Positions 1-64,000 of a DNA stretch of 64,000 bases are shown piece by piece. Position numbers and translations under genes: made by a program. Positions within the stretch are counted from its first letter, which is position 1. Each line of letters opens with the position of its first letter. Below the pieces are notes generated by a model that made no database searches, was not told the DNA's origin, and worked only from the letters and a program-made list of their open reading frames with translations. Source of the DNA: Arenimonas oryziterrae DSM 21050 = YC6267 (GTDB lineage Bacteria; Pseudomonadota; Gammaproteobacteria; Xanthomonadales; Xanthomonadaceae); assembly GCF_000420545.1 (NCBI RefSeq), contig NZ_ATVD01000001.1, positions 434,001-498,000 of the forward strand, given 5' to 3'.

Positions 1-39
1 CGTGAATTGTCGGACATGCCGGTGATCGATGGACTCTGA
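1..39 (+). CDS. 3' end of an upstream gene (partial)
   Basis: The first 13 codons of the window read in frame 1 end in TGA at 37-39 and give the tail [12 protein letters not shown]. The tail overlaps the tilS start at 29, the kind of overlap seen between neighbouring genes of one operon. Too little is present to identify the protein. accA (acetyl-CoA carboxylase alpha) is a guess from gene order in related bacteria, not from the residues. Confidence 0.45.
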   Translation, partial: RELSDMPVIDGL

Positions 40-1330
40 CTCGCAGCTTGCGGGAATCGATCTGAGTCCTTTCGACGGGCAAGATCGTGTGCTTGTTGGA
101 TTCAGCGGCGGCATGGATTCGACCGCCCTGCTGCATCTCCTCGCACACTCGCGCGAAAACCTGCGGCCCGTACGCGCGATCCACGTCAATCACGGCCTGC
201 ATGCCGACGCCGATCGGTGGACGCGGCATTGCCAGGACGTGTGCGCGGCATTGGGTGTCGAACTCATCGTCGCGAATGTCAGCGTGTCGCGCGACGGTGC
301 CTTCGGTCTCGAAGCCGCGGCACGCGAGGCGCGTTACGCGGCGTTCGCCGAGCATCTGCATCCCGGCGAAACACTCGCCCTCGCGCACCATCGCGACGAT
401 CAGGCCGAGACGGTCTTGTTGCGCCTGCTGCGCGCGTCCGGCAGCGACGGTTTGTCGGCGATGCAGGTCACGCGGCCGTTTGCCGGCGGCCTGCTGTGGC
501 GGCCCTTGCTCGCGGTGCCGCGTGCGGATCTGCTGGCCTATGCGCGCACGCACGGACTGGCGTGGATCGAGGATCCCTCGAACGACGATCACGCACTGGA
601 CCGCAATTTCCTGCGGCAGTCCGTGCTGCCGCTGATCGCGCAACGCTGGCCGCAAGCGGCCGCGTCGCTGTCGCGCAGTGCGGCCCTGCTCGCCGAAGAC
701 GCGGGCCTGCTGCGCGCGGAAGCGGAAAAATACCTTGCCCAGGCGCAGGGCGTGGATCCCGCAACCTTGTCGACCGGGACGCTGAAGGGACTGAGCGCGC
801 CCTGGCGTGCGCGCGTCCTGCGCGCCTGGCTCGATGCGCTCGGATTGCCGCCTTTGCCTGGACCGGCGTTCGCGATCATTGATACCCAGTTGCTCGGCGC
901 CCGCCCCGATGCGGAACCGGTCTATCGCTGGGCCGGCCAGGTGCTGCGTCGGTGGCGCGGTCTGCTGCATGTCGAAACGGCGCGTCCGGTACTGCCGCCG
1001 GACTGGCAGACCGAGTGGGATGGCATGGAGCCGCTGCGGCTGCCGACCGGCGACACGGTGAGTTTGGTAAGAGCGGGCCTTGTGGGAGCGGGTCTGACCG
1101 CGATGCGCGTCGCGGCGCGCCAAGGCGGCGAACGCATCACCCTGCCCGGTCGCCAGCATTCGCATGCGCTCAAGCAGGCATTCCAGGATTTCGGCATTCC
1201 GCCCTGGGAACGCGAGCGCCTGCCGCTGCTGTTCGCAGCCGACGGCGAATTGCTGGCGGCCGGCGATGGCGTGATTTCCGCGCGCCTGGCCGCGAGCGAG
1301 GTCCGGCTGGTGTGGGATCGGATGCATTGA
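29..1330 (+). CDS. tilS: tRNA(Ile)-lysidine synthase TilS
   Basis: This cytoplasmic enzyme uses ATP and lysine to convert C34 of the CAU-anticodon tRNA(Ile) to lysidine, so that the tRNA reads AUA and accepts isoleucine. The 433 residues match the family length. The PP-loop SGGMDS is at residues 26-31, followed by N-type ATP-pyrophosphatase features ([22 protein letters not shown]). The C-terminal part carries the TilS_C-type stretch ITLPGR...[15 protein letters not shown]. The start overlaps the preceding gene. A REP-like GGAGC...GCGA palindrome lies in frame at 1085-1103, encoding an Ala/Gly/Leu/Val-rich segment just before the C-terminal domain. Confidence 0.95.
1085..1103 (+). repeat. REP-like palindrome inside tilS
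   Basis: The sequence begins GGAGCGGGTC and ends TGACCGCGA. It has the head-palindrome-GCGA layout of proteobacterial REP elements and is preceded by a partial copy (AAGAGCGGGCCTTGTG). It keeps the tilS frame open and encodes GAGLTA-like residues. The match is to a layout, not to a verified family consensus, so confidence is modest. Confidence 0.4.
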
Positions 1331-1362
1331 CCCGTGCGCGCCCGCGCGGTCACACTTGCGCC

Positions 1363-1620
1363 ATGGCCGCCAAGACCCCCGCAACGCCGCCGTCCCCCGT
1401 CGCCGCTTTCGAACGCTCGCTCGATGAGCTCGAACAGCTGGTGCAAAAGATGGAAAAAGGCGAACAAAGCCTCGACGACTCGCTGATCGCGTACGAGCGC
1501 GGCGTCGCCCTGTATCGCCAGTGCCAGACCGCGCTCGAGCAGGCCGAATTGCGCGTGCGCTTGCTGACCGATCCGACCCGTCCGGAATCGGCGGAAGATT
1601 TCTCCGGCGATGTCGGCTGA
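1363..1620 (+). CDS. xseB: Exodeoxyribonuclease VII small subunit XseB
   Basis: XseB binds the large subunit XseA to form exonuclease VII, which degrades single-stranded DNA to oligonucleotides. The 85-residue product has the family core [19 protein letters not shown] followed by [20 protein letters not shown] at about residues 18-53. The ATG at 1363 gives the normal size; the open frame runs further upstream but lacks homology there. The stop overlaps the ispA start by 11 bases. xseB-ispA is a common arrangement, although dxs, which often follows, is not here. Confidence 0.93.
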
Positions 1621-2488
1621 CCTGCAGGCCGCGCGCTGGGCCGAACGCGTCGAATCCGCTCTCGAACGCAGCCTCCCGGCCGCATCGCAGATCCCCCGCC
1701 GTCTGCACGAAGCCATGCGCCACGCCGCGCTCGGCGGCGGCAAGCGCATCCGGCCGCGTCTGGTCTACGCCACCGGTCATCTGCTGCAGGCCGACGAGGC
1801 CGCCTTGGACTGCGCGGCGGTGGCGATCGAACTGATCCACGCGTTCTCGCTCGTGCACGACGACCTGCCGGCGATGGACGACGACGACCTGCGTCGCGGT
1901 CGCCCGACCGTGCACGTAGCCTTCGACGAAGCGACCGCGATCCTGGTCGGCGACGCCCTGCAGGCCCTGGCCTTCGGCGAGCTCACGCGCGCGCCCTTGC
2001 CTGCCGAGACCCGGATCGCCCTGGTGGCATGCCTAGCCGACGCCTCCGGCTCCCTGGGCATGTGCGGCGGCCAGCAGCTGGACATGGACGCGACCGGGCA
2101 AACCCTTGCCCTGCCGGCCCTGGCGCGCCTGCACGCGATGAAGACCGGCGCCCTGATCCGCGCGGGTGTGCGCATGGGCGCGCTCGTCGGAGGCGCCGAC
2201 GACGCCCTGCTGGCGCGCCTGGACAGCTTCGCAGCCGATCTGGGCCTGGCCTTCCAGATTCGCGACGACATCCTCGATGTCGAGGCCGATGCCGCCCAGC
2301 TGGGCAAGACTGCCGGCAAGGACGCGGCGCAGGACAAATCGACCTATCCGTCCCTGGTCGGGCTGGACGGATCGAAGGCGCTGCTGCGCGAACTCGCGGA
2401 CAAAATGAAAGCGGCCCTGGGGCCGCTTGGAGACCGCGCCGACGCCTTGCGCGTCGTAGCGGAATTCGCGATCGCGCGGGCCAGTTGA
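1610..2488 (+). CDS. ispA: Farnesyl/geranyl diphosphate synthase IspA
   Basis: This trans-prenyltransferase condenses isopentenyl diphosphate with dimethylallyl and geranyl diphosphate to make farnesyl diphosphate for quinones and undecaprenyl carriers. The 292-residue protein has the first aspartate-rich motif at 84-93 ([10 protein letters not shown]) and the second at 219-223 (DDILD). It also has the GGGKRIRP substrate motif near 42-49 and [13 protein letters not shown] near 238-249. The start overlaps xseB, implying translational coupling. It ends convergently with the DUF4870 gene, and a perfect stem-loop covers its stop codon. Confidence 0.95.
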
Positions 2489-2499
2489 CCCGCGCGATC
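2470..2499. terminator. Stem-loop between convergent ispA and DUF4870 genes
   Basis: GATCGCGCGGG (2470-2480) and CCCGCGCGATC (2489-2499) form a perfect 11-bp stem around an 8-base loop containing the ispA stop codon. There is no T-tract, so this is not a textbook intrinsic terminator. Its position between two gene ends suits a bidirectional transcript end or RNA-stabilising hairpin. Confidence 0.55.
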
Positions 2500-2507
2500 C
2501 GAACGAA

Positions 2508-2843
2508 TTACTTGATCAGGCGCAGCGCGAACGGATAGCGGTAATCGACGCCTTCGTTGGCCTTCATGCCGGCCATGATGCACAGGATCAGGTTGGCCAA
2601 CAGGATCACCGGAATCAGCAACATGCCGATCAGCACGAAGGTGAGCACGCCGGCGACCATGTAGGCAATGAAGATGGTGATCTGGAAGTTCAACGACTCG
2701 ACCGCCTGACCATTGAGCCAAGCCTTGTCGGCCTTGTCCTTGTTGATCAGCCAGATGACCAGCGGGCCGATGAAACCGGCAACGATGCCGGAGAGATGGC
2801 CGATCATCGCCATGGTCTTGTCGTCTTGAGACACGTCACTCAT
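2508..2843 (-). CDS. DUF4870 (Tic20-like) small membrane protein
   Basis: The 111-residue protein starts at the ATG at 2843, preceded by GGGGAAAGGC. A longer open frame upstream has no ribosome site. The opening MSDVSQDDKTMAMIGHLSG followed by a segment ending WLINKDKA is typical of DUF4870. Three hydrophobic stretches (about 15-35, 58-80 and 82-95) suggest an inner-membrane protein. The C-terminus YRYPFALRLIK is also typical. Function is unknown in the family. Confidence 0.85.
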   Translation of the reverse strand: MSDVSQDDKTMAMIGHLSGIVAGFIGPLVIWLINKDKADKAWLNGQAVESLNFQITIFIAYMVAGVLTFVLIGMLLIPVILLANLILCIMAGMKANEGVDYRYPFALRLIK

Positions 2844-2871
2844 TGCCTTTCCCCTCGTAAATGGATGGACC

Positions 2872-2888
2872 GTGCACCCTCCGTGCAC
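2872..2888. repeat. Two GTGCAC palindromes one helical turn apart
   Basis: GTGCAC occurs at 2872-2877 and 2883-2888, 11 bp centre to centre, about 30 bp upstream of the DUF4870 start codon. The pair can form a small hairpin or present two identical faces to a regulator. No recognised binding site is matched. Confidence 0.35.
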
Positions 2889-2936
2889 TGGGCGTGAATT
2901 TCCGCCCCGGCGGGCGTCATGTCAACCCACGGACTT

Positions 2937-4295
2937 TCAGCGGGAACCGGCCACGGTCATTCGTCCCAGCAAAAGCGAGCCCATGGCCACGTGCGAGCGC
3001 CGGTCCACGTCGGCGCCGATGGCCTCGATCGAGCGGAACATCTCGCGCAGGTTGCCGGCGATGGTGAGCTCGTCGACGGGGTGCGCGATCTCGCCCTTTT
3101 CGACCCAGAAGCCCGCCGCGCCGCGGGAATAGTCGCCGGTCATGGCATTCACGCCCTGGCCCATGAGCTCGGTGACCAGCAGCCCGCTGCCCATGCGTCC
3201 AAGCAGTTCTTCCTGCCCGGCGGCATTGGCCGTGACGCTGAGATTGTGGATGCCGCCGGCATTGCCCGTGGTCGCCAGACCCAGCTTGCGCGCGGAATAG
3301 GTGCCGAGCACATACCGGCTGAGCACGCCGTCGCGGACCAGATCCTGCTGGCGCGTGCCGACGCCGTCGGCATCGAACCAGGCCGAGCGCAGGCCGCGAC
3401 GCAACTGCGGCGTCTCCACCATCGACAGCCAGTCCGGGAACAGGGGCGTGCCGACCGCATCGAGCAGAAAGCTGGCGCGCCGATACAGCGCACCACCGGA
3501 CACCGCACCCAGCAGGTGTCCGACCAGGCTGCGGGCCATTTCCGCGGAAAAAAGCACCGGATAGTCGCCCGTCGCGATCGAGCGCGGTGCCAGGCGCGCG
3601 ACGGTGCGCAGCGCCGCGCGGCGACCGACGGCAGCCGGCGATTCGAGCTCAGCGGCATCGAGCGCGGTCGAATACCAGTAGTCGCGCTGCATCGCATCAT
3701 CCTTGCCGGCGATCAGCGAGCAGCTGAGCGAGTGATGCGTGCTGCGCTCGCGACCGACGAAGCCGTGGCTGTTCGCGTAGACGGCGATGCTCTGCCCCGA
3801 GCTCAGCGATGCGCCGTCGGAATTGCTGATGCGCGCGTCCGCCTCGCGTCCTGCGGCTTCGGCCTGCAGGGCCTGTTCGATGGCGTGGTCGGCATCGATG
3901 TCCCAGGGATGCCACAGATCGAGATCCACGGCCTGCCTGGCCATGAGCTCGGCCTCGGCAAGGCCCGAGGCGCTGTCCTCTTCGGTGAAACGCGCGATCG
4001 CACAGGCCTGGTCGACGGTCGCCTCCAGGCTGCTCGCCTGCAGGTCGGCGGTGCTCGCCGTGCCCTTGCGCTGACCGAAATACACGGTCAGCGCGATGCC
4101 GCGATCGCGATTGCGCTCGACCGTTTCCACCTCGCCCAGGCGCACGTTCACCGACAGGCCCTGGTCCTCGCTGAGCGAGACTTCGGCCTGGCTCGCGCCG
4201 CGGGCCCGGCAGCGGGCGATGACCTGTTCGGCGAGCTCGGCGAGGTGGTCGGTGTACTGCGCCGGATCGGCGGATTTGGTGATGTCGGTCGTCAT
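2937..4295 (-). CDS. pmbA: Metalloprotease PmbA/TldE
   Basis: TldE partners TldD in a cytoplasmic heterodimeric protease that processes unfolded peptides; in E. coli it matures microcin B17 and helps degrade CcdA. The 452-residue frame from MTTDITKSADP matches the roughly 450 residues of E. coli PmbA. Typical features are AEVSLSEDQGLSVNVRLGEVETVE near the N-terminus, GTYSARKLGLATTGNAGG in the second half, and MTGDYSRGAAGFWVEKGEI near the C-terminus. An in-frame ATG two codons upstream (4301) is equally possible. The gene starts back-to-back with yjgA, only a few bases apart. Confidence 0.93.
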   Translation of the reverse strand: MTTDITKSADPAQYTDHLAELAEQVIARCRARGASQAEVSLSEDQGLSVNVRLGEVETVERNRDRGIALTVYFGQRKGTASTADLQASSLEATVDQACAIARFTEEDSASGLAEAELMARQAVDLDLWHPWDIDADHAIEQALQAEAAGREADARISNSDGASLSSGQSIAVYANSHGFVGRERSTHHSLSCSLIAGKDDAMQRDYWYSTALDAAELESPAAVGRRAALRTVARLAPRSIATGDYPVLFSAEMARSLVGHLLGAVSGGALYRRASFLLDAVGTPLFPDWLSMVETPQLRRGLRSAWFDADGVGTRQQDLVRDGVLSRYVLGTYSARKLGLATTGNAGGIHNLSVTANAAGQEELLGRMGSGLLVTELMGQGVNAMTGDYSRGAAGFWVEKGEIAHPVDELTIAGNLREMFRSIEAIGADVDRRSHVAMGSLLLGRMTVAGSR

Positions 4296-4304
4296 GCCCA
4301 TACT

Positions 4305-4877
4305 ATGCGCCAACCCGAAGATTTGATGAATGCCATGCGCGGTATCGAAGAGGAAAGCGGCGAGTTTCTCGGCCCCAGTCGCGGCGAATTGCGTCGCGAG
4401 GCATTGGCCGTGCTCGAGCTCGCCGAGCGCCTGGTGAAACTGCCGCATGCGCGCCTGCTGCAATTGCCGCTGAGCGAAGACCTGGTCGGCCACGTCATGG
4501 ACGCGCAACGCATCACCGCGCAGATCGCGCACAAGCGGCAGGTCGGCTTTCTGGCCAAGAAACTGCGCCGAGAAGACGACGAACTGCTCACGTCGCTGCG
4601 CACTGCACTCGATCACGACAAGAGCGAGTCGCGACGCGAGAACGCCGCCCTGCACCGCATCGAAGCCCTGCGCGATCGTCTGATCGAAGAAGGCGATTCG
4701 GCGCTGTCGGAAATCGTCGCCGAACACCCGCATGCCGACCGCCAGCATCTGCGCCAGCTCGCCCGCAATGCCAAGGAAGAGAAATTGCGCAACAAGCCGC
4801 CGCATGCGTATCGCGAATTGTTCCGCGAGCTGCGCGAGCTCATGAACGCCGACGCCGAAGACCCCTCGGATCCGTGA
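4305..4877 (+). CDS. darP: Ribosome biogenesis factor DarP/YjgA (DUF615)
   Basis: YjgA/DarP associates with late 50S ribosomal precursors and helps their maturation. The 190-residue, charged, helical protein has the family hallmarks LVKLPHARLLQLPL near residue 44 and EKLRNKPPHAYRELFRELRE near the C-terminus. The ATG at 4305 lies 3-9 bases from the start codon of divergent pmbA, so any promoter must lie within the pmbA coding region. It ends just before a REP-like element, and an in-frame TAG from that element follows the real TGA. Confidence 0.93.
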   Translation: MRQPEDLMNAMRGIEEESGEFLGPSRGELRREALAVLELAERLVKLPHARLLQLPLSEDLVGHVMDAQRITAQIAHKRQVGFLAKKLRREDDELLTSLRTALDHDKSESRRENAALHRIEALRDRLIEEGDSALSEIVAEHPHADRQHLRQLARNAKEEKLRNKPPHAYRELFRELRELMNADAEDPSDP

Positions 4878-4880
4878 CAG

Positions 4881-4904
4881 TAGGAGCCAGCTTGCTGGCG
4901 ACCC
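4881..4904 (+). repeat. REP-like palindrome between yjgA and tldD
   Basis: The element has the head TAGGAGCC, then arms GCCAGC (4886-4891) and GCTGGC (4894-4899) around TT, then GACCC. Copies with the same head and arms occur at 14759-14779 and 39297-39319. It lies between two convergent genes, where it could act as a transcript end or stabiliser. Confidence 0.75.
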
Positions 4905-4905
4905 G

Positions 4906-6348
<1,443 letters not shown>

Positions 6349-6409
6349 CGGAATTCCATGGAAGGCATCACGCCACTAGCCTGACAGATGCGGCCGGAAC
6401 GCGACAGGC

Positions 6410-9400
6410 TCAAGGCCCGCTGGGCGAACCGCGATCGCCGACGATGCTGCCCGCGCGCGGGGGGCCGCGTTCGGTGACCACGACCTTGGGCTCTTTCCAC
6501 GAGCCGGTGATGTGATACACGACGCGCGTGGTCTGCTTGAGTGGTTTCTGCAACACCGCCTGTGCCATCGCACCGACCGCTGCACCGGCCGGTCCACCGG
6601 CCAGCATGCCGATCGCCGGCAGTACGCCGCCGGCCTTGGGCAGCACTTCCACACGCTGGTCGTAGGTCTGGTCGCGCAGGCCGGTGGTGCCGCTGACGCG
6701 GATTTCCGCCGCGGGGCCGTCGATGCGCAGATTATCCGTGCGCGCCTTGCCTTCGTTGAAGACGAAATCGCCCTTGGCTTCGTTGAAACTGAACCCCTTG
6801 GAGAAGAAGTCGCTGAAATCCAGACTCAGACGACGCGGAATCTCCGCAAGACTGAGCAGGCCGAGGATGCGGCCGGACCCGCCCGGCTCGACATCGAGCA
6901 GGCGGCCCTCGCCGACGTCGGCCTTCAGACTGCCGCTCAACGTCGCCAGACTGAAAGCACCGGGCGAACCGGGCCAACTGCCGGTCAGCGTGGCGCGCGT
7001 CTTGCCGCCGCTGACCATGCCGGCGAAGCCCAGTGCATCGAGCATCTGGCCCAGGCTGTTGGCGGTGAATTCGAGACGGAAATTCGAGCGCGTACCACGC
7101 TCGGCGCGCACCCATTCGCCCGCCGCGCTGAGGTTGAGCGTGCGCGCGCGGGTCTGGAACTTGTCCACGCGCAAGCCGTTGGGCAGCGGCGTCGTCTGCA
7201 ATTCGGCCTGGCCCAGTTGCGCGTCGCCCATGCGCAGATCGGCGACGGAGAAACGCAGCGGCGGCAGTTTCGCCGGATCGTCGACTTCGATGGTCGCCGG
7301 CAGTGCGCCGGGCGTCGTCGTCGACGCGGCCGCCAGATGCAGCAGCGCGAAACGGCCTTGCACGCCGCGCGCGGCATCGTCGGAAATATCGATCGTGCCG
7401 TCGATGCCGGTGCCCTTGAGGCGGATCTGCGTGTTCGCCGCGCCGTGATCGAGCTGCAGATGCGTATCGGCGAACGCGCGGTCGATCAGATTGAGCTGCT
7501 TGGCCTGGATGTCGATGTCGTGCAGGACCGCGCCGCCCTCGCCCTTCGAGGAAAACGCGATCCAGCCGGTGGCGTCGAGCAAGGGCACGTCGCCGCGCAC
7601 CGACAGACCGGCGACACGCGGCGGCGCCGCCGCACCGCCACCGAACTGCAGGCTGCCCAGCATCGGCGCATCCTTGCGCAGCACGCCGCGATAACGCAGC
7701 AGCTCGCCCAGACGCAGCGTGACTTCGCCCTGTTCAACCGGCAATGGCGTCTGCAGCTCCAGCGGCAGCGCGACGTCGGCGGCCTTGTTCAACGGGGCCG
7801 GCAGACTGAGTGCGCTGCCGACGAGATCGGTCGCCAGGTGCAGCTGCGCCGGCGGCGCGGTCTTGCCTTTTTCCCCGGCGGGAATGTCGACGCGCGCCTT
7901 CCAGGTGCTCTGCCCGCTGATCCAGGGTTTGAGCCAGGCCAGATTGTCGGTGCGATCAATCAGGGTCGGCGCGGTGAACCGGCCGTCGAGCGTGGCCTGC
8001 GCGGCCAGCCGGGGATCGTCGACGAAGGCGCCCACCTTGAGATTGAACACACCGGGCTGGTCGTCCAGATGGACCTTCAGCTCGTCGGCGGAAAAGCCGT
8101 GATCGGAAAAACGCGTGCGCCCACTGACGCGGCTGAAGCGAAGGTTCCAGCGCGAATCGGCCAGGCGCGCATCGCTCAGATCGACCGTGCCTTCGATGCG
8201 CTTGCCGCTGTGATCATGGCCCAGCGGCAAATCCATACGCAGCGCGACCTCGGCGCGACCGGCGATCGTCGCGGCCTTGAGGTGCTCACCGTAGGTGTCG
8301 TTGATCGGACTGGCGATCATCAGCTCGCGCAATTTTTCGCCGCTGCCGGTCGCGGCGATGTCGAGCGTGAGCAGGCTGTCGTGAAAACTCGCAATGCCGC
8401 CGCTGACATGGCTCACGTGATTGCCCTGGATGTCGCCGGTGCCCTCGAGGGTGAAACCGGGACCGTCGAAGGCCAGGTCCAGATTCATGTTCTGCGCGGC
8501 CGGCCATTGCTCGTTGAACTTGACCGTCGCGTTGCGGATCGTAGCGCGGGCATCGAAGGTGCCGGCATGATTGGCGAACGGCCAGTCGTCGAGATCGCCG
8601 CCGATCGCGATGCGGCCATTGACGACCTCGCCTTGGACGAGTGCCTGATCGAGCCACTTCACCGTGGTCGCCGGCATCTTGTGCATGATCCAGAACTTCT
8701 TCGCGGTCGCGAAACTCGACGGCGCCAGCGCTGCGGAGAGATCGAGCGTCGGCAGACTGCCATCGCCCTGGAAGCCGACCTGCACGCGCGTGTCGAAGGC
8801 GAAATCGCCGCCATCGATATGCAGTTGTTCGCTACCCAGGGTCCAGCCCGGACCGTTGCGCCACAGCGCCAAGGTTCCCGCGAGTTTGAGATCGAGCGTC
8901 TGGCGCAGTCCCGCCGGCCACTCGAACTTCACGGGCGTCGAATCCAGGCGCAACACGCCGCCGCGCTCGTCGAACTCCACGCGCCCCGCCAATCCCGACA
9001 CGCCCGGTTTGGTGCCGTGAGGCTTGAGCGTGAGTCCGTCGATGCGCAGGCTACCGTGCCATTGACCGTTGCGCCGGCCCTGCACCGACACCTCGTGCAA
9101 TACCGCCTGCGGCTGCGACTGCGCGAGGAAGGTGCGCAGGGAACGCGGCAGGCGGTCGCTCAGCGACAGCAGCGCGGACAAGGGCGACAGATCCAGTTCC
9201 TTGGCCTGCACGACGAAGCGTTCGCCGACCTGCGCCTGCAAGCCGCCCAGATGCGCGGTGTTCTTGCCCTGGGTGACATCGAGTTCGGGAATCTGCAATC
9301 GCCACGCGCCGCCGATCAAGGACCAGCGCGCCATCGTCTGCAGCCGGTCGAAACTCGCCGTGGCCGGCAGCAGGCGACCGTCCGAGGTCGGCAAGGGGTC

Positions 9401-10234
9401 CATCGATTCCAGCGACAGGTGCTGCAGGTCCGCCGCCAGCGTGACTTCGTCGATGCGCTGGTCGTGCAGCTTCGCCCACAGATTGGCCTGGGCCTGACCA
9501 TCGCGCGGAACCAGGCCGACCTGCGCGAGCAGCGGCGCCCAGTGCGTGAGCACGAGATCGTCGCCGCCGGCCCAGAGTACGCCATCGAACCGCTTGCGCT
9601 GCATGTCCAGCACCACCGACATCGGCGCGCTCAGCGTATTCGACCAGACCGAGGCGCCGGCGCGCAGGCGTTTGTCGTCCACGCGCAGGCGCAGATCCAC
9701 GCGCGGCAAGGCCATGTCGAGTTTGAGTTGCGGCGAGCGCACGGACAGCCGCGCTTTTTCGATCTGCAATTCGCCGAAGCCCTGCAGACGATCGAGCGGA
9801 TCGCCCTGCGTCTGGTCCTGCGCAGGCAGGCCGAGCACGTGCCAGCGGCGATCGGCGTCCTGCACCAGGGTCAGCGACAATTCGCGGACCTTGAGTTCGG
9901 TCAGCGGATGATCGGGCAACAGGCCCGAATAGATCGCAACGAGCAATTCCGCGCGCCCGATGTTGAGCGTTTTCGCGCCATCGCCCACGCGCAGATCGTC
10001 GAGGATGAAACGCGGACCGCGCCGCGTCCATTCGGCGTGCGCATGACTGAAGCGCACCGGTTCGCCGACGCGCTCGCTGAGCCAGGCGGCGATCTTCTCG
10101 GGATTGCGCTCGACCAGCGGCAGCATCTGGTTGGCGACGCCGACCAGCAAGGCGACCAGGATCAGCAACACCAGCACGCCATAACCCAGCCAGCGGCGGG
10201 TGTGACGGATCCGGCGGCGCAGCGTCGTGGTCAT
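6410..10234 (-). CDS. yhdP: YhdP-family AsmA-like envelope lipid-transport protein
   Basis: YhdP is an inner-membrane-anchored bridge protein implicated, with TamB and YdbH, in phospholipid transport to the outer membrane. The 1274-residue protein opens with basic residues and one membrane segment (about 15-35), followed by long repetitive beta-rich sequence and an AsmA-like end with LLDVEPGGSGRILGLLSL, typical of YhdP (DUF3971). The ATG at 10234 lies 4 bases after the rng stop, so the longer frame upstream is rejected. The size fits the family. Confidence 0.9.
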   Translation of the reverse strand: MTTTLRRRIRHTRRWLGYGVLVLLILVALLVGVANQMLPLVERNPEKIAAWLSERVGEPVRFSHAHAEWTRRGPRFILDDLRVGDGAKTLNIGRAELLVAIYSGLLPDHPLTELKVRELSLTLVQDADRRWHVLGLPAQDQTQGDPLDRLQGFGELQIEKARLSVRSPQLKLDMALPRVDLRLRVDDKRLRAGASVWSNTLSAPMSVVLDMQRKRFDGVLWAGGDDLVLTHWAPLLAQVGLVPRDGQAQANLWAKLHDQRIDEVTLAADLQHLSLESMDPLPTSDGRLLPATASFDRLQTMARWSLIGGAWRLQIPELDVTQGKNTAHLGGLQAQVGERFVVQAKELDLSPLSALLSLSDRLPRSLRTFLAQSQPQAVLHEVSVQGRRNGQWHGSLRIDGLTLKPHGTKPGVSGLAGRVEFDERGGVLRLDSTPVKFEWPAGLRQTLDLKLAGTLALWRNGPGWTLGSEQLHIDGGDFAFDTRVQVGFQGDGSLPTLDLSAALAPSSFATAKKFWIMHKMPATTVKWLDQALVQGEVVNGRIAIGGDLDDWPFANHAGTFDARATIRNATVKFNEQWPAAQNMNLDLAFDGPGFTLEGTGDIQGNHVSHVSGGIASFHDSLLTLDIAATGSGEKLRELMIASPINDTYGEHLKAATIAGRAEVALRMDLPLGHDHSGKRIEGTVDLSDARLADSRWNLRFSRVSGRTRFSDHGFSADELKVHLDDQPGVFNLKVGAFVDDPRLAAQATLDGRFTAPTLIDRTDNLAWLKPWISGQSTWKARVDIPAGEKGKTAPPAQLHLATDLVGSALSLPAPLNKAADVALPLELQTPLPVEQGEVTLRLGELLRYRGVLRKDAPMLGSLQFGGGAAAPPRVAGLSVRGDVPLLDATGWIAFSSKGEGGAVLHDIDIQAKQLNLIDRAFADTHLQLDHGAANTQIRLKGTGIDGTIDISDDAARGVQGRFALLHLAAASTTTPGALPATIEVDDPAKLPPLRFSVADLRMGDAQLGQAELQTTPLPNGLRVDKFQTRARTLNLSAAGEWVRAERGTRSNFRLEFTANSLGQMLDALGFAGMVSGGKTRATLTGSWPGSPGAFSLATLSGSLKADVGEGRLLDVEPGGSGRILGLLSLAEIPRRLSLDFSDFFSKGFSFNEAKGDFVFNEGKARTDNLRIDGPAAEIRVSGTTGLRDQTYDQRVEVLPKAGGVLPAIGMLAGGPAGAAVGAMAQAVLQKPLKQTTRVVYHITGSWKEPKVVVTERGPPRAGSIVGDRGSPSGP

Positions 10235-10238
10235 CGGT

Positions 10239-11717
10239 TTACAGCAGCACCACGTCGAACTGTTCCTGCGCGTACTGCTCGTCCATCTGGAAGCGGATGC
10301 CCTTGCCGAGGAATTCCTCGAGCTCGGCAACCGCGGCCGATTCCTCGTCGGTGATCTTGGTCACCACTTTGGGCGAGGCGATCACCAGCAATTGCGAGGC
10401 CTCGAACTGGCGCACGGCCCGGGTGATCTCGCGGAAGATTTCGTAGATCACGGTTTCGGCGGTCTTGAGGCTACCGCGGCCGCTGCACTCGTGGCAGGGC
10501 TCGCACAGCTGGCGCTCCAGGCTTTCGGTGGTGCGCTTGCGCGTCATCTCGACCAGGCCCAGCGGCGAGAAATCGTAGACCGTGGTCTTGGCGTGATCGC
10601 GCGCGAGTCCTTTTTCGAGCGTGCGCAACACCTGGCGCTTGTGCTCGTCGTCGGTCATGTCGATGAAGTCGATGATGATGATGCCGCCGAGGTTGCGCAG
10701 GCGCAGTTGCCGCGCGACCGACTGCGCCGCTTCCAGATTGGTGCGGTACACGGTCTCCTCGAGATTGCGCTGGCCCAGGAACGAGCCGGTGTTCACATCC
10801 ACGGTGGTCATCGCCTCGGTTTGGTCCACGATCAGGTAGCCGCCCGATTTCAGGGGGACTTCCTTCTGCATCGCGCGCTGGATCTCGTCCTCGACGCCGT
10901 ACAGGTCGAACACGGGTCGTTCGCCGACGTAATGTTCCACGCGTTCGGCCAAATCAGGCATGAACTGCCTTGCAAAGGCCATCAGACGGTCGAAGGTCTC
11001 GCGCGAATCCACGCGCACCTTGTCGACGTCCTTGCGCATGAGATCGCGCACCGCGCGCAGCGGCAGCGACAGGTCGTCGTAGATGCGCTCGCCGACTTTC
11101 GTGGTGCCGCTGGCATCGCGGATGATCTGCCAGGCGCGGCGCAGGTAGTCGACGTCCTCGGACAGGGCTTCGGCCGACTGGCCTTCGGCATTGGTGCGCA
11201 CGATGTAGCCGACACCGGACCCGTCGACAAGTTCGGCCATGATGGTTTTCAGGCGCGCGCGTTCGGTTTCGTCCTCGATGCGCGCCGACACGCCGATCAC
11301 GCGCGAATACGGCAGCAGCACGAGATAACGCGAGGGAATGGAAATCTGCGTGGTCAGACGCGCGCCCTTGCCGCCGATCGGGTCCTTGACCACCTGCACG
11401 ACGATTTCCTGGCCTTCATGCACCAGAGAGGTGATCGGCGGCGGCGCCGGCGGGGCCGGCTCTTCGCTCTCGCCCGGCTGCACCTGCGGCACGCGCATGA
11501 TGTCGGACGCGTGCAGGAACGCGGCGCGGTCCAGGCCGATTTCCACGAAGGCCGCCTGCATGCCCGGCATCACGCGCTGGACACGCCCCTTGTACAGATT
11601 GCCGACCACGCCGCGCCGCGACGCGCGCTCGATGTGCAGTTCCTGCAGCATGCCGTTTTCCACCAGCGCGACCCGGGTTTCGCGCGGCGTGACGTTGATC
11701 AGGATTTCTTCGGACAA
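10239..11717 (-). CDS. rng: Ribonuclease G
   Basis: RNase G is a single-strand-specific endoribonuclease for 16S rRNA 5' maturation and mRNA decay. Starting at the TTG at 11717 gives 492 residues, close to E. coli (489), and aligns the N-terminus (SEEILINVTPRETRVAL). No ATG is available nearby. An S1 domain spans about 36-125, with a proline-rich insert near 85-95. The catalytic aspartates are in VDVNTG (D307) and IIIIDFID (D350). The zinc-link cysteines are C405 and C408, with an additional C411. It follows maf by 23 bases. Confidence 0.94.
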   Translation of the reverse strand: MSEEILINVTPRETRVALVENGMLQELHIERASRRGVVGNLYKGRVQRVMPGMQAAFVEIGLDRAAFLHASDIMRVPQVQPGESEEPAPPAPPPITSLVHEGQEIVVQVVKDPIGGKGARLTTQISIPSRYLVLLPYSRVIGVSARIEDETERARLKTIMAELVDGSGVGYIVRTNAEGQSAEALSEDVDYLRRAWQIIRDASGTTKVGERIYDDLSLPLRAVRDLMRKDVDKVRVDSRETFDRLMAFARQFMPDLAERVEHYVGERPVFDLYGVEDEIQRAMQKEVPLKSGGYLIVDQTEAMTTVDVNTGSFLGQRNLEETVYRTNLEAAQSVARQLRLRNLGGIIIIDFIDMTDDEHKRQVLRTLEKGLARDHAKTTVYDFSPLGLVEMTRKRTTESLERQLCEPCHECSGRGSLKTAETVIYEIFREITRAVRQFEASQLLVIASPKVVTKITDEESAAVAELEEFLGKGIRFQMDEQYAQEQFDVVLL

Positions 11718-11740
11718 GGCGATCTCGCTTACGAAAGTGC

Positions 11741-12310
11741 TTAGGGGAGCAACTGGAATTTGCGCAGCAAGACGGCGGTTTCGTGCAGCGGCAGGCCCAT
11801 CACGCTCGAATGGCTGCCGGAAAGATGGGCGATGAACGCCGCGGCGCGCCCCTGGATGCCGTAGGCACCCGCCTTGCCGAAGGCTTCGCCGGAGGCGACG
11901 TAGGCCTCGATCTGCGGCCCGGTGAGTTCGGCGAAACGCACGTCGGAAATGCTGGTCGCATGTTCCTCGCGACCGGCGCTGACCAGCCACACGCAGGTGA
12001 TCACGCGATGCGTGCGACCCGACAACTCGGCGAGCATGCGCGCGGCATCGGCGGCGTCGGTCGGCTTGCCGTACACCGTATCGCCGAGCACGACTTCGGT
12101 GTCGGCGCCGAGCACGACGGCCTGCGGCGACGACATCACCTTGAGCAGGCCGGCACCAGCCTTCTCGCGGGCGACGCGGCTGACATAGTCCTCGGGCGGT
12201 TCACCGGGCTGACGCTGCTCGGGTACGTCCAGGTCCAGCAGACCGGGATCGAGGCCGAGCTGCCGGAGCAGTTCGAGACGTCGGGGAGATTTCGAGGCGA
12301 GATGGAGCAT
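11741..12310 (-). CDS. maf: Maf nucleoside triphosphate pyrophosphatase
   Basis: Maf proteins hydrolyse dTTP, UTP and some modified pyrimidine triphosphates to monophosphates. The 189-residue protein starts MLHLASKSPRRLELL, containing the SxSPRR phosphate motif, and has LGADTEVV (residues 78-85) and YGKPTDAADAARML (residues 90-103). The ATG at 12310 fits; the open frame ten codons upstream is non-conserved. The gene normally follows rlmH, but here it is separated by a plus-strand phosphatase pair, so it probably has its own promoter in the 96-bp gap shared with that pair. Confidence 0.93.
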   Translation of the reverse strand: MLHLASKSPRRLELLRQLGLDPGLLDLDVPEQRQPGEPPEDYVSRVAREKAGAGLLKVMSSPQAVVLGADTEVVLGDTVYGKPTDAADAARMLAELSGRTHRVITCVWLVSAGREEHATSISDVRFAELTGPQIEAYVASGEAFGKAGAYGIQGRAAAFIAHLSGSHSSVMGLPLHETAVLLRKFQLLP

Positions 12311-12346
12311 CGCCCAAGGATAGCTGCTGAGCCCCGCCACCGCAGC

Positions 12347-12379
12347 CTGTCATGGAACTGCCATCGGATCGGCCATACT
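12347..12379 (+). promoter_or_regulatory. Pho box and -10 of the alkaline phosphatase gene
   Basis: CTGTCAT (12347-12353) and CTGCCAT (12358-12364) form two direct 7-bp repeats separated by 4 bp, matching the PhoB consensus CTGTCAT-N4-CTGTCAY at 13 of 14 positions. A -10-like CATACT (12374-12379) follows after 9 bp, the expected place for PhoB-dependent promoters that lack a -35. The start codon is 27 bp further on. Confidence 0.75.
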
Positions 12380-12406
12380 GGCCCGATTCAGACCTTGTCC
12401 TTGCCC

Positions 12407-14113
12407 ATGCGATCCAACTTCCGAATTGCCCTCCTGGCCGTGTTGGGACTCGCAGGTTGCGCCGCAACCCCCGTTTCCCGATCCCCTGCCCCTGCCGTCG
12501 CGACAACGACGGCGCCGATCACCGTGCCTGCCATCGCCCGACCCCAGGGCGAGTCGCCGGCCTGGTGGTTCCGCGCCGGGGCGGCGAGCGCGCAGTCGCG
12601 CGGCGCCGGACAGGCCCGAGCGAAAAACGTGATCCTGTTCATCGGCGACGGCATGAGCCTGCCCACGGTCGCCGCTGCGCGCATTTTCGAAGGCCAGTCG
12701 CGGCAGCAGCCGGGCGAAGAGAACCAGCTCAGCTTCGAGCGTTTCCCTTACACCGCGCTCAGCCGAACTTACAACACCGACAGCCAAACGCCCGACTCCG
12801 CCGGCACGATGACGGCGATGATCACCGGCGCGAAAACGCGCATCGGCATGCTCAGCGTCGGCCAGGAAGCACGTCGTGGCGACTGCGCCGCCGGAAAGAA
12901 GACGCCGCTCGCGACCGCCGTGGAAATCGCCGAGGCGGCCGGCCTGTCCACCGGCGTGGTGACGACGACGCGCCTGACCCATGCCACGCCTGGCGCGACG
13001 TATGGCCATGTCTCCGAACGCAACTGGGAGAACGATGTCGAGATGCCCGCCGACGCCAAAGCCGCCGGCTGCCTCGACCTGGCCCGGCAACTGGTGGGCT
13101 TCGACATCGGCAACGGCATCGAGGTCGCGATGGGCGGCGGTCGCAGCCAGTTTCTGCCCGCAGAAACGGAAGACCCCGAACGCGCCCGCGACAACGGGGT
13201 GCGCCTGGACGGCCGCAACCTGATCGAGGAATGGCAGCAGCGCCATCCGGACGGCCGCTATGTGTGGAACGGCAAGCAGCTGGCCGCGCTGGACCTCGCG
13301 CACACCGCGCACCTGCTCGGACTGTTCGAGCCCGACCACATGAACTACGAGCACGATCGCCGCAAGGATGCCGCCGGCGAACCCAGCCTCACCGAGATGA
13401 CGCGCGCGGCGATCACGGTGCTCCAGCAGAATCCAAAGGGTTTTTTCCTGGTGGTGGAAAGCGGACGTATCGACCACGCCCATCACGCCAGCAATGCCTA
13501 TCGCGCCCTGACCGAAACCATTTCGCTGTCGGACGCGGTGCGCGCCGCCACCGAGATGACCGACGAGGCCGACACCTTGATCCTCGTCACCGCCGACCAC
13601 TCGCATACGATGAGCTTCGTCGGCTACCCGCAGCGCGGCAATCCGATTCTGGGCAAGGTCACCGGTGGCGCAAGCGAAGACGATGCCGCGGGCCTGGCGC
13701 GCGACAAACTCGGCCTGCCCTTCACCACGCTCAACTACACCAATGGCCCGGGCTATGCCGGCGCCAGCAGCCAGCAGCCCGCCGGACCGAAACATGCACC
13801 GCACACGCTGTCGATGGTCGAACCGGCGATCGGTCGCCCCGACCTGACGAATGTCGACACCCAGGATCCGGACTACCTGCAGGAATCGATGTGGCCGCTG
13901 TCGAGCGAGACGCATGGCGGCGACGATGTCGGCGTCTGGGCGCGCGGCCCGGGCTCGGCTGCGGTGCGCGGCTCGATCGAACAGAACACGATCTTCCACC
14001 TGCTCGTGCAATCGCAGCCGACGATGGTGAAACTGCTGTGCGACCTGGGCGATTGCGAGAACGGCGTGCCGGTGAAATTGCCGGCGCTCGGGTCGCTGCG
14101 CCCCAAAAAATAG
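12407..14113 (+). CDS. Lipoprotein alkaline phosphatase (PhoA family)
   Basis: This predicted cell-envelope alkaline phosphatase releases phosphate from monoesters. The 568-residue protein has a lipoprotein signal with lipobox LAGC (cysteine 18) and a Pro/Ala/Thr-rich linker. The alkaline phosphatase core follows: FIGDGM with metal ligand D81, the nucleophile in PDSAGTM (S131), ESGRIDHAHHA and VTADHSH. It is longer than E. coli PhoA. A Pho box lies just upstream, implying induction by phosphate starvation. It is inserted, in opposite orientation, into a conserved housekeeping block. A membrane-protein gene follows after 55 bases. Confidence 0.9.
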   Translation: MRSNFRIALLAVLGLAGCAATPVSRSPAPAVATTTAPITVPAIARPQGESPAWWFRAGAASAQSRGAGQARAKNVILFIGDGMSLPTVAAARIFEGQSRQQPGEENQLSFERFPYTALSRTYNTDSQTPDSAGTMTAMITGAKTRIGMLSVGQEARRGDCAAGKKTPLATAVEIAEAAGLSTGVVTTTRLTHATPGATYGHVSERNWENDVEMPADAKAAGCLDLARQLVGFDIGNGIEVAMGGGRSQFLPAETEDPERARDNGVRLDGRNLIEEWQQRHPDGRYVWNGKQLAALDLAHTAHLLGLFEPDHMNYEHDRRKDAAGEPSLTEMTRAAITVLQQNPKGFFLVVESGRIDHAHHASNAYRALTETISLSDAVRAATEMTDEADTLILVTADHSHTMSFVGYPQRGNPILGKVTGGASEDDAAGLARDKLGLPFTTLNYTNGPGYAGASSQQPAGPKHAPHTLSMVEPAIGRPDLTNVDTQDPDYLQESMWPLSSETHGGDDVGVWARGPGSAAVRGSIEQNTIFHLLVQSQPTMVKLLCDLGDCENGVPVKLPALGSLRPKK

Positions 14114-14168
14114 TTCCGCTGCTGCTGCATCCCGTCGAACGGCGAGCGCGCCGGACAAGGAGACGCGT

Positions 14169-14753
14169 TTGTCATTTTCGGACACCTACTACGGCCAGGG
14201 CCCGGTTTCGACCCTGAGAAAGGTCGTCGTCAACGGCTTGATGGTGTGCATGGCGTTGATCGTGTACGAGCTTCTGTTCGCGAACTTCGTGCCATCCGAA
14301 GACTGGTATCGGATCGGCAATGGCCTGGCGATCGCTGCGGCCGTGGGCGCTGCCGCCGCGATGTATTGGGGCTATGCGACCGGGCGCATGCGCACGCAGG
14401 AAGGTGCATCGCTGTTCAACAAGGTCCTGATGTACACGCTGCTGCCCTTCATGCTCTACGCCATGTTCTGGATGATCATCGTCCACGCCCTGCCCGACCT
14501 AGTGACCCTGGCCGTCGGCGACCCGCACGAGGAACCGGCATCGTTGATCCGCGACGAATACCACGGCCGGCGCGGCTGCAGGTACCGCGTCGAGGGCGAG
14601 GCATTGCGGCGCAAGTTTCTCAGCCACGTCTGCATCGGCGAAATGTTTTTCGCCGAACTTCCCGATCGTCCCGTTGCGCTCGTGCTGAAGGGCAAAGCAA
14701 CGTGGTTCGGATTCCACGTCTCGCACGTGGCGCGCGACACGACCTCTCCCTGA
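14169..14753 (+). CDS. Membrane protein of unknown function
   Basis: I do not recognise this 194-residue protein. The TTG start at 14169 is supported by AAGGAG six bases upstream. Three membrane segments are visible (about 20-40, 50-67 and 87-115). A soluble C-terminal part follows with two cysteines and no clear motif. It lies 55 bases downstream of the phosphatase and may share its Pho-controlled transcript. It ends convergently at rlmH with a REP-like element between. Confidence 0.7.
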   Translation: MSFSDTYYGQGPVSTLRKVVVNGLMVCMALIVYELLFANFVPSEDWYRIGNGLAIAAAVGAAAAMYWGYATGRMRTQEGASLFNKVLMYTLLPFMLYAMFWMIIVHALPDLVTLAVGDPHEEPASLIRDEYHGRRGCRYRVEGEALRRKFLSHVCIGEMFFAELPDRPVALVLKGKATWFGFHVSHVARDTTSP

Positions 14754-14758
14754 TCTGA

Positions 14759-14779
14759 TCGCCAGCGCGCGGGCTCCTA
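14759..14779 (-). repeat. REP-like palindrome at the end of rlmH
   Basis: Read on the minus strand it has the head TAGGAGCC and the arms GCCCGC and GCTGGC, an imperfect palindrome followed by GA. It matches the copy at 4881-4904 in head and right arm. The TAG of the head (14777-14779) is the stop codon of rlmH. Confidence 0.65.
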
Positions 14780-15247
14780 CGCTCGATGGTAGGGATGGTT
14801 CGCGAGCAGGCTGCAGGCGCGATAGAGCTGTTCGGCGAGCACCAGCCGGACGAGCATGTGCGGCAAGGTCAGCGGGCCGAGCGACCAGCTTTCGTTCGCC
14901 GCGGCGATCACTTCCGGCGGATGTCCTTCCGGACCACCGATGAGAAACGCCAGATCGCGTCCCTGCTGGCGCCAGGCTTCGAGCCGTTGCGCCAGCTGTT
15001 CCGAAGAATACGGTTTGCCACGGCCGTCGAGCGTGACCACATGCGCCTGTTTGGGCAGGGCCGCGAGAACGCGCGTGCCTTCGTCGCTCATCGCGCGCGC
15101 CGCGTCACGGCCCTTGCCGCGCAAGCCCGGCGCGACCTCCGCCAGCTCCAGCGGGAGCCAGTGCGACAGTCGTTTCTGATATTCCGAAAAACCGCTGGCG
15201 ACCCAGTCCGGCGCACGCTCGCCGACGGCGATGAGCCGGGCTTTCAT
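14777..15247 (-). CDS. rlmH: 23S rRNA (pseudouridine1915-N3)-methyltransferase RlmH
   Basis: RlmH methylates pseudouridine 1915 in helix 69 of 23S rRNA on assembled ribosomes, using SAM. It is a SPOUT-fold dimer. The 156-residue length is standard. FLIGGPEGH, near residue 101, is the knot SAM-binding loop, and the C-terminal HMLVRLVLAEQLYRA...NHPYHRA is diagnostic. Its stop codon is the TAG of a REP-like element. It follows rsfS after 13 bases. Confidence 0.95.
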   Translation of the reverse strand: MKARLIAVGERAPDWVASGFSEYQKRLSHWLPLELAEVAPGLRGKGRDAARAMSDEGTRVLAALPKQAHVVTLDGRGKPYSSEQLAQRLEAWRQQGRDLAFLIGGPEGHPPEVIAAANESWSLGPLTLPHMLVRLVLAEQLYRACSLLANHPYHRA

Positions 15248-15260
15248 GGTTTCGCGGAAA

Positions 15261-15653
15261 TTATTCGGCTTCGGGCGGCTGGTCGCCGACCGTCCACAGA
15301 CGTTCGAGCGCGTAGAACTCGCGAATGCGCGGCAGCATCACGTGCACGATCACGTCGCCCAGGTCCACGAGCACCCATTCCGCTTCGCGCTCGCCTTCCA
15401 CGCCCAGCGGCATCACGCCGCATTTCTTCGCGAACTGCACCACTTCATCGGCGACGGATTTCACGTGACGCGTGGAGGTGCCCGAGACCACGACGAGATA
15501 GTCGGCGATGCTCGTCTTGCCACGAACGTCGATCTCGACCGCATCCTTGGCTTTCATTTCTTCCAGCGCTGCGTGCACCTGCTTGAGCAACGCTTCCGGC
15601 GACGGCGCCGGGTCCGGCATTTTGGTCTTGATGACGTGGGCTTGGGTGGTCAA
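15261..15653 (-). CDS. rsfS: Ribosome silencing factor RsfS
   Basis: RsfS binds ribosomal protein uL14 and blocks subunit joining during starvation. The conserved core DAVEIDVRGKTSIADYLVVV, SGTSTRHVKSVADEVV and EWVLVDLGDVIVHVM is intact. I chose the TTG at 15653 (130 residues), because the opening TTQAHVIKT...PDPAPS resembles N-termini I recall from xanthomonad relatives. An ATG at 15620 (119 residues) is the alternative. It sits between nadD and rlmH, the standard order. Confidence 0.9.
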   Translation of the reverse strand: MTTQAHVIKTKMPDPAPSPEALLKQVHAALEEMKAKDAVEIDVRGKTSIADYLVVVSGTSTRHVKSVADEVVQFAKKCGVMPLGVEGEREAEWVLVDLGDVIVHVMLPRIREFYALERLWTVGDQPPEAE

Positions 15654-15746
15654 CGCGCTGTCTCGTGATGGGGGAATGGGTCCGGCAGCCGCGGTTCGCC
15701 GCGCCAGACCGGGGGCGATTATACCCCTGCCGATCACCGGCCCCCG

Positions 15747-16388
15747 TCAACGGTTCTGGTAGAGGCCGAGCTTGTGGATGTAAAGGGCGACGGCCGGCGC
15801 CAGCCAGCCCCGGTCGCCTCGGCCGCCCGCCAGCGAGCGCCGGATACCACTGGCAGACGCCGGATGCGGCGGCATCGCCAGGCGGAACAGGCGGCCGCCA
15901 GGCTGCCCGGACAGGGCCGAGGGATCGCTCTCCCAGCGCCCGTCGCAGGCCTGCGCGAGATTCTCCGGCAGGTTGTCGAGCGCGTAGCCCGGCCGTACGG
16001 CGACGACGAAATGCGCCAGATCGAACAGCGACCGCCAGTCGTGCCAGCTCGACAGCCCGCTGAAGGCGTCATCGCCGACCAGCCACGCGAGCGGCTCGTC
16101 CGGCCCCAGCTGCGCCCGCAGTTCGCGCAGGGTATCGACGGTGTAGGACGGACCGCTGCGTTCGAGTTCGCGGCGATCGAGCAGGAAGCCGGGTTGCTCG
16201 GCGATCGCGAGCGCAATCATGCGCACGCGTTGCTCGGCGCTCGCGCCGGTCGGCGGACGGTGCGGCGGATCGCCGGCCGGCAGGAAATACACCTTCGCGT
16301 CGAGCGCATCGCGCGCGGCCGCAGCTACGGCCAGATGACCCAGATGGATCGGATCGAAGGTCCCGCCATAGAGGATGCGCAGGCTCAC
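15747..16388 (-). CDS. nadD: Nicotinate-nucleotide adenylyltransferase NadD
   Basis: NadD transfers AMP from ATP to nicotinate mononucleotide, making deamido-NAD in NAD synthesis. The 213-residue protein begins at GTG 16388 (SLRILYGG), overlapping the holA stop as GTGA. The nucleotidyltransferase motif GGTFDPIHLGH is at 8-18, and the second signature SASGIRRSLAGG lies near the C-terminus in place of the usual ISSTxIR. The overlap indicates translational coupling with holA. Confidence 0.95.
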   Translation of the reverse strand: MSLRILYGGTFDPIHLGHLAVAAAARDALDAKVYFLPAGDPPHRPPTGASAEQRVRMIALAIAEQPGFLLDRRELERSGPSYTVDTLRELRAQLGPDEPLAWLVGDDAFSGLSSWHDWRSLFDLAHFVVAVRPGYALDNLPENLAQACDGRWESDPSALSGQPGGRLFRLAMPPHPASASGIRRSLAGGRGDRGWLAPAVALYIHKLGLYQNR

Positions 16389-17413
16389 GAGGCCAGCAGA
16401 CGACGTGCCTTGGGCTCGGCCATCGTCACCAGCAACCGCTCCAGCGCGAGCCAGGCGTCGCCCGATTCGCGGCCCTTGGCGATGCGGTCGATGCGACCGG
16501 CCTCGCCGACGAACACTTCCCATCGCGCCGCCGGATGCCGGTCGATCGCGCGCCGGTACAGCGCCTGCTTGCTTTCCCAGATGCGCGCATCGCGCATCGC
16601 GTTCATCACATTGCCGCCGTCGGCCTGCACGCGCGCGAGCTGGCCCAGGCGCAGTACTTCCATCGCCAGCATCGGCAAGAGACCCGGCACCTGCTCGCCT
16701 TCGGCCTTGAGCGCACGCAACATGCGCGAGGCCCGCGAGGCATCGCCGGCAAGCGCGGCTTCGACCAGTTTGAAGACGTCGAAACGCGCGGAGTCGGCGA
16801 CGAAACGATCCATCGCATCCTCGTCGAGCTGTGCGCCGGGCGAGAGCAAGGCGAGCTTGTCGATTTCCTGCGCGGCCGCGAGCAGATTGCCTTCGACGCG
16901 CTCGGCGAGCATCGCCACCGCGGCCGGCGTCGCGACCAGGCCGCGCTGACGCAGGCGCTTGCCGAGCCATTCGAGCAATTCATGCGGCTTGACCGGCCAC
17001 ACCGGCAATACATGCCCGGCGCGTGCGATCGCTTCGCTCCATTTGCCCGCGTGCGATTTGCTCCAGTCCTGTGCGGTGATCAGCAGCACGGTGTCGGGCG
17101 GCGGATTGTTGCAATAGGCCTGGATCGCTTCGCTGCCGTCCTTGCCCGGTTTGCCGGTCGGCAAGCGCAGATCGAACAGCCGGCGCGTCGCGAACAAACT
17201 CAGCGAGGCCACGCCCATGGTCAGCGCGTTCCAGTCGAAGCTGCCTTCGGCGTCGAGCACTTCGCGTTCGCCGTAGCCTTCCTCGCGCGCGCGGGCGCGG
17301 ATCGCATCGGCGCATTCCTGCACGATCAGCGGTTCGCCGCCGGCGACCAGATACACCGGTCGCAAGGGTTCGCCGGCCAGCTGGCGTTCCAGGCGGTCGG
17401 GGCGGAGTTCCAT
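16385..17413 (-). CDS. holA: DNA polymerase III delta subunit HolA
   Basis: The delta subunit is the wrench of the clamp loader and opens the beta sliding clamp. The 342-residue length is standard. Recognisable stretches are RPVYLVAGGEPLIVQECADAI near the start, ALTMGVASLSLFATRRLFDLR near residue 62 (the clamp-contact region) and ERVEGNLLAAAQEIDKLALL mid-protein. It overlaps lptE at its start (TGATG) and nadD at its end (GTGA), so all three are coupled. Confidence 0.95.
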   Translation of the reverse strand: MELRPDRLERQLAGEPLRPVYLVAGGEPLIVQECADAIRARAREEGYGEREVLDAEGSFDWNALTMGVASLSLFATRRLFDLRLPTGKPGKDGSEAIQAYCNNPPPDTVLLITAQDWSKSHAGKWSEAIARAGHVLPVWPVKPHELLEWLGKRLRQRGLVATPAAVAMLAERVEGNLLAAAQEIDKLALLSPGAQLDEDAMDRFVADSARFDVFKLVEAALAGDASRASRMLRALKAEGEQVPGLLPMLAMEVLRLGQLARVQADGGNVMNAMRDARIWESKQALYRRAIDRHPAARWEVFVGEAGRIDRIAKGRESGDAWLALERLLVTMAEPKARRLLAS

Positions 17414-17904
17414 CAGTCCGGCGTGTTTCGCAGCACGATGTCGATGCGGCGCAGGATCGCGGCTTGCATGTCGCGGCGCAGCTCGCGCTGGATCAGTTCC
17501 TGCTCGGCCGGGCTACCGGCGGACGCGTTCGCGTCGTAGGTGTATTCACGCGAGAGTTCGATGCTCTGCGCCTCGACCAGCGGCTTGCCGTCGGCCGACT
17601 GCAGCACGAAATCGACGCGATAGCGCGTGAGGTATTCACGCACCTGCGCGAACTGATCGAGCGACAGCGGAATCGTCGACCAGTTTTCGCCAGTGATCTT
17701 CAGCGACGCCGAGGGCACGCCGTCGACCGGCGCGGTGGCGCCCGCACGGCTGAGCGAGCTCGCCAGTTCCACGCCCAGCTGGCTGTAGGGATCGGCGGTC
17801 TCGACCTTCATCGGGCCCACGGCTTCGGACAACCGGATCTGCTGGCGCGGATGGAATCCGCAGCCGGCGAGGAGCAGCAATGCCACGATCACGAGCAGTC
17901 TCAC
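17413..17904 (-). CDS. lptE: LPS-assembly lipoprotein LptE
   Basis: LptE plugs the LptD barrel and helps deliver LPS to the outer-membrane surface. Starting at GTG 17904, which has GGAG seven bases upstream, gives 163 residues with a short lipoprotein signal MRLLVIVALLLLAGC and cysteine 15. The TTG at 17928 would lengthen the N-terminus without benefit. Downstream features GFHPR, SREYTYD and QRELRRDMQAAILRRI fit LptE. The leuS-lptE-holA order is typical. Confidence 0.92.
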   Translation of the reverse strand: MRLLVIVALLLLAGCGFHPRQQIRLSEAVGPMKVETADPYSQLGVELASSLSRAGATAPVDGVPSASLKITGENWSTIPLSLDQFAQVREYLTRYRVDFVLQSADGKPLVEAQSIELSREYTYDANASAGSPAEQELIQRELRRDMQAAILRRIDIVLRNTPD

Positions 17905-17988
17905 GATTTCACTCCGGTGGTCCGGCAATCCGGACCGGTTGAGCCGGCCTCGCCGTCACCGACGAGGCCCGCAGCAAACAAAGGCAAC

Positions 17989-20730
<2,742 letters not shown>

Positions 20731-20820
20731 TCATTGCCCTACGCCCGCACCGCCTTCCCACCGACGGCCGCGCACCGGCGACGCGCGCGAACCTGCCGAT
20801 CACGCCGCCGGAGCCTGCCC

Positions 20821-21513
20821 ATGCCCCTCCTGACCCCCGCCTGCCCGCCGGGCACCACCTGGCATCTGAGCTTCCAGGGCCGGCGTCGGCATGCCTGCCT
20901 GACGACGCCGGGGGACTTCCGGCAATACCTGCTGCGCCTGCGGGCCGTGGCCTTGCGCCGGGCCTGTGCTGTGCATGCTTACGCGTTGATGCCCGACCGG
21001 GTGCAGCTGCTCGTGACCGCCCTGCTCGCCGACAGCCTGCGTGGCCTGGTGCACGATCAGATCCGGCATGGCGCCGGCAAATACGGCAGCCCCTGGCTCA
21101 GCCGGCACGACTGCCGTGCCATCGACGGCGAGCATCACTTGCTTGCCGCCATGCGGCAGGTGGAAACCGCGCCGGTGCGTGCCGGCCTCGCGGCCTGCGC
21201 CTGCGTCTACCCCTGGAGTAGTCACCGCGCCAATGCCGAGGGCCAGCGCGATGCCCTGCTCAGCCCGCACCGGGTTTATCTGGCCCTGGGGCGGACGACG
21301 AATGAGCGCCGCGCGGCCTATCGCGGGCTTTGCCGCGAAAGCGACGATGCCGCTCTCGCGGCGAGGCTCGCCCAGGCCGGTAGCGAGCACGAGGCGATCG
21401 GATCGGCGCCTTTTCTCCCCGATGCGTGCGAGGACAGCACACCCGTCGTGTTCGAACCGGCGCCGTGGCCAGCTCTTCCCGCCGCAGCTCGGGGCGCTAT
21501 GATCGACGCATGA
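20821..21513 (+). CDS. RAYT/IS200-like (Y1_Tnp) protein with lost catalytic motif
   Basis: REP-associated tyrosine transposases nick single-stranded REP hairpins using an HUH motif and a tyrosine. The family backbone is recognisable here: WHLSFQGR near the N-terminus, AYALMPD near 53-59, and YPWSSHRAN...LLSPHRVYLALG near 130-160. At the HUH site the sequence is R60-V61-Q62, so both metal-binding histidines are replaced. The helix that should hold the catalytic tyrosine (LVHDQIRHGAGKYG) does not keep the usual YxxYxNxxY pattern. The ATG at 20821 has GGAG upstream. The stop overlaps the next gene as ATGA. Probably not a working transposase. Confidence 0.8.
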   Translation: MPLLTPACPPGTTWHLSFQGRRRHACLTTPGDFRQYLLRLRAVALRRACAVHAYALMPDRVQLLVTALLADSLRGLVHDQIRHGAGKYGSPWLSRHDCRAIDGEHHLLAAMRQVETAPVRAGLAACACVYPWSSHRANAEGQRDALLSPHRVYLALGRTTNERRAAYRGLCRESDDAALAARLAQAGSEHEAIGSAPFLPDACEDSTPVVFEPAPWPALPAAARGAMIDA

Positions 21514-22271
21514 CCCGCCTCGCCCTGCTGCTGTTCGTGCTCGCCCTGCCCGCGCTGGCGCAGGAAACGGCCACTGCACCGATGCCGACCCCGGCCGTCG
21601 CGCCTGCGACGCCGGTCGCGGCCCTGCCCGCGAGCCGCCCGATTATCGGTGTGCTCAAGTTCCAGGACGAGACCGGCGCGATGTTCATGCAAGGCGGCGC
21701 CGGCCGCGCGCTGACCACAATGCTGACCAATGAACTGTCCTCGCGGTCGGCCTTCAACATCGTCGAACGCCAGAAGCTGCGCGCGGTCCTCGAAGAACAG
21801 AACCTGTCCGCGTCCGGCCGCGTCTCGGCCGAAACCAGCATCCAGATCGGCAAGCTCACCGGCGCGCAGTACCTGATCACCGGCACGGTCACCGCATTCG
21901 AGGAACAGACCGAGACCAAGGTCAAACGCGGCTTCCTCGGCGTCGGCGCCGGCATCGAGCAGGTTTCGCATGGCGGCTATCTCGCCGTGGACCTGCGCGT
22001 GATCGACACCACGACCGGCGAAATCCGCTACGCCCGCACGATCGAAGGCCGCACGGCGCCCAGCGAGGCCAAGGACATGAGCTCGGGCGCCTTCAACATC
22101 AGCTCCATCGACGACGGCCCCGGCTCGCGCGCCCTACGCGCCGCCGTCATCGAAATCATCGACTACCTCGAATGCGCCATGACCAAGCGCGACGTCTGCC
22201 TGGCCGATTTCGACGCGAAGGAAAAAGCGCGACTCCAGCGGACGCGGGAGTCGGTGCAGATTCGGCGGTAG
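21510..22271 (+). CDS. CsgG-family secreted protein
   Basis: The 253-residue protein has a signal peptide (MTRLALLLFVLALPALA) and a Pro/Ala-rich linker. A CsgG-like domain follows: IIGVLKFQDETGAM, LTTMLTNELSSRSAFNIVER, ASGRVSAETSIQIGKLTGAQ and YLITGTVTAFEEQ. True CsgG is an outer-membrane lipoprotein pore for curli; this one has no lipobox and no curli genes nearby. A role in the periplasm or outer membrane is all I infer. It overlaps the degenerate RAYT gene by 4 bases and is probably translated with it. Confidence 0.8.
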   Translation: MTRLALLLFVLALPALAQETATAPMPTPAVAPATPVAALPASRPIIGVLKFQDETGAMFMQGGAGRALTTMLTNELSSRSAFNIVERQKLRAVLEEQNLSASGRVSAETSIQIGKLTGAQYLITGTVTAFEEQTETKVKRGFLGVGAGIEQVSHGGYLAVDLRVIDTTTGEIRYARTIEGRTAPSEAKDMSSGAFNISSIDDGPGSRALRAAVIEIIDYLECAMTKRDVCLADFDAKEKARLQRTRESVQIRR

Positions 22272-22306
22272 ATGTTCGCGTCCTACCTTTTGGCAATAGC
22301 CTAGAA

Positions 22307-22576
22307 ATGAACCCGAAATTTCTTAGAAACGGCCTCGCCGCATCGTGCTTCGGCTTTTTTGCCGTGGCCTCCTGGTTCGCCATGGCCGCCTATGCCTCTC
22401 ACTTTCCCGAGAGGGGCCGTAGCGCCATGTGGCTTCCCGCCACGCTGGGACTTGCCGCCTTCATGCACTTGGGCATCGCCGCAGCAAACCACGTTGGGCA
22501 TCGCACTCCCGCATGGCTTGGCTACATCCCAATAGGCTTCGTTGCTGCGTTGCTGGCTTACCGGAACCTGGGATAG
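22307..22576 (+). CDS. Small membrane protein of unknown function
   Basis: The 89-residue protein starts at ATG 22307 (MNPKFLRNGLAASC). Three hydrophobic segments are visible (about 8-30, 43-60 and 68-84) with a short basic N-terminus. I do not recognise a family. The DNA here is less GC-rich and less codon-biased than its neighbours, which suggests acquired DNA. No strong ribosome site is visible. Confidence 0.55.
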   Translation: MNPKFLRNGLAASCFGFFAVASWFAMAAYASHFPERGRSAMWLPATLGLAAFMHLGIAAANHVGHRTPAWLGYIPIGFVAALLAYRNLG

Positions 22577-22748
22577 TAGCGAGTCAGGCGAAATTGTCGG
22601 CCTGGAAGAGGTTGGCATTGGGCCAGTTCCCGCAGCTCTTCCAACGATTGAACCAGTTGGAAGTCGCTACTCATAGGCTCAATACAGCGAACGGCAGATC
22701 GCTCGCTGAGCTACACAAAGATGACAAAATTCAGGAGTTTGGACCGAA

Positions 22749-23141
22749 ATGAAAATGCCTACCAAAATCCTGTTCTTCCTCACGCTGGCACTTGCGCCGG
22801 CTTGCGCGACGGCCTGTCGACAGCTTCAGCCGGACGTGCGGTTCGAGCTTGCACAGACGGTTGTCGTCGGTTGGGTATCCAGTGCAACCATGCAAGACCT
22901 GGAGTCCTTGCCGCCCGGAAGCGATGACTTCGCCGCGTTCGACAAGGTGATCGACGGCAATCGCGATCTCCGCATTGTTGTTACCGAGACGCGCAAAGGC
23001 CACGCCACAAACAGGTTGAGCATCAAAGTAGGTTTGTGCACCGGCAGCTTCATCAATGCAGGGCAAAGAGTCATCGCCTACCAGTCCACCGACGGAAGCT
23101 GGTCGGTTTCCGACCTTCCCATGGACAGCGCCGAAAAATGA
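22749..23141 (+). CDS. Secreted protein with TIMP/netrin-like pattern
   Basis: The 130-residue protein has a signal peptide ending near TACATAC and then a domain beginning CRQLQPDVRFELAQTVVVGWV. VVTETRKGHATNRLSIKVG, a later cysteine and NAGQRVIAYQS follow. This order (early Cys, 'VVGxV' strand, 'V.E..KG', late Cys, 'GQ.VIAY') resembles bacterial OB-fold domains related to TIMP/netrin. The assignment is by pattern only. The surrounding DNA has lower GC than average. Tandem ATGs occur at 22749 and 22755. Confidence 0.55.
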   Translation: MKMPTKILFFLTLALAPACATACRQLQPDVRFELAQTVVVGWVSSATMQDLESLPPGSDDFAAFDKVIDGNRDLRIVVTETRKGHATNRLSIKVGLCTGSFINAGQRVIAYQSTDGSWSVSDLPMDSAEK

Positions 23142-23210
23142 GGTTTCCGACACGGGAGTCCGTTTCAGTCCGGACCTGAAATCCACACTGCGCCAAGGCC
23201 ATTGAACTGA

Positions 23211-23567
23211 ATTCGCGGAACCCAGCAGTTCGCCGAAGCGCGTCAGGTGCAAGCGCTGTCGCCGCTGGAAAAGGTCAGCGTCCACTACAACTGGACCGAA
23301 GCCAAAGGCGTCGCCTGCGTGCGCTACGACGGCATCTACTTCGACAAGTCCGCGCCCACCGCGCAATCGTTCCGCACGTTCCGGGGCGAAACCTGTCGCC
23401 ATCCGCAGGCCGCCGGAACACTGGTCCAGGTGGAACTGTCGGAGCACACCGCCAGCCGCGAAGCCGCCTACCAGGTCGATCTGATGGAGCTGACGGACGA
23501 GGTCTTCGACGGCATTCGTTTCACTGAGCCGCCGGCAACCACGACGGCTAGTCCGACTCGCGGTTGA
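23211..23567 (+). pseudogene. 3' fragment of a broken gene
   Basis: An open frame begins directly after a stop at 23208-23210 and reads IRGTQQFAEARQVQALSPLE, then continues to TGA at 23567. It encodes a soluble-looking, well-biased segment (VSVHYNWTEAKG...CVRYDGIYFDK...FRGETCRHP) with two cysteines. It has no signal peptide and no usable start with a ribosome site; the first GTG is at 23247. It looks like the C-terminal 100 or so residues of a longer secreted protein whose 5' part was lost. It overlaps the end of the opposing gene by 20 bases. Confidence 0.5.
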
Positions 23568-24429
23568 TCTCTTCCTGCATGTTGTATTTCGAGTAGCCGG
23601 CGGGAATCGCGAAGCGCGCTTCGTCGACCGCCTGCGTATCGAGCTCCAGCGTCACGCGGCCGCGCACGCTCCCGTCGGGGGCGTAGCAGACCTGGGACAG
23701 CGGAAGGCTGTCCTTGGCGCGCGGACGCGCGGTGGTCTGCGTGGCGCTCGGGGCGAAGCGCTTGCTCATGCCCTCGAAACTCTGGCCATAGCGCTGCATC
23801 GTGATGATGCCGCGACTGAAACCGCGTTGATCGGCCGCCGGAATCGGCAAGGCCGCGGGCGTCGCATAACAGTCTTCCTGCACGCGCACGCCGTTCTCCC
23901 ACCGCTCGACGACCTCGCAGCTCACGCCGGCGACCGTTTCCCGGCGATCGGTGTCGCGGATTTCGATCTTCGGCTGCGCCATGCCGGCCGTACGCATCAG
24001 CTCTTCCATGTTCGGCATGCTGGCGCAGTCGAGGCCGCTCTTGCGCATCTGGGCGCACTGCGCCTTGAGCTGCTCCTGGATCTTGCCGAGCTGGTTGTCC
24101 ATGTAGATGCCGGTGCTGTTGGCGACATCGCCGGTGTAGTCGAGCGCATCCTCGTCGACTTCGATCTGATGGAAACGCTTCTTGTCGTGCATCAGATAGG
24201 TGATGAGTTCTTCGCTGCCGTCGAAAAGGGTCGTGACATCCATGTCGGCGGTTTTGGTGTCCATGCGCAGCTGGCTGCCGGAGACCTGCACCTGCTGCAT
24301 CATCGCTTCGCATTGGCCTTCGACGCGGAAGTGCAGGCTGGCATCGGCGAGCGCGGCATTCGTGCCGAGCAAGGTGGCGGCGATCAGCCAGCGGTTCACG
24401 ACCGGACGCTTCAAGACTGCACGTTTCAT
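23548..24429 (-). CDS. Periplasmic protein of unknown function (DUF4412-like)
   Basis: The 293-residue protein begins at ATG 24429, behind GAGGGG, with a long basic N-terminus and signal peptide ending TNAALADA. The mature part has repeated beta-type segments such as SGSQLRMDTKTADM, DGSEELITYLMHDKKRFHQIEVD and VAGVSCEVVERWENG. That combination (a mature domain describing a 'metal/lipid-binding' style beta-sheet with cysteines) is reminiscent of DUF4412. The family call is tentative. It ends convergently with the gene fragment at 23567. Confidence 0.65.
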   Translation of the reverse strand: MKRAVLKRPVVNRWLIAATLLGTNAALADASLHFRVEGQCEAMMQQVQVSGSQLRMDTKTADMDVTTLFDGSEELITYLMHDKKRFHQIEVDEDALDYTGDVANSTGIYMDNQLGKIQEQLKAQCAQMRKSGLDCASMPNMEELMRTAGMAQPKIEIRDTDRRETVAGVSCEVVERWENGVRVQEDCYATPAALPIPAADQRGFSRGIITMQRYGQSFEGMSKRFAPSATQTTARPRAKDSLPLSQVCYAPDGSVRGRVTLELDTQAVDEARFAIPAGYSKYNMQEEINRESD

Positions 24430-24566
24430 GGCGGGCCCCTCGGACGATTGGCCGCAGTCTACGCCGGCGCGGCGGGTGGTTGGCCAACGTCCGGCACATG
24501 GTGGCCGCGGGCGGCGACAGCGACACTGCGTCGCCCGCCCCGCCCCTCGCCGCACCGGACCCGATC

Positions 24567-25487
24567 ATGCCCCTCGCCATCCGCACCCGTCGATTGACGC
24601 GCCAGTTTCCTGGCGGCTTCGGCGTCCGCGATCTCGACCTGAACGTGCCGGCCGGCAGCATCTACGGCTTCCTCGGACCGAACGGTGCCGGCAAGACCAC
24701 GACGATCCGCCTGCTGCTCGACCTGCTGCGCCCCGACAGCGGCGAGATCGCCTTGTTCGACCAGCCGCTGGACCGCAAGACGCGCACGACCCTGGGCCTG
24801 GTCGGCGCGCTCGTGGAATCGCCGTCGCTGTATCTGCATCTGAGCGGCCGCGAGAACCTCGACATCACGCGTCGCCTGCTCGACGTGCCGAAGGCACGCA
24901 TCGAACAGACGCTCGAACGCGTCGGCCTGCGCGAGGCGGCCGATCGCCGCGTGCGCGACTACTCCCTGGGCATGCGCCAGCGCCTCGCGATCGCGCTGGC
25001 CCTGCTCGGACAGCCAAAGCTGCTGATCCTCGACGAGCCGAGCAATGGCCTTGATCCGGCCGGCATTCTCGACATGCGCCAGATGCTGCGGCGCCTGGTC
25101 GATGAAGACGGACTCACCGTGTTTGTGTCCAGCCATCTGCTCAGCGAAATCGAACTCATCGCCAGCCACGTCGGCGTGCTGCATGGCGGACGACTGCGTT
25201 TCGAAGGGCGCCTCGAAGACCTGCGCAGCCGCGTGAAACCGCGCCTGATCCTGCGCTGCGACTCGCCGCTGCGCGCCCTTGAATTCCTGCTCGCGCACGG
25301 CGAAGACGCCAGCCTGACCGACCCGCAGACACTACAGGTCCAGTTGACCGTGCGCACCGGCGGCGAGATCAACCATCTGCTCGTGACCCACGGCATCACC
25401 GTGACCCATCTCGCGCGCGAGACGGTGTCGCTGGAATCGCTGTTCTTCGATCTCACCCTCGACAGCGCCCTGGAGCACGCCGCATGA
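24567..25487 (+). CDS. ABC transporter ATP-binding protein
   Basis: This is the ATPase of an ABC-2 type exporter. The 306-residue protein has Walker A GPNGAGKT at 37-44, a signature YSLGMRQR at 132-139, and Walker B LLILDEP at 152-158 followed by SNGLDP. The SLGM signature and C-terminal beta extension resemble bacitracin/lantibiotic-type exporters. I chose ATG 24567, because the first 29 residues of the open frame are not conserved. It overlaps the permease by ATGA. Confidence 0.9.
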   Translation: MPLAIRTRRLTRQFPGGFGVRDLDLNVPAGSIYGFLGPNGAGKTTTIRLLLDLLRPDSGEIALFDQPLDRKTRTTLGLVGALVESPSLYLHLSGRENLDITRRLLDVPKARIEQTLERVGLREAADRRVRDYSLGMRQRLAIALALLGQPKLLILDEPSNGLDPAGILDMRQMLRRLVDEDGLTVFVSSHLLSEIELIASHVGVLHGGRLRFEGRLEDLRSRVKPRLILRCDSPLRALEFLLAHGEDASLTDPQTLQVQLTVRTGGEINHLLVTHGITVTHLARETVSLESLFFDLTLDSALEHAA

Positions 25488-26245
25488 GCCCGCTGATGCG
25501 CGCCCTGTCCGCGGAGAGCGTCAAGCTGCGCGGCACGCTGGCGCTGTGGATGTGCCTGATCGCGCCGACCGTCGTCGTCGCGCTGTACGTGCTGCAGATG
25601 AGTTTCAGCAAGATGGGCGATCACGCCCTCGGCGATCCGGCCGCCGCCTGGCGCCTGTTCGCACAATCGTGCCTGGCGCTGTGGGCGATCCTGATGCTGC
25701 CGCTGTTCGTCACGCTGGAAGCGGCGCTGCTGGCCGCGCTCGAACACAACGAACGCCTGTGGAAGCACCTGCTCGCCCTGCCGGTGCCGCGTCGCGTGCA
25801 CTACCTGGCCAAACTCGTCGCGCTCGCGGCGATGGTGCTGCTGGCCACGGGCGTGCTGGCCGTGCTGATCCCGATCGGCGGCGGCGTGCTGATGCTGGTC
25901 AAACCCGCGATGGGTCTGGCCGGCGCACCGCCCTGGGAATTCATCGCCACGCGCGGCGCCGGACTGTTCGTCGCCGCCCTGCTGATCGTCGCACTGCATA
26001 CCTGGATCTCGATCCGCTGGCGCAGTTTCACCGTCGCGGTCGCGACGGGCATGACGGCGACGGTCATGGGTTTCCTGATCGGACAGTCGGAACGCTTTGG
26101 CCACTGGTTTCCGTGGACGATGCCGATCCAGATTCTCGCCGGCGAAGGCAAGTACGTCGCTTTCGTGCTCGTCGCGGGACTCGCCGGCGGCGCCTTGGTG
26201 ACCGTGTTCGGCCTGTGGGACTACCTGCGCCGCGAATTCGCCTGA
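25484..26245 (+). CDS. ABC-2 type permease
   Basis: The 253-residue inner-membrane protein has six hydrophobic segments and begins MSPLMRALSAESVKLRGTLA, the typical cytoplasmic coupling start of this family. HNERLWKHLLALPVPRR lies between the second and third helices. It is translationally coupled to the ATPase. The substrate cannot be predicted from the sequence. It ends convergently with the lipoprotein gene at 26265. Confidence 0.88.
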   Translation: MSPLMRALSAESVKLRGTLALWMCLIAPTVVVALYVLQMSFSKMGDHALGDPAAAWRLFAQSCLALWAILMLPLFVTLEAALLAALEHNERLWKHLLALPVPRRVHYLAKLVALAAMVLLATGVLAVLIPIGGGVLMLVKPAMGLAGAPPWEFIATRGAGLFVAALLIVALHTWISIRWRSFTVAVATGMTATVMGFLIGQSERFGHWFPWTMPIQILAGEGKYVAFVLVAGLAGGALVTVFGLWDYLRREFA

Positions 26246-26264
26246 CGCGAACTGCGAGCGGGCT

Positions 26265-26708
26265 TCAGGGACAGGGCGTTGCCTTGACCTGCACCTGGCC
26301 CACGGCTTCCTGCAGATCCATGTCGATCGCACTCAGGATGGTGCCGTCGTATACCCAGGGACCGGTCTGCGCGGCCCCTTTCGGACCACCACCCATCCAT
26401 AGTTTTGCTTCACTGCCCGGCGTCTCGACGAAGATGCCGATTTCGCGCGCCTTGGTACCGCTGAAATCCCACGCGACTTTCGCAGTGATCGCGCCTTTGT
26501 CCGCATCGCAACGGCGGAACGTCGCCGGCGTGACCGAAAAATGCGGATCGACGACGAGCTTGGGCGGCGGCAGCGGTGTCGCAACGGGAACCGGCGCAGG
26601 GATAACCGCAGCCGGCAGACTCGGCGCGGCGGCGGGCGCCGTCTCGCGCTGGCACGCGGCAAGCAACACGACGATGGAAAGCACTGCCAATCCTGCGGTC
26701 TTGTTCAT
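26265..26708 (-). CDS. Lipoprotein of unknown function
   Basis: The 147-residue protein has a lipoprotein signal with lipobox LLAAC (cysteine 19) and a Pro/Ala-rich linker (about 23-50). A compact domain with two cysteines follows: TFRRCDADKGAITAKVAWDF and IGIFVETPGSEAKLWMGGG. The domain reads like a small immunoglobulin-type beta fold, which is inference. It ends convergently with the ABC permease, 19 bases apart. Confidence 0.75.
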   Translation of the reverse strand: MNKTAGLAVLSIVVLLAACQRETAPAAAPSLPAAVIPAPVPVATPLPPPKLVVDPHFSVTPATFRRCDADKGAITAKVAWDFSGTKAREIGIFVETPGSEAKLWMGGGPKGAAQTGPWVYDGTILSAIDMDLQEAVGQVQVKATPCP

Positions 26709-26778
26709 GCCTTGCCCCGATACCTTGAATGATCCTGCGCGCGCAGGGACGGCACGAGTCTAGCGCAGTCGCCGTCGC

Positions 26779-26991
26779 TCATTCCTGCCAGGCGAACACG
26801 TCCTCGACACCGGTGCCGAAAGCGCGCGCGATGCGGAACGCCAGCTCCAGCGAGGGCGCATATTTGCCGGCTTCCAGGGCGATGATGGTCTGTCGCGTCA
26901 CCTGGCAACGGCGCGCGAGTTCTTCCTGCGTCATCTCGCCACGCTCGAAACGCAGGCGGCGGATCTGGTTGCTGACCGGGACCGTGCTCAC
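26779..26991 (-). CDS. XRE-family transcriptional regulator
   Basis: The 70-residue protein is almost only a helix-turn-helix: [40 protein letters not shown] and [20 protein letters not shown]. This is the small Cro/C1 type that often pairs with a DUF2178-like membrane protein. The GTG start at 26991 overlaps the stop of that membrane gene (GTGA). It probably represses its own operon through the inverted repeat at 27627-27648. Confidence 0.9.
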
Positions 26992-27605
26992 GCGCGGTCG
27001 CGCCGGTATTGCCAGACCGCGGAGAAATGTTCGGCCAGAATGGAGGCGATCAACAGTCCGATCAGCCAGTGCGCGATGTTCAGCGGCGTCGCATACGACG
27101 CGAACACCGAGCCGCCGAACCCGAGATTCAACACCAGGCCAATCAGCGCGACGACCAGCACGATATGCGCATGCGCGGCGGCACGCGCGGCGATCTGCCG
27201 ATCGCGCTCGTCCTCGACCGCTTCCTGGCCGGCGCGCGCCCGCAAGGCCGCCATGAGCACATAACTCAACACCAGCATCAGCACGATGTTGCGTCCGAGC
27301 GAGCGCACGCCCGGCTGTTTCAGATCGGTCACCTGCCAGCCCATCTGCTGCATCTTCAGCACGAAGAACACCGCGACCACGCCGGTGAACGCCAACGACA
27401 GCGTCGCGAGCTGCTCGCCGAGCGACCACGACAGCCCGGCCAGGGGCGCGGATTTGGACCACAGATAGAACGTGATCCAGGCACTGCCGATCAGGATCGC
27501 ATTGCCGATCCAGCCGTAGTCTCGGTCGGGCGCGAAATACAGCAGGTACAGACCGACCAGGGCCATCAGGCTCAGGGCGATGTCGCGGACGCGGGTCAGA
27601 CTCAT
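26988..27605 (-). CDS. Multi-pass membrane protein paired with XRE regulator
   Basis: The 205-residue protein has about six membrane segments and an internal charged loop, [22 protein letters not shown]. 'DERD..I..RA' is the hallmark of DUF2178-like proteins. Two hydrophobic pairs precede that loop and one follows it. Function is unknown. GGAGG lies 8 bases before the ATG at 27605. It is the first gene of a two-gene operon with the XRE regulator. Confidence 0.8.
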
Positions 27606-27626
27606 GGCGTAACCTCCACAGAACTA

Positions 27627-27660
27627 AATGTAATCTATGTATTACATTATGTGCTGTCAA
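27627..27660 (-). promoter_or_regulatory. Promoter with overlapping operator for the membrane protein/XRE operon
   Basis: On the minus strand a perfect -35 TTGACA (27655-27660) is followed by a 17-bp spacer and a -10 TAGATT (27632-27637). An inverted repeat, AATGTAAT (27627-27634) and ATTACATT (27641-27648), covers the -10 and the adjacent spacer, the usual place for a repressor. The region is AT-rich against a GC-rich background. Confidence 0.75.
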
Positions 27661-27770
27661 GTGCACATCTATCGAGGCCGGACTGTCCTGCCCCGGCATA
27701 GGACTGCGTGCGCCTAGCCGGTAGATTGACCCGCCGGCCTCGCCTGCCAGCCCCCGATGGAGACCCCCGA

Positions 27771-28805
27771 ATGTTGCTGCGTTGCCTGCTTGCCTGCCTT
27801 ATCAGCGCCCCCGTTTTTGCGGCCCCGTCACCTGCCCCGGCCGTTCCGGTCGAACGCGAGTTTCGCGACTGGGTGGTGACCTGCGACAACCTGCGCCACT
27901 GCGTCGCCGAAGGCGCCGATGCGGACACGCCCAGCCTGGTCCTGCGCTTCGTTCGCGCCGCCGGTCCGGAGGACGACCTGTCCCTGGAAATCTTCGGCGC
28001 CGATCCCGGCCCCTTGCTGCCCCGCCTGCAACTCGACGGCAAACCGCTGCCGCTGGCGGCCGAGCGCTGGGATCACGACGACACCGATCCGCAGGCACCC
28101 TGGCTGACCACCGACGCCGACGTCGTCACCGGCGTGATCGACACGCTGCGCAACGGCCAGCGCCTGTCGGTCGGCGACACCGGCGCTTCGCTCGACGGCC
28201 TGGTCGCTGCCCTGTTGTTCGTCGACGACGTGCAGCAACGGCTCGGCCACGAAAGCGCCTGGATCCGCCGCGGCGACGCGCCGGCTGACACCGTGCCGGC
28301 CGCGCCGAAGCCGCCGAAGCGCCAGGCCCGGCCCTATGCCGGCGCCGCGCTCGACAAGAAGAGCGAGCAGTCCCTGATCGACGCGGCCGCCGTGCTCGCG
28401 CTCGCACCCGAGTCGGACTGCGACGTGGAAGCCGAAGACGAGCCCGAGCGCCACGCGTTCCGTCTCAACGACACCGACGCGCTCGTCCTGCTCGAATGCG
28501 GTCGCGGCGCCTATCAGTCGGGCTATCGCGCCTTCCGCGGCCCGATCGCGCAGCCGGACAAGCTGCGCCGGATCGGACTGCCGGGGATTCCCGGCGACGC
28601 CGCCGAAGATTGGCTGATGAATGCCGACTACGACCCGAAGACCGCGCGACTGAGCGAATTTTCCAAGGGCCGGGGCCTGGGCGATTGCGGCAGCGAACAC
28701 GAGTGGTTGTTCGACGGCCGCGACTTCGTGCTGGTCGCCGCCGCGCGGCAGACGCGTTGCCAGGGCGTGATGCTTGATTTTCCGAGTCTGTGGCGCAATG
28801 AATGA
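27771..28805 (+). CDS. DUF1176 periplasmic protein
   Basis: The 344-residue protein has a signal peptide ([17 protein letters not shown]) and the DUF1176 opening [19 protein letters not shown]. Later family features are [17 protein letters not shown] and the final [20 protein letters not shown] with paired cysteines. GGAG lies upstream of the ATG. The family is envelope-located, with no established function. It is divergent from the XRE operon. Confidence 0.85.
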
Positions 28806-28863
28806 GGATCGCTGCGATCCGCGCCGGATCGCGCATTCCTGACCCAAGATCGATCGGACCGCC

Positions 28864-29730
28864 ATGACCCAGCCCGCCCACGTTTTTGACGCCACCCTGC
28901 CCCGTTTCGAGGACGAGGTCCTCAAACGCTCGCTGCAGGTGCCGGTGCTGATCGATTTCTGGGCAACCTGGTGCGGCCCGTGCAAGACGCTGGGCCCGAT
29001 CCTGGAAAAGCTCGCGGCCGAATTCAACGGCGGCTTCATCCTGGCCAAGGTCGATGTCGACGCCGAGCAGCAGCTGGCCGGCTATTTCCAGATCAAGTCG
29101 ATTCCGACGGTGATGCTGGTCAAGGGCGGCGAAATCGTCGACGGCTTCCCCGGCGCCCTGCCCGAGGGCCAGCTGCGCGAGTTCCTCAAGCATCACGGCG
29201 TGGAAGCCAAACCCGCCGACGAGGCAGCGCCTGCAGAAGACGTCGCTGCGCCGCCCGTCGATCCGCACGCGGAAGTCGTGCGCCTGCGCGCGGCGATCGC
29301 GGCCGAACCGGACAAGGACGAACTCAAGCTCGATCTCGTGCTCACGCTGTTGCAGACCGGCGGTGTCGCCGAAGCAGAAAAGCTGCTTGATGCCCTGCCC
29401 GCGAATCTCGCCACCGACGAACGTGCGGTGAAGGCGCGTGCGCGCCTGGGCTTCGCCGCCCTGCTCAAGGACGCGCCGCCGCGCGAGCCCCTGCTCGCCG
29501 CGATCGCCGCCGACCCCGATGACCTGCGCGCGCGCCATCTGCTGGGCGTGCGGCAGATCGTCGAAGGCGATTCCGAAGCCGGACTGCAGCAGTTCCTGGA
29601 AATGCTGCGGCGCAACCGCGCCTATGAAGACGGCCTGGCGAAGAAGGCGCTGATCGATGCCTTCCGCGTCGTCGAGGACGAGGATCTGGTCGGCGCCTAC
29701 CGCCGGAAGATGGCGTCGGTGTTGTTCTGA
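28864..29730 (+). CDS. CnoX/YbbN-like thioredoxin-TPR protein
   Basis: The 288-residue protein has an N-terminal thioredoxin domain (about 8-112), with an intact redox site WCGPCK near residue 36 and the cis-proline IPTVML. An Ala/Pro-rich linker and a C-terminal helical TPR-like domain with AEKLLDALPANL and ARHLLGVRQIVEGDSEAGLQQ follow. This layout is that of YbbN/CnoX, a holdase that protects proteins from bleach damage and hands them to GroEL. E. coli CnoX lacks the first active-site cysteine; this one has both, so it may also reduce disulfides. Confidence 0.88.
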   Translation: MTQPAHVFDATLPRFEDEVLKRSLQVPVLIDFWATWCGPCKTLGPILEKLAAEFNGGFILAKVDVDAEQQLAGYFQIKSIPTVMLVKGGEIVDGFPGALPEGQLREFLKHHGVEAKPADEAAPAEDVAAPPVDPHAEVVRLRAAIAAEPDKDELKLDLVLTLLQTGGVAEAEKLLDALPANLATDERAVKARARLGFAALLKDAPPREPLLAAIAADPDDLRARHLLGVRQIVEGDSEAGLQQFLEMLRRNRAYEDGLAKKALIDAFRVVEDEDLVGAYRRKMASVLF

Positions 29731-29735
29731 CGCCC

Positions 29736-30206
29736 ATGTCGGCCCGCCGCCTGCGTCGCCTGTTCAATATCTATCCGCCGTTCCTGTTCTCGGGCATCCG
29801 GGTGCCGACGGTGTCGGACGACTACCGGCAGGTGCGCGTCGAGCTGCGCCAGCACTGGTACAACAAGAATTACGTCGGCACGCATTTCGGCGGCTCGCTG
29901 TTCGCGATGACCGATCCGTTCTGGATGATCATGGTCATGCGCAACCTCGGGCCGGGCTATCTGGTCTGGGACAAGGCGGCCGAGATCGAATTCGTCAAAC
30001 CGGGCCGCGGCACCGTCTGGGCGGAATTCCGTCTCGAGGACGCGGTGATGGAGGAAATCCGGGCGGCCACCGAGGGCGGCGATAAGCTGCTGCGCTGGTT
30101 CGACACCGAGGTCCGCGATGCCGGCGGCGACGTCGTGGCGCGTGTCCGCAAGCAGGTCTACGTGCGCCGCAAACGACCCGATTCCGCCCCCGGTCCGGCG
30201 ACCTAA
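29736..30206 (+). CDS. DUF4442 hotdog-fold thioesterase-like protein
   Basis: The 156-residue protein begins five bases after the thioredoxin-like gene. It has the DUF4442 pattern: FNIYPPFLFSGIRV, VELRQHWYNKNYVGTHFGG and FAMTDPFWMIMVMRNLG, then VWDKAAEIEFVKPGRGTVWA. The family has a hotdog fold related to acyl-CoA thioesterases. A thioesterase activity is inferred; the substrate is unknown. Confidence 0.85.
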   Translation: MSARRLRRLFNIYPPFLFSGIRVPTVSDDYRQVRVELRQHWYNKNYVGTHFGGSLFAMTDPFWMIMVMRNLGPGYLVWDKAAEIEFVKPGRGTVWAEFRLEDAVMEEIRAATEGGDKLLRWFDTEVRDAGGDVVARVRKQVYVRRKRPDSAPGPAT

Positions 30207-30219
30207 CCCGGTTCGGCAG

Positions 30220-30245
30220 GAAACTGTGACGTGGCTCGCAGTTTC
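30220..30245. repeat. Inverted repeat upstream of the kinase gene
   Basis: GAAACTG (30220-30226) and CAGTTTC (30239-30245) form 7-bp inverted arms around 12 bp, about 70 bp before the kinase start and just after the DUF4442 stop. It could be an operator or a weak hairpin. There is no T-tract. Confidence 0.35.
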
Positions 30246-30314
30246 ACATGAGTGTTCCCGGCCGATGCCAGCTGGCTTATGCTCCCCAATCCAGCCCTTG
30301 CCCTTGCGGTAGCC

Positions 30315-32660
30315 ATGCCTTCCGAAGAGCTCTCACCCGAAGAACTGTCGGCCCTACTGACCAGCTACATGCCCGAGATCCCCGGTTACCGGGTCATGCG
30401 GCGCATCGGCAAGGGCGGCATGTCCTACGTCTATCTCGGCGTGCAGGAGTCTCTGGACCGGCAGGTCGCGGTGAAGGTCATGTCGCCCGAGGCGCTGACC
30501 GACGAGAAGAGCAAGCAGCGCTTCGAGCAGGAAGCCCGCACGATCGCCAAACTCGAGCACCCCTGCATCGTCGGCATCCACGAGGTCGGACGCACGCCGC
30601 AGGGTCTGCTGTATTACGTGCTGCCCTACCTGGCCAAGGGCCATCTGGGCCAGCGCGATTTCACCGCCGACGAAGGCCGCGTCACCGAAGTGCTGCGCTC
30701 GCTGCTGTCCGCGCTCGAATACGCGCATGCGCGCGGCATCGTGCATCGGGACGTCAAGGCCGAGAACGTGCTGTTCGACAATGCCGACCGACCCTTGCTC
30801 ACCGACTTCGGCATCGCGCTGTCCAAACGCGACAACACCCGCATCACGTCGGCCGGCCTCGCGGTCGGCAGCGGCGGCTACATGGCGCCGGAACAGGCAC
30901 GCGGCGAAGCGGTCGACGGTCGCGCCGACCTGTACAGCGTCGGCGTGCTCGCCTACGAATTGCTGACTGGCCGACTGCCCTATCTGTCGAGCGATCCGCT
31001 CGCACTGGCGCTGATGCATGCGCAGGATCCGATTCCGCGCCTGCCCGTCGAGAAAAAACACTGGCAGCCGTTCATCGACCGCGCGATGGCGAAAGCGCCC
31101 GACAACCGCTATCGCAACGCGCAGCAGATGCTCAGCGCGCTCAACCAGATCGCCACGCGCGAACGCAGTGCAGCCGGCGAAAGCCCGCGCGCCGCACCGA
31201 TGGGCGGCGAACCCGGCACAGCGCTGAGCGCGCGTCCGTGGTTCAAGCCCGTGCTGTTCGGTGTGCTCGGCATCGCCCTGATCGCGATCGTCGCGATCGC
31301 GATGCGCCAGCGCCCGGAGGCGCCTCCGAAAGCGCCGGATTTCTACACCGGCGAAGAACCGGCCGCCCCCGCGACGCCCGCGCCGGTGACCGCGCAGACA
31401 CCGCCGGCGATGCCGACGACCACGCCCACCACACCCCCCGCGACCACGCCGCCAAAAACGCCCGGCACGACGACGCCCGCGCCCGAGGTACTGCCGTCGC
31501 CGTTCGCGCAGGTCAAGACCAATGTCACGGTCACGCCGCTCGACTACGACCCGGCTGTGCCCGGCGCACGCGAATTGTCGGCCGCGCGCCGGCAGATCAA
31601 GGCCAATCGCCTGAGCACGCCCGTTGGCGACAACGCCGCCGAATCCCTGCTGGTCGTGCGCCGACTTGCGCCGCGCCATCCCGACCTGCCCAAGCTCTCC
31701 GATGAAGTCATCAGCGGTTTCGGCAAGACCGTGCTCGATGCGATCAAGGCCGGTCGCGACGACACCGCGAAGAACACCTACCAGCGCGCGCAGAAATTCG
31801 CGCGCGACACCGGCCGCCTGCAGGGCGCCGCGTGGACGAACCTGCAGACCTTGTTCCCGCCCGCCTTGATCGCGCGCCTGGAAAAAGACACCAAGAGCTT
31901 CAACTACGCCGGCATCGGCAAGACCAAGGCGCTCGCCGCGATCCTGGAAGTACCGCAGGAATCGCTGGAGCCGGCCTGGAGCCGCGCCAACACCAATGTC
32001 CTGCCCAAGCCCGGCGACCTGATCGCCAAGGGCAACGGCCCGACCCTGGTGCTCGCGACCTTGCCGACCGAATCACGCACGGGACTGGCGGTCATGCGCG
32101 AGGAAGTCACGCGCGGCGACTACGCGCAGTTCGCCAACGCCACGCGCCGCGCGCCCAGCCGTTGCAGCAATGCGCGCAACGCCCTCGCGACCATCTTCGG
32201 CGGCAAGCGCAGCTGGAACAGCCCCGGCTTCGCGCAGACCGACGCGCATCCGGTCGTCTGCGTGAGCCATGCCGACGCGCGCGCGTACGCCGAGTGGCTG
32301 AGCCGGCGCACCGGCGAACGTTATCGCCTGCCGACGCAGGCCGAATGGCGCAGCTTCAACGACTACCGCGGCGGCGATGCCTGCCGCAGCGGCCAGGTCG
32401 CCTGCGGCGCCAAGGGCACGGCCTCGGGCAGTTCGTTCGTGGCCAGCCCGATCGGTATCCAGGACCTGCACGGCAATGTCAGCGAATGGCTGGGCGATGC
32501 TGCGGCGGGCAACCGCTTCTTCGCCGGCGGATTGAGCTGGCGCGACCCGCCGACAACGGCCGCGAGCCGCGTCAGCGCCGAAGCCGGCGACAAGGGCTAC
32601 GACGAGGTCGGCTTCCGACTGGTGCGCGAACTGGGTCCGCAAGATCTCGACAAGCCCTGA
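30315..32660 (+). CDS. Membrane Ser/Thr protein kinase with C-terminal FGE-sulfatase-like domain
   Basis: The 781-residue protein has an intact Hanks-type kinase domain: GKGGMSYVYLG at 32-42, catalytic K54, HRDVKAEN at 144-151, DFG at 164-166 and APEQ near 191. A membrane helix (about 312-330) and a long Pro/Thr-rich linker (about 333-400) follow. The C-terminal domain (about 600-775) has the formylglycine-generating-enzyme fold signatures VMREEVTRGDYAQFA, HPVVCVSHADARAYAEWLS, YRLPTQAEWR, DLHGNVSEW and VGFRLVR. That fold usually binds ligands in such fusions. Upstream starts (GTG 30252, ATG 30279) are possible. Confidence 0.88.
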   Translation: MPSEELSPEELSALLTSYMPEIPGYRVMRRIGKGGMSYVYLGVQESLDRQVAVKVMSPEALTDEKSKQRFEQEARTIAKLEHPCIVGIHEVGRTPQGLLYYVLPYLAKGHLGQRDFTADEGRVTEVLRSLLSALEYAHARGIVHRDVKAENVLFDNADRPLLTDFGIALSKRDNTRITSAGLAVGSGGYMAPEQARGEAVDGRADLYSVGVLAYELLTGRLPYLSSDPLALALMHAQDPIPRLPVEKKHWQPFIDRAMAKAPDNRYRNAQQMLSALNQIATRERSAAGESPRAAPMGGEPGTALSARPWFKPVLFGVLGIALIAIVAIAMRQRPEAPPKAPDFYTGEEPAAPATPAPVTAQTPPAMPTTTPTTPPATTPPKTPGTTTPAPEVLPSPFAQVKTNVTVTPLDYDPAVPGARELSAARRQIKANRLSTPVGDNAAESLLVVRRLAPRHPDLPKLSDEVISGFGKTVLDAIKAGRDDTAKNTYQRAQKFARDTGRLQGAAWTNLQTLFPPALIARLEKDTKSFNYAGIGKTKALAAILEVPQESLEPAWSRANTNVLPKPGDLIAKGNGPTLVLATLPTESRTGLAVMREEVTRGDYAQFANATRRAPSRCSNARNALATIFGGKRSWNSPGFAQTDAHPVVCVSHADARAYAEWLSRRTGERYRLPTQAEWRSFNDYRGGDACRSGQVACGAKGTASGSSFVASPIGIQDLHGNVSEWLGDAAAGNRFFAGGLSWRDPPTTAASRVSAEAGDKGYDEVGFRLVRELGPQDLDKP

Positions 32661-32690
32661 TCGGCACGACGCGCACGCTACACTAGGCGC

Positions 32691-33338
32691 ATGCGCAAAC
32701 TGCAATCGTTGTTCCTCACCGGCCTGCTGACCCTGCTGCCGATCTGGCTGGTCTGGATCGTCTTCAAGTTTGTCTTCGTGCTGCTGTCCGACATCAGCCG
32801 TCCGGTCATCGGCCCGATGACCGCACAGATCGCCGCGAGCGATCCGCGCTTGCTCGGCTGGCTGGACGACAATTGGGTGCAGACCGCAATCGGCCTGGTC
32901 GTCACCCTCGCCTTCATCATCACGGTCGGCGCGCTCGCGCGCCGCGTCGCCGGACAGACGATGCTGGCCTGGGTCGAAAAATTCATCGCGCGCATTCCGC
33001 TGGCCAAGACCATTTACGGCAGCGCACGGCAATTGCTCGACCTGCTGCAGACCAAGCCCGACGGCACCCAGCGCGTGGTGCTGATCGACTTTCCGCACAA
33101 CGAGATGAAATCGGTCGGCTTCGTCACCCGCATCCTGCACGACGAACATACCGGCGAAGAACTCGCCGCGGTGTACGTACCGACCACGCCCAATCCGACC
33201 TCCGGCTATCTGGAGGTCGTGCCGGTGGGCAAGCTCACGCCGACCGACTGGACCGTCGACCAGGCGATGACCTTTATCATCTCCGGCGGCGCGGTTAGTC
33301 CCGATCGCATCCCGTTCCAGCGGCCGGCTGCGAAATAA
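32691..33338 (+). CDS. DUF502 membrane protein
   Basis: The 215-residue protein has two membrane helices (about 7-32 and 65-85). The DUF502 core follows: IPLAKTIYGSARQLLDLL, VVLIDFPHNEMKSVGFVT and YVPTTPNPTSGYLEVVP. Family members are conserved in bacteria and plants, with no firm function. The gene lies 30 bases downstream of the kinase and may be its co-transcribed neighbour. Confidence 0.9.
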   Translation: MRKLQSLFLTGLLTLLPIWLVWIVFKFVFVLLSDISRPVIGPMTAQIAASDPRLLGWLDDNWVQTAIGLVVTLAFIITVGALARRVAGQTMLAWVEKFIARIPLAKTIYGSARQLLDLLQTKPDGTQRVVLIDFPHNEMKSVGFVTRILHDEHTGEELAAVYVPTTPNPTSGYLEVVPVGKLTPTDWTVDQAMTFIISGGAVSPDRIPFQRPAAK

Positions 33339-33369
33339 TCCCCGCCTCCCGCCCGGAGATCACTTGCCC

Positions 33370-34134
33370 ATGATCGAATTCACCCGCGCGCAAAAACTCT
33401 TCGTCGTCCTCGCGGCCTTTTTCGTCGCCAACGCCGTGCTCGCCGAGTTCATCGGCGTCAAGATTTTCGCGCTCGAGGAAACGCTGGGCCTGCAGCCGTT
33501 CGAATGGAACCTGTTCGGACAGAGCGGCTCGCTGAATTTCACCGCGGGCACCCTGCTGTGGCCGATCGTGTTCATCATGACCGACACGGTCAACGAGTAT
33601 TACGGACGACGCGGTGTTCGTTTCATCAGCTGGCTCGCGGTGGGCCTGATCCTCTATGGCTTCGCGTTTGCGTTCGCCGCGATCCATCTCGCGCCCGCGA
33701 CCTGGTGGATCGGCGTCGCCGCCGAGCAGGGCGTGCCGGACTACCAGGCCGCCTTCGCGGCGGTGTTCGGCCAGGGCCTGTGGACGATCTGGGGCTCGGT
33801 GATCGCTTTCCTGCTCGGTCAGCTCATCGATGTCAGCGTGTTCCACCGCATCCGCCGTGCCACCGGCGAACGCGCGGTCTGGCTGCGCGCGACCGGGTCG
33901 ACGGCGATTTCGCAGCTCATCGACAGCTTCGTCGTGCTCTACATCGCCTTCGTCATCGGCCCGCAGCACTGGTCGATGGGCCTGTTCCTCGCCGTCGGCA
34001 CCTTGAACTACGCCTACAAGATGTTGGCGGCGCTTGCCCTGATACCGCTGCTGTACGCCATGCGCTCGCTGATCCATCGTTACCTGGGCCATGACCAGGC
34101 CCGGGACATGATGGCGGCCGCAGCACAGGAGTAA
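33370..34134 (+). CDS. yhhQ: Queuosine precursor transporter YhhQ (VUT family)
   Basis: YhhQ imports 7-cyano-7-deazaguanine or 7-aminomethyl-7-deazaguanine for queuosine tRNA modification. The 254-residue protein has about six helices and the family signatures TAGTLLWPIVFIMTDTVNEYYG, LIDVSVFHRIRRATG and GSTAISQLIDSFVV. A TTG two codons upstream (33364) has better spacing from GGAG and is an alternative start. Confidence 0.92.
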   Translation: MIEFTRAQKLFVVLAAFFVANAVLAEFIGVKIFALEETLGLQPFEWNLFGQSGSLNFTAGTLLWPIVFIMTDTVNEYYGRRGVRFISWLAVGLILYGFAFAFAAIHLAPATWWIGVAAEQGVPDYQAAFAAVFGQGLWTIWGSVIAFLLGQLIDVSVFHRIRRATGERAVWLRATGSTAISQLIDSFVVLYIAFVIGPQHWSMGLFLAVGTLNYAYKMLAALALIPLLYAMRSLIHRYLGHDQARDMMAAAAQE

Positions 34135-34243
34135 GCTCGGCCCGTACCCGGGCGCACCGCTGACCAATGGCACGTGCATGTCGCCCACCGAGCCGGCCCA
34201 ATGCCGGGTCGGGTGCCCACCACCCCAAGCCGGAATCCGTTCT

Positions 34244-34933
34244 ATGGCGGGAGCATTGCGCAGACAGATCAGCAACAGCTCGGGCCTGATGCTCTTTGCA
34301 TCGGTGCAATTCGTCGTGCTGACCTTGCTGGCCATGTGGGTGTATCCGGGCGGCGCGAAATTCGACCTCGCCAGCGACCACTACCTTTTCTTCGGCAACT
34401 TCTTCAGCGACCTCGGCGCGACCCACACCTACGCCGGCCACCGCAACTTCTGGTCGATGGCGTTGTTCGTCGTCGCCGCCACCGTCAACGGCCTGGCCCT
34501 GATGCGCTTCGGCAACGCCTGGCGCGCCGTCTACGCGCGCCGGCGGCATGCGCGCGGCGCCGGCCAGCTGTCCCAGGCCAGTCTCGTGGTCAGCGGCGTG
34601 TGCTTCATCGGCATCGCGGCCACACCCTGGGATCACCTGCTGTCGGCGCACATGAACTTCGTACATGCCGCGTTTTCGCTGCTGCTGGTCTACGTGGTGT
34701 CGCTGATCGTGTTGCAGGCACAGAACCGCTGGCCGCGCCGCTACATCGCGCTCAATGTGCTCTATCTGATGGTGCTGGCCGGCTACGTGCTGATGCTGTT
34801 CATGGGCCCGACGCTGGAAACCGCTGCCGGCCTGGGCGCACAGGTCGTCGCGCAGAAAATCATCGTGTATTCGTCGGTGTTCAACATCGGCGTGCAGGCC
34901 CTCGGCGTGCGCGGCCACCTCACCGGACTTTGA
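34244..34933 (+). CDS. Multi-pass membrane protein (DUF998-like)
   Basis: The 229-residue protein has about six membrane segments and the stretch FFGNFFSDLGATHTYAG near residue 47, which recalls the 'SDLG' motif of DUF998. The family call is tentative. I chose ATG 34244; the 22 residues upstream in the same frame look non-coding. It ends 46 bases before the M16 peptidase gene. Function is unknown. Confidence 0.65.
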   Translation: MAGALRRQISNSSGLMLFASVQFVVLTLLAMWVYPGGAKFDLASDHYLFFGNFFSDLGATHTYAGHRNFWSMALFVVAATVNGLALMRFGNAWRAVYARRRHARGAGQLSQASLVVSGVCFIGIAATPWDHLLSAHMNFVHAAFSLLLVYVVSLIVLQAQNRWPRRYIALNVLYLMVLAGYVLMLFMGPTLETAAGLGAQVVAQKIIVYSSVFNIGVQALGVRGHLTGL

Positions 34934-34979
34934 CGTGTTTCCCTTCCCCCCGTTTCAGAACCCACGGAGTTCCGCATCC

Positions 34980-36332
34980 ATGCGTCCGATGATTCTTCCC
35001 CTGGTGCTGGCCGCCGCGTTCGCGGCGCCGGCACTGGCACAGCCTGTTCCGGCCGCCGCCAAACCGGTCACTGTTCCCGGCGTCGACCAGGTGGTCGTCA
35101 AAACCCTCGCCAACGGCCTGAAGATCGTGGTCTGGCCCGACCACGACATTCCCAATGTCGCGCTGTACAACTGGTACCGCGTCGGCAGCCGCAACGAGCA
35201 CGCGGGCATCACCGGCATCTCGCATTTCTTCGAACACATGATGTTCAACGGCACGAGCACGCGCAAACCCGGCGAATTCGACCGCGTCATGGAAGCCAAC
35301 GGCGGCGCCAACAACGCCTACACCAGCAACGACGTCACCGTGTATCAGGACTGGTTCCCGCGCAGCGCGCAGGAAATCATCTTCGATCTCGAAGGCGACC
35401 GCATGGCCAACCTCAGCTTCGACCCGAAGGTCGTCGAGAGCGAGCGCGGCGTGGTCTATTCCGAGCGTCGTTCGTCGGTGGATAACGACAACCTCGGCGC
35501 GCTGATCGAACAGATCGACGCGACCGCATTCGTCGCCCATCCCTACCAGATTCCGACCATCGGCTGGCCGTCCGACATCGAGGGCTGGAAGCTCGGCGAT
35601 CTCAAGGATTACTACCGCACCTACTACGCGCCCAACAATGCAGTCATGTTCGTGGTCGGCGACGTAAATCCCGACGAGATCTTCGCGCTCGCGGAAAAAC
35701 ATATCGGCAAGATCCCCGCGCAGCCCGCACCGGTCGCGGTCACGACCAAGGAACCCGAGCAGCTCGGCGAGCGTCGCGTCGACCTCAAGCGTCCGGCGCA
35801 GACGCCGGTGCTGGTGTTCGCCCATCACGCGCTCAGCGGCGGCGACGCCGATGCCCCGGCCCTGCAGTTGCTGATGTCGATCCTCGCCAGCGGCGATTCC
35901 TCGCGTCTGTACCAGGACCTGGTCGAACATCAGCAGCTCGCCGTCGACATCGGCAGCCAGACCAGCGCTGGCTTTGATCCCGGCCTGGTCTATTTCTACG
36001 CAGTGCTGCCGCCCGGCGGCGATCTGGCCAAGACCGAAGCGGCGCTCGACGCCGCGCTCGCGAACATCGCAAAGAACGGCGTGACCCAGGCCGAACTCGA
36101 CAAGGCGCGTACGCAGAAGCTCGCCGCGTTCTGGCGTTCGATGGCAACCATCTCCGGCAAGGCGCAGGCGATGGGGACGTATGAAGTGTTCTCCGGCGAC
36201 TATCGCAAGTTGTTCGACGCGCCCGCGTCCTACGACCGCGTCACCCCGGCCGACCTCCAGCGGCTCGCCGCCAAGATCTTCCGCCGCGACAACCGCACCG
36301 TGGGAACGGTCGCGCAGTCGCCGGCCCCGTAA
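34980..36332 (+). CDS. M16 family zinc peptidase (active subunit)
   Basis: The 450-residue protein has a signal peptide (ending PALAQ) and the inverted zinc motif HFFEH at 82-86, with the third ligand glutamate downstream in ESERGVVYSERR. The second M16 domain includes SGDSSRLYQDLVE. Periplasmic M16B peptidases degrade peptides as pairs. The partner gene follows after 12 bases and lacks the zinc motif. The start at 34980 has GGAG upstream; an in-frame ATG at 34989 is an alternative. Confidence 0.93.
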   Translation: MRPMILPLVLAAAFAAPALAQPVPAAAKPVTVPGVDQVVVKTLANGLKIVVWPDHDIPNVALYNWYRVGSRNEHAGITGISHFFEHMMFNGTSTRKPGEFDRVMEANGGANNAYTSNDVTVYQDWFPRSAQEIIFDLEGDRMANLSFDPKVVESERGVVYSERRSSVDNDNLGALIEQIDATAFVAHPYQIPTIGWPSDIEGWKLGDLKDYYRTYYAPNNAVMFVVGDVNPDEIFALAEKHIGKIPAQPAPVAVTTKEPEQLGERRVDLKRPAQTPVLVFAHHALSGGDADAPALQLLMSILASGDSSRLYQDLVEHQQLAVDIGSQTSAGFDPGLVYFYAVLPPGGDLAKTEAALDAALANIAKNGVTQAELDKARTQKLAAFWRSMATISGKAQAMGTYEVFSGDYRKLFDAPASYDRVTPADLQRLAAKIFRRDNRTVGTVAQSPAP

Positions 36333-36344
36333 GGACACGACTTC

Positions 36345-37736
36345 ATGACCACTCCCTATCGTTTGTTTCTCGCGACCGTTCTCGCGGCATCGCCGATGCT
36401 CGCGCTCGCCGATGGCGTCGCCCTGCCCGCCTATGAGCAGGTCACGCTCGCCAATGGCGCGCAACTGCTGCTGATGGAAAAACACGACGTGCCGTTGATC
36501 GCGCTCGACGTGCGCCTGCGCGGCGGCGCACTCGCCGATCCTGCGGGCAAGGAAGGCAGTGCCGCCTTGCTCGCGGAGCTGCTGAAAAAAGGCGCGGGCA
36601 AGCGCAATGCCGCGCAGTTCGCCGAGGCGATCGATGCCGCGGGCGGCAAGCTCAACGTTGGCAGCGATCTGGAATCGCTGGATCTCTCGGCCGAGTTCCT
36701 GTCGCGCGATGCGCAGCTGATGATCGACCTGAGCGCCGACGCCCTGCTGCGTCCGGCGATGGATGCCGGCGAATTCGCCAAGGTGCGCGAACGCGCGATC
36801 CAGTCGATCGCCGCCGCCAAGGACAGCGATCCGCGCCAGCTGGTCGGTCCCTACGGCCGCGCCTGGCTGTTCCGCGGCCATCCCTACGGCCGACCGGCCG
36901 ATGGCGACGAGACGAGCCTGGCGACGGTCACGCTCGCCGACCTGCAGGCGTACCGCACGCGGCTCGGTGGCGATCGCCTGATCATCGCCGTCGTCGGCGA
37001 TTTCCAGACCGCCGACATGAAGCAGCGTTTGCAGGCCGCGTTTGGCGGCTGGGGTAAGGCGCAGGGCGAGCTGCCGACCGTGCCGGTGAAGGCCAAGGAA
37101 ACCGGACGGCGCGTGCTGCTGGTCGACAAGCCGGGCGCAACGCAGAGCTATTTCTGGCTGGGCAATGTCGGCGTCGACCGCCGCGATCCGGAGCTGCCCG
37201 CGCAGACGCTGGTGAACACGGTGTTCGGTGGCCGCTTCACGTCGATGATCAATACCGAGCTGCGCATCAAGTCGGGCCTGAGCTATGGCGCGAGTTCCGG
37301 CCTGGCGCGCTTCGACAAACCGGGCACGGCGCAGATCACCTCGTTCACGCGCACCGAAGCGACCGGTCAGGCGATCGATCTCGCGCTCGCCACGCTCGAC
37401 CGCCTGCACAAGGACGGCATCGCCGCGGACATGCGCGAATCGGCCAAGAACTACGTGCTCGGGCAGTTCCCGCCCGATCTCGAAACCGGCCCCGATCTCG
37501 CTGACAAACTGGCCGAGCTGGCGTTCTACGGCCTGGATCGCAGCGATGTCGACGCCTACGGCGAGCGCATCCGCGCCGTGACGCCCGAGCAGTTCGCCAA
37601 GGGCATCACCGTGTATCCGGACACGAAGGATCTGGCGATCGTGATCATCGGCGATGCGTCGAAACTGCGCGAAACCGCAAAGAAATACGGCCCGGTCACC
37701 GAGATGAAGATTTCCGACCCGCACTTCGCGCCCTGA
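36345..37736 (+). CDS. M16 family peptidase, non-catalytic partner
   Basis: The 463-residue protein has a signal peptide (ending ALADG) and two M16 domains, but the HxxEH site is replaced by AALLAELL in GKEGSAALLAELLKKGAGKR. The C-terminal domain keeps the M16 'RxxxxLSYG' pattern (LRIKSGLSYGASSGLA), as in the alpha subunits of M16 pairs. It should form the closed chamber with the active subunit encoded just upstream. An intrinsic terminator follows. Confidence 0.92.
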   Translation: MTTPYRLFLATVLAASPMLALADGVALPAYEQVTLANGAQLLLMEKHDVPLIALDVRLRGGALADPAGKEGSAALLAELLKKGAGKRNAAQFAEAIDAAGGKLNVGSDLESLDLSAEFLSRDAQLMIDLSADALLRPAMDAGEFAKVRERAIQSIAAAKDSDPRQLVGPYGRAWLFRGHPYGRPADGDETSLATVTLADLQAYRTRLGGDRLIIAVVGDFQTADMKQRLQAAFGGWGKAQGELPTVPVKAKETGRRVLLVDKPGATQSYFWLGNVGVDRRDPELPAQTLVNTVFGGRFTSMINTELRIKSGLSYGASSGLARFDKPGTAQITSFTRTEATGQAIDLALATLDRLHKDGIAADMRESAKNYVLGQFPPDLETGPDLADKLAELAFYGLDRSDVDAYGERIRAVTPEQFAKGITVYPDTKDLAIVIIGDASKLRETAKKYGPVTEMKISDPHFAP

Positions 37737-37750
37737 CCCGGGCGCCGACG

Positions 37751-37786
37751 AACGCCGTCTTTCCGCAAGGGAAGGCGGCGTTTTTC
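37751..37786 (+). terminator. Intrinsic terminator after the M16 pair
   Basis: AACGCCGTCTTTCC and GGGAAGGCGGCGTT form a stem with a GCAA tetraloop and two wobble pairs, followed by TTTCTTTG. It lies 14 bases after the stop of the second M16 gene. Confidence 0.85.
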
Positions 37787-37800
37787 TTTGCGGGCGTTAC

Positions 37801-39186
37801 TCAGACTTTTCGCTGCATTTCCGGCCGCGCCAGCAGCACTTCCGCACCGGTCTTCTGCCGCAACCTCAGCGCCAGCGCATCGCGCGCGTCGTCTTCGCCA
37901 TGCACGAGCACGATTGGCGGACGACCGCCGATATGCGTGGCCCAGGCGATGAGCCCGTTCTGGTCGGTATGCGCCGACAGGCCGCCAACCGTATGCCGCT
38001 GCGCGCGCACCAGAACCTCTTCGCCGAAGATGCGCACGCGCTCCGCTCCGTCAACGAGACGGCGGCCCAGCGTCCCCTGCGCCTGGTAACCGACAAAAAC
38101 GACGTGGTTGCGGGGATTGGGCAGCCCGTGGCGCAGGTGATGCCGGATGCGTCCGCCGTTGCACATGCCCGAACCGGCGATGATGATCGCGCCGGATTGC
38201 ACGCGATTGATCGCCTGCGAGGCGGAAACGTCGGCGGTGAAATGCAAGTTGGGCAGGCGGAAAGGATTGGGCTTGTCGCGCCAGACGCGGCGCGCGTCCT
38301 CGTCGAACAGTTCTTCGTGGCGGTCGTAGACCTCGGTGACTTTCGCCGCCATCGGACTGTCGAGAAAAATCTGCCACGCCGCCAGACCCCAATCGTCGTA
38401 GTGACGTGCGAACCAATACAGCAGTTCCTGGCTGCGGCCGACCGCGAAAGCCGGGATCAGTACATTGCCGCCGTCGCGTTTGGCCTTGGCGAATATCTCG
38501 CCGAGCTCCACGATGGTGTCGGCGCGATCGCGATGCGTGCGGCCGCCATAAGTCGATTCCATGAGCAGAAGATCGGCCTGCGGCACCGGTGTCGGGTCGC
38601 GCAGGATCGGCGTGCCGTTCGGACCCAGGTCGCCGGAGAACACCAGCCGACGCGTACCGCTGGCCTCATCGGCGCGAATCTCTACGCTGGCCGAGCCCAG
38701 GATATGCCCGGCATCACGCAGCACCAGGGTCACGCCGGGCAGGATTTCCAAGGGCACGTCGTAGGGATGACCTTGCACCTGTTTCATCACGCGGGCGACG
38801 TCCTCGCGCGTGAACAGGGGCTGGTGATCGCTGCGTCCCTCGCTGCGGTGACGGTTGTCGCGTTCGGCGTCCATCTCCGCGAGTGAAGCCGCATCCTCGA
38901 GCATGACCTTGAGCAGATCGGCGGTCGCCGCCTGCGTGTGGATCCGCCCGCGGAACCCGCGCCGCACCAGCAGAGGCAAGCGCCCGCAGTGATCGATATG
39001 CGCATGGCTGAGCACGACCGCGTCGATCTTGCCGGCTTCGAAAGCGAAGGGCTCGGCATTGCGCGCTTCGTCGGCCTCGCTGCCCTGGATCATGCCGCAG
39101 TCGAGCAGCAGGCGATGGCCGTTGGCTTCGACCTCGTGACAGGAGCCGGTCACTTCGCCGGCGGCACCGTGGAATCGGACGAGCAT
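37801..39186 (-). CDS. MBL-fold / beta-CASP RNA exonuclease-like protein
   Basis: The 461-residue protein has the metallo-beta-lactamase motif HAHIDH at 61-66 and further ligands in DAGHILGSA and VFSGDLG. A beta-CASP domain has LIPAFAVGRSQELLYWF and the motif SGMCNGGRIRHHL. The C-terminal motif GGLSAHTDQ completes the active site. This is the CPSF73/RNase-type subfamily, predicted to process RNA in the cytoplasm. GGGAGAA precedes the ATG at 39186. Confidence 0.9.
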   Translation of the reverse strand: MLVRFHGAAGEVTGSCHEVEANGHRLLLDCGMIQGSEADEARNAEPFAFEAGKIDAVVLSHAHIDHCGRLPLLVRRGFRGRIHTQAATADLLKVMLEDAASLAEMDAERDNRHRSEGRSDHQPLFTREDVARVMKQVQGHPYDVPLEILPGVTLVLRDAGHILGSASVEIRADEASGTRRLVFSGDLGPNGTPILRDPTPVPQADLLLMESTYGGRTHRDRADTIVELGEIFAKAKRDGGNVLIPAFAVGRSQELLYWFARHYDDWGLAAWQIFLDSPMAAKVTEVYDRHEELFDEDARRVWRDKPNPFRLPNLHFTADVSASQAINRVQSGAIIIAGSGMCNGGRIRHHLRHGLPNPRNHVVFVGYQAQGTLGRRLVDGAERVRIFGEEVLVRAQRHTVGGLSAHTDQNGLIAWATHIGGRPPIVLVHGEDDARDALALRLRQKTGAEVLLARPEMQRKV

Positions 39187-39243
39187 GGGCGTTCTCCCTG
39201 GCTGTCCGGACATTGAATCACGTCTGTCGCGGCCACGTATTTG

Positions 39244-39275
39244 CCAAAAGAGAAGGCCGGGTTTCCCCGGCCTTC
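39244..39275 (-). terminator. Intrinsic terminator of the DPP7-like gene
   Basis: GAAGGCCGGG (39252-39261) and CCCGGCCTTC (39266-39275) form a 10-bp stem with a 4-base loop. On the minus strand it is followed by TCTTTT. It lies just past the REP-like element that ends the peptidase gene. Confidence 0.85.
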
Positions 39276-39296
39276 ATCTGGTGTTGTCCCGGTGTC

Positions 39297-39319
39297 GGTC
39301 GCCAGCGAGCTGGCTCCTA
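39297..39319 (-). repeat. REP-like palindrome at the end of the DPP7-like gene
   Basis: Read on the minus strand it has the head TAGGAGCC and the arms GCCAGC and GCTGGC around a 2-base loop, followed by GACC. It is the same element as 4881-4904. Its leading TAG (39317-39319) is the stop codon of the S46 peptidase gene. Confidence 0.75.
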
Positions 39320-41473
39320 CATGCCGATTTCCTTGAGCAGGCGCGGCGCCGGATACACCTGTTCCATGATCCAGGTGATGTAGCGGCTGTCGACCGAGAT
39401 CATGCGGTTGTAGGTGCCATCGAACACCCAGTTCGAGCTCACGCTTTCCCAGTTGCCGTCGAAAGCCAAGCCGACCAGCTCGCCGCGCGCGTTCATGACC
39501 GGCGAGCCGGAATTGCCGCCGGTGATGTCGAGGTTGGACAGGAAATTCACCGGCAGCGTACCCAGCTTGGCGTCGGCATGGCTGCCGTAGCGCTTGGCCG
39601 AGACCGCGTCGAGGATCGCCTGCGGTGCATTGAACGGATCCTGCCCCGTCGCCTTCGCGGCCATGCCTTCGGCCGTGGTGAACGGTTCGAACGTCGCGCT
39701 GCCCTTGGCGCCGTAGCCGGTCACGTTGCCGTAGGTGATGCGCAGGCTGGAATTCGCATCCGGATACACGCCTTCGCCCTTGCTGCGCTTGTAGTCCTGT
39801 ACAGCCGCGAGATAGACCGGGCGGTAGCGCAGGTTCTCGCCGGTGCGCGCCTTGCCCTCGTCCTCAAGCTTCATCAGCGTCGGTGTCAGCGCAACCGCCA
39901 AGCGGATCATCGGATCGGTGCTCGCCTCGAACGCGGCCTTGTCGGCCTTGAACCATTCCAGACGCTTGCCGACATCGCCCATCTGCGAACCGGCATACAG
40001 CGTGTCGACGGCGCGCGTCACGGCGGCGGCATCGTTGCCGCCCAGCCAGGTGTCGACGGCGGCTATGCGCTGCGAGGCCGGCAGCTGGATGTACTGGCTC
40101 AGCCAGTAGGTCATCAGCTGCTTTTCCATATCCGGGTGATAGCGCTGCTGCAATTCCTTCAGACCGCCCTCGATGCGCGGCAGATCGCGGTCCTGATAGC
40201 CGGGCGAACGCTCGGCATTGGGTTTGGCCTTTTCGATCGACAGGCGGTACAGGCTGCGCGCCGAACCGAGCGTGCCCAGACCGACGATCTGGCCGACGAC
40301 GAGATCGCGCTCGCGCGTCGAACGCGTCTGCGCGATCAGCGCGACGATCTTGTCGTGCGCTTCGAGCGCAGGCTTGCCCGCATCGCCACGCGTGGCCAAC
40401 CAGGCGAGCAGCGCGTTCTCTTCCTTGCGCTTGCTGGCTGCGGCATTCACGCGCGCAAAGCCGGCGAGCTGGCCGTCGTAGTTCTTGAGCACGTTTTCCC
40501 AGCTCTTGACCGTGCTGGCGTACTTGATGGCGATATCGGGATTCTTCTCGCCTGCCGCATGCACGAGATCGCGCACGTGCTTGAGATGCGCGCCGACGGT
40601 CGGGTACGACCAGCCGGCGGTGTTGTCGAATTCATCCGCCAGGGCGTAGCGATTGGTGCTGCCCGGGAAGCCGGCAACCATGACGAAATCGCCCGGGCGC
40701 AGCGGCGTATGCGTGAACGGCAGGAAGTGCTTGGGCTGGTAGGGCACGTTGTCGGCGGAGAACGCCGCCGGCTTGCCGTCCTTGCCCACGTACGCGCGGA
40801 TCAGGCTGAAATCGCCGGTGTGGCGCGGCCACATCCAGTTGTCGACTTCGCCGCCGTAGTTGCCGATGCTCGCTGGCGGCGCATACACCAGGCGCACGTC
40901 CTTGAGTTCGATCTGGCGGAACAGGCGGTACTGCAGACCGCCGAAGAAGCTGTACACGGTGCAGCGATAACCGGGCTCGGCTTCGCAGGCGGCGACCAGG
41001 GCTTTCTGCGCGGTTTCAATCGCCTTCTGGCGCGCCAGTCCGTCCAGCGTCGGCGCGACTTCGGCCAGCACCTGGGCGGTGACATCGGTGATCTGGTCCA
41101 TGACGTACACGCGCGCATTCGGGCCGGCACTGACTTCGTCGCCGAGCTGGGCGGCATTGAAACCGTCGCGTATGAGATTGCGTTCGGGCGTGGAATTGAG
41201 CTGGATCGAACCGTAGGCGCAATGGTGATTGGTCGCGATCAGACCCTGCGGCGACACGAACGAGGCCGTGCAACCATTGATCGCCACGACCGCGCCCATC
41301 GGCTGACCGGTGAGATCGGCGAGCTGTTTGGCATCGAGTTTGAGGCCGGCCTGTTTCAGCGGTCCGGCGATCTCCGGCAATTGCTGCGGCACCCACATGC
41401 CCTCGTTGGCTTGCGCGGCGAAAGACAGGGTCAGGGACAGGGCGATGGAGGAGCTCAGAACCAGGCGACGCAT
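39317..41473 (-). CDS. dpp7: S46 dipeptidyl-peptidase, DPP7-like
   Basis: S46 peptidases remove dipeptides from peptide N-termini in the periplasm. The 718-residue protein has a signal peptide (ending AAQANEGMWVP), the catalytic histidine in TNHHCAYG (about 82-88), the aspartate in GEVDNWMWPRHTGDF, and the serine in TGGNSGSP (S655). The position used to separate DPP7 from DPP11 is glycine (FDGNWE, G673), indicating DPP7, which prefers hydrophobic P1 residues. Its stop codon lies in a REP-like element. Confidence 0.93.
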   Translation of the reverse strand: MRRLVLSSSIALSLTLSFAAQANEGMWVPQQLPEIAGPLKQAGLKLDAKQLADLTGQPMGAVVAINGCTASFVSPQGLIATNHHCAYGSIQLNSTPERNLIRDGFNAAQLGDEVSAGPNARVYVMDQITDVTAQVLAEVAPTLDGLARQKAIETAQKALVAACEAEPGYRCTVYSFFGGLQYRLFRQIELKDVRLVYAPPASIGNYGGEVDNWMWPRHTGDFSLIRAYVGKDGKPAAFSADNVPYQPKHFLPFTHTPLRPGDFVMVAGFPGSTNRYALADEFDNTAGWSYPTVGAHLKHVRDLVHAAGEKNPDIAIKYASTVKSWENVLKNYDGQLAGFARVNAAASKRKEENALLAWLATRGDAGKPALEAHDKIVALIAQTRSTRERDLVVGQIVGLGTLGSARSLYRLSIEKAKPNAERSPGYQDRDLPRIEGGLKELQQRYHPDMEKQLMTYWLSQYIQLPASQRIAAVDTWLGGNDAAAVTRAVDTLYAGSQMGDVGKRLEWFKADKAAFEASTDPMIRLAVALTPTLMKLEDEGKARTGENLRYRPVYLAAVQDYKRSKGEGVYPDANSSLRITYGNVTGYGAKGSATFEPFTTAEGMAAKATGQDPFNAPQAILDAVSAKRYGSHADAKLGTLPVNFLSNLDITGGNSGSPVMNARGELVGLAFDGNWESVSSNWVFDGTYNRMISVDSRYITWIMEQVYPAPRLLKEIGM

Positions 41474-41586
41474 GCGGGAATCTCCGAAGATGCGGAAGGA
41501 GGCAACGGCCGAGTATCAGGGACGCGAGGAGGTGAAGACCGTGCCAAAAGTTGGCTAGACTGTCCCGAGCCACCGGAGTACCCCGC

Positions 41587-42825
41587 ATGTGCAAGCTCAC
41601 CCCGCTCGCCCTGGCCACCGCCGCCCTGTTCTCGACCCCTGCCCTGGCCCAGCGCGGCCTGCCGCCGGCGGACGCCCTGGCGGTGAGCTGGCAGCGCATC
41701 TGCGCGACCGCGCAGAACGGCACCCTGCTGCTGGTGCGCTGCGGCGAAACCGCCGCCTCTACCGACCCCATGGCCGACTACATCGCCGCCACCGGCCAGC
41801 GCCTGGACGAGATCCCGGGCCAGGGCCGCATCGCGAGCCGCGATTTCACCGGCCTCAACACCAGCACCTTCGCCGACCTGGCGGGCAATCCGGTCACGGT
41901 CGCGTTTGGCCAGAATCAATTCGGCGGCCTGAGCCTGAATGCCGAAGACGAACTCGCGCCTCAGCTGTCGCTGTTCTTCTCCGCCGACGTGGGCCGCGTG
42001 AAACGCCGCCGCGGCGTGAACGAAGCCGCTTTCGATGCCGACACCAGTTCCTTCACCGCCGGCCTCAACTGGCAGGCCTCGCCGAGTTGGCTGCTCGGCA
42101 TCGCGGCCAATCACACGCGCGAGAATCTCGACTTCAGCCTGAGCCAGGGCAGCGCCGACACGCGCTTCACCGGACTCATCGCCACAGCCAGCCATCCGTA
42201 TGCCGGCAGCTGGAGCCTCGACGGTTACGCCGGCTATCAGCGCGGTCGCTACGACTTGCTGCGTTCAATCCACTACGTACTGCCCACCGGCAGCGGCTCG
42301 GTGACCGTCGACGGCAGTGCCTTCGCCAATCCCGATGCCACGCGCACCTTCCAGGGCGTCACCACGACCGGCAACTGGTCGAAGAACGGCTGGGACCGCA
42401 CGCTGACCTTCGGCGTCGACGGCAGCAAGACCAAGATCGATCCCTACACCGAAGGTGGCGGCGTGGGCTTGGCGCTCGTTGTGCCCGGTCGCGCGGTCAA
42501 GACGTTCCGCGGGCTTGCGGACTTCTCGATCTCGCGGACGATTTCGCGCGACTGGGGCGTCTGGCAGCCGTCGCTGCGTGTCGGCTGGCGCCAGGAATTC
42601 AGCAACGAACGTCGTTCGGTCACGCTGCGTCTGGCGCAAGACCCGGTCAACAATCCGATCACCTTCGACACCGAGGATCCGGACCGCGGCTGGGGCGAGG
42701 TGGCCGTCGGCAGCGTGTTCACCTTTACCAAGGGCCGCTCGGGCTTCATCCAGTATCAACAGCGGTTCGCGCATGCGTATCTGCAGGAGCGGATTTTCGC
42801 GGTGGGGTTCCGTATCGAGCTTTGA
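41587..42825 (+). CDS. Outer-membrane protein with autotransporter-type barrel
   Basis: The 412-residue protein has a signal peptide (ending PALAQ), a short region with a cysteine pair (ICATAQNGTLLLVRC) and then an autotransporter-like beta-barrel of about 280 residues. The barrel shows alternating strands such as TAGLNWQASPSWLLGIAANHT, DGYAGYQRGRYDLL and QERIFAVGFRIEL. There is no long passenger domain. It is divergent from the DPP7-like gene and convergent with the DPP11-like gene. GGAG lies upstream of ATG 41587. Substrate or surface role is unknown. Confidence 0.8.
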   Translation: MCKLTPLALATAALFSTPALAQRGLPPADALAVSWQRICATAQNGTLLLVRCGETAASTDPMADYIAATGQRLDEIPGQGRIASRDFTGLNTSTFADLAGNPVTVAFGQNQFGGLSLNAEDELAPQLSLFFSADVGRVKRRRGVNEAAFDADTSSFTAGLNWQASPSWLLGIAANHTRENLDFSLSQGSADTRFTGLIATASHPYAGSWSLDGYAGYQRGRYDLLRSIHYVLPTGSGSVTVDGSAFANPDATRTFQGVTTTGNWSKNGWDRTLTFGVDGSKTKIDPYTEGGGVGLALVVPGRAVKTFRGLADFSISRTISRDWGVWQPSLRVGWRQEFSNERRSVTLRLAQDPVNNPITFDTEDPDRGWGEVAVGSVFTFTKGRSGFIQYQQRFAHAYLQERIFAVGFRIEL

Positions 42826-42843
42826 TCGGCACGAATGCGTCGC

Positions 42844-42872
42844 AGAAAAAGGCCAGGAAATTCCTGGCCTTT
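42844..42872. terminator. Bidirectional intrinsic terminator
   Basis: AAAAAGGCCAGG and CCTGGCCTTTTT flank AAATT, giving a stem with an A-tract on one side and a T-tract on the other. It serves the barrel gene (plus) and the DPP11-like gene (minus). Confidence 0.92.
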
Positions 42873-42895
42873 TTACGTCCTGAACTATGGTTCGA

Positions 42896-45043
42896 TCAGG
42901 GCGACAGATTCATTTCCTGCAACAACTCCGGCGCCGGATACACCTTTTCCATCAGCCAGCGCAGATAACGCATGTCCACATGCACGGCGCGTTTGTAGCG
43001 CGGGTCGAATTTCCAGCTGGCGCTCACGGCTTCCCAGTTGCTGTCGAAGTTCAGCCCCACCAGTTGCCCGCGGGCATTGAGCACCGGCGAGCCGGAGTTG
43101 CCGCCGGTGGTGTCGAGGTTGCTGAGGAAGTCGACGGTCTGCGTTTTCAGCACGGGGTCGGCCGTGTGACCGAATTCGCCGCGCGCGATCGCCGCAAGCA
43201 GCGGCGCCGGCGCATCGAACGGCGCCTTGCCCGTGTGCTTTTGCACGATGCCCGCGACCGTGGTCACCGGCGCGTAGTCCACGCCGTCGCGCGGCGAAAA
43301 CCCGGCGACCTTGCCGTAGCTCAGGCGCAGCGTCGAGTTTGCGTCCGGATAGATGCTGCGGCCCTGGCTGCGATACCACGCAATTTGCGCGGCCATGTAG
43401 GCCGGACGCAGACGCAGAAGTTCGCCGTCGCGGCGCTTGCGCTCGTCTTCCAGGCGCAGGGTGGCGGGCAACAACTTTGCAGCCAGCTGGAGCATCGCAT
43501 CATCGCTCGCCGCCAGCGAAGGCGCCTCCGCCTTCAGGCTCGCCAGACGCACCGCTTCGTCGCCGAAGCGCGTGCTGCCATAGACGCGCGTCAGGATCTG
43601 CTGCAGCTCCTCGGGCGTGCGTCCGAACGCGGCATCGAATTCGGGCACGTGCTGTGCCGCAGGCAGCTGCTGATAGCGTTGCACGATGTCGGCGAGCAGG
43701 CGCTGCTCGACGACCGGCGAATAGCGGCGCTGCAGCTGCTTGAGCTGGCCTTCGATCAGCGCCTCGTCGCGCTGCTGGTACCCCGACTCGCGCGCCTGGT
43801 CCGGCTTGCCACGTTCGATCGCCAGTCGCTGCACGACCATCGCCAGGCGCAGCAACTGCGTCTGCGTGCTGACCTGTCCGATCAGCAGATCGCGTTCGCG
43901 CGTCGCACTCGCCTGCGCCAGCAAGGCCTGCGCCGCATCGATGTCGGCGCGCGTAGCTGCCGGCAGGGCGGCGCGATCGAGCCAGGCCAGCATCGCGTCC
44001 TCCTGTTGTTTTCGCGCGGCAATCCCGTCGCTGCGCACCAGGCCTTCAAGCTCACCCTGAAAGCGCTTGCGGCTGTTTTTCAGGCCCGCGAGTTGGCTGG
44101 CATAGGTCACGGCGGCGGCCGGATCCTTGCCGCCTTCGTCCTCGATGATGGCGATCAGGCGGCCCAAGGCATCGACCTGCGCAGGCAGACGCCAGCCGAT
44201 CTGCTCGGCGAACTCGCTGGCCATGCGATGACGATAGGTCGTGCCGGGGTAGCCGGCGAGCATGACGAAGTCGCCCGCCTTCACGCCGTCGCGCGCGATC
44301 TGCAGATGCGCGGGCGCGCGATACGGCACGTTGTCGGCCCAATACGCCGCCGGTTTGCCGTCCTTGCCGACATAGGCGCGCAGCACGGTGAAATCGCCGC
44401 TGTGCCGCGGCCACATGAAGTTGTCGATGTCGTCGCCGTAGCGGCCGATCGCTTCAGGCGGCGCGTAGACCAGCCGGATGTCGCGCAATTCCAACTGGCG
44501 GATGAGATAGAAATCACTGCCGTAGTACATGTTGGCGATCGAGCAGCGCATGCCGGGTTCGCGCTCGCACTCGGCGACGAGTGCCTTCGACGCAGCGTCG
44601 ACGGCATCGAAGTAGGCACGCCCGGTTTTTCCTTTCGCCGCTGCGAGCACGCGTTCGCTGACGCGATCGAACCCGGTCGTGACCAGGACGCGATAGTCGG
44701 GATTGGCCGGCAGCTCGTCGGCGCGTGCATGCGCGACAAAGCCTTCGCGCAGCAGATTTCGCTCAGGTCGGGAGTTGTACTGGATGACGCCGTAGGCGAC
44801 ATGGTGATTGGTGAGCACCAGACCGTCGGCTGATACGAAAGCACCGGTGGAGCCACCGACCTTGACCACGGCATTGAGCGGCGGCCCGGCCAGATTCGCC
44901 AACGAGCCCGGCTGGCCAGTGTATCCGGCGGCCTTGAGTTGCGCCGCGAGTGCGGGCATCTGCGACGGCATCCACATGCCTTCGTCGGCGAGGGCCGGGG
45001 TCGCGGCGATCAGGCCGCCAAGCAGGACAAGACAAAGGCGCAC
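42896..45043 (-). CDS. dpp11: S46 dipeptidyl-peptidase, DPP11-like
   Basis: The 715-residue protein is a second S46 peptidase with a signal peptide (ending PALADEGMWMP), TNHHVAYG, DDIDNFMWPRHSGDF and TGGNSGSP (S650). At the specificity position it has serine (FDSNWE, S668). Arg or Ser at this position is the reported mark of DPP11, which cleaves after acidic residues. The GTG start at 45043 has AAGGA six bases upstream; no ATG fits the signal peptide. With the DPP7-like enzyme it covers complementary P1 preferences. Confidence 0.9.
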   Translation of the reverse strand: MRLCLVLLGGLIAATPALADEGMWMPSQMPALAAQLKAAGYTGQPGSLANLAGPPLNAVVKVGGSTGAFVSADGLVLTNHHVAYGVIQYNSRPERNLLREGFVAHARADELPANPDYRVLVTTGFDRVSERVLAAAKGKTGRAYFDAVDAASKALVAECEREPGMRCSIANMYYGSDFYLIRQLELRDIRLVYAPPEAIGRYGDDIDNFMWPRHSGDFTVLRAYVGKDGKPAAYWADNVPYRAPAHLQIARDGVKAGDFVMLAGYPGTTYRHRMASEFAEQIGWRLPAQVDALGRLIAIIEDEGGKDPAAAVTYASQLAGLKNSRKRFQGELEGLVRSDGIAARKQQEDAMLAWLDRAALPAATRADIDAAQALLAQASATRERDLLIGQVSTQTQLLRLAMVVQRLAIERGKPDQARESGYQQRDEALIEGQLKQLQRRYSPVVEQRLLADIVQRYQQLPAAQHVPEFDAAFGRTPEELQQILTRVYGSTRFGDEAVRLASLKAEAPSLAASDDAMLQLAAKLLPATLRLEDERKRRDGELLRLRPAYMAAQIAWYRSQGRSIYPDANSTLRLSYGKVAGFSPRDGVDYAPVTTVAGIVQKHTGKAPFDAPAPLLAAIARGEFGHTADPVLKTQTVDFLSNLDTTGGNSGSPVLNARGQLVGLNFDSNWEAVSASWKFDPRYKRAVHVDMRYLRWLMEKVYPAPELLQEMNLSP

Positions 45044-45175
45044 AGGGAATCCTTGGGCATCGGGACAGGCCGCGAAGATAGTCACAAGGCGCCGCCACGG
45101 GCAAATGCCGGACGTCGACCCGGAGGACCCTGTGGCAAGATGCGGCGATCCCCGACGCGCCGACCCGCTCAGCCC

Positions 45176-45727
45176 ATGATCAAGATCAGTTTCGGAAGCG
45201 GCGGCGTGGTCTTGCCCGGCTGGATCCATGTCGATCTCAACCCGCATTGCCGACCCGACGTCGTCGCCGACGCCACGCGTCCGCTGCCGTTTCCCGATGC
45301 TGTCGCCGATTTCCTGCATTCGGAGGATTTCCTCGACCAGCTCAGCCTCGTCGAGGGCGAAAACTTCATCGCCGAATGCCGGCGCATCCTCAAGCCCGGC
45401 GGCGCGATGCGCCTGCTCACGCCCGATCTGCGCCGACTGGTCGATCTGTACGTGCGCGGTGCGCCGGAGCTGCTGACCTTGTGGGAAGAAGGCGTGGGCA
45501 TCCCCCTGCGCACGCGCACGCTCGGCGAGGTGCTCAACGAGGGCATGCGCCAGTGCGGTCACCGCTTCGTCTATGACGAGCAAACGCTGCGCGCGCTGCT
45601 GGAGCCACGGGGTTTCCGCGTGACGGCCGTCGCCTGCAACCAGAGCGCCTGGCCCGAGCTGCGCGGCCTGGACCTGCGCCTGCCCGACACGGCGCTGAGC
45701 ATGTATTTCGAGTGCACGCCGGTCTGA
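45176..45727 (+). CDS. SAM-dependent methyltransferase-like protein
   Basis: The 183-residue protein has a small class I methyltransferase core: [40 protein letters not shown] and [32 protein letters not shown]. The glycine-rich SAM loop is short. Related proteins act near glycan genes, but none are present here, so the substrate is unknown. It is divergent from the DPP11-like gene. Confidence 0.8.
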
Positions 45728-45787
45728 GCCCGCGGCCCGGTTCCGGCCGCCCCGGATCCCTACCCGGCCCCGGGTCCTGCCCGGCGG

Positions 45788-45793
45788 TATAAT
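45788..45793 (+). promoter_or_regulatory. -10 element upstream of tdh
   Basis: A perfect TATAAT lies 37 bp before the tdh start in GC-rich DNA. No good -35 is visible at the right distance (CGGCCC). A strong ribosome site (AAGGAA) follows seven bases before the ATG. Confidence 0.5.
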
Positions 45794-45830
45794 CGCGGTC
45801 TTTCCGTACTCCCTCGCAAGGAACGATTCG

Positions 45831-46865
45831 ATGGCCGCGATGATGAAAGCCCTGGTCAAGCGCAAGCCCGAGAAAGGCATCTGGATGGAACAGGTGCCGG
45901 TGCCGACGCCCGGCCCGAACGAGGTGCTGATCAAGCTCGAGAAGACCGCGATCTGCGGCACCGACCTGCACATCTACAAATGGGACGAGTGGTCGCAGCG
46001 CACGATCAAGCCGGGCCTGGTCATCGGTCACGAATTCGTCGGCCGCATCGTCGAGCTCGGCACGGGCGTCACCGGTTACCAGATCGGCGACCGCGTCTCG
46101 GCCGAAGGCCATATCGTCTGCGGTCACTGCCGCAACTGCCGCGCCGGACGCCAGCACCTGTGCCCGAACACCGTCGGCATCGGTGTCACCCGCCACGGTG
46201 CCTTCGCCGAATTCATCACCATGCCCGCGTCCAACCTGTGGCCGATCCCGGACCAGATTCCGTCCGAGCTCGCCGCGTTCTTCGACCCTTACGGCAACGC
46301 CGCGCATTGCGCGCTGGAATTCGACGTGATCGGCGAGGACGTGCTGATCACCGGCGCCGGCCCGATCGGCATCATCGCCGCGGGCATCTGCAAGCACGTC
46401 GGCGCGCGCAACGTCGTGGTCACCGACGTCAATGACTACCGTCTCAAGCTCGCCGCCGACATGGGCGCGACGCGCGTGGTGAACGTCGCCAAGCAGTCGG
46501 TCAAGGACGTCATGAAGGACCTGCACATGGAGGGCTTCGACGTCGGCCTGGAAATGAGCGGCAATCCGGCGGCGTTCAACGACATGCTCGATTGCATGTA
46601 CCACGGCGGCAAGGTCGCGCTACTCGGCATCCTGCCCAAGGGCGCCGGCATCGACTGGGACAAGGTGATCTTCAAGGGCCTGACCCTGCAGGGCATCTAC
46701 GGTCGCCGCATGTACGAGACCTGGTACAAGATGACGCAGATGGTGCTGACCGGCTTCCCGCTGCAGAAAGTGCTGACGCACCAGGTGCACATCGACGATT
46801 TCCAGAAGGGCTTCGACCTCATGGATGCGGGCAACTGCGGCAAGGTCGTCTGCAGCTGGTCGTAA
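45831..46865 (+). CDS. tdh: L-threonine 3-dehydrogenase
   Basis: Tdh oxidises threonine to 2-amino-3-ketobutyrate with NAD; Kbl then splits this to glycine and acetyl-CoA. The 344-residue protein closely follows E. coli Tdh. Catalytic zinc ligands are C42, H67 and E68, the structural zinc cysteines are C97, C100, C103 and C111, and the NAD-binding loop is GAGPIGI. kbl lies 1 kb downstream, separated by a porin gene on the other strand. Confidence 0.97.
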
Positions 46866-46888
46866 GCGCGCGGACCGGAACGTCGGGC

Positions 46889-46925
46889 AAAAAAAACGGG
46901 GCGCCGAAGCGCCCCGTTTCTTTTG
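46889..46925. terminator. Bidirectional terminator between tdh and the porin gene
   Basis: ACGGGGCGC and GCGCCCCGT form a 9-bp stem with a CGAA tetraloop, with an eight-A run on the left and TTTCTTTT on the right. It serves both convergent genes. Confidence 0.92.
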
Positions 46926-46950
46926 GCAGTCGCCTGCCGGATCGCGTGGA

Positions 46951-47700
46951 TCAGCCGCCGATCGACAGCGTCAGCACGAACGCGTCGGAAACGCGCGGAT
47001 CGTCGATGTCGGTGTCGTAGTAGCCGAGCGCGGCATTGACCGGGCCGAAGTCGCGGTTCACGCCGACGTTCCAGTTGGTGTAGTTGTCGGTGTTGTCGGT
47101 GTTGGTGTGGCCGATGCCGGCGTCGAACTTCCAGCCGCTGCCGATATCCCAGCTGCCGTCCACGCCGACGAAGGTCGAGGCTTCGCCGCTGTTGGCGTAG
47201 TCGTTGGTGTAGCCGAGCGTGAAGGTCAGCATTTCGCTGTAGGCGAGCTTGCCGATCAGTTCGTTGTAGTCGATGTCGCCGTAGACGTCGCGCGCGCCGT
47301 AGTAGCTGTAGCGGGTCACGGAAACATCGAGGTTCCAGTCGTCGCTCAGGTCGGTCGCATAACCGATGTAACCGTCCACTTCGATATCCGGGCCGTCGCG
47401 GTCGGCGAAGTCGACATTCGAGCCCCAGACGCCGGCGTAGAAGCCCGAGTCGCCGAACGCGTAGTCGAGGCCGCCCTGCAGGGCGCCGTCTTTGTTGGTC
47501 TGGGAAACGCCGCGGAACACGTAGTCGCTGGTCAGCGCCAGGTTCCAGGTGAGGTTGGATTCGGTGGCGGTGTCTGCGGCGGCGTCGCTGGACGGCGCTT
47601 CTTCCTGCGTGGCTTCCGTGGTTTCTTCCTGCGCCATCACCGACATCGGGAGCGCAAGCAGGGCCAGAGTCAGGGCAAGGTTCAATTTCTTCAAGGACAT
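46951..47700 (-). CDS. TorF-family putative porin
   Basis: The 249-residue protein has a signal peptide (MSLKKLNLALTLALLALPMSVMA), a Glu/Thr/Ala-rich stretch, and the family start NLALTSDYVFRGVSQTNKDG. Regular amphipathic beta-strands follow, with many Asn/Asp/Tyr/Gly turns. This matches the TIGR02001/TorF group of small outer-membrane proteins. AGGAGA lies five bases upstream of the ATG. It sits between tdh and kbl; a link to threonine or peptide uptake is possible but unproven. Confidence 0.88.
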   Translation of the reverse strand: MSLKKLNLALTLALLALPMSVMAQEETTEATQEEAPSSDAAADTATESNLTWNLALTSDYVFRGVSQTNKDGALQGGLDYAFGDSGFYAGVWGSNVDFADRDGPDIEVDGYIGYATDLSDDWNLDVSVTRYSYYGARDVYGDIDYNELIGKLAYSEMLTFTLGYTNDYANSGEASTFVGVDGSWDIGSGWKFDAGIGHTNTDNTDNYTNWNVGVNRDFGPVNAALGYYDTDIDDPRVSDAFVLTLSIGG

Positions 47701-47943
47701 GGTTGTCTCCTAATGGTTATATGCAGCGGCAAAGCAGGGGCATTATCGTGGATCGCCGGGCCCGAAACCGGGCCAGACCGCGCTATGTTGCGCCCGCGAG
47801 CCGGCGGGTTGCCGAATTTTTAACACAAAATTGCCATAAATTGCGATACGCGGGGGTATGCCTGGCCCCCGATCCGCCCCGCTTGGGCCGGGGGGAAGGC
47901 ATGACCGATAATCCCCTCCCCCGCCTTCCCGAGCTTCCACGCC

Positions 47944-49140
47944 ATGAGCAGCCCCACCAGCGACCGTTTCCGCAGCGAACTCGCGAGCATCCGCGAGCAG
48001 GGACTGTTCAAGTCCGAACGCGTCATCACCTCGGCGCAATCGGCGGAAATCGAGCTGGAAGACGGCCGCCGGGTCCTGAACTTCTGCGCCAACAACTACC
48101 TGGGCCTGGCCGACAATCCCGAGATCATCCAGGCCGCCAAGGACGCCCTCGACAGCCACGGATTCGGGATGGCCAGCGTCCGCTTCATCTGCGGCACCCA
48201 GGACCTGCACAAGCAACTGGAGCGAAAGATCGCCGAGTTCTTCGGCACCGAAGACAGCATCCTGTATGCGGCCTGCTTCGATGCTAACGGCGGATTGTTC
48301 GAGCCATTGCTCGGCGAACAGGACGCCATCATCTCGGACGCCCTCAACCATGCCTCGATCATCGACGGCGTGCGCCTGTGCAAGGCCAAGCGCTACCGCT
48401 ACGCCAACAGCGACATGGCCGACCTCGAAGCGCAGCTCAAGCAGGCCCGCGCCGACGGCGTGCGCGACATCCTGGTGACCAGCGACGGCGTGTTTTCGAT
48501 GGACGGTTTCATCGCACCGCTCGACGAAGTCACCGCGCTGGCGAAGAAATACGGCGCGCTCGTGCACATCGACGAATGTCACGCGACCGGTTTCATCGGC
48601 GCGACCGGTCGCGGCTCGGCCGAGGCGCGTGGCGTGCTCGACCAGATCGACATCTTCACCGGCACCCTGGGCAAGGCACTCGGCGGCGCGCTCGGCGGCT
48701 TCACGACCGGCAAACGCGAGGTCATCGAATTGTTGCGCCAGCGTTCGCGGCCCTACCTGTTTTCCAACTCGCTGCCGCCGCACGTCGTCGCCGCGGGCAT
48801 CAAGGTGTTCGACATGCTGGCCAATGCCGGCGACCTGCGCGAGAAACTCGCCGACAACACCCGCTACTTCCGCGAGCGCATGACCGCCGCCGGCTTCGAT
48901 CTCAAGCCCGGCATCCATCCGATCGTGCCGGTGATGCTGTACGACGCACCGCTGGCGCAGAAATTCGCTGCCGGCCTGCTCGAAGAAGGCATCTACGCGA
49001 TCGGCTTCTTCTTCCCGGTCGTGCCCAAGGGCCAGGCACGCATCCGCACGCAGATGAGCGCGGCGCATACCCGCGAGCATCTCGATCGTGCGATCGCGGC
49101 CTTCACCAAGGTCGGCAAGGACCTCGGCGTGATCTCCTGA
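47944..49140 (+). CDS. kbl: 2-amino-3-ketobutyrate CoA ligase (glycine C-acetyltransferase)
   Basis: Kbl is a PLP enzyme that cleaves 2-amino-3-ketobutyrate with CoA to glycine and acetyl-CoA, completing threonine catabolism started by Tdh. The 398-residue protein matches E. coli Kbl in length and motifs: [45 protein letters not shown], and the PLP lysine K244 in GTLGKALGG. It is divergent from the porin gene across a 243-bp gap that has an AT-rich core. Confidence 0.97.
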
Positions 49141-49147
49141 TTCGTCA

Positions 49148-49900
49148 CTAGAGCGATACGGACAACGCAGCGATTTCCTCGCCGCCGAGTTCGCGCCACT
49201 GGCCTTTGGCCAGGTCGCCCAGCACCAGCGGGCCGATCGCCACGCGGATCAGGCGCAACACGGAAATATCGAACGCCGCCAGCAGGCGGCGGATCTGCCG
49301 GTTCCTGCCCTCGTCGAGCACGATCTCCAGCCACGCGTTCTTTTCGCCGCTGCGCAGCAGGCGCACGGACTTGGCCGACATCCTGACTCCGTCGATGTCG
49401 ACGTCGACCTGCAAGGCCGCGATCGTGCCCGCATCGGGGATGCGATCGACCTGCACGTGATAGGTCTTGTCGGGTCCGCGTTCGGGATCGGTGATGGTCG
49501 CCGCCCACGCGGGATCGTTGCAAAACAGCAGCAGGCCTTCGCTGGCCTTGTCCAGGCGCCCCACGGGCGCGATCCACGGCAGCCCGGCGCCGTCGAAACA
49601 GCGGTAGACCGTATCGCGTCCCTGCTCGTCTTTCGCGCTCGTGACCAGACCGCGCGGCTTGTTGAGCATGAGCACGCGACGTTCGACGACGGCGACCGTC
49701 TCGCCCGCGACGCGAATCGTGTCGACGCCCTGACGCACGGGAAATTCCGGATCGCGCACCACGCGTCCGTTGACGCTCACGCGGCCTTCGCGCACCCAGC
49801 CGGCCGCTTGCGTGCGCGAGGCCAAGCCCTGCTTCGACAGCACGCGTGCGATGCCGTGACGGGGGCTGACGGCGTCGGAGTTTTTTTTCTGCATCCGCAT
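49148..49900 (-). CDS. RsuA/RluB/E/F-family pseudouridine synthase
   Basis: The 250-residue protein has an N-terminal S4 RNA-binding domain (RVLSKQGLASRTQAAGWVREG, about 19-65). The RsuA-family catalytic domain has MLNKPRGLVTSAKDEQGR and GRLDKASEGLLLF, containing the catalytic aspartate, and ends with EGRNRQIRRLLAAF. It isomerises a uridine in rRNA; the exact target (RluB, RluE, RluF or RsuA type) cannot be assigned by eye. It converges with kbl, 7 bases apart. An ATG two codons in (49894) is also possible. Confidence 0.9.
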   Translation of the reverse strand: MRMQKKNSDAVSPRHGIARVLSKQGLASRTQAAGWVREGRVSVNGRVVRDPEFPVRQGVDTIRVAGETVAVVERRVLMLNKPRGLVTSAKDEQGRDTVYRCFDGAGLPWIAPVGRLDKASEGLLLFCNDPAWAATITDPERGPDKTYHVQVDRIPDAGTIAALQVDVDIDGVRMSAKSVRLLRSGEKNAWLEIVLDEGRNRQIRRLLAAFDISVLRLIRVAIGPLVLGDLAKGQWRELGGEEIAALSVSL

Positions 49901-50071
49901 AGCATCGCCGAACGTATGTCCGATGGCTATGCACGGAGTCGCGATGTCGCAATCGCGAAGCCGGCATGGCCCTCCCCGATGTGCAGACAGCGTGATCGTC
50001 CGGACATCGATCCAAGCAGATTTAGTTCCGGTTCACCCTGCCATCACCGCGCGCTGAAGAGCATTACCCCC

Positions 50072-51040
50072 ATGAGCGAGACCGATTCTTCCGCCACCTC
50101 CCCCGTCTGGCGTCGCGCAAGCGTGGCCCTGCTGCGCTGGTTCGATACCGGCCAGGACGTCGTCGTCGATGCCACGCAGGCCGACCGCGTCGACTGGCTG
50201 CGCGTCATTCCCTTCATCGGCCTACACCTGGCCTGTCTGGCAGTGTTTGTCGTCGGCGTGTCCTGGTTCGCCATCGCCGTGGCCATCGCGCTGTACGCCC
50301 TGCGCATGTTCGCGATCACCGGCTTCTATCATCGCTATTTCTCGCACAAGGCGTTCCGCACCTCGCGACCGGTGCAGTTCGCGTTCGCGGTACTCGGCGC
50401 CGCCAGCGTGCAGCGCGGCCCCTTGTGGTGGGCGGCGCATCATCGCCACCACCATCGCCATGCCGATACCGAACACGACATCCATTCCCCGCGCCATGGC
50501 TTCTGGCGCAGCCACATGACCTGGTTCCTGACGCCGCGCGGCTTCGGCACCAACCACGACGCGATCAAGGACCTCACGCGGTTCCCGGAACTGCGACTGC
50601 TCGACCGTTTCGACATCCTGGTGCCGGCTTTGCTGGCGGTGGGGCTCTACTGGCTCGGCGATACGCTGCAGTCGCAAGCGCCGGCGCTCGGCACGAACGG
50701 TCCGCAGTTGCTGGTCTGGGGCTTTTTCGTGTCGACGATCGTGTTGTTTCACATCACGGTCACCATCAATTCGCTCGCGCACCGCTGGGGCAGCCGCCGT
50801 TTCGCCACGCGCGACGACAGCCGCAACAACTGGCTGCTGGCCCTGCTGACGTTCGGCGAAGGCTGGCACAACAACCATCACCACTTCCCCGGCTCGGCGC
50901 GCCAAGGCTTCACCTGGTGGGAAATCGACCTGACCTACTACGCCCTGCGTTTCCTGTCCTGGTTCGGCCTGGTCTGGGATCTGAAGTCGGTGCCGCCAGC
51001 CTTGCGCAAGCCCACTGCGGCCGCACTGCGGGCGTCCTGA
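50072..51040 (+). CDS. Membrane fatty acid desaturase (acyl-CoA desaturase type)
   Basis: The 322-residue protein has four hydrophobic segments and the three histidine boxes of the di-iron desaturases: HRYFSH (87-92), HHRHHH (123-128) and HNNHHH (266-271). It resembles delta-9 acyl desaturases and probably introduces a double bond into acyl chains. It is the first gene of a seven-gene operon, followed after 1 base by the FAD oxidoreductase. The upstream part of the open frame overlaps the pseudouridine synthase gene and is not coding. Confidence 0.9.
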   Translation: MSETDSSATSPVWRRASVALLRWFDTGQDVVVDATQADRVDWLRVIPFIGLHLACLAVFVVGVSWFAIAVAIALYALRMFAITGFYHRYFSHKAFRTSRPVQFAFAVLGAASVQRGPLWWAAHHRHHHRHADTEHDIHSPRHGFWRSHMTWFLTPRGFGTNHDAIKDLTRFPELRLLDRFDILVPALLAVGLYWLGDTLQSQAPALGTNGPQLLVWGFFVSTIVLFHITVTINSLAHRWGSRRFATRDDSRNNWLLALLTFGEGWHNNHHHFPGSARQGFTWWEIDLTYYALRFLSWFGLVWDLKSVPPALRKPTAAALRAS

Positions 51041-51041
51041 C

Positions 51042-52283
51042 ATGCGGATCGCCATCATCGGCAGCGGCATCGCTGGCCTCGGCGCCGCCTGGTTGCTGTC
51101 GCGCGAGCACGAGGTCGTGCTGTTCGAAAAACAATCGCGCCTCGGCGGCCATACGCACACGCACACCGTGCATCAGGCCGGGCGCGAGTACGCGATCGAC
51201 TCCGGCTTCATCGTGCACAACCGCCTGAACTATCCGCTGCTGACCCGGCTGTTCTCCGAGCTGGGTGTCGCCACGCAGGCGACGACCATGGGCTTTTCCG
51301 TACAGGACGCGCGCAGCGGACTGGAATACAACGCGACCAATCTCGATGCGATGTTCTGCCAGCGGCGCAACCTGCTCTCGCCGGCCTTCATCCGCATGGT
51401 GCGCGACATCCTGCGTTTCTATCGCGAATGCGGTGCGCTGCTGCAGGAGCCTGGCGACGGCCCGACCCTCGCCGACTACCTGCATGCCAATCGCTACTCG
51501 GCGATGTTCATCGACAAGCATCTGGTGCCGATGGCGTCCGCGCTGTGGTCCTCGCCCTCGGCGACGATCATGCAATTCCCGGCCAAGTATCTCGTCCGTT
51601 TCATGGACAACCACCACATGCTGCAGGTCGACGAGCGCCCGGAATGGCGCGTGGTCACCGGCGGTTCGTCGAGCTACATCCGCGCGCTCGAACGCGACTG
51701 GGCCGTGGACGTGCGCCTGGACTCGGCGGTGCGGCAAGTCCGGCGCGCGCCCGAGGGCGTGTTGATCGCGACGGCGCAGGGCGAGGAACGTTTCGATCAG
51801 GCGGTGTTCGCCTGTCACAGCGACGAGGCCTTGGCCCTGCTGGCCGAACCGACGCCGGCCGAGGTCGACGTGCTGGGCGCGATCCCGTATCAGGACAACG
51901 ATACCGTCCTGCATACCGATGCTCGTCTCCTGCCGACCCGCCGCAAGGCCTGGGCGGCGTGGAACGCCTATCTGCCGGCCGAGCCCGGGGCCGAGTGCAC
52001 GGTGAGCTACAGCATGAACCTGCTGCAGTCGCTGGCGTCGCCCGAGCCTTTCGTGGTCACGCTCAATCGCAGCGCCGACATCGCACCGGACAAGATCCTG
52101 GCGCGCATGCGCTATCGCCATCCCGTGTACACGCACGCCAGTGTCGCTGCACAAGGCCGGCGCGACGCGATCAATGGTGTCGATCGGCTGTGGTATGCCG
52201 GCGCGTATTGGGGTTTCGGCTTCCATGAAGACGGCCTGCGCAGCGGCGTCGATGTCGCGCGCGCGCTCGGAGCGAACTGGTGA
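51042..52283 (+). CDS. FAD-dependent oxidoreductase (amine-oxidase fold)
   Basis: The 413-residue protein begins [18 protein letters not shown], the FAD-binding dinucleotide fold (GSGIAGLG at 7-14). [12 protein letters not shown] and [22 protein letters not shown] follow, and the C-terminal [22 protein letters not shown] is an FAD contact. Members of this group regularly neighbour DUF1365 and CFA-like genes. It overlaps DUF1365 by GTGA and is inferred to oxidise a lipid acyl chain or its methylated product. Confidence 0.9.
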
Positions 52284-53071
52284 CGCCGGCCCCGTTCAAG
52301 AGCGCGATCTACGAAGGCTGGGTTCGGCATCGCCGCTATTCGCCGCGTCCGCACGATTTCCGCTATCGGCTGTTCCAGTTGTATCTGGATCTGGACGAGC
52401 TTGACGACGTGTTCAAGCATCGCTGGTTCTGGTCGGTGGATCGTCGCAACCTCGCTCAGATCCGTCGCCGCGACTGTTTCGGCGATCCGGCCCTGCCGAT
52501 CGGACAGGCAGTGCGCGATCGTGTCGAAGCGGACCTGGGGACACGGCCGACCGGCCCGATCCGCATGCTCACCCATGGCCGCTATTTCGGCGTGACCATG
52601 AATCCGGTGAGCTTCTACTACGGCTTCGCCGACGACGGACAGACCCTGGAATGGGTGCTCGCTGAAATCACCAACACGCCCTGGGGCGAACGCCACGCCT
52701 ATGTCCTGCCCGTCGCCGAGGCGACCGCGCTGGGACGCACCCTGCACTGGCAGTTCGACAAGCGCTTCCATGTCTCGCCCTTCCTGCCGATGCAGCGGCA
52801 GTACCAGTGGGCGTTCGAGATTCCCGGCGAGCATCTGCGCGTGCACATGGACGTCCTGGCGGGCGCGGATCGCGAATTCGATGCCACCCTGGTGCTCGAT
52901 CGCCATGAACTGAACGCCCACACGCTGGCTTCATGCCTGACGCGCTATCCCTGGCTTACCGCTAAGGTCGCGGTGGGGATTTATTGGCAGGCCGCCCGTT
53001 TGTGGCTCAAGCGCATTCCTTTCCAACCCCACCCGAAAACCCTCGCCGTACCACCGGCCCGGAGCCCCTGA
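52280..53071 (+). CDS. DUF1365 protein
   Basis: The 263-residue protein has the DUF1365 signature [33 protein letters not shown] and [17 protein letters not shown], then FHVSPFLPM. No catalytic residues are assigned in the literature that I recall. The GTG start overlaps the FAD oxidoreductase stop. DUF1365, the FAD oxidoreductase and a CFA-like methyltransferase form a widespread trio. Confidence 0.92.
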
Positions 53072-54348
53072 TGAGCAGTCCCGCCGAATCCCTGAGCGCC
53101 ACCACCCGCAGCGAGGACGTCTACGGCAGCCTGACCCGCCTGCTGCGGCGTCGCCTGCTTGAAGGCCTGTCCGGACTGCGCGGCGGCCAGCTGCGCATCG
53201 TCGACGCGCTTGGCGAGACCGTCGTCGGTCAGGCCACGGGACCCGATCCGGTGCGCGCCACCTTGCAGGTTCACGATGGCGGGTTCTATCGCGCCGCCGC
53301 CAGCAACGGTTCCGTCGGCGCCGGCGAGTCGTATATGGACGGCCTGTGGAGCTGCGACGACCTCGTCGCCCTGGTGCGCCTGCTGGTTCGCAACCGCGAT
53401 CGTCTCGACCGCCTGGAATCGGGCATGGCGCGTTTTGGCGGCTGGGCGATGCGCATGCTGCATGCGTTCCGGCGCAATACCCGCCGCGGCAGCCGCAAGA
53501 ACATTGCCGCGCACTACGACCTGGGCAATCCCTTGTTCCGCCTGTTCCTCGACGAGAACATGATGTACTCCTCGGCGATCTTCACTCGCGCCGACGACAC
53601 GCTCGAAGTCGCGTCGCGTCGCAAGCTCGACCGCATCTGCGAGAAGCTCGAATTGCAGCCGTCGGACCATCTCGTCGAAATCGGCACCGGCTGGGGCGGA
53701 ATGGCCCTGCACGCAGCGCGCCAATACGGCTGCCGCGTCACCACGACCACGATTTCGAAAGAACAGCATGCGCTGGCCAGCGAGCGTATCGCTGCCGCCG
53801 GCCTGTCGGATCGGGTGACGGTCCTGCTCGAGGACTATCGCGATCTCACCGGCACCTACGACAAGCTGGTCTCGATCGAAATGATCGAAGCGATCGGGCA
53901 CCAGTACCTGGACACGTATTTCGACAAGTGCGCCTCCCTGCTCAAGCCCGAGGGCCTGGGCCTGGTACAGGCGATCACGATCGAGGATCACCGCTACCAG
54001 CAGGCGCTGGATTCGGTCGATTTCATCAAGCGCCATGTGTTCCCCGGCAGCTTCATTCCCAGCGTGAGCGCGATGGTGGAAGCCGCGGGCCGCGCAGGCC
54101 AGCTGCGCCTGATCAATCTCGAGGATTTCGGTCCGAGCTATGCGCAGACGCTGCATCACTGGCGTCGCCGGTTCTTCGCCAATCTCGAGAAGGTGCGCGA
54201 GCTGGGCTACGACGAGCGCTTCGTGCGTCTGTGGGAATTCTATCTTTGCTATTGCGAGGGCGGTTTCATCGAACGCTCGATCAGCGATGTGCATCTGTTG
54301 CTCGCGCGTTCGGGCAACCGGCGCGAGCAGTTCCTTCCAGGTTTGTGA
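53071..54348 (+). CDS. CFA-like methyltransferase 1 (cyclopropane synthase family)
   Basis: The 425-residue protein has a basic N-terminal domain and a SAM-methyltransferase domain with HYDLGNPLFRLFLDENMMYSS (148-168) and VEIGTGWGG (202-210). Compared by memory with E. coli Cfa, the bicarbonate-site Cys139 aligns with serine (MMYSSAIF) and His266 aligns with glutamine (LVQAITIED). The glutamate of the site is kept (IEMIEAIG). It is therefore a CFA-family enzyme that may add a methyl group without making a cyclopropane ring. It overlaps DUF1365 by one base. Confidence 0.88.
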   Translation: MSSPAESLSATTRSEDVYGSLTRLLRRRLLEGLSGLRGGQLRIVDALGETVVGQATGPDPVRATLQVHDGGFYRAAASNGSVGAGESYMDGLWSCDDLVALVRLLVRNRDRLDRLESGMARFGGWAMRMLHAFRRNTRRGSRKNIAAHYDLGNPLFRLFLDENMMYSSAIFTRADDTLEVASRRKLDRICEKLELQPSDHLVEIGTGWGGMALHAARQYGCRVTTTTISKEQHALASERIAAAGLSDRVTVLLEDYRDLTGTYDKLVSIEMIEAIGHQYLDTYFDKCASLLKPEGLGLVQAITIEDHRYQQALDSVDFIKRHVFPGSFIPSVSAMVEAAGRAGQLRLINLEDFGPSYAQTLHHWRRRFFANLEKVRELGYDERFVRLWEFYLCYCEGGFIERSISDVHLLLARSGNRREQFLPGL

Positions 54349-54355
54349 TCAGGAC

Positions 54356-54904
54356 ATGAGCATGTGGCGCAAGGCCGCGAACGTGATTGGATTCCAATTG
54401 GTCTGGTTCGGCTGCATGGTCGGCGCCGGCAACGGCCTGCCCTGGCTGGGACCGCTGGCCTGCGCGATCTTCGTCATCGCCACGCTCGCTGCGGGCGGGC
54501 AACGGCGCGCGGACTTGCGTCTGCTACTGGTCGCGCTGCCGCTGGGCATTGCGCTCGACAGCGCCTTCGCGTGGTCGGGCTGGCTGCGCTATGCCGAGGC
54601 CTGGCCGTGGATCACCGTCGCGCCGCTATGGATCGCGGCCTTGTGGGCGGCCTTTGCGATGACGCTGAATCATTCGATGGCCTTCCTGCGCGGACGCTTC
54701 TGGCTGGCGGCGACCTTGGGCCTGATCGGCGGACCGCTGGCCTACTGGTCGGCCGCTGGTGCGTTTGATGCGGTGAGTTTCGGCGCGCCCGTGGCCTGGG
54801 TCCTGATCGCCTTGGCCCTGGCCTGGGGCGCGTTGATCCCGCTGATTTTCCGGCTCGATGCGAACCTCGCGAGCCGACTGCACCACGAAGGAAATGCCGC
54901 GTGA
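54356..54904 (+). CDS. DUF2878 membrane protein
   Basis: The 182-residue protein has about five or six membrane segments and begins MSMWRKAANVIGFQLVWFG. It has the DUF2878 features LDSAFAWSGWLRY and FAMTLNHSMAFLRG. It lies seven bases after CFA-like 1 and overlaps the DUF1295 gene by GTGA. A membrane scaffold or lipid-enzyme partner role is an inference from the operon. Confidence 0.85.
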   Translation: MSMWRKAANVIGFQLVWFGCMVGAGNGLPWLGPLACAIFVIATLAAGGQRRADLRLLLVALPLGIALDSAFAWSGWLRYAEAWPWITVAPLWIAALWAAFAMTLNHSMAFLRGRFWLAATLGLIGGPLAYWSAAGAFDAVSFGAPVAWVLIALALAWGALIPLIFRLDANLASRLHHEGNAA

Positions 54905-55680
54905 GCATGCTGTCGCTGTTGCTGTTGATCTGGGGCGTCTCGGCGCTGGGCATGGCCGCGATCTGGGCGGTTTCGATGCGCGTCAACAACGTCGGCTACG
55001 TCGATGTCGCCTGGGCGGGACTCATGGCGGTCGCGGCGTTGCTGGTCGGCGCGTTCGGCGAAGGCGCCGAGGTGCCGCGTGGACTCGTCGCCCTGTTCGG
55101 CAGCCTCTGGGGCACGCGCCTTTGCCTGCATCTGCTGCAGCGCGTGCTGCACGAATCCGAGGACGGTCGTTACCAGGCCCTGCGCGCGGCCTGGAACGGC
55201 AGTCGCGGCAAGTTCTTCCTGTTCTTCCAGGCACAGGCGCTGATCGTGACCTTGTTCGCCCTGCCCTTTATCGCCGCCGCCAGCCGCCACGACAACAGCT
55301 TCGACATCTGGATGATCGCGGCGATCGCGACCTGGTTGCTGTCGGTCGGCGGCGAAAGCCTCGCCGATCATCAGCTCGCGCGCTTCCGTGCCGACCCGGG
55401 CAATCGCGGCAAGTCCTGTCGCGCTGGCCTGTGGTCCTGGTCGCGGCATCCGAACTATTTCTTCGAATGGCTGCACTGGTTCAGCTACCTGTTTCTCGCG
55501 ATCGGCAGCCCGACGGTCTGGCTCGCCCTGGTCGGGCCGGTGCTGATGTTCGCTTTCCTGTACCGCGTCAGCGGTATTCCCTGGACCGAGGCCCAGTCGC
55601 TGCGCACGCGCGGCGACGACTATCGCCGATACCAGCAGCAAGTCAGCGCTTTCTTTCCCTGGCCGCCCAAGCGCGGCTGA
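54901..55680 (+). CDS. DUF1295 (steroid-reductase-like) membrane protein
   Basis: The 259-residue protein has five or six membrane helices. The C-terminal signature SCRAGLWSWSRHPNYFFEWLHWFSY ends with YRVSGIPWTEAQSLRTRGDDYRRYQ. DUF1295 is related to the steroid 5-alpha-reductase/ICMT fold, whose members reduce lipid double bonds or methylate prenyl groups. It starts with GTG at 54901, overlapping DUF2878. Confidence 0.88.
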   Translation: MSMLSLLLLIWGVSALGMAAIWAVSMRVNNVGYVDVAWAGLMAVAALLVGAFGEGAEVPRGLVALFGSLWGTRLCLHLLQRVLHESEDGRYQALRAAWNGSRGKFFLFFQAQALIVTLFALPFIAAASRHDNSFDIWMIAAIATWLLSVGGESLADHQLARFRADPGNRGKSCRAGLWSWSRHPNYFFEWLHWFSYLFLAIGSPTVWLALVGPVLMFAFLYRVSGIPWTEAQSLRTRGDDYRRYQQQVSAFFPWPPKRG

Positions 55681-55696
55681 CCCGCACGGAGTTTCC

Positions 55697-56728
55697 ATGT
55701 CCCTGATCGATCTTTGCGAACGCGGCCTGATCCCCGACCCGATCACGCGTCTCGGCATCCGCCGTCTGTGCACGCAGCGTCTGCGCGAGGAAGGCGCGTT
55801 CGACCTCGACCAGGCCGATCGTCGTTTCCGCGATTTGCTGCGCGGACTGCGCCATAGTCCGATCGCCATCGAAACGGCGGCCGCGAACGAACAGCACTAC
55901 GAGGTGCCGACGCGGTTTTTCCAGCTATGCCTGGGCAAGCGCCTGAAGTATTCGAGCTGCTACTACGCACGCGGCGACGAAACCCTGGAGCAGGCCGAAG
56001 ACGCGATGCTCGCCCTCTACGGCGAACGCGCCGAACTCGCCGATGGCCAGCACATTCTCGAGCTGGGCTGTGGCTGGGGATCGCTGACCCTATGGATGGC
56101 CGAGCGTTACCCGAATGCGCGCATCACGGCCGTGTCCAATTCCAACACGCAGCGCGAGCACATCGAAGCGGTCTGCCGCGAACGCGGTTTCGACAACGTC
56201 GCGGTGGTCACCTGCGACGTCAACCGCCTGGAACTGGTGGCCGGGCAGTTCGATCGCTGCGTCTCGATCGAGATGTTCGAGCACATGCGCAACTACGACA
56301 CGTTGTTCACGCGCATCGCGTCCTGGCTCAAGCCGGGCGGGAAATTGTTCGTGCACATCTTCTGCCATCGCAGCCTGATGTATCCGTTCGAGACCCAGGG
56401 CGATGACAACTGGATGGGCAAGTATTTCTTCACCGGCGGGCTGATGCCGTCGGCCGACACCCTGCTGCATTTCCAGCAGCACCTGGCGATCGAGCAACGC
56501 TGGCTGTTGCCGGGCACGCACTACGAAAAAACCTCGAACCACTGGCTCGCCAACCAGGACCGGCATCGCGAAGAAGTCCTGGCCGTGCTGACCGCCGCCT
56601 ACGGCGCCGACGAAGCCGCGCGCTGGCACCAGCGCTGGCGCATGTTCTGGATGGCGTGTGCGGAGCTGTTTGGCTACGACGGCGGTCGCGAATGGCTGGT
56701 GGCGCACTACCGCTTCGCGAAAGCCTGA
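55697..56728 (+). CDS. CFA/coclaurine N-methyltransferase-like enzyme 2
   Basis: The 343-residue protein is another CFA-superfamily methyltransferase: HYEVPTRFFQLCLGKRLKYSSC, LELGCGWGSLTLWMAERYPNA, and SIEMFEHMRNYDTLF. Its C-terminal part (HRSLMYPFETQGDDNWMGKYFFTGG) is that of the coclaurine N-methyltransferase-like branch, not of cyclopropane synthases. The two methyltransferases of this operon are therefore of different kinds. It starts 16 bases after DUF1295 and ends the operon. Confidence 0.88.
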   Translation: MSLIDLCERGLIPDPITRLGIRRLCTQRLREEGAFDLDQADRRFRDLLRGLRHSPIAIETAAANEQHYEVPTRFFQLCLGKRLKYSSCYYARGDETLEQAEDAMLALYGERAELADGQHILELGCGWGSLTLWMAERYPNARITAVSNSNTQREHIEAVCRERGFDNVAVVTCDVNRLELVAGQFDRCVSIEMFEHMRNYDTLFTRIASWLKPGGKLFVHIFCHRSLMYPFETQGDDNWMGKYFFTGGLMPSADTLLHFQQHLAIEQRWLLPGTHYEKTSNHWLANQDRHREEVLAVLTAAYGADEAARWHQRWRMFWMACAELFGYDGGREWLVAHYRFAKA

Positions 56729-56737
56729 GCCGCGTCC

Positions 56738-57202
56738 TTATTTCTTCTTCTTGCCGTCCGCCGGTGGCGTTTCCGCGGGCGGCGGCGCGGCGGCGGCCCC
56801 GGTGGGCTTGCCGGTGGCGACGGTGATGCCCTTGGCTTTCATCCAGGCATCGAATTCCTCGGCCGTCATGCGCTTGCCGTTCTGGTTCATGTCGAAGCGC
56901 CAGGGCGTGTTGTCGTCCTTGGTCTTGGGCACGTAGCCGGCGGCATTGGTGGTGGCCGCAGGCGCGTTGCTGCGCGCGGCAGGCGTGCTCGGCACTACGC
57001 GGGCGGCTTCGGCACGGGCGCGCGTCAGGATGTCCTGTGCGCTCAGGCAGGAGGTCGGAGCGACCTCGCTCCAGCGCATCTCGGGCGCGGCGACATTCAG
57101 GCCGCGGGCGATGGCCGGATCGGCAGGACGGCAATTCGCAGCGAGGCTGGCGCCGCTGAGCAGCAGCGACGAGGCCGCGAGGGCGATGGCGTGAATTTTC
57201 AT
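56738..57202 (-). CDS. Periplasmic protein with an EF-hand-like motif
   Basis: The 154-residue protein has a signal peptide (ending ASLAANC), two cysteines, an Ala/Thr/Pro-rich linker, the motif WRFDMNQNGKRMTAEEFDAWM near residue 100, and a Pro/Ala/Lys-rich tail ending KKKK. The motif has the loop spacing D-x-N-x-N-G-x5-E of an EF-hand-like calcium site. The family is not recognised. It ends convergently with the lipid operon, 9 bases apart. Confidence 0.7.
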   Translation of the reverse strand: MKIHAIALAASSLLLSGASLAANCRPADPAIARGLNVAAPEMRWSEVAPTSCLSAQDILTRARAEAARVVPSTPAARSNAPAATTNAAGYVPKTKDDNTPWRFDMNQNGKRMTAEEFDAWMKAKGITVATGKPTGAAAAPPPAETPPADGKKKK

Positions 57203-57267
57203 GAAGTGCTCCGTGCCGTGATGCGTCGAGAATAGTCTCCGAGGCGATCGGAGGGCAACCCGAAGCG

Positions 57268-57301
57268 GGAAAAAACGAAGCCCGGCGTGAGCCGGGCTTC
57301 G
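57268..57301 (-). terminator. Intrinsic terminator of the OmpA-like gene
   Basis: CGAAGCCCGGC (57276-57286) and GCCGGGCTTCG (57291-57301) form an 11-bp stem with a GTGA tetraloop. On the minus strand it is followed by a run of six T. Confidence 0.9.
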
Positions 57302-57324
57302 AGTTTGCTGCAGATGAACGCCGA

Positions 57325-58377
57325 TTAGTTCTGGACGTTCAGCTCGGTGCGACGGTTGCGAGCGCGACCTTCCTTGGTGTCGTTGGTGTCGATCGGCTTC
57401 AGTTCACCGAAACCATTCGGACCCACGAGACGGCCGGAGTCGATGCCGTGACCGGTCAGGTAGTCGTACACGACGCGGGCGCGACGCTCGGACAGACCCT
57501 GGTTGTACTGCTCGGCGCCGACGGAGTCGGTGTGGCCGGCAACTTCAACGCGCAGCTGCGGGTACTTGGCGAGGATGGACACGGCCTCGTCGAGGATCGC
57601 CACGGCGTCAGGACGCAGGGTGTCCTTGTCGAAGTCGAAGTTCACGCCCTTCAGATCGATCGTCAGCGGAACCGGGCAGCCGTCCGGGCCGATGGCCTGG
57701 CCAGCGGAGGAACCCGGGCACTTGTCGTTGCAGTTGTTCACGCCGTCGCCGTCGTCGTCCATGTCGGCGCAGGTCTGCTGCGGAGCGTCCGGGGTAACAA
57801 CCGGAGCAGCCGCGGCACCCAGCGGGATCAGGGCGGCGATGCCAGCGTAGGCATCGGTGTAATGGTCGTCGGTACCCGCGCCGCCATCGTCCATGTCGAA
57901 GCGCGCACCGGCTTCACCACGGATCGACAGGCCGCCGATCTTCTTCTGGATGCCCACGCCCAGGATACCGAGCAGGTTCGTACCGACGCGGCTGCCCAGG
58001 ATCGGGTTCAGACCGCCGTCGCGGTGACGCTGCGCGCCCAGACCAGCGGCGATGTACGGGTTCCAGTCACGGCCTTCGTTGACGAAGTGGTAGCGACCGA
58101 CAGCCGACAGGCTCATCAGTTCCCAGTTGCGGTCAACGCGCTTGACGAAATCCGGATTCGTGTGGGTCAGCTCGGCATCAATCGAGAAATTTTCGGTGAT
58201 GAACTTGCCAAAGCCGAGGGTGCCATACACTTCGTCGGTGACATTGCGGTCACGGTCGAAACCGGTCACGCCACCGCCCGCGGTGATGTACCAGCGGTCG
58301 TCATACGTCTGAGCCATTGCGGACTGGGCCAAGCTCATGGCACCGAGAAGGGCGCAGCACAGAAGCTTCTTCTTCAT
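57325..58377 (-). CDS. OmpA-family outer-membrane protein
   Basis: The 350-residue protein has a signal peptide (MKKKLLCCALLGAMSLAQSAMA) and an eight-strand-type barrel (about 25-190). An acidic thrombospondin type 3-like calcium linker (DMDDDGDGVNNCNDKCP, about 208-225) leads to a C-terminal OmpA peptidoglycan-binding domain with VNFDFDKDTLRPDA, VEVAGHTDSVGAEQYNQGLSE and RRTELNVQN. It tethers the outer membrane to the cell wall. I chose the ATG at 58377 with GGAG six bases upstream. Confidence 0.93.
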   Translation of the reverse strand: MKKKLLCCALLGAMSLAQSAMAQTYDDRWYITAGGGVTGFDRDRNVTDEVYGTLGFGKFITENFSIDAELTHTNPDFVKRVDRNWELMSLSAVGRYHFVNEGRDWNPYIAAGLGAQRHRDGGLNPILGSRVGTNLLGILGVGIQKKIGGLSIRGEAGARFDMDDGGAGTDDHYTDAYAGIAALIPLGAAAAPVVTPDAPQQTCADMDDDGDGVNNCNDKCPGSSAGQAIGPDGCPVPLTIDLKGVNFDFDKDTLRPDAVAILDEAVSILAKYPQLRVEVAGHTDSVGAEQYNQGLSERRARVVYDYLTGHGIDSGRLVGPNGFGELKPIDTNDTKEGRARNRRTELNVQN

Positions 58378-58480
58378 GTTCAACTCCATTGCACTAGTAA
58401 GAAAAGGTCACTTCGGTAATCGGCCCGGCGTGTGCCATGCCATACCTCATTAACGTCCGAAAGCCTTGGGCGTTAACTTG

Positions 58481-58509
58481 AACATAACAAAATAGGGTGT
58501 CACTGCCAA
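58481..58509 (-). promoter_or_regulatory. Promoter of the OmpA-like gene
   Basis: On the minus strand, -35 TTGGCA (58504-58509) and -10 TATGTT (58481-58486) are separated by exactly 17 bp. The start codon is about 100 bp downstream, giving a long AT-rich leader, as in regulated porin mRNAs. Confidence 0.7.
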
Positions 58510-58518
58510 GTGAATTCT

Positions 58519-59967
58519 TCAGGCGGTGAGCAAATCCATGAAGCGGTGGATGGGGGTGGACTCGAACCGGGAGGTGTCCTGGGTCAGGGCCAGGATCTGC
58601 TTGACCCGGTGCGCCGGCAGGTGGCCACCGAGGGCATCCTCGAACTTCTTGAGCAGCACCGGGATGCCCTCCCCGCGGCGGTTGCGGTGCCCGATCGGGA
58701 AGTCGATCGAGACCTTGCCGGTCGAGGTGCCGTCCTTGAAGAAGACTTCGATCGAGTTGCCGATATAGCGCTTGTCGGGGTCGAAGTAGTCCTGGGTGAA
58801 CTGGGGATTCTCCTTGACCTCCATCTTGGCCCGCAGGGCGTCGATGCGCGGGTCGGCCGCGACGGCGTCGGTGTAGTCGTCGGCGGTCAGGCGGCCGAAG
58901 ATCAGGGGCACCGCGATCATGTACTGCAGGCAGTGGTCGCGATCGGCGTAGTTGGCCAGCGGACCGGTCTTGTCGATGATGCGCACGCCCGCTTCCTGGG
59001 TCTCGATCAGGATCTTGTCGACCTGGTCGAGCTTGCCGGCGACCTTGGAGTGCAGCGCCATCGCGCATTCCACCGCGGTCTGCGCGTGGAATTCCGCCGG
59101 GTAGCTGATCTTGAACAGGACGTTTTCCATGACGTAGCTGCCGAACGGACGCTCGAACTCGAACGCCTTGCCCTTGAAGAGCACGTCCGAAAAGCCCCAG
59201 GTCTTGGCCGTTACGGCGCTCGGATAGCCGACGCAGCCCTTGACCGCGTTCAGCGCATGCGTCACGGCCCGGCGGCAGGCATCGCCTGCGGCCCAGCTTT
59301 TGCGCGGGCCGGCATTGGGCGCATGGCGATAGGTGCGCAGCGCGCCGCCATCGATCCAGCTGTGGCTGACGGCATTGATGATCTCTTCCTTGCCGCCGCC
59401 CAGCATGTGGGTGGTGACGGCGGTCGAGGCGAGGCGGACCAGGATTACGTGGTCCAGGCCGACGCGGTTGAAGCTGTTCTTGAGCGCGTAGCCGCCCTGA
59501 ATTTCGTGGGCCTTGATCGCGGCGCTGAGCACATCGCGGACCAGGACCGGCTTGCCGCCTTCGCGCTCGGCCTTGCGGCTGAGGTAGTCGGCCACGGCCA
59601 GGATCGCGCCGAGGTTGTCGGAGGGATGACCCCACTCCGCCGCCAGCCAGGTGTCGTTGAAGTCGAGCCAGCGCACCTGCACGCCGATGTTGTAGGCCGC
59701 CTGCACGGGATCGAGCTCGAAGGACGTGCCCGGAACGCGGGCGCCGCCGGCCAGGGTCGCGCCCGGCACGAGCGGGCCGAGATGCTTGACGCATTCGGGG
59801 TGCTTCATGGCCAGCATCGCGCAGCCCAGCGAGTCGAGCAGCATGTAGCGCGCAGTGGTGAACGCCTCGGCCGTGTCGATCTTGTAGTCGACGACATAGT
59901 TGGCGATGTCCACCATCGTCGAATCGGGATCGGGGCGCTTGGCGGATCGGGTGTCGTGATGGCTCAT
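58519..59967 (-). CDS. prpD: 2-methylcitrate dehydratase PrpD
   Basis: PrpD dehydrates 2-methylcitrate to 2-methyl-cis-aconitate in the propionate-degrading methylcitrate cycle. The 482-residue protein matches the E. coli length (483). Features are DSLGCAMLAMKHPECVKHLGP, VQVRWLDFNDTWLAAEWGHPSDNLG and PFGSYVMENVLFKISYPAEFHAQTAVE. prpC lies 3 kb away on the same strand, separated by two opposite-strand genes. Confidence 0.96.
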   Translation of the reverse strand: MSHHDTRSAKRPDPDSTMVDIANYVVDYKIDTAEAFTTARYMLLDSLGCAMLAMKHPECVKHLGPLVPGATLAGGARVPGTSFELDPVQAAYNIGVQVRWLDFNDTWLAAEWGHPSDNLGAILAVADYLSRKAEREGGKPVLVRDVLSAAIKAHEIQGGYALKNSFNRVGLDHVILVRLASTAVTTHMLGGGKEEIINAVSHSWIDGGALRTYRHAPNAGPRKSWAAGDACRRAVTHALNAVKGCVGYPSAVTAKTWGFSDVLFKGKAFEFERPFGSYVMENVLFKISYPAEFHAQTAVECAMALHSKVAGKLDQVDKILIETQEAGVRIIDKTGPLANYADRDHCLQYMIAVPLIFGRLTADDYTDAVAADPRIDALRAKMEVKENPQFTQDYFDPDKRYIGNSIEVFFKDGTSTGKVSIDFPIGHRNRRGEGIPVLLKKFEDALGGHLPAHRVKQILALTQDTSRFESTPIHRFMDLLTA

Positions 59968-59991
59968 GGCGGTCTCGCGGACAGGTGGTGA

Positions 59992-62169
<2,178 letters not shown>

Positions 62170-62588
62170 TCAAGTCTAGCCGCCTGGACCGTTCCGCCAA
62201 GACCTAAATCCCCGCCGTGACAGGCCTCCGACAAGCCTCCCGACAAGCGGTCCAGCCCAATTCCGCCCCAACAAAAACCGTGACTTGGCGCACATTCAGA
62301 GTAATCACTCCAAGTAAAATCAAGGGTTTATAACAACCCATTCAGGCAAGGTTCGGTTTTCCCCCGTAGGATGCGCCCCCGAACCGACCCGAAAGCACCC
62401 GGGTCACCCACGGTCCCGCAGTGCACGGTCAGCGGGAATTTCCAGGACGGCCTACTGAACCGCCGCCAGGAATGCGAGCCACGCTCGTCCATCCCCAACA
62501 CGTTACGCCCGCCCTCGCCGCGCTGGTCTTTGGACCTGCAGGCAGCGATGCACCGCCAGGACGGACCACGGAGCAAGGACCCCGCGCA
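62170..62588. other. Intergenic region between fadH and the cell-wall hydrolase gene
   Basis: No convincing gene is visible in these 419 bp. There is an AT-rich patch around 62290-62340 (with TATAAC) and a near-direct repeat CCGACAAG near 62228-62250. A promoter for the hydrolase gene may be in the patch, but I find no good -35. Short open frames overlap the start of the hydrolase gene and look accidental. Confidence 0.5.
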
Positions 62589-63041
62589 ATGAAGCTTTCG
62601 TTCCTCCTTTGGCTGGCCAGTTTTCTGCCCCAGCCGGCCGCCGATCCCCTGTGTCTGGCGACCACCGTCTATCTCGAAGCCCGCGACCAGTCCGAACTGG
62701 GCCAGCGCGCGGTCGCCGAGGTGGCTCTGCGCCGCCAGGAAAGCGGTCGCTGGGGCGACTCGGTCTGCGAGGTCGTCACGGCGCCCAAGCAGTTCGCCCC
62801 CACCCTGGTGAACCCGGGCCTGCGCCTGAGCAATGTCGAAGCCTGGCAGCAGGCCGTGAACGTCGCCTTCGCGGCCCAGAAGGATTGGCAGCAGCCGATC
62901 GCCGACCGGCATGAGGTGGTTCCGGGGGCCAGCCACTTCGCGGCCCTGGATTTGGCACAGCCGACCTGGCGCAACTACCCGGAAGTCGCGACGATCGGCT
63001 CGCACACGTTCTATCGGGTCGACCGCCTGCGCGCGCGCTGA
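62589..63041 (+). CDS. SleB-like cell wall hydrolase (Hydrolase_2 family)
   Basis: The 150-residue protein begins MKLSFLLWLASFLPQPAADP, which could act as an export signal. It has the cell-wall hydrolase pattern CLATTVYLEARDQSELGQRAVAEVALRR with the conserved glutamate, then DSVCEVVTAPKQFA and GASHFAAL. The family cleaves peptidoglycan as in the spore-germination enzyme SleB. Starting at 62589 is preferred over the longer frame, since only this start gives an export signal. A bidirectional terminator follows. Confidence 0.85.
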   Translation: MKLSFLLWLASFLPQPAADPLCLATTVYLEARDQSELGQRAVAEVALRRQESGRWGDSVCEVVTAPKQFAPTLVNPGLRLSNVEAWQQAVNVAFAAQKDWQQPIADRHEVVPGASHFAALDLAQPTWRNYPEVATIGSHTFYRVDRLRAR

Positions 63042-63056
63042 GACACGCGTTTCGGA

Positions 63057-63091
63057 AAAGAAAGAGCCGCCCAAGGGCGGCTCTTTCTATT
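63057..63091. terminator. Bidirectional terminator between the hydrolase gene and prpC
   Basis: AAAGAGCCGCCC (63061-63072) and GGGCGGCTCTTT (63075-63086) form a 12-bp stem with a 2-base AA loop (or a shorter stem with a larger loop), with A-rich and T-rich sides. It suits both convergent genes. Confidence 0.9.
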
Positions 63092-63110
63092 TGCGGCGAA
63101 CGCAGATCGC

Positions 63111-64000
63111 TCAGCGCTTGTCGATCGGAACATAAGCACGATCTTCCGGGCCGGTGTAATTGGCGCTGGGACGAATGATCTTGCCGTCCTCGCGTTGTTC
63201 GATCACGTGCGCCGACCAGCCGCTGGTGCGCGCGATCACGAACAGCGGCGTGAACATCGGCGTCGGAATGCCCATCATGTGGTACGCCGAGGCGCTGTAC
63301 CAATCCAGATTCGGGAACATCTTCTTCAAATCCATCATCAGCGTCTCGATGCGCTCGCTGACGTCGAACAGGGTCTGATTGCCGCCGTCCTTGCACAGGG
63401 CGCGCGAGATTTCCTTGATGATCGGATTGCGCGGATCGCCGATCGTGTAGACCGGGTGACCGAATCCGATGACGATTTCCTTGCGCTCGACGCGGGCGCG
63501 GATGTCCGCTTCCGCCTCGTCGGCACTCGCGTAGCGAGAGATGATGTCCATCGCCACTTCGTTGGCGCCGCCGTGCTTCGGACCGCGCAGCGCGCCGATC
63601 GCCCCGGTGAGACAGCTGAACATGTCGGAGCCGGTGCCGGCGATCACGCGCGCGGTGAAGGTGCTCGCGTTGAATTCGTGTTCGGCGTACAGCACCAGCG
63701 ACCGGTCCAGCGAGCGCTCGTGCAGCGCGCTCGGCGGCTCGCCGTGCAGCAGGTGCAGGAAATGCGCGGCGATGGAATCGTCGTCGGTTTCGCAGTCGAT
63801 GCGTTTGCCGCTGCGGGTGAAATGCCACCAGTACAGCAGCATGGAACCGAAACTCGCCATCAGGCGGTCGGCGATGTCGCGCGCTTCCGCGGCCGGATGC
63901 GTTTCGCGCTCGGGCAGCACGGTACCCAAGACCGAGCAGCCGGTGCGCAGCACGTCCATCGGGTGGGCGTTGGCCGGCACGAGCTCCAGCGCGTCGGCGA
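63111..64000 (-). CDS. prpC: 2-methylcitrate synthase PrpC (5' part beyond the window)
   Basis: PrpC condenses propionyl-CoA with oxaloacetate to 2-methylcitrate. The visible 295 or so C-terminal residues match PrpC, not GltA, in [72 protein letters not shown] and [22 protein letters not shown]. The start codon lies outside the window; a GTG at 63980 is internal. It runs toward the hydrolase gene and is separated from prpD by two opposite-strand genes. Confidence 0.95.

Follow-up and report, generated by a model that had tools for sequence, protein, structure and literature searches.

Within the window, the 64-kb stretch of DNA analysed here, seven intact open reading frames follow one another on the forward strand at positions 50072-56728 in the order des, ufaD, ufaO, ufaM, DUF2878, DUF1295, and fufM. 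Successive genes are joined by a 1-base gap, a 4-base overlap, a 1-base overlap, a 7-base gap, a 4-base overlap, and a 16-base gap, as a preliminary description had it in proposing a seven-gene operon with these limits, and Pfam matches uphold the family it assigned to each gene. Five terminator-like sites on the forward strand within the operon genes count against the operon reading; sites of this kind were commoner than expected (10 versus 4.3 in shuffles, sd 2.2).

The first gene, des (50072..51040, forward strand), is predicted to encode a stearoyl-CoA (SCD1)-type fatty acid desaturase, probably delta-9, with a PF00487 FA_desaturase match at 1.4e-23 and a match to Acyl-CoA desaturase 1 (4ymk) at 2e-24 across residues 42-310. 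Its histidine-box residues (H87, H92, H124, H127, H128, H266, H269, and H270) are 98-100% conserved in an alignment (n=58). The product of ufaD (51042..52283, forward) is a predicted FAD-dependent desaturase of methylated acyl chains that matches PF01593/PF13450 (Amino_oxidase, 1.3e-21) and LkcE (6f7l, 1.7e-39). ufaO (52280..53071, forward, GTG start) is the sole DUF1365 match in the genome (PF07103, 1.2e-79) and is predicted to encode an O2-dependent furan-forming enzyme. Its AF2 model is confident (pLDDT 93.7), and a fold search returned nothing at E 0.001 or better (top match nitrobindin, E 0.015), while a profile search of the PDB returned sperm lysin alone, at E 0.75. In the portion of the published study available to us, UfaD is the desaturase working after methylation and UfaO, the DUF1365 protein, the O2-inserting step (Lemke 2020, PMC7380195). 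Homologues of UfaD, UfaO, and UfaM are the adjacent genes 2-4 of the window. Across the 80 UfaO loci counted (an 81st, G067, was left out), ufaD adjoins ufaO in all 80, ufaM does so in 70, and the ufaD-ufaO-ufaM order on one strand is kept in 67.

The fourth gene, ufaM (53071..54348, forward; CMAS, 2.3e-82), encodes a predicted SAM-dependent methyltransferase of cis-unsaturated acyl chains. CMAS is the Pfam call for both methyltransferases of the operon, the genome has no further Cfa-like match at E <= 1e-50, and the Stenotrophomonas maltophilia counterparts are called CfaS1/CfaS2 in the accessible text (PMC11832516). These points would suit an operon making cyclopropane (and methyl-branched) fatty acids with two CFA synthases supplied by the desaturase, as the S. 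maltophilia genes have been read. Such an operon is very improbable given the active site of gene 4. The bicarbonate ligands of Cfa are reported as E239, H266, and Y317 (PMC11387697, seen in part), and gene 4 lacks the ligand His266 and its neighbours Gly236/His240, bearing Q300, E270, and A274 within the signature S168/E270/A274/Q300. The changes H266-to-Q, G236-to-E, and H240-to-A occur in 135/135 UfaM sequences of furan loci (rows of 380-460 aa, 135 used of 139), whereas canonical Cfa has H266 and H240 in 17/17 and G236 in 16/17. Against two CFA equivalog models gene 4 scores 284.6 and 279 bits, where the curated cut-offs are 600 and 400. In a quick tree of 45 UfaM and 25 FufM rows picked at random plus two window proteins (other_L306, a repeat of the window's own gene, was omitted), it falls inside a UfaM clade with support 100 that is separate from Cfa, and the signature coincides with that one clade. 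On its active-site residues and separate clade, gene 4 was rejected as a cyclopropane synthase, and a cyclopropane product would leave UfaD and UfaO without function. At the sequence level, three residues separate UfaM from cyclopropane synthase, and because gene 4 has the UfaM active site, the predicted product can be named as a furan fatty acid (FuFA) and not a cyclopropane.

The seventh gene, fufM (55697..56728, forward; CMAS, 5.7e-43), encodes a second, CNMT-like methyltransferase that is a probable furan-ring methylase. FufM forms a clade of its own in the quick tree (support 100; rows restricted to 330-370 aa, 83 used of 98). Its nearest solved structure is coclaurine N-methyltransferase (CNMT; 6gkv, 2.3e-76), and plant enzymes of the CNMT family act on alkaloids, so the pathway might end at a monomethyl furan, with gene 7 an N- or head-group methyltransferase. 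We regard this as quite unlikely, since homologues of gene 7 accompany ufa genes in several phyla (taxa as in record titles), and UfaO is present in 18/19 genomes with FufM versus 74/280 without (Fisher 2.5e-9; kinship uncorrected). In the parts of the sources at hand, AtFUFM1/LIME1 is 37.9% identical to FufM (PMC10940516) and Chlamydomonas CFA2 is likewise annotated as coclaurine N-methyltransferase (PMC4067076), so that FufM itself is probably of CNMT type. Family and co-occurrence mark gene 7 as a candidate FufM.

Between the two methyltransferase genes lie a DUF2878 gene (54356..54904, forward; PF11086, 5.5e-39), which comes after ufaM in 24/80 UfaO loci, and a DUF1295 gene (54901..55680, forward, GTG start; PF06966, 4.2e-69) encoding a predicted membrane ene-reductase. 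The AF2 model of the DUF1295 protein (pLDDT 96.7) resembles steroid 5-alpha-reductases. Foldseek gave modest hits to 4quv (E 3.1e-3) and 7bw1 (1.8e-2) at prob 1.00, with none at E <= 0.001, and a profile match to 7c83 was found at 3.8e-5, with AtTam46 and ICMT matching too. The C-terminal RHPNYF motif, at the predicted cofactor site, is 99% conserved (n=85). DUF1295 is present in 17/19 FufM genomes versus 11/280 others (1.6e-18; kinship uncorrected) and lies immediately upstream of fufM in 76/98 FufM loci; none is nearby in 13 FufM loci whose upstream sequence extends 1.2 kb or more. A general need for DUF1295 in the second methylation was considered and rejected: in the available text, R. palustris FufM alone was enough to give R. 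sphaeroides dimethyl-FuFA (PMC7380195), and that step can therefore run without DUF1295. With its putative SRD5A/sterol-reductase-like fold, DUF1295 could as a C=C reductase use the UfaM or UfaD product as substrate; it would then saturate methyl-alkene chains, and the operon would have saturated methyl-branched acids as another possible product, instead of treating oxidised furans. This is conceivable but doubtful, as it would draw substrate from the furan pathway, and DUF1295 pairs with FufM rather than UfaM (present in only 4/80 UfaO loci versus the 76/98 above).

On co-occurrence of the seven genes, which the preliminary description named as a check, all seven keep the same order in 29/98 FufM loci, window counted (fufM is split in two pieces in one, L084), and 18 more keep the six genes without DUF2878. 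The 98 loci are the window, 18 genomes, and 80 records, minus one duplicate; they were chosen by similarity to gene 7, and the fraction is not a rate across bacteria. L074, on the same contig as L036, was removed from every count, and L052, a FufM fragment of G217, lies outside the 98.

An ECF-sigma-like promoter element, TGCATCC-N16-CGTA, lies at 49890..49916 on the forward strand, 155 bases before the first gene, and is the single match to its pattern in the window with both strands scanned. The pattern was found in 32/145 pathway upstream regions, versus 0.42 expected from base shuffles and 1.7 from whole-locus density, and in 21/34 close-relative loci, counts that must be read with its post hoc derivation from the same upstream set. 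Genome-wide it occurs 9 times versus 5 for the reversed control, and therefore defines no regulon alone. The window's element is the same as that in relatives with an adjacent sigma factor. A clade-specific conserved element, GGTTCAC-N5-CATCAC (50030..50047, forward), lies 24 bases before the first gene. Against a background of 0.002 per kb, it occurs in 5/145 upstream regions, one from the window and four from near relatives. TGATCC-N15-19-TA[AT]G, which we take to be the R. sphaeroides-type element, occurs in 0/145, and sigma-70-like sites numbered 0 versus 1.0 expected in shuffles. The operon is probably transcribed from the ECF-type promoter at 49890-49916.

Profiles built from relatives found no sigma factor or ChrR in the 64-kb window, so the earlier remark that neither lies beside the operon holds for the whole of it. 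This absence is only local, because both genes lie near the pathway core in 38/178 loci by profile searches, the promoter-like element is present, and the S. maltophilia cluster is under sigma-Ec/ChrR. A candidate sigma gene lies elsewhere in the genome (C1:90731-91213, 118 bits, best of 8), adjoined by a short Cupin_7 protein whose match to the 213-position ChrR profile is confined to positions 106-174; TIGR02451 gave 28.7 bits versus a cut-off of 124.5. No good match to the promoter pattern precedes the candidate, and its ~32% identity to operon-linked sigmas is why we claim no orthology; the identity of the sigma factor is a guess. In the part of the literature seen, FuFA genes belong to the core sigmaE-ChrR regulon of alpha- and gammaproteobacteria (PMC6852236). 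A lipocalin match in the window proved to be a shadow frame, not a gene.

We consider it highly probable that the operon encodes a complete, stress-inducible FuFA pathway acting on membrane phospholipid acyl chains, an assignment resting on family, gene order, and signature. Gene order, families, active-site signature, linkage, and the promoter-like site are read directly from the DNA. The desaturase would make monounsaturated chains, with delta-9 our guess for the position. For the steps from UfaM to FufM we infer from experiments on relatives. UfaM with SAM would methylate the double bond to a methyl-branched alkene, and not a cyclopropane, because it is without the His bicarbonate ligand of Cfa. 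UfaD, with FAD and with O2 as its proposed acceptor, would then introduce a conjugated double bond, UfaO would add O2-derived oxygen and close the furan ring, and FufM would methylate the ring to the dimethyl form. The predicted product is a mono- and probably dimethyl-furan fatty acid. The preliminary description was on the right branch with its hint of furan fatty acids. Its sequence of desaturation, methylation, and oxidation named supported steps in an incomplete order, as UfaD desaturates after methylation and UfaO inserts O2 in the text available (PMC7380195).

DUF2878 may be accessory. DUF1295 probably serves this pathway as an NADPH ene-reductase, and our guess at its role is reduction of the enedione left after FuFA oxidation by singlet oxygen or radicals. 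More speculatively, and in our view rather unlikely, the operon could be a scavenge-and-repair cycle in which dimethyl-furans quench singlet oxygen or radicals, turning into reactive enediones, and DUF1295, as an enone-reductase-like membrane enzyme, reduces these to a harmless diketone, while the desaturase also shifts the ring along the chain to give positional isomers. If so, DUF1295 would be the first enzyme known to us with oxidation products of furan fatty acids as substrates, and the ring-shifted isomers would be of a kind we have not met described in bacteria.

Furan fatty acids are lipid antioxidants that reach people via plants and fish. To our knowledge, few makers have been tested, and most of what is understood of this stress defence comes from purple photosynthetic bacteria. 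The FuFA pathway and its ECF/ChrR link are already known. Our literature search, incomplete in coverage, found no paper that places the pathway in one operon, links DUF1295 to it, describes the active-site signature, or offers the Stenotrophomonas reinterpretation given below; none joined 'furan fatty acid' with Stenotrophomonas, from which absence from print does not follow. We predict the whole pathway as one block in Lysobacterales and in other groups, and link to it DUF1295 and DUF2878, two uncharacterised families; many 'Cfa' annotations could be corrected by the three-residue UfaM signature.

E. coli Cfa shares a superfamily with genes 4 and 7 but differs from them in catalytic residues and clade. 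Comparisons with other systems draw on the parts of the publications open to us. Rhodopseudomonas palustris (RPA2571-2570-2569 plus RPA0924) has the same families, the same ufaD-ufaO-ufaM order, and a FufM-type second methylase, but its fufM lies apart from the ufa trio, whereas the window has all four enzymes in one operon (PMC7380195). Rhodobacter sphaeroides has ufaD/ufaO in RSP1091-1087 and ufaM elsewhere, with no fufM described there (PMC7380195). Unlike both sets, the window operon has a desaturase at its head, plus DUF2878 and DUF1295. Halomonas sp. YLGW01 has a consecutive ufaM, ufaD/ufaO trio as in the window, and the text seen does not mention FufM, DUF1295, or a desaturase (PMC12089945). 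In E. coli its UfaM produced 11-methyloctadec-12-enoate, and cyclic fatty acids were also present on overexpression (PMC12089945); E. coli has its own cfa. Among eukaryotes, Arabidopsis has the homologues UFAMD1, UFAO1, and FUFM1 (PMC10940516), and Chlamydomonas CFA1, CFA2/CPLD27, a DUF1365 gene, and a DUF1295 gene require SAK1 for singlet-oxygen induction (PMC4067076), the latter genes being equated with ours by family name alone. As a side observation, DUF1295 adjoins fufM in several phyla, and a member of the family is co-induced in Chlamydomonas.

A published parallel in gene order is S. maltophilia smlt2375-smlt2367, in which a desaturase, FAD oxidoreductase, hypothetical protein, Cfa, two inner-membrane hypotheticals, Cfa, and lipocalin follow the window's order, with an extra upstream hypothetical gene and neighbouring rpoE-chrR-chrA (PMC11832516). 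The window, unlike that cluster, has no sigma, ChrR, or lipocalin. Two Stenotrophomonas loci in our set (L067 and L078) have the gene order des-ufaD-ufaO-ufaM-DUF2878-DUF1295-fufM-lipocalin, preceded by divergently oriented sigma and ChrR genes. The published account, as far as its accessible text goes, describes a sigma-Ec/ChrR-controlled cluster read as cyclopropane/membrane-lipid modification, up 165- to 697-fold in a chrR mutant and reverted in chrR rpoEc (RNA-seq done once). Its deletion in the chrR mutant brought menadione tolerance back almost to wild type, and sigma-Ec/ChrR affected superoxide tolerance alone, not that to singlet oxygen or hydrogen peroxide (PMC11832516). Our comparison suggests that the Stenotrophomonas sigma-Ec/ChrR phenotype stems from furan and not from cyclopropane fatty acids.

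The interval 50072–56728 holds seven intact genes arranged head to tail on the forward strand (des, ufaD, ufaO, ufaM, a DUF2878 gene, a DUF1295 gene, and fufM). No gap exceeds 16 bases and the overlaps span 1–4 bases, which bears out the tight spacing given in the preliminary description, and every gene family named there was also matched by Pfam. The operon is flanked upstream by a divergent S4/pseudouridine synthase gene (49148–49900) and downstream, on the opposite strand, by a small ORF that matches no Pfam family (56738–57202) and an OmpA-family gene (57325–58389). The closest named relatives of gene 7, fufM, are from a gammaproteobacterial MAG (83%) and an Arenimonas MAG (80%), with Oleiagrimonas, Rehaibacterium, and Chiayiivirga at 75%, which points to a Lysobacterales-like host. 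The host genome is 3.09 Mb in size. The operon very probably represents a known pathway, that of furan fatty acids (FuFA), in a new and complete arrangement; directly observed are the genes with their order and families, the active-site signature, the linkage, and the promoter-like site.

Genes 2–4 are ufaD–ufaO–ufaM, in the same order as RPA2571-2570-2569 of R. palustris. According to Lemke et al. 2020 (PMC7380195), UfaM methylates 18:1, UfaD then desaturates the methylated chain, the DUF1365 protein UfaO inserts O2-derived oxygen to form the furan, and a second methyl comes from FufM; the cofactor of UfaO is stated there as unknown. We infer that the operon would encode this chemistry. UfaO matches occurred in 92 of 299 Pseudomonadota genomes, 11 of them in stretches already included, and 80 of the other 81 were examined as loci. 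There ufaD always adjoined ufaO (80/80), ufaM lay within 8 kb in 70, and the strict one-strand order ufaD–ufaO–ufaM was kept in 67. The predicted UfaO structure (pLDDT 93.7) is beta-rich, with only a weak best fold match to nitrobindin (E 0.015), a haem-binding protein. Some UfaO matches in the 299-genome survey contain internal stops, and fragmentary or split copies of fufM or ufaO (G217:C1:6453788–6454105, L084, L108, L113, and L275) possibly reflect decay or assembly errors.

Gene 4 could be read as a cyclopropane synthase, and its residues were compared in an alignment on E. coli Cfa. In 17 canonical synthases, 48–58% identical to E. coli Cfa, Cys139, His240, and His266 were invariant (17/17 each) and Gly236 was present in 16/17. 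UfaM proteins of furan loci instead carried Glu236, Ala240, and Gln266 in 135/135 cases and kept Cys139 in just 4/135; the corresponding residues of gene 4 are S168, E270, A274, and Q300. Mycobacterial MmaA4 likewise has Glu at the Gly236 position. Two papers describe Glu239, His266, and Tyr317 as binding the catalytic bicarbonate, the proton acceptor for ring closure (PMC11387697, PMC9821293), so loss of His266 would explain why UfaM stops at the methylated alkene. The Glu/Ala/Gln signature appeared in 4 of 24 further CMAS proteins, one being the window gene again; the other three sit inside the UfaM clade (46 UfaM rows plus these three; support 100), and FufM forms a distinct clade that includes gene 7 (support 100, both SH-aLRT values from a quick method). 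Two CFA equivalog models also give gene 4 scores short of their curated cut-offs. Signature, clade, and cut-offs together rule out a cyclopropane synthase. Halomonas UfaM overexpressed in E. coli formed the methyl-alkene with cyclic fatty acids also present (PMC12089945); the latter count against this reading, but E. coli’s own cfa can explain them. Our literature search on this question, of incomplete coverage, did not return the name UfaM. Gene 4 is the sole Cfa-like match in the host genome at E ≤ 1e-50, and no canonical cyclopropane synthase was found there. G031, a genome from the same family, has both a canonical Cfa and a UfaM-type protein.

Of the 299 genomes, 19 encode FufM-like proteins (≥292 bits; next class ≤109 bits), and a single fragment was found in addition. 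UfaO was present in 18 of these 19 versus 74 of 280 others (Fisher 2.5e-9), and the DUF1295 subfamily (E ≤ 1e-20) in 17 of 19 versus 11 of 280 (Fisher 1.6e-18), both without kinship correction. In three of the 11 (G091, G147, and G293), DUF1295 lies no more than 5 kb from ufaO and FufM is absent, so DUF1295 seems part of the whole pathway rather than of FufM alone. Across 98 loci picked by similarity to gene 7, many of them with truncated flanks, and counting both strands, we found DUF1295 in 83, ufaO in 69, ufaM in 69, ufaD in 66, des in 56, and DUF2878 in 40. In 76 loci DUF1295 was the gene immediately 5' of fufM, and 13 loci with at least 1.2 kb of upstream sequence had no nearby DUF1295. 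All seven genes followed the window’s order in 29/98.

The DUF1295 model (AlphaFold2, pLDDT 96.7) best matched delta-14-sterol reductase 4quv (E 3.1e-3, probability 1.00), then steroid 5-alpha-reductases 7bw1 and 7c83 and then ICMT, with no structure match reaching E 0.001. Profile searches gave 7c83 (3.8e-5), AtTam46 (8xku, 1.1e-4), ICMT 4a2n (2.9e-4), and 7bw1 (3.7e-4). This fold family covers both NADPH reductases and SAM methyltransferases. FuFA oxidation yields enediones (dioxoenes) and steroid 5-alpha-reductases reduce enones, suggesting, as a guess, that DUF1295 reduces spent FuFA. Any role for DUF2878 is likewise a guess; it follows ufaM in 24/80 UfaO loci, and an Aeromonas cluster has DUF2878 after a cfa gene (PMC10012899). 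Residues 42–310 of gene 1 align with Acyl-CoA desaturase 1 (4ymk, 2e-24), and the host genome has four other FA_desaturase matches. If gene 1 is a delta-9 enzyme, we would guess that the furan ring lies closer to the carboxyl than in 9M5-FuFA. DUF1475-family genes lie within 3 kb of fufM in 16/98 FufM loci (L099, L103, L106, L108, L109, L111–L114, L120, L123, L126, L127, and L130, with weak or distant cases in L091 and L124), with record titles naming Verrucomicrobia, Cytophagaceae, Pedobacter, and others; this family may be a further pathway member.

A review places FuFA genes in the core sigmaE-ChrR regulon of alpha- and gammaproteobacteria (PMC6852236). The preliminary description saw no sigma factor or ChrR beside the operon, and profiles built from relatives found neither in the window, nor MerR-B12 or lipocalin genes. 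Among the compared loci, sigma plus ChrR lay near the core in 38/178 (11/98 FufM, 27/80 UfaO) and MerR-B12 regulators in 3/98 and 16/80, respectively. The pattern TG[CG]?ATCC-N15-19-CGTA, picked out visually from three upstream regions before it was tested, occurred in 32/145 upstream regions versus 0.42 in base-shuffled copies and 1.7 expected from its density over whole loci. Its sole match in the whole window is a promoter-like site at 49890–49916. Close-relative loci (the window, L034–L037, L053–L084, and L096, 34 with the upstream region present) had the exact pattern in 21 and one mismatch in six more. Genome-wide, TGCATCC-N15-18-CGTA occurred 9 times versus 5 for a reversed control, so most such sites are probably background.

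The likeliest controller of the operon, though unproven, is a pair formed by an ECF sigma factor and a short ChrR-like Cupin_7 protein, encoded together with a Lipoprotein_15 gene at C1:90.2–91.3 kb of the host genome (L320:5712–7523); naming this sigma factor is a guess. The sigma factor scored highest against operon-linked sigmas (118 bits, next 86), and its Cupin_7 partner matches ChrR over the cupin part only. Two TGCATCC-N-CGTA sites occur there, one inside the sigma gene and the other preceding Met43 of the downstream Lipoprotein_15 ORF by 47 bases; Met43 is the preferred start (the longest reading frame begins before the site). No good match was found upstream of the sigma gene itself. 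A second element, G[GA]TTCAC-N-ATCAC (50030–50047), just 5' of the first gene and possibly an operator or leader element, occurs in 5/145 upstream regions, only in the window and its near relatives L053–L055 and L057. The operon and its surroundings contain 10 terminator-like sites versus 4.3 in shuffles, five of them inside its genes on the forward strand. Gene spacing and the S. maltophilia counterpart suggest that the operon is likely one transcript.

Chlamydomonas has a set resembling the window genes by family name rather than by subfamily comparison: CFA1, CFA2/CPLD27 (annotated coclaurine N-methyltransferase), a DUF1365 gene, and a DUF1295 gene, whose singlet-oxygen induction requires SAK1 (PMC4067076). 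The S. maltophilia counterpart, smlt2375-2367, is described by Ku et al. 2025 (PMC11832516) as a hypothetical gene, desaturase, FAD oxidoreductase, hypothetical, ‘CfaS2’, two inner-membrane hypotheticals, ‘CfaS1’, and lipocalin. RNA-seq, performed once, showed it up 165- to 697-fold without ChrR, with sigma-Ec required. Deleting it in a chrR mutant returned menadione tolerance almost to wild type; singlet-oxygen tolerance was unaffected, which disfavors a purely singlet-oxygen role. Its authors interpreted the cluster as cyclopropane/membrane modification, and our literature search, incomplete in coverage, found no paper linking ‘furan fatty acid’ and ‘Stenotrophomonas’. In 38/98 FufM loci (e.g., L067, L078, and L035), a lipocalin gene is found no further than 3 kb from pathway genes, immediately 3' of fufM in 24 of these. 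It is a feature of the Stenotrophomonas cluster without a counterpart in the window, and the Stenotrophomonas loci L067 and L078 read des-ufaD-ufaO-ufaM-DUF2878-DUF1295-fufM-lipocalin.
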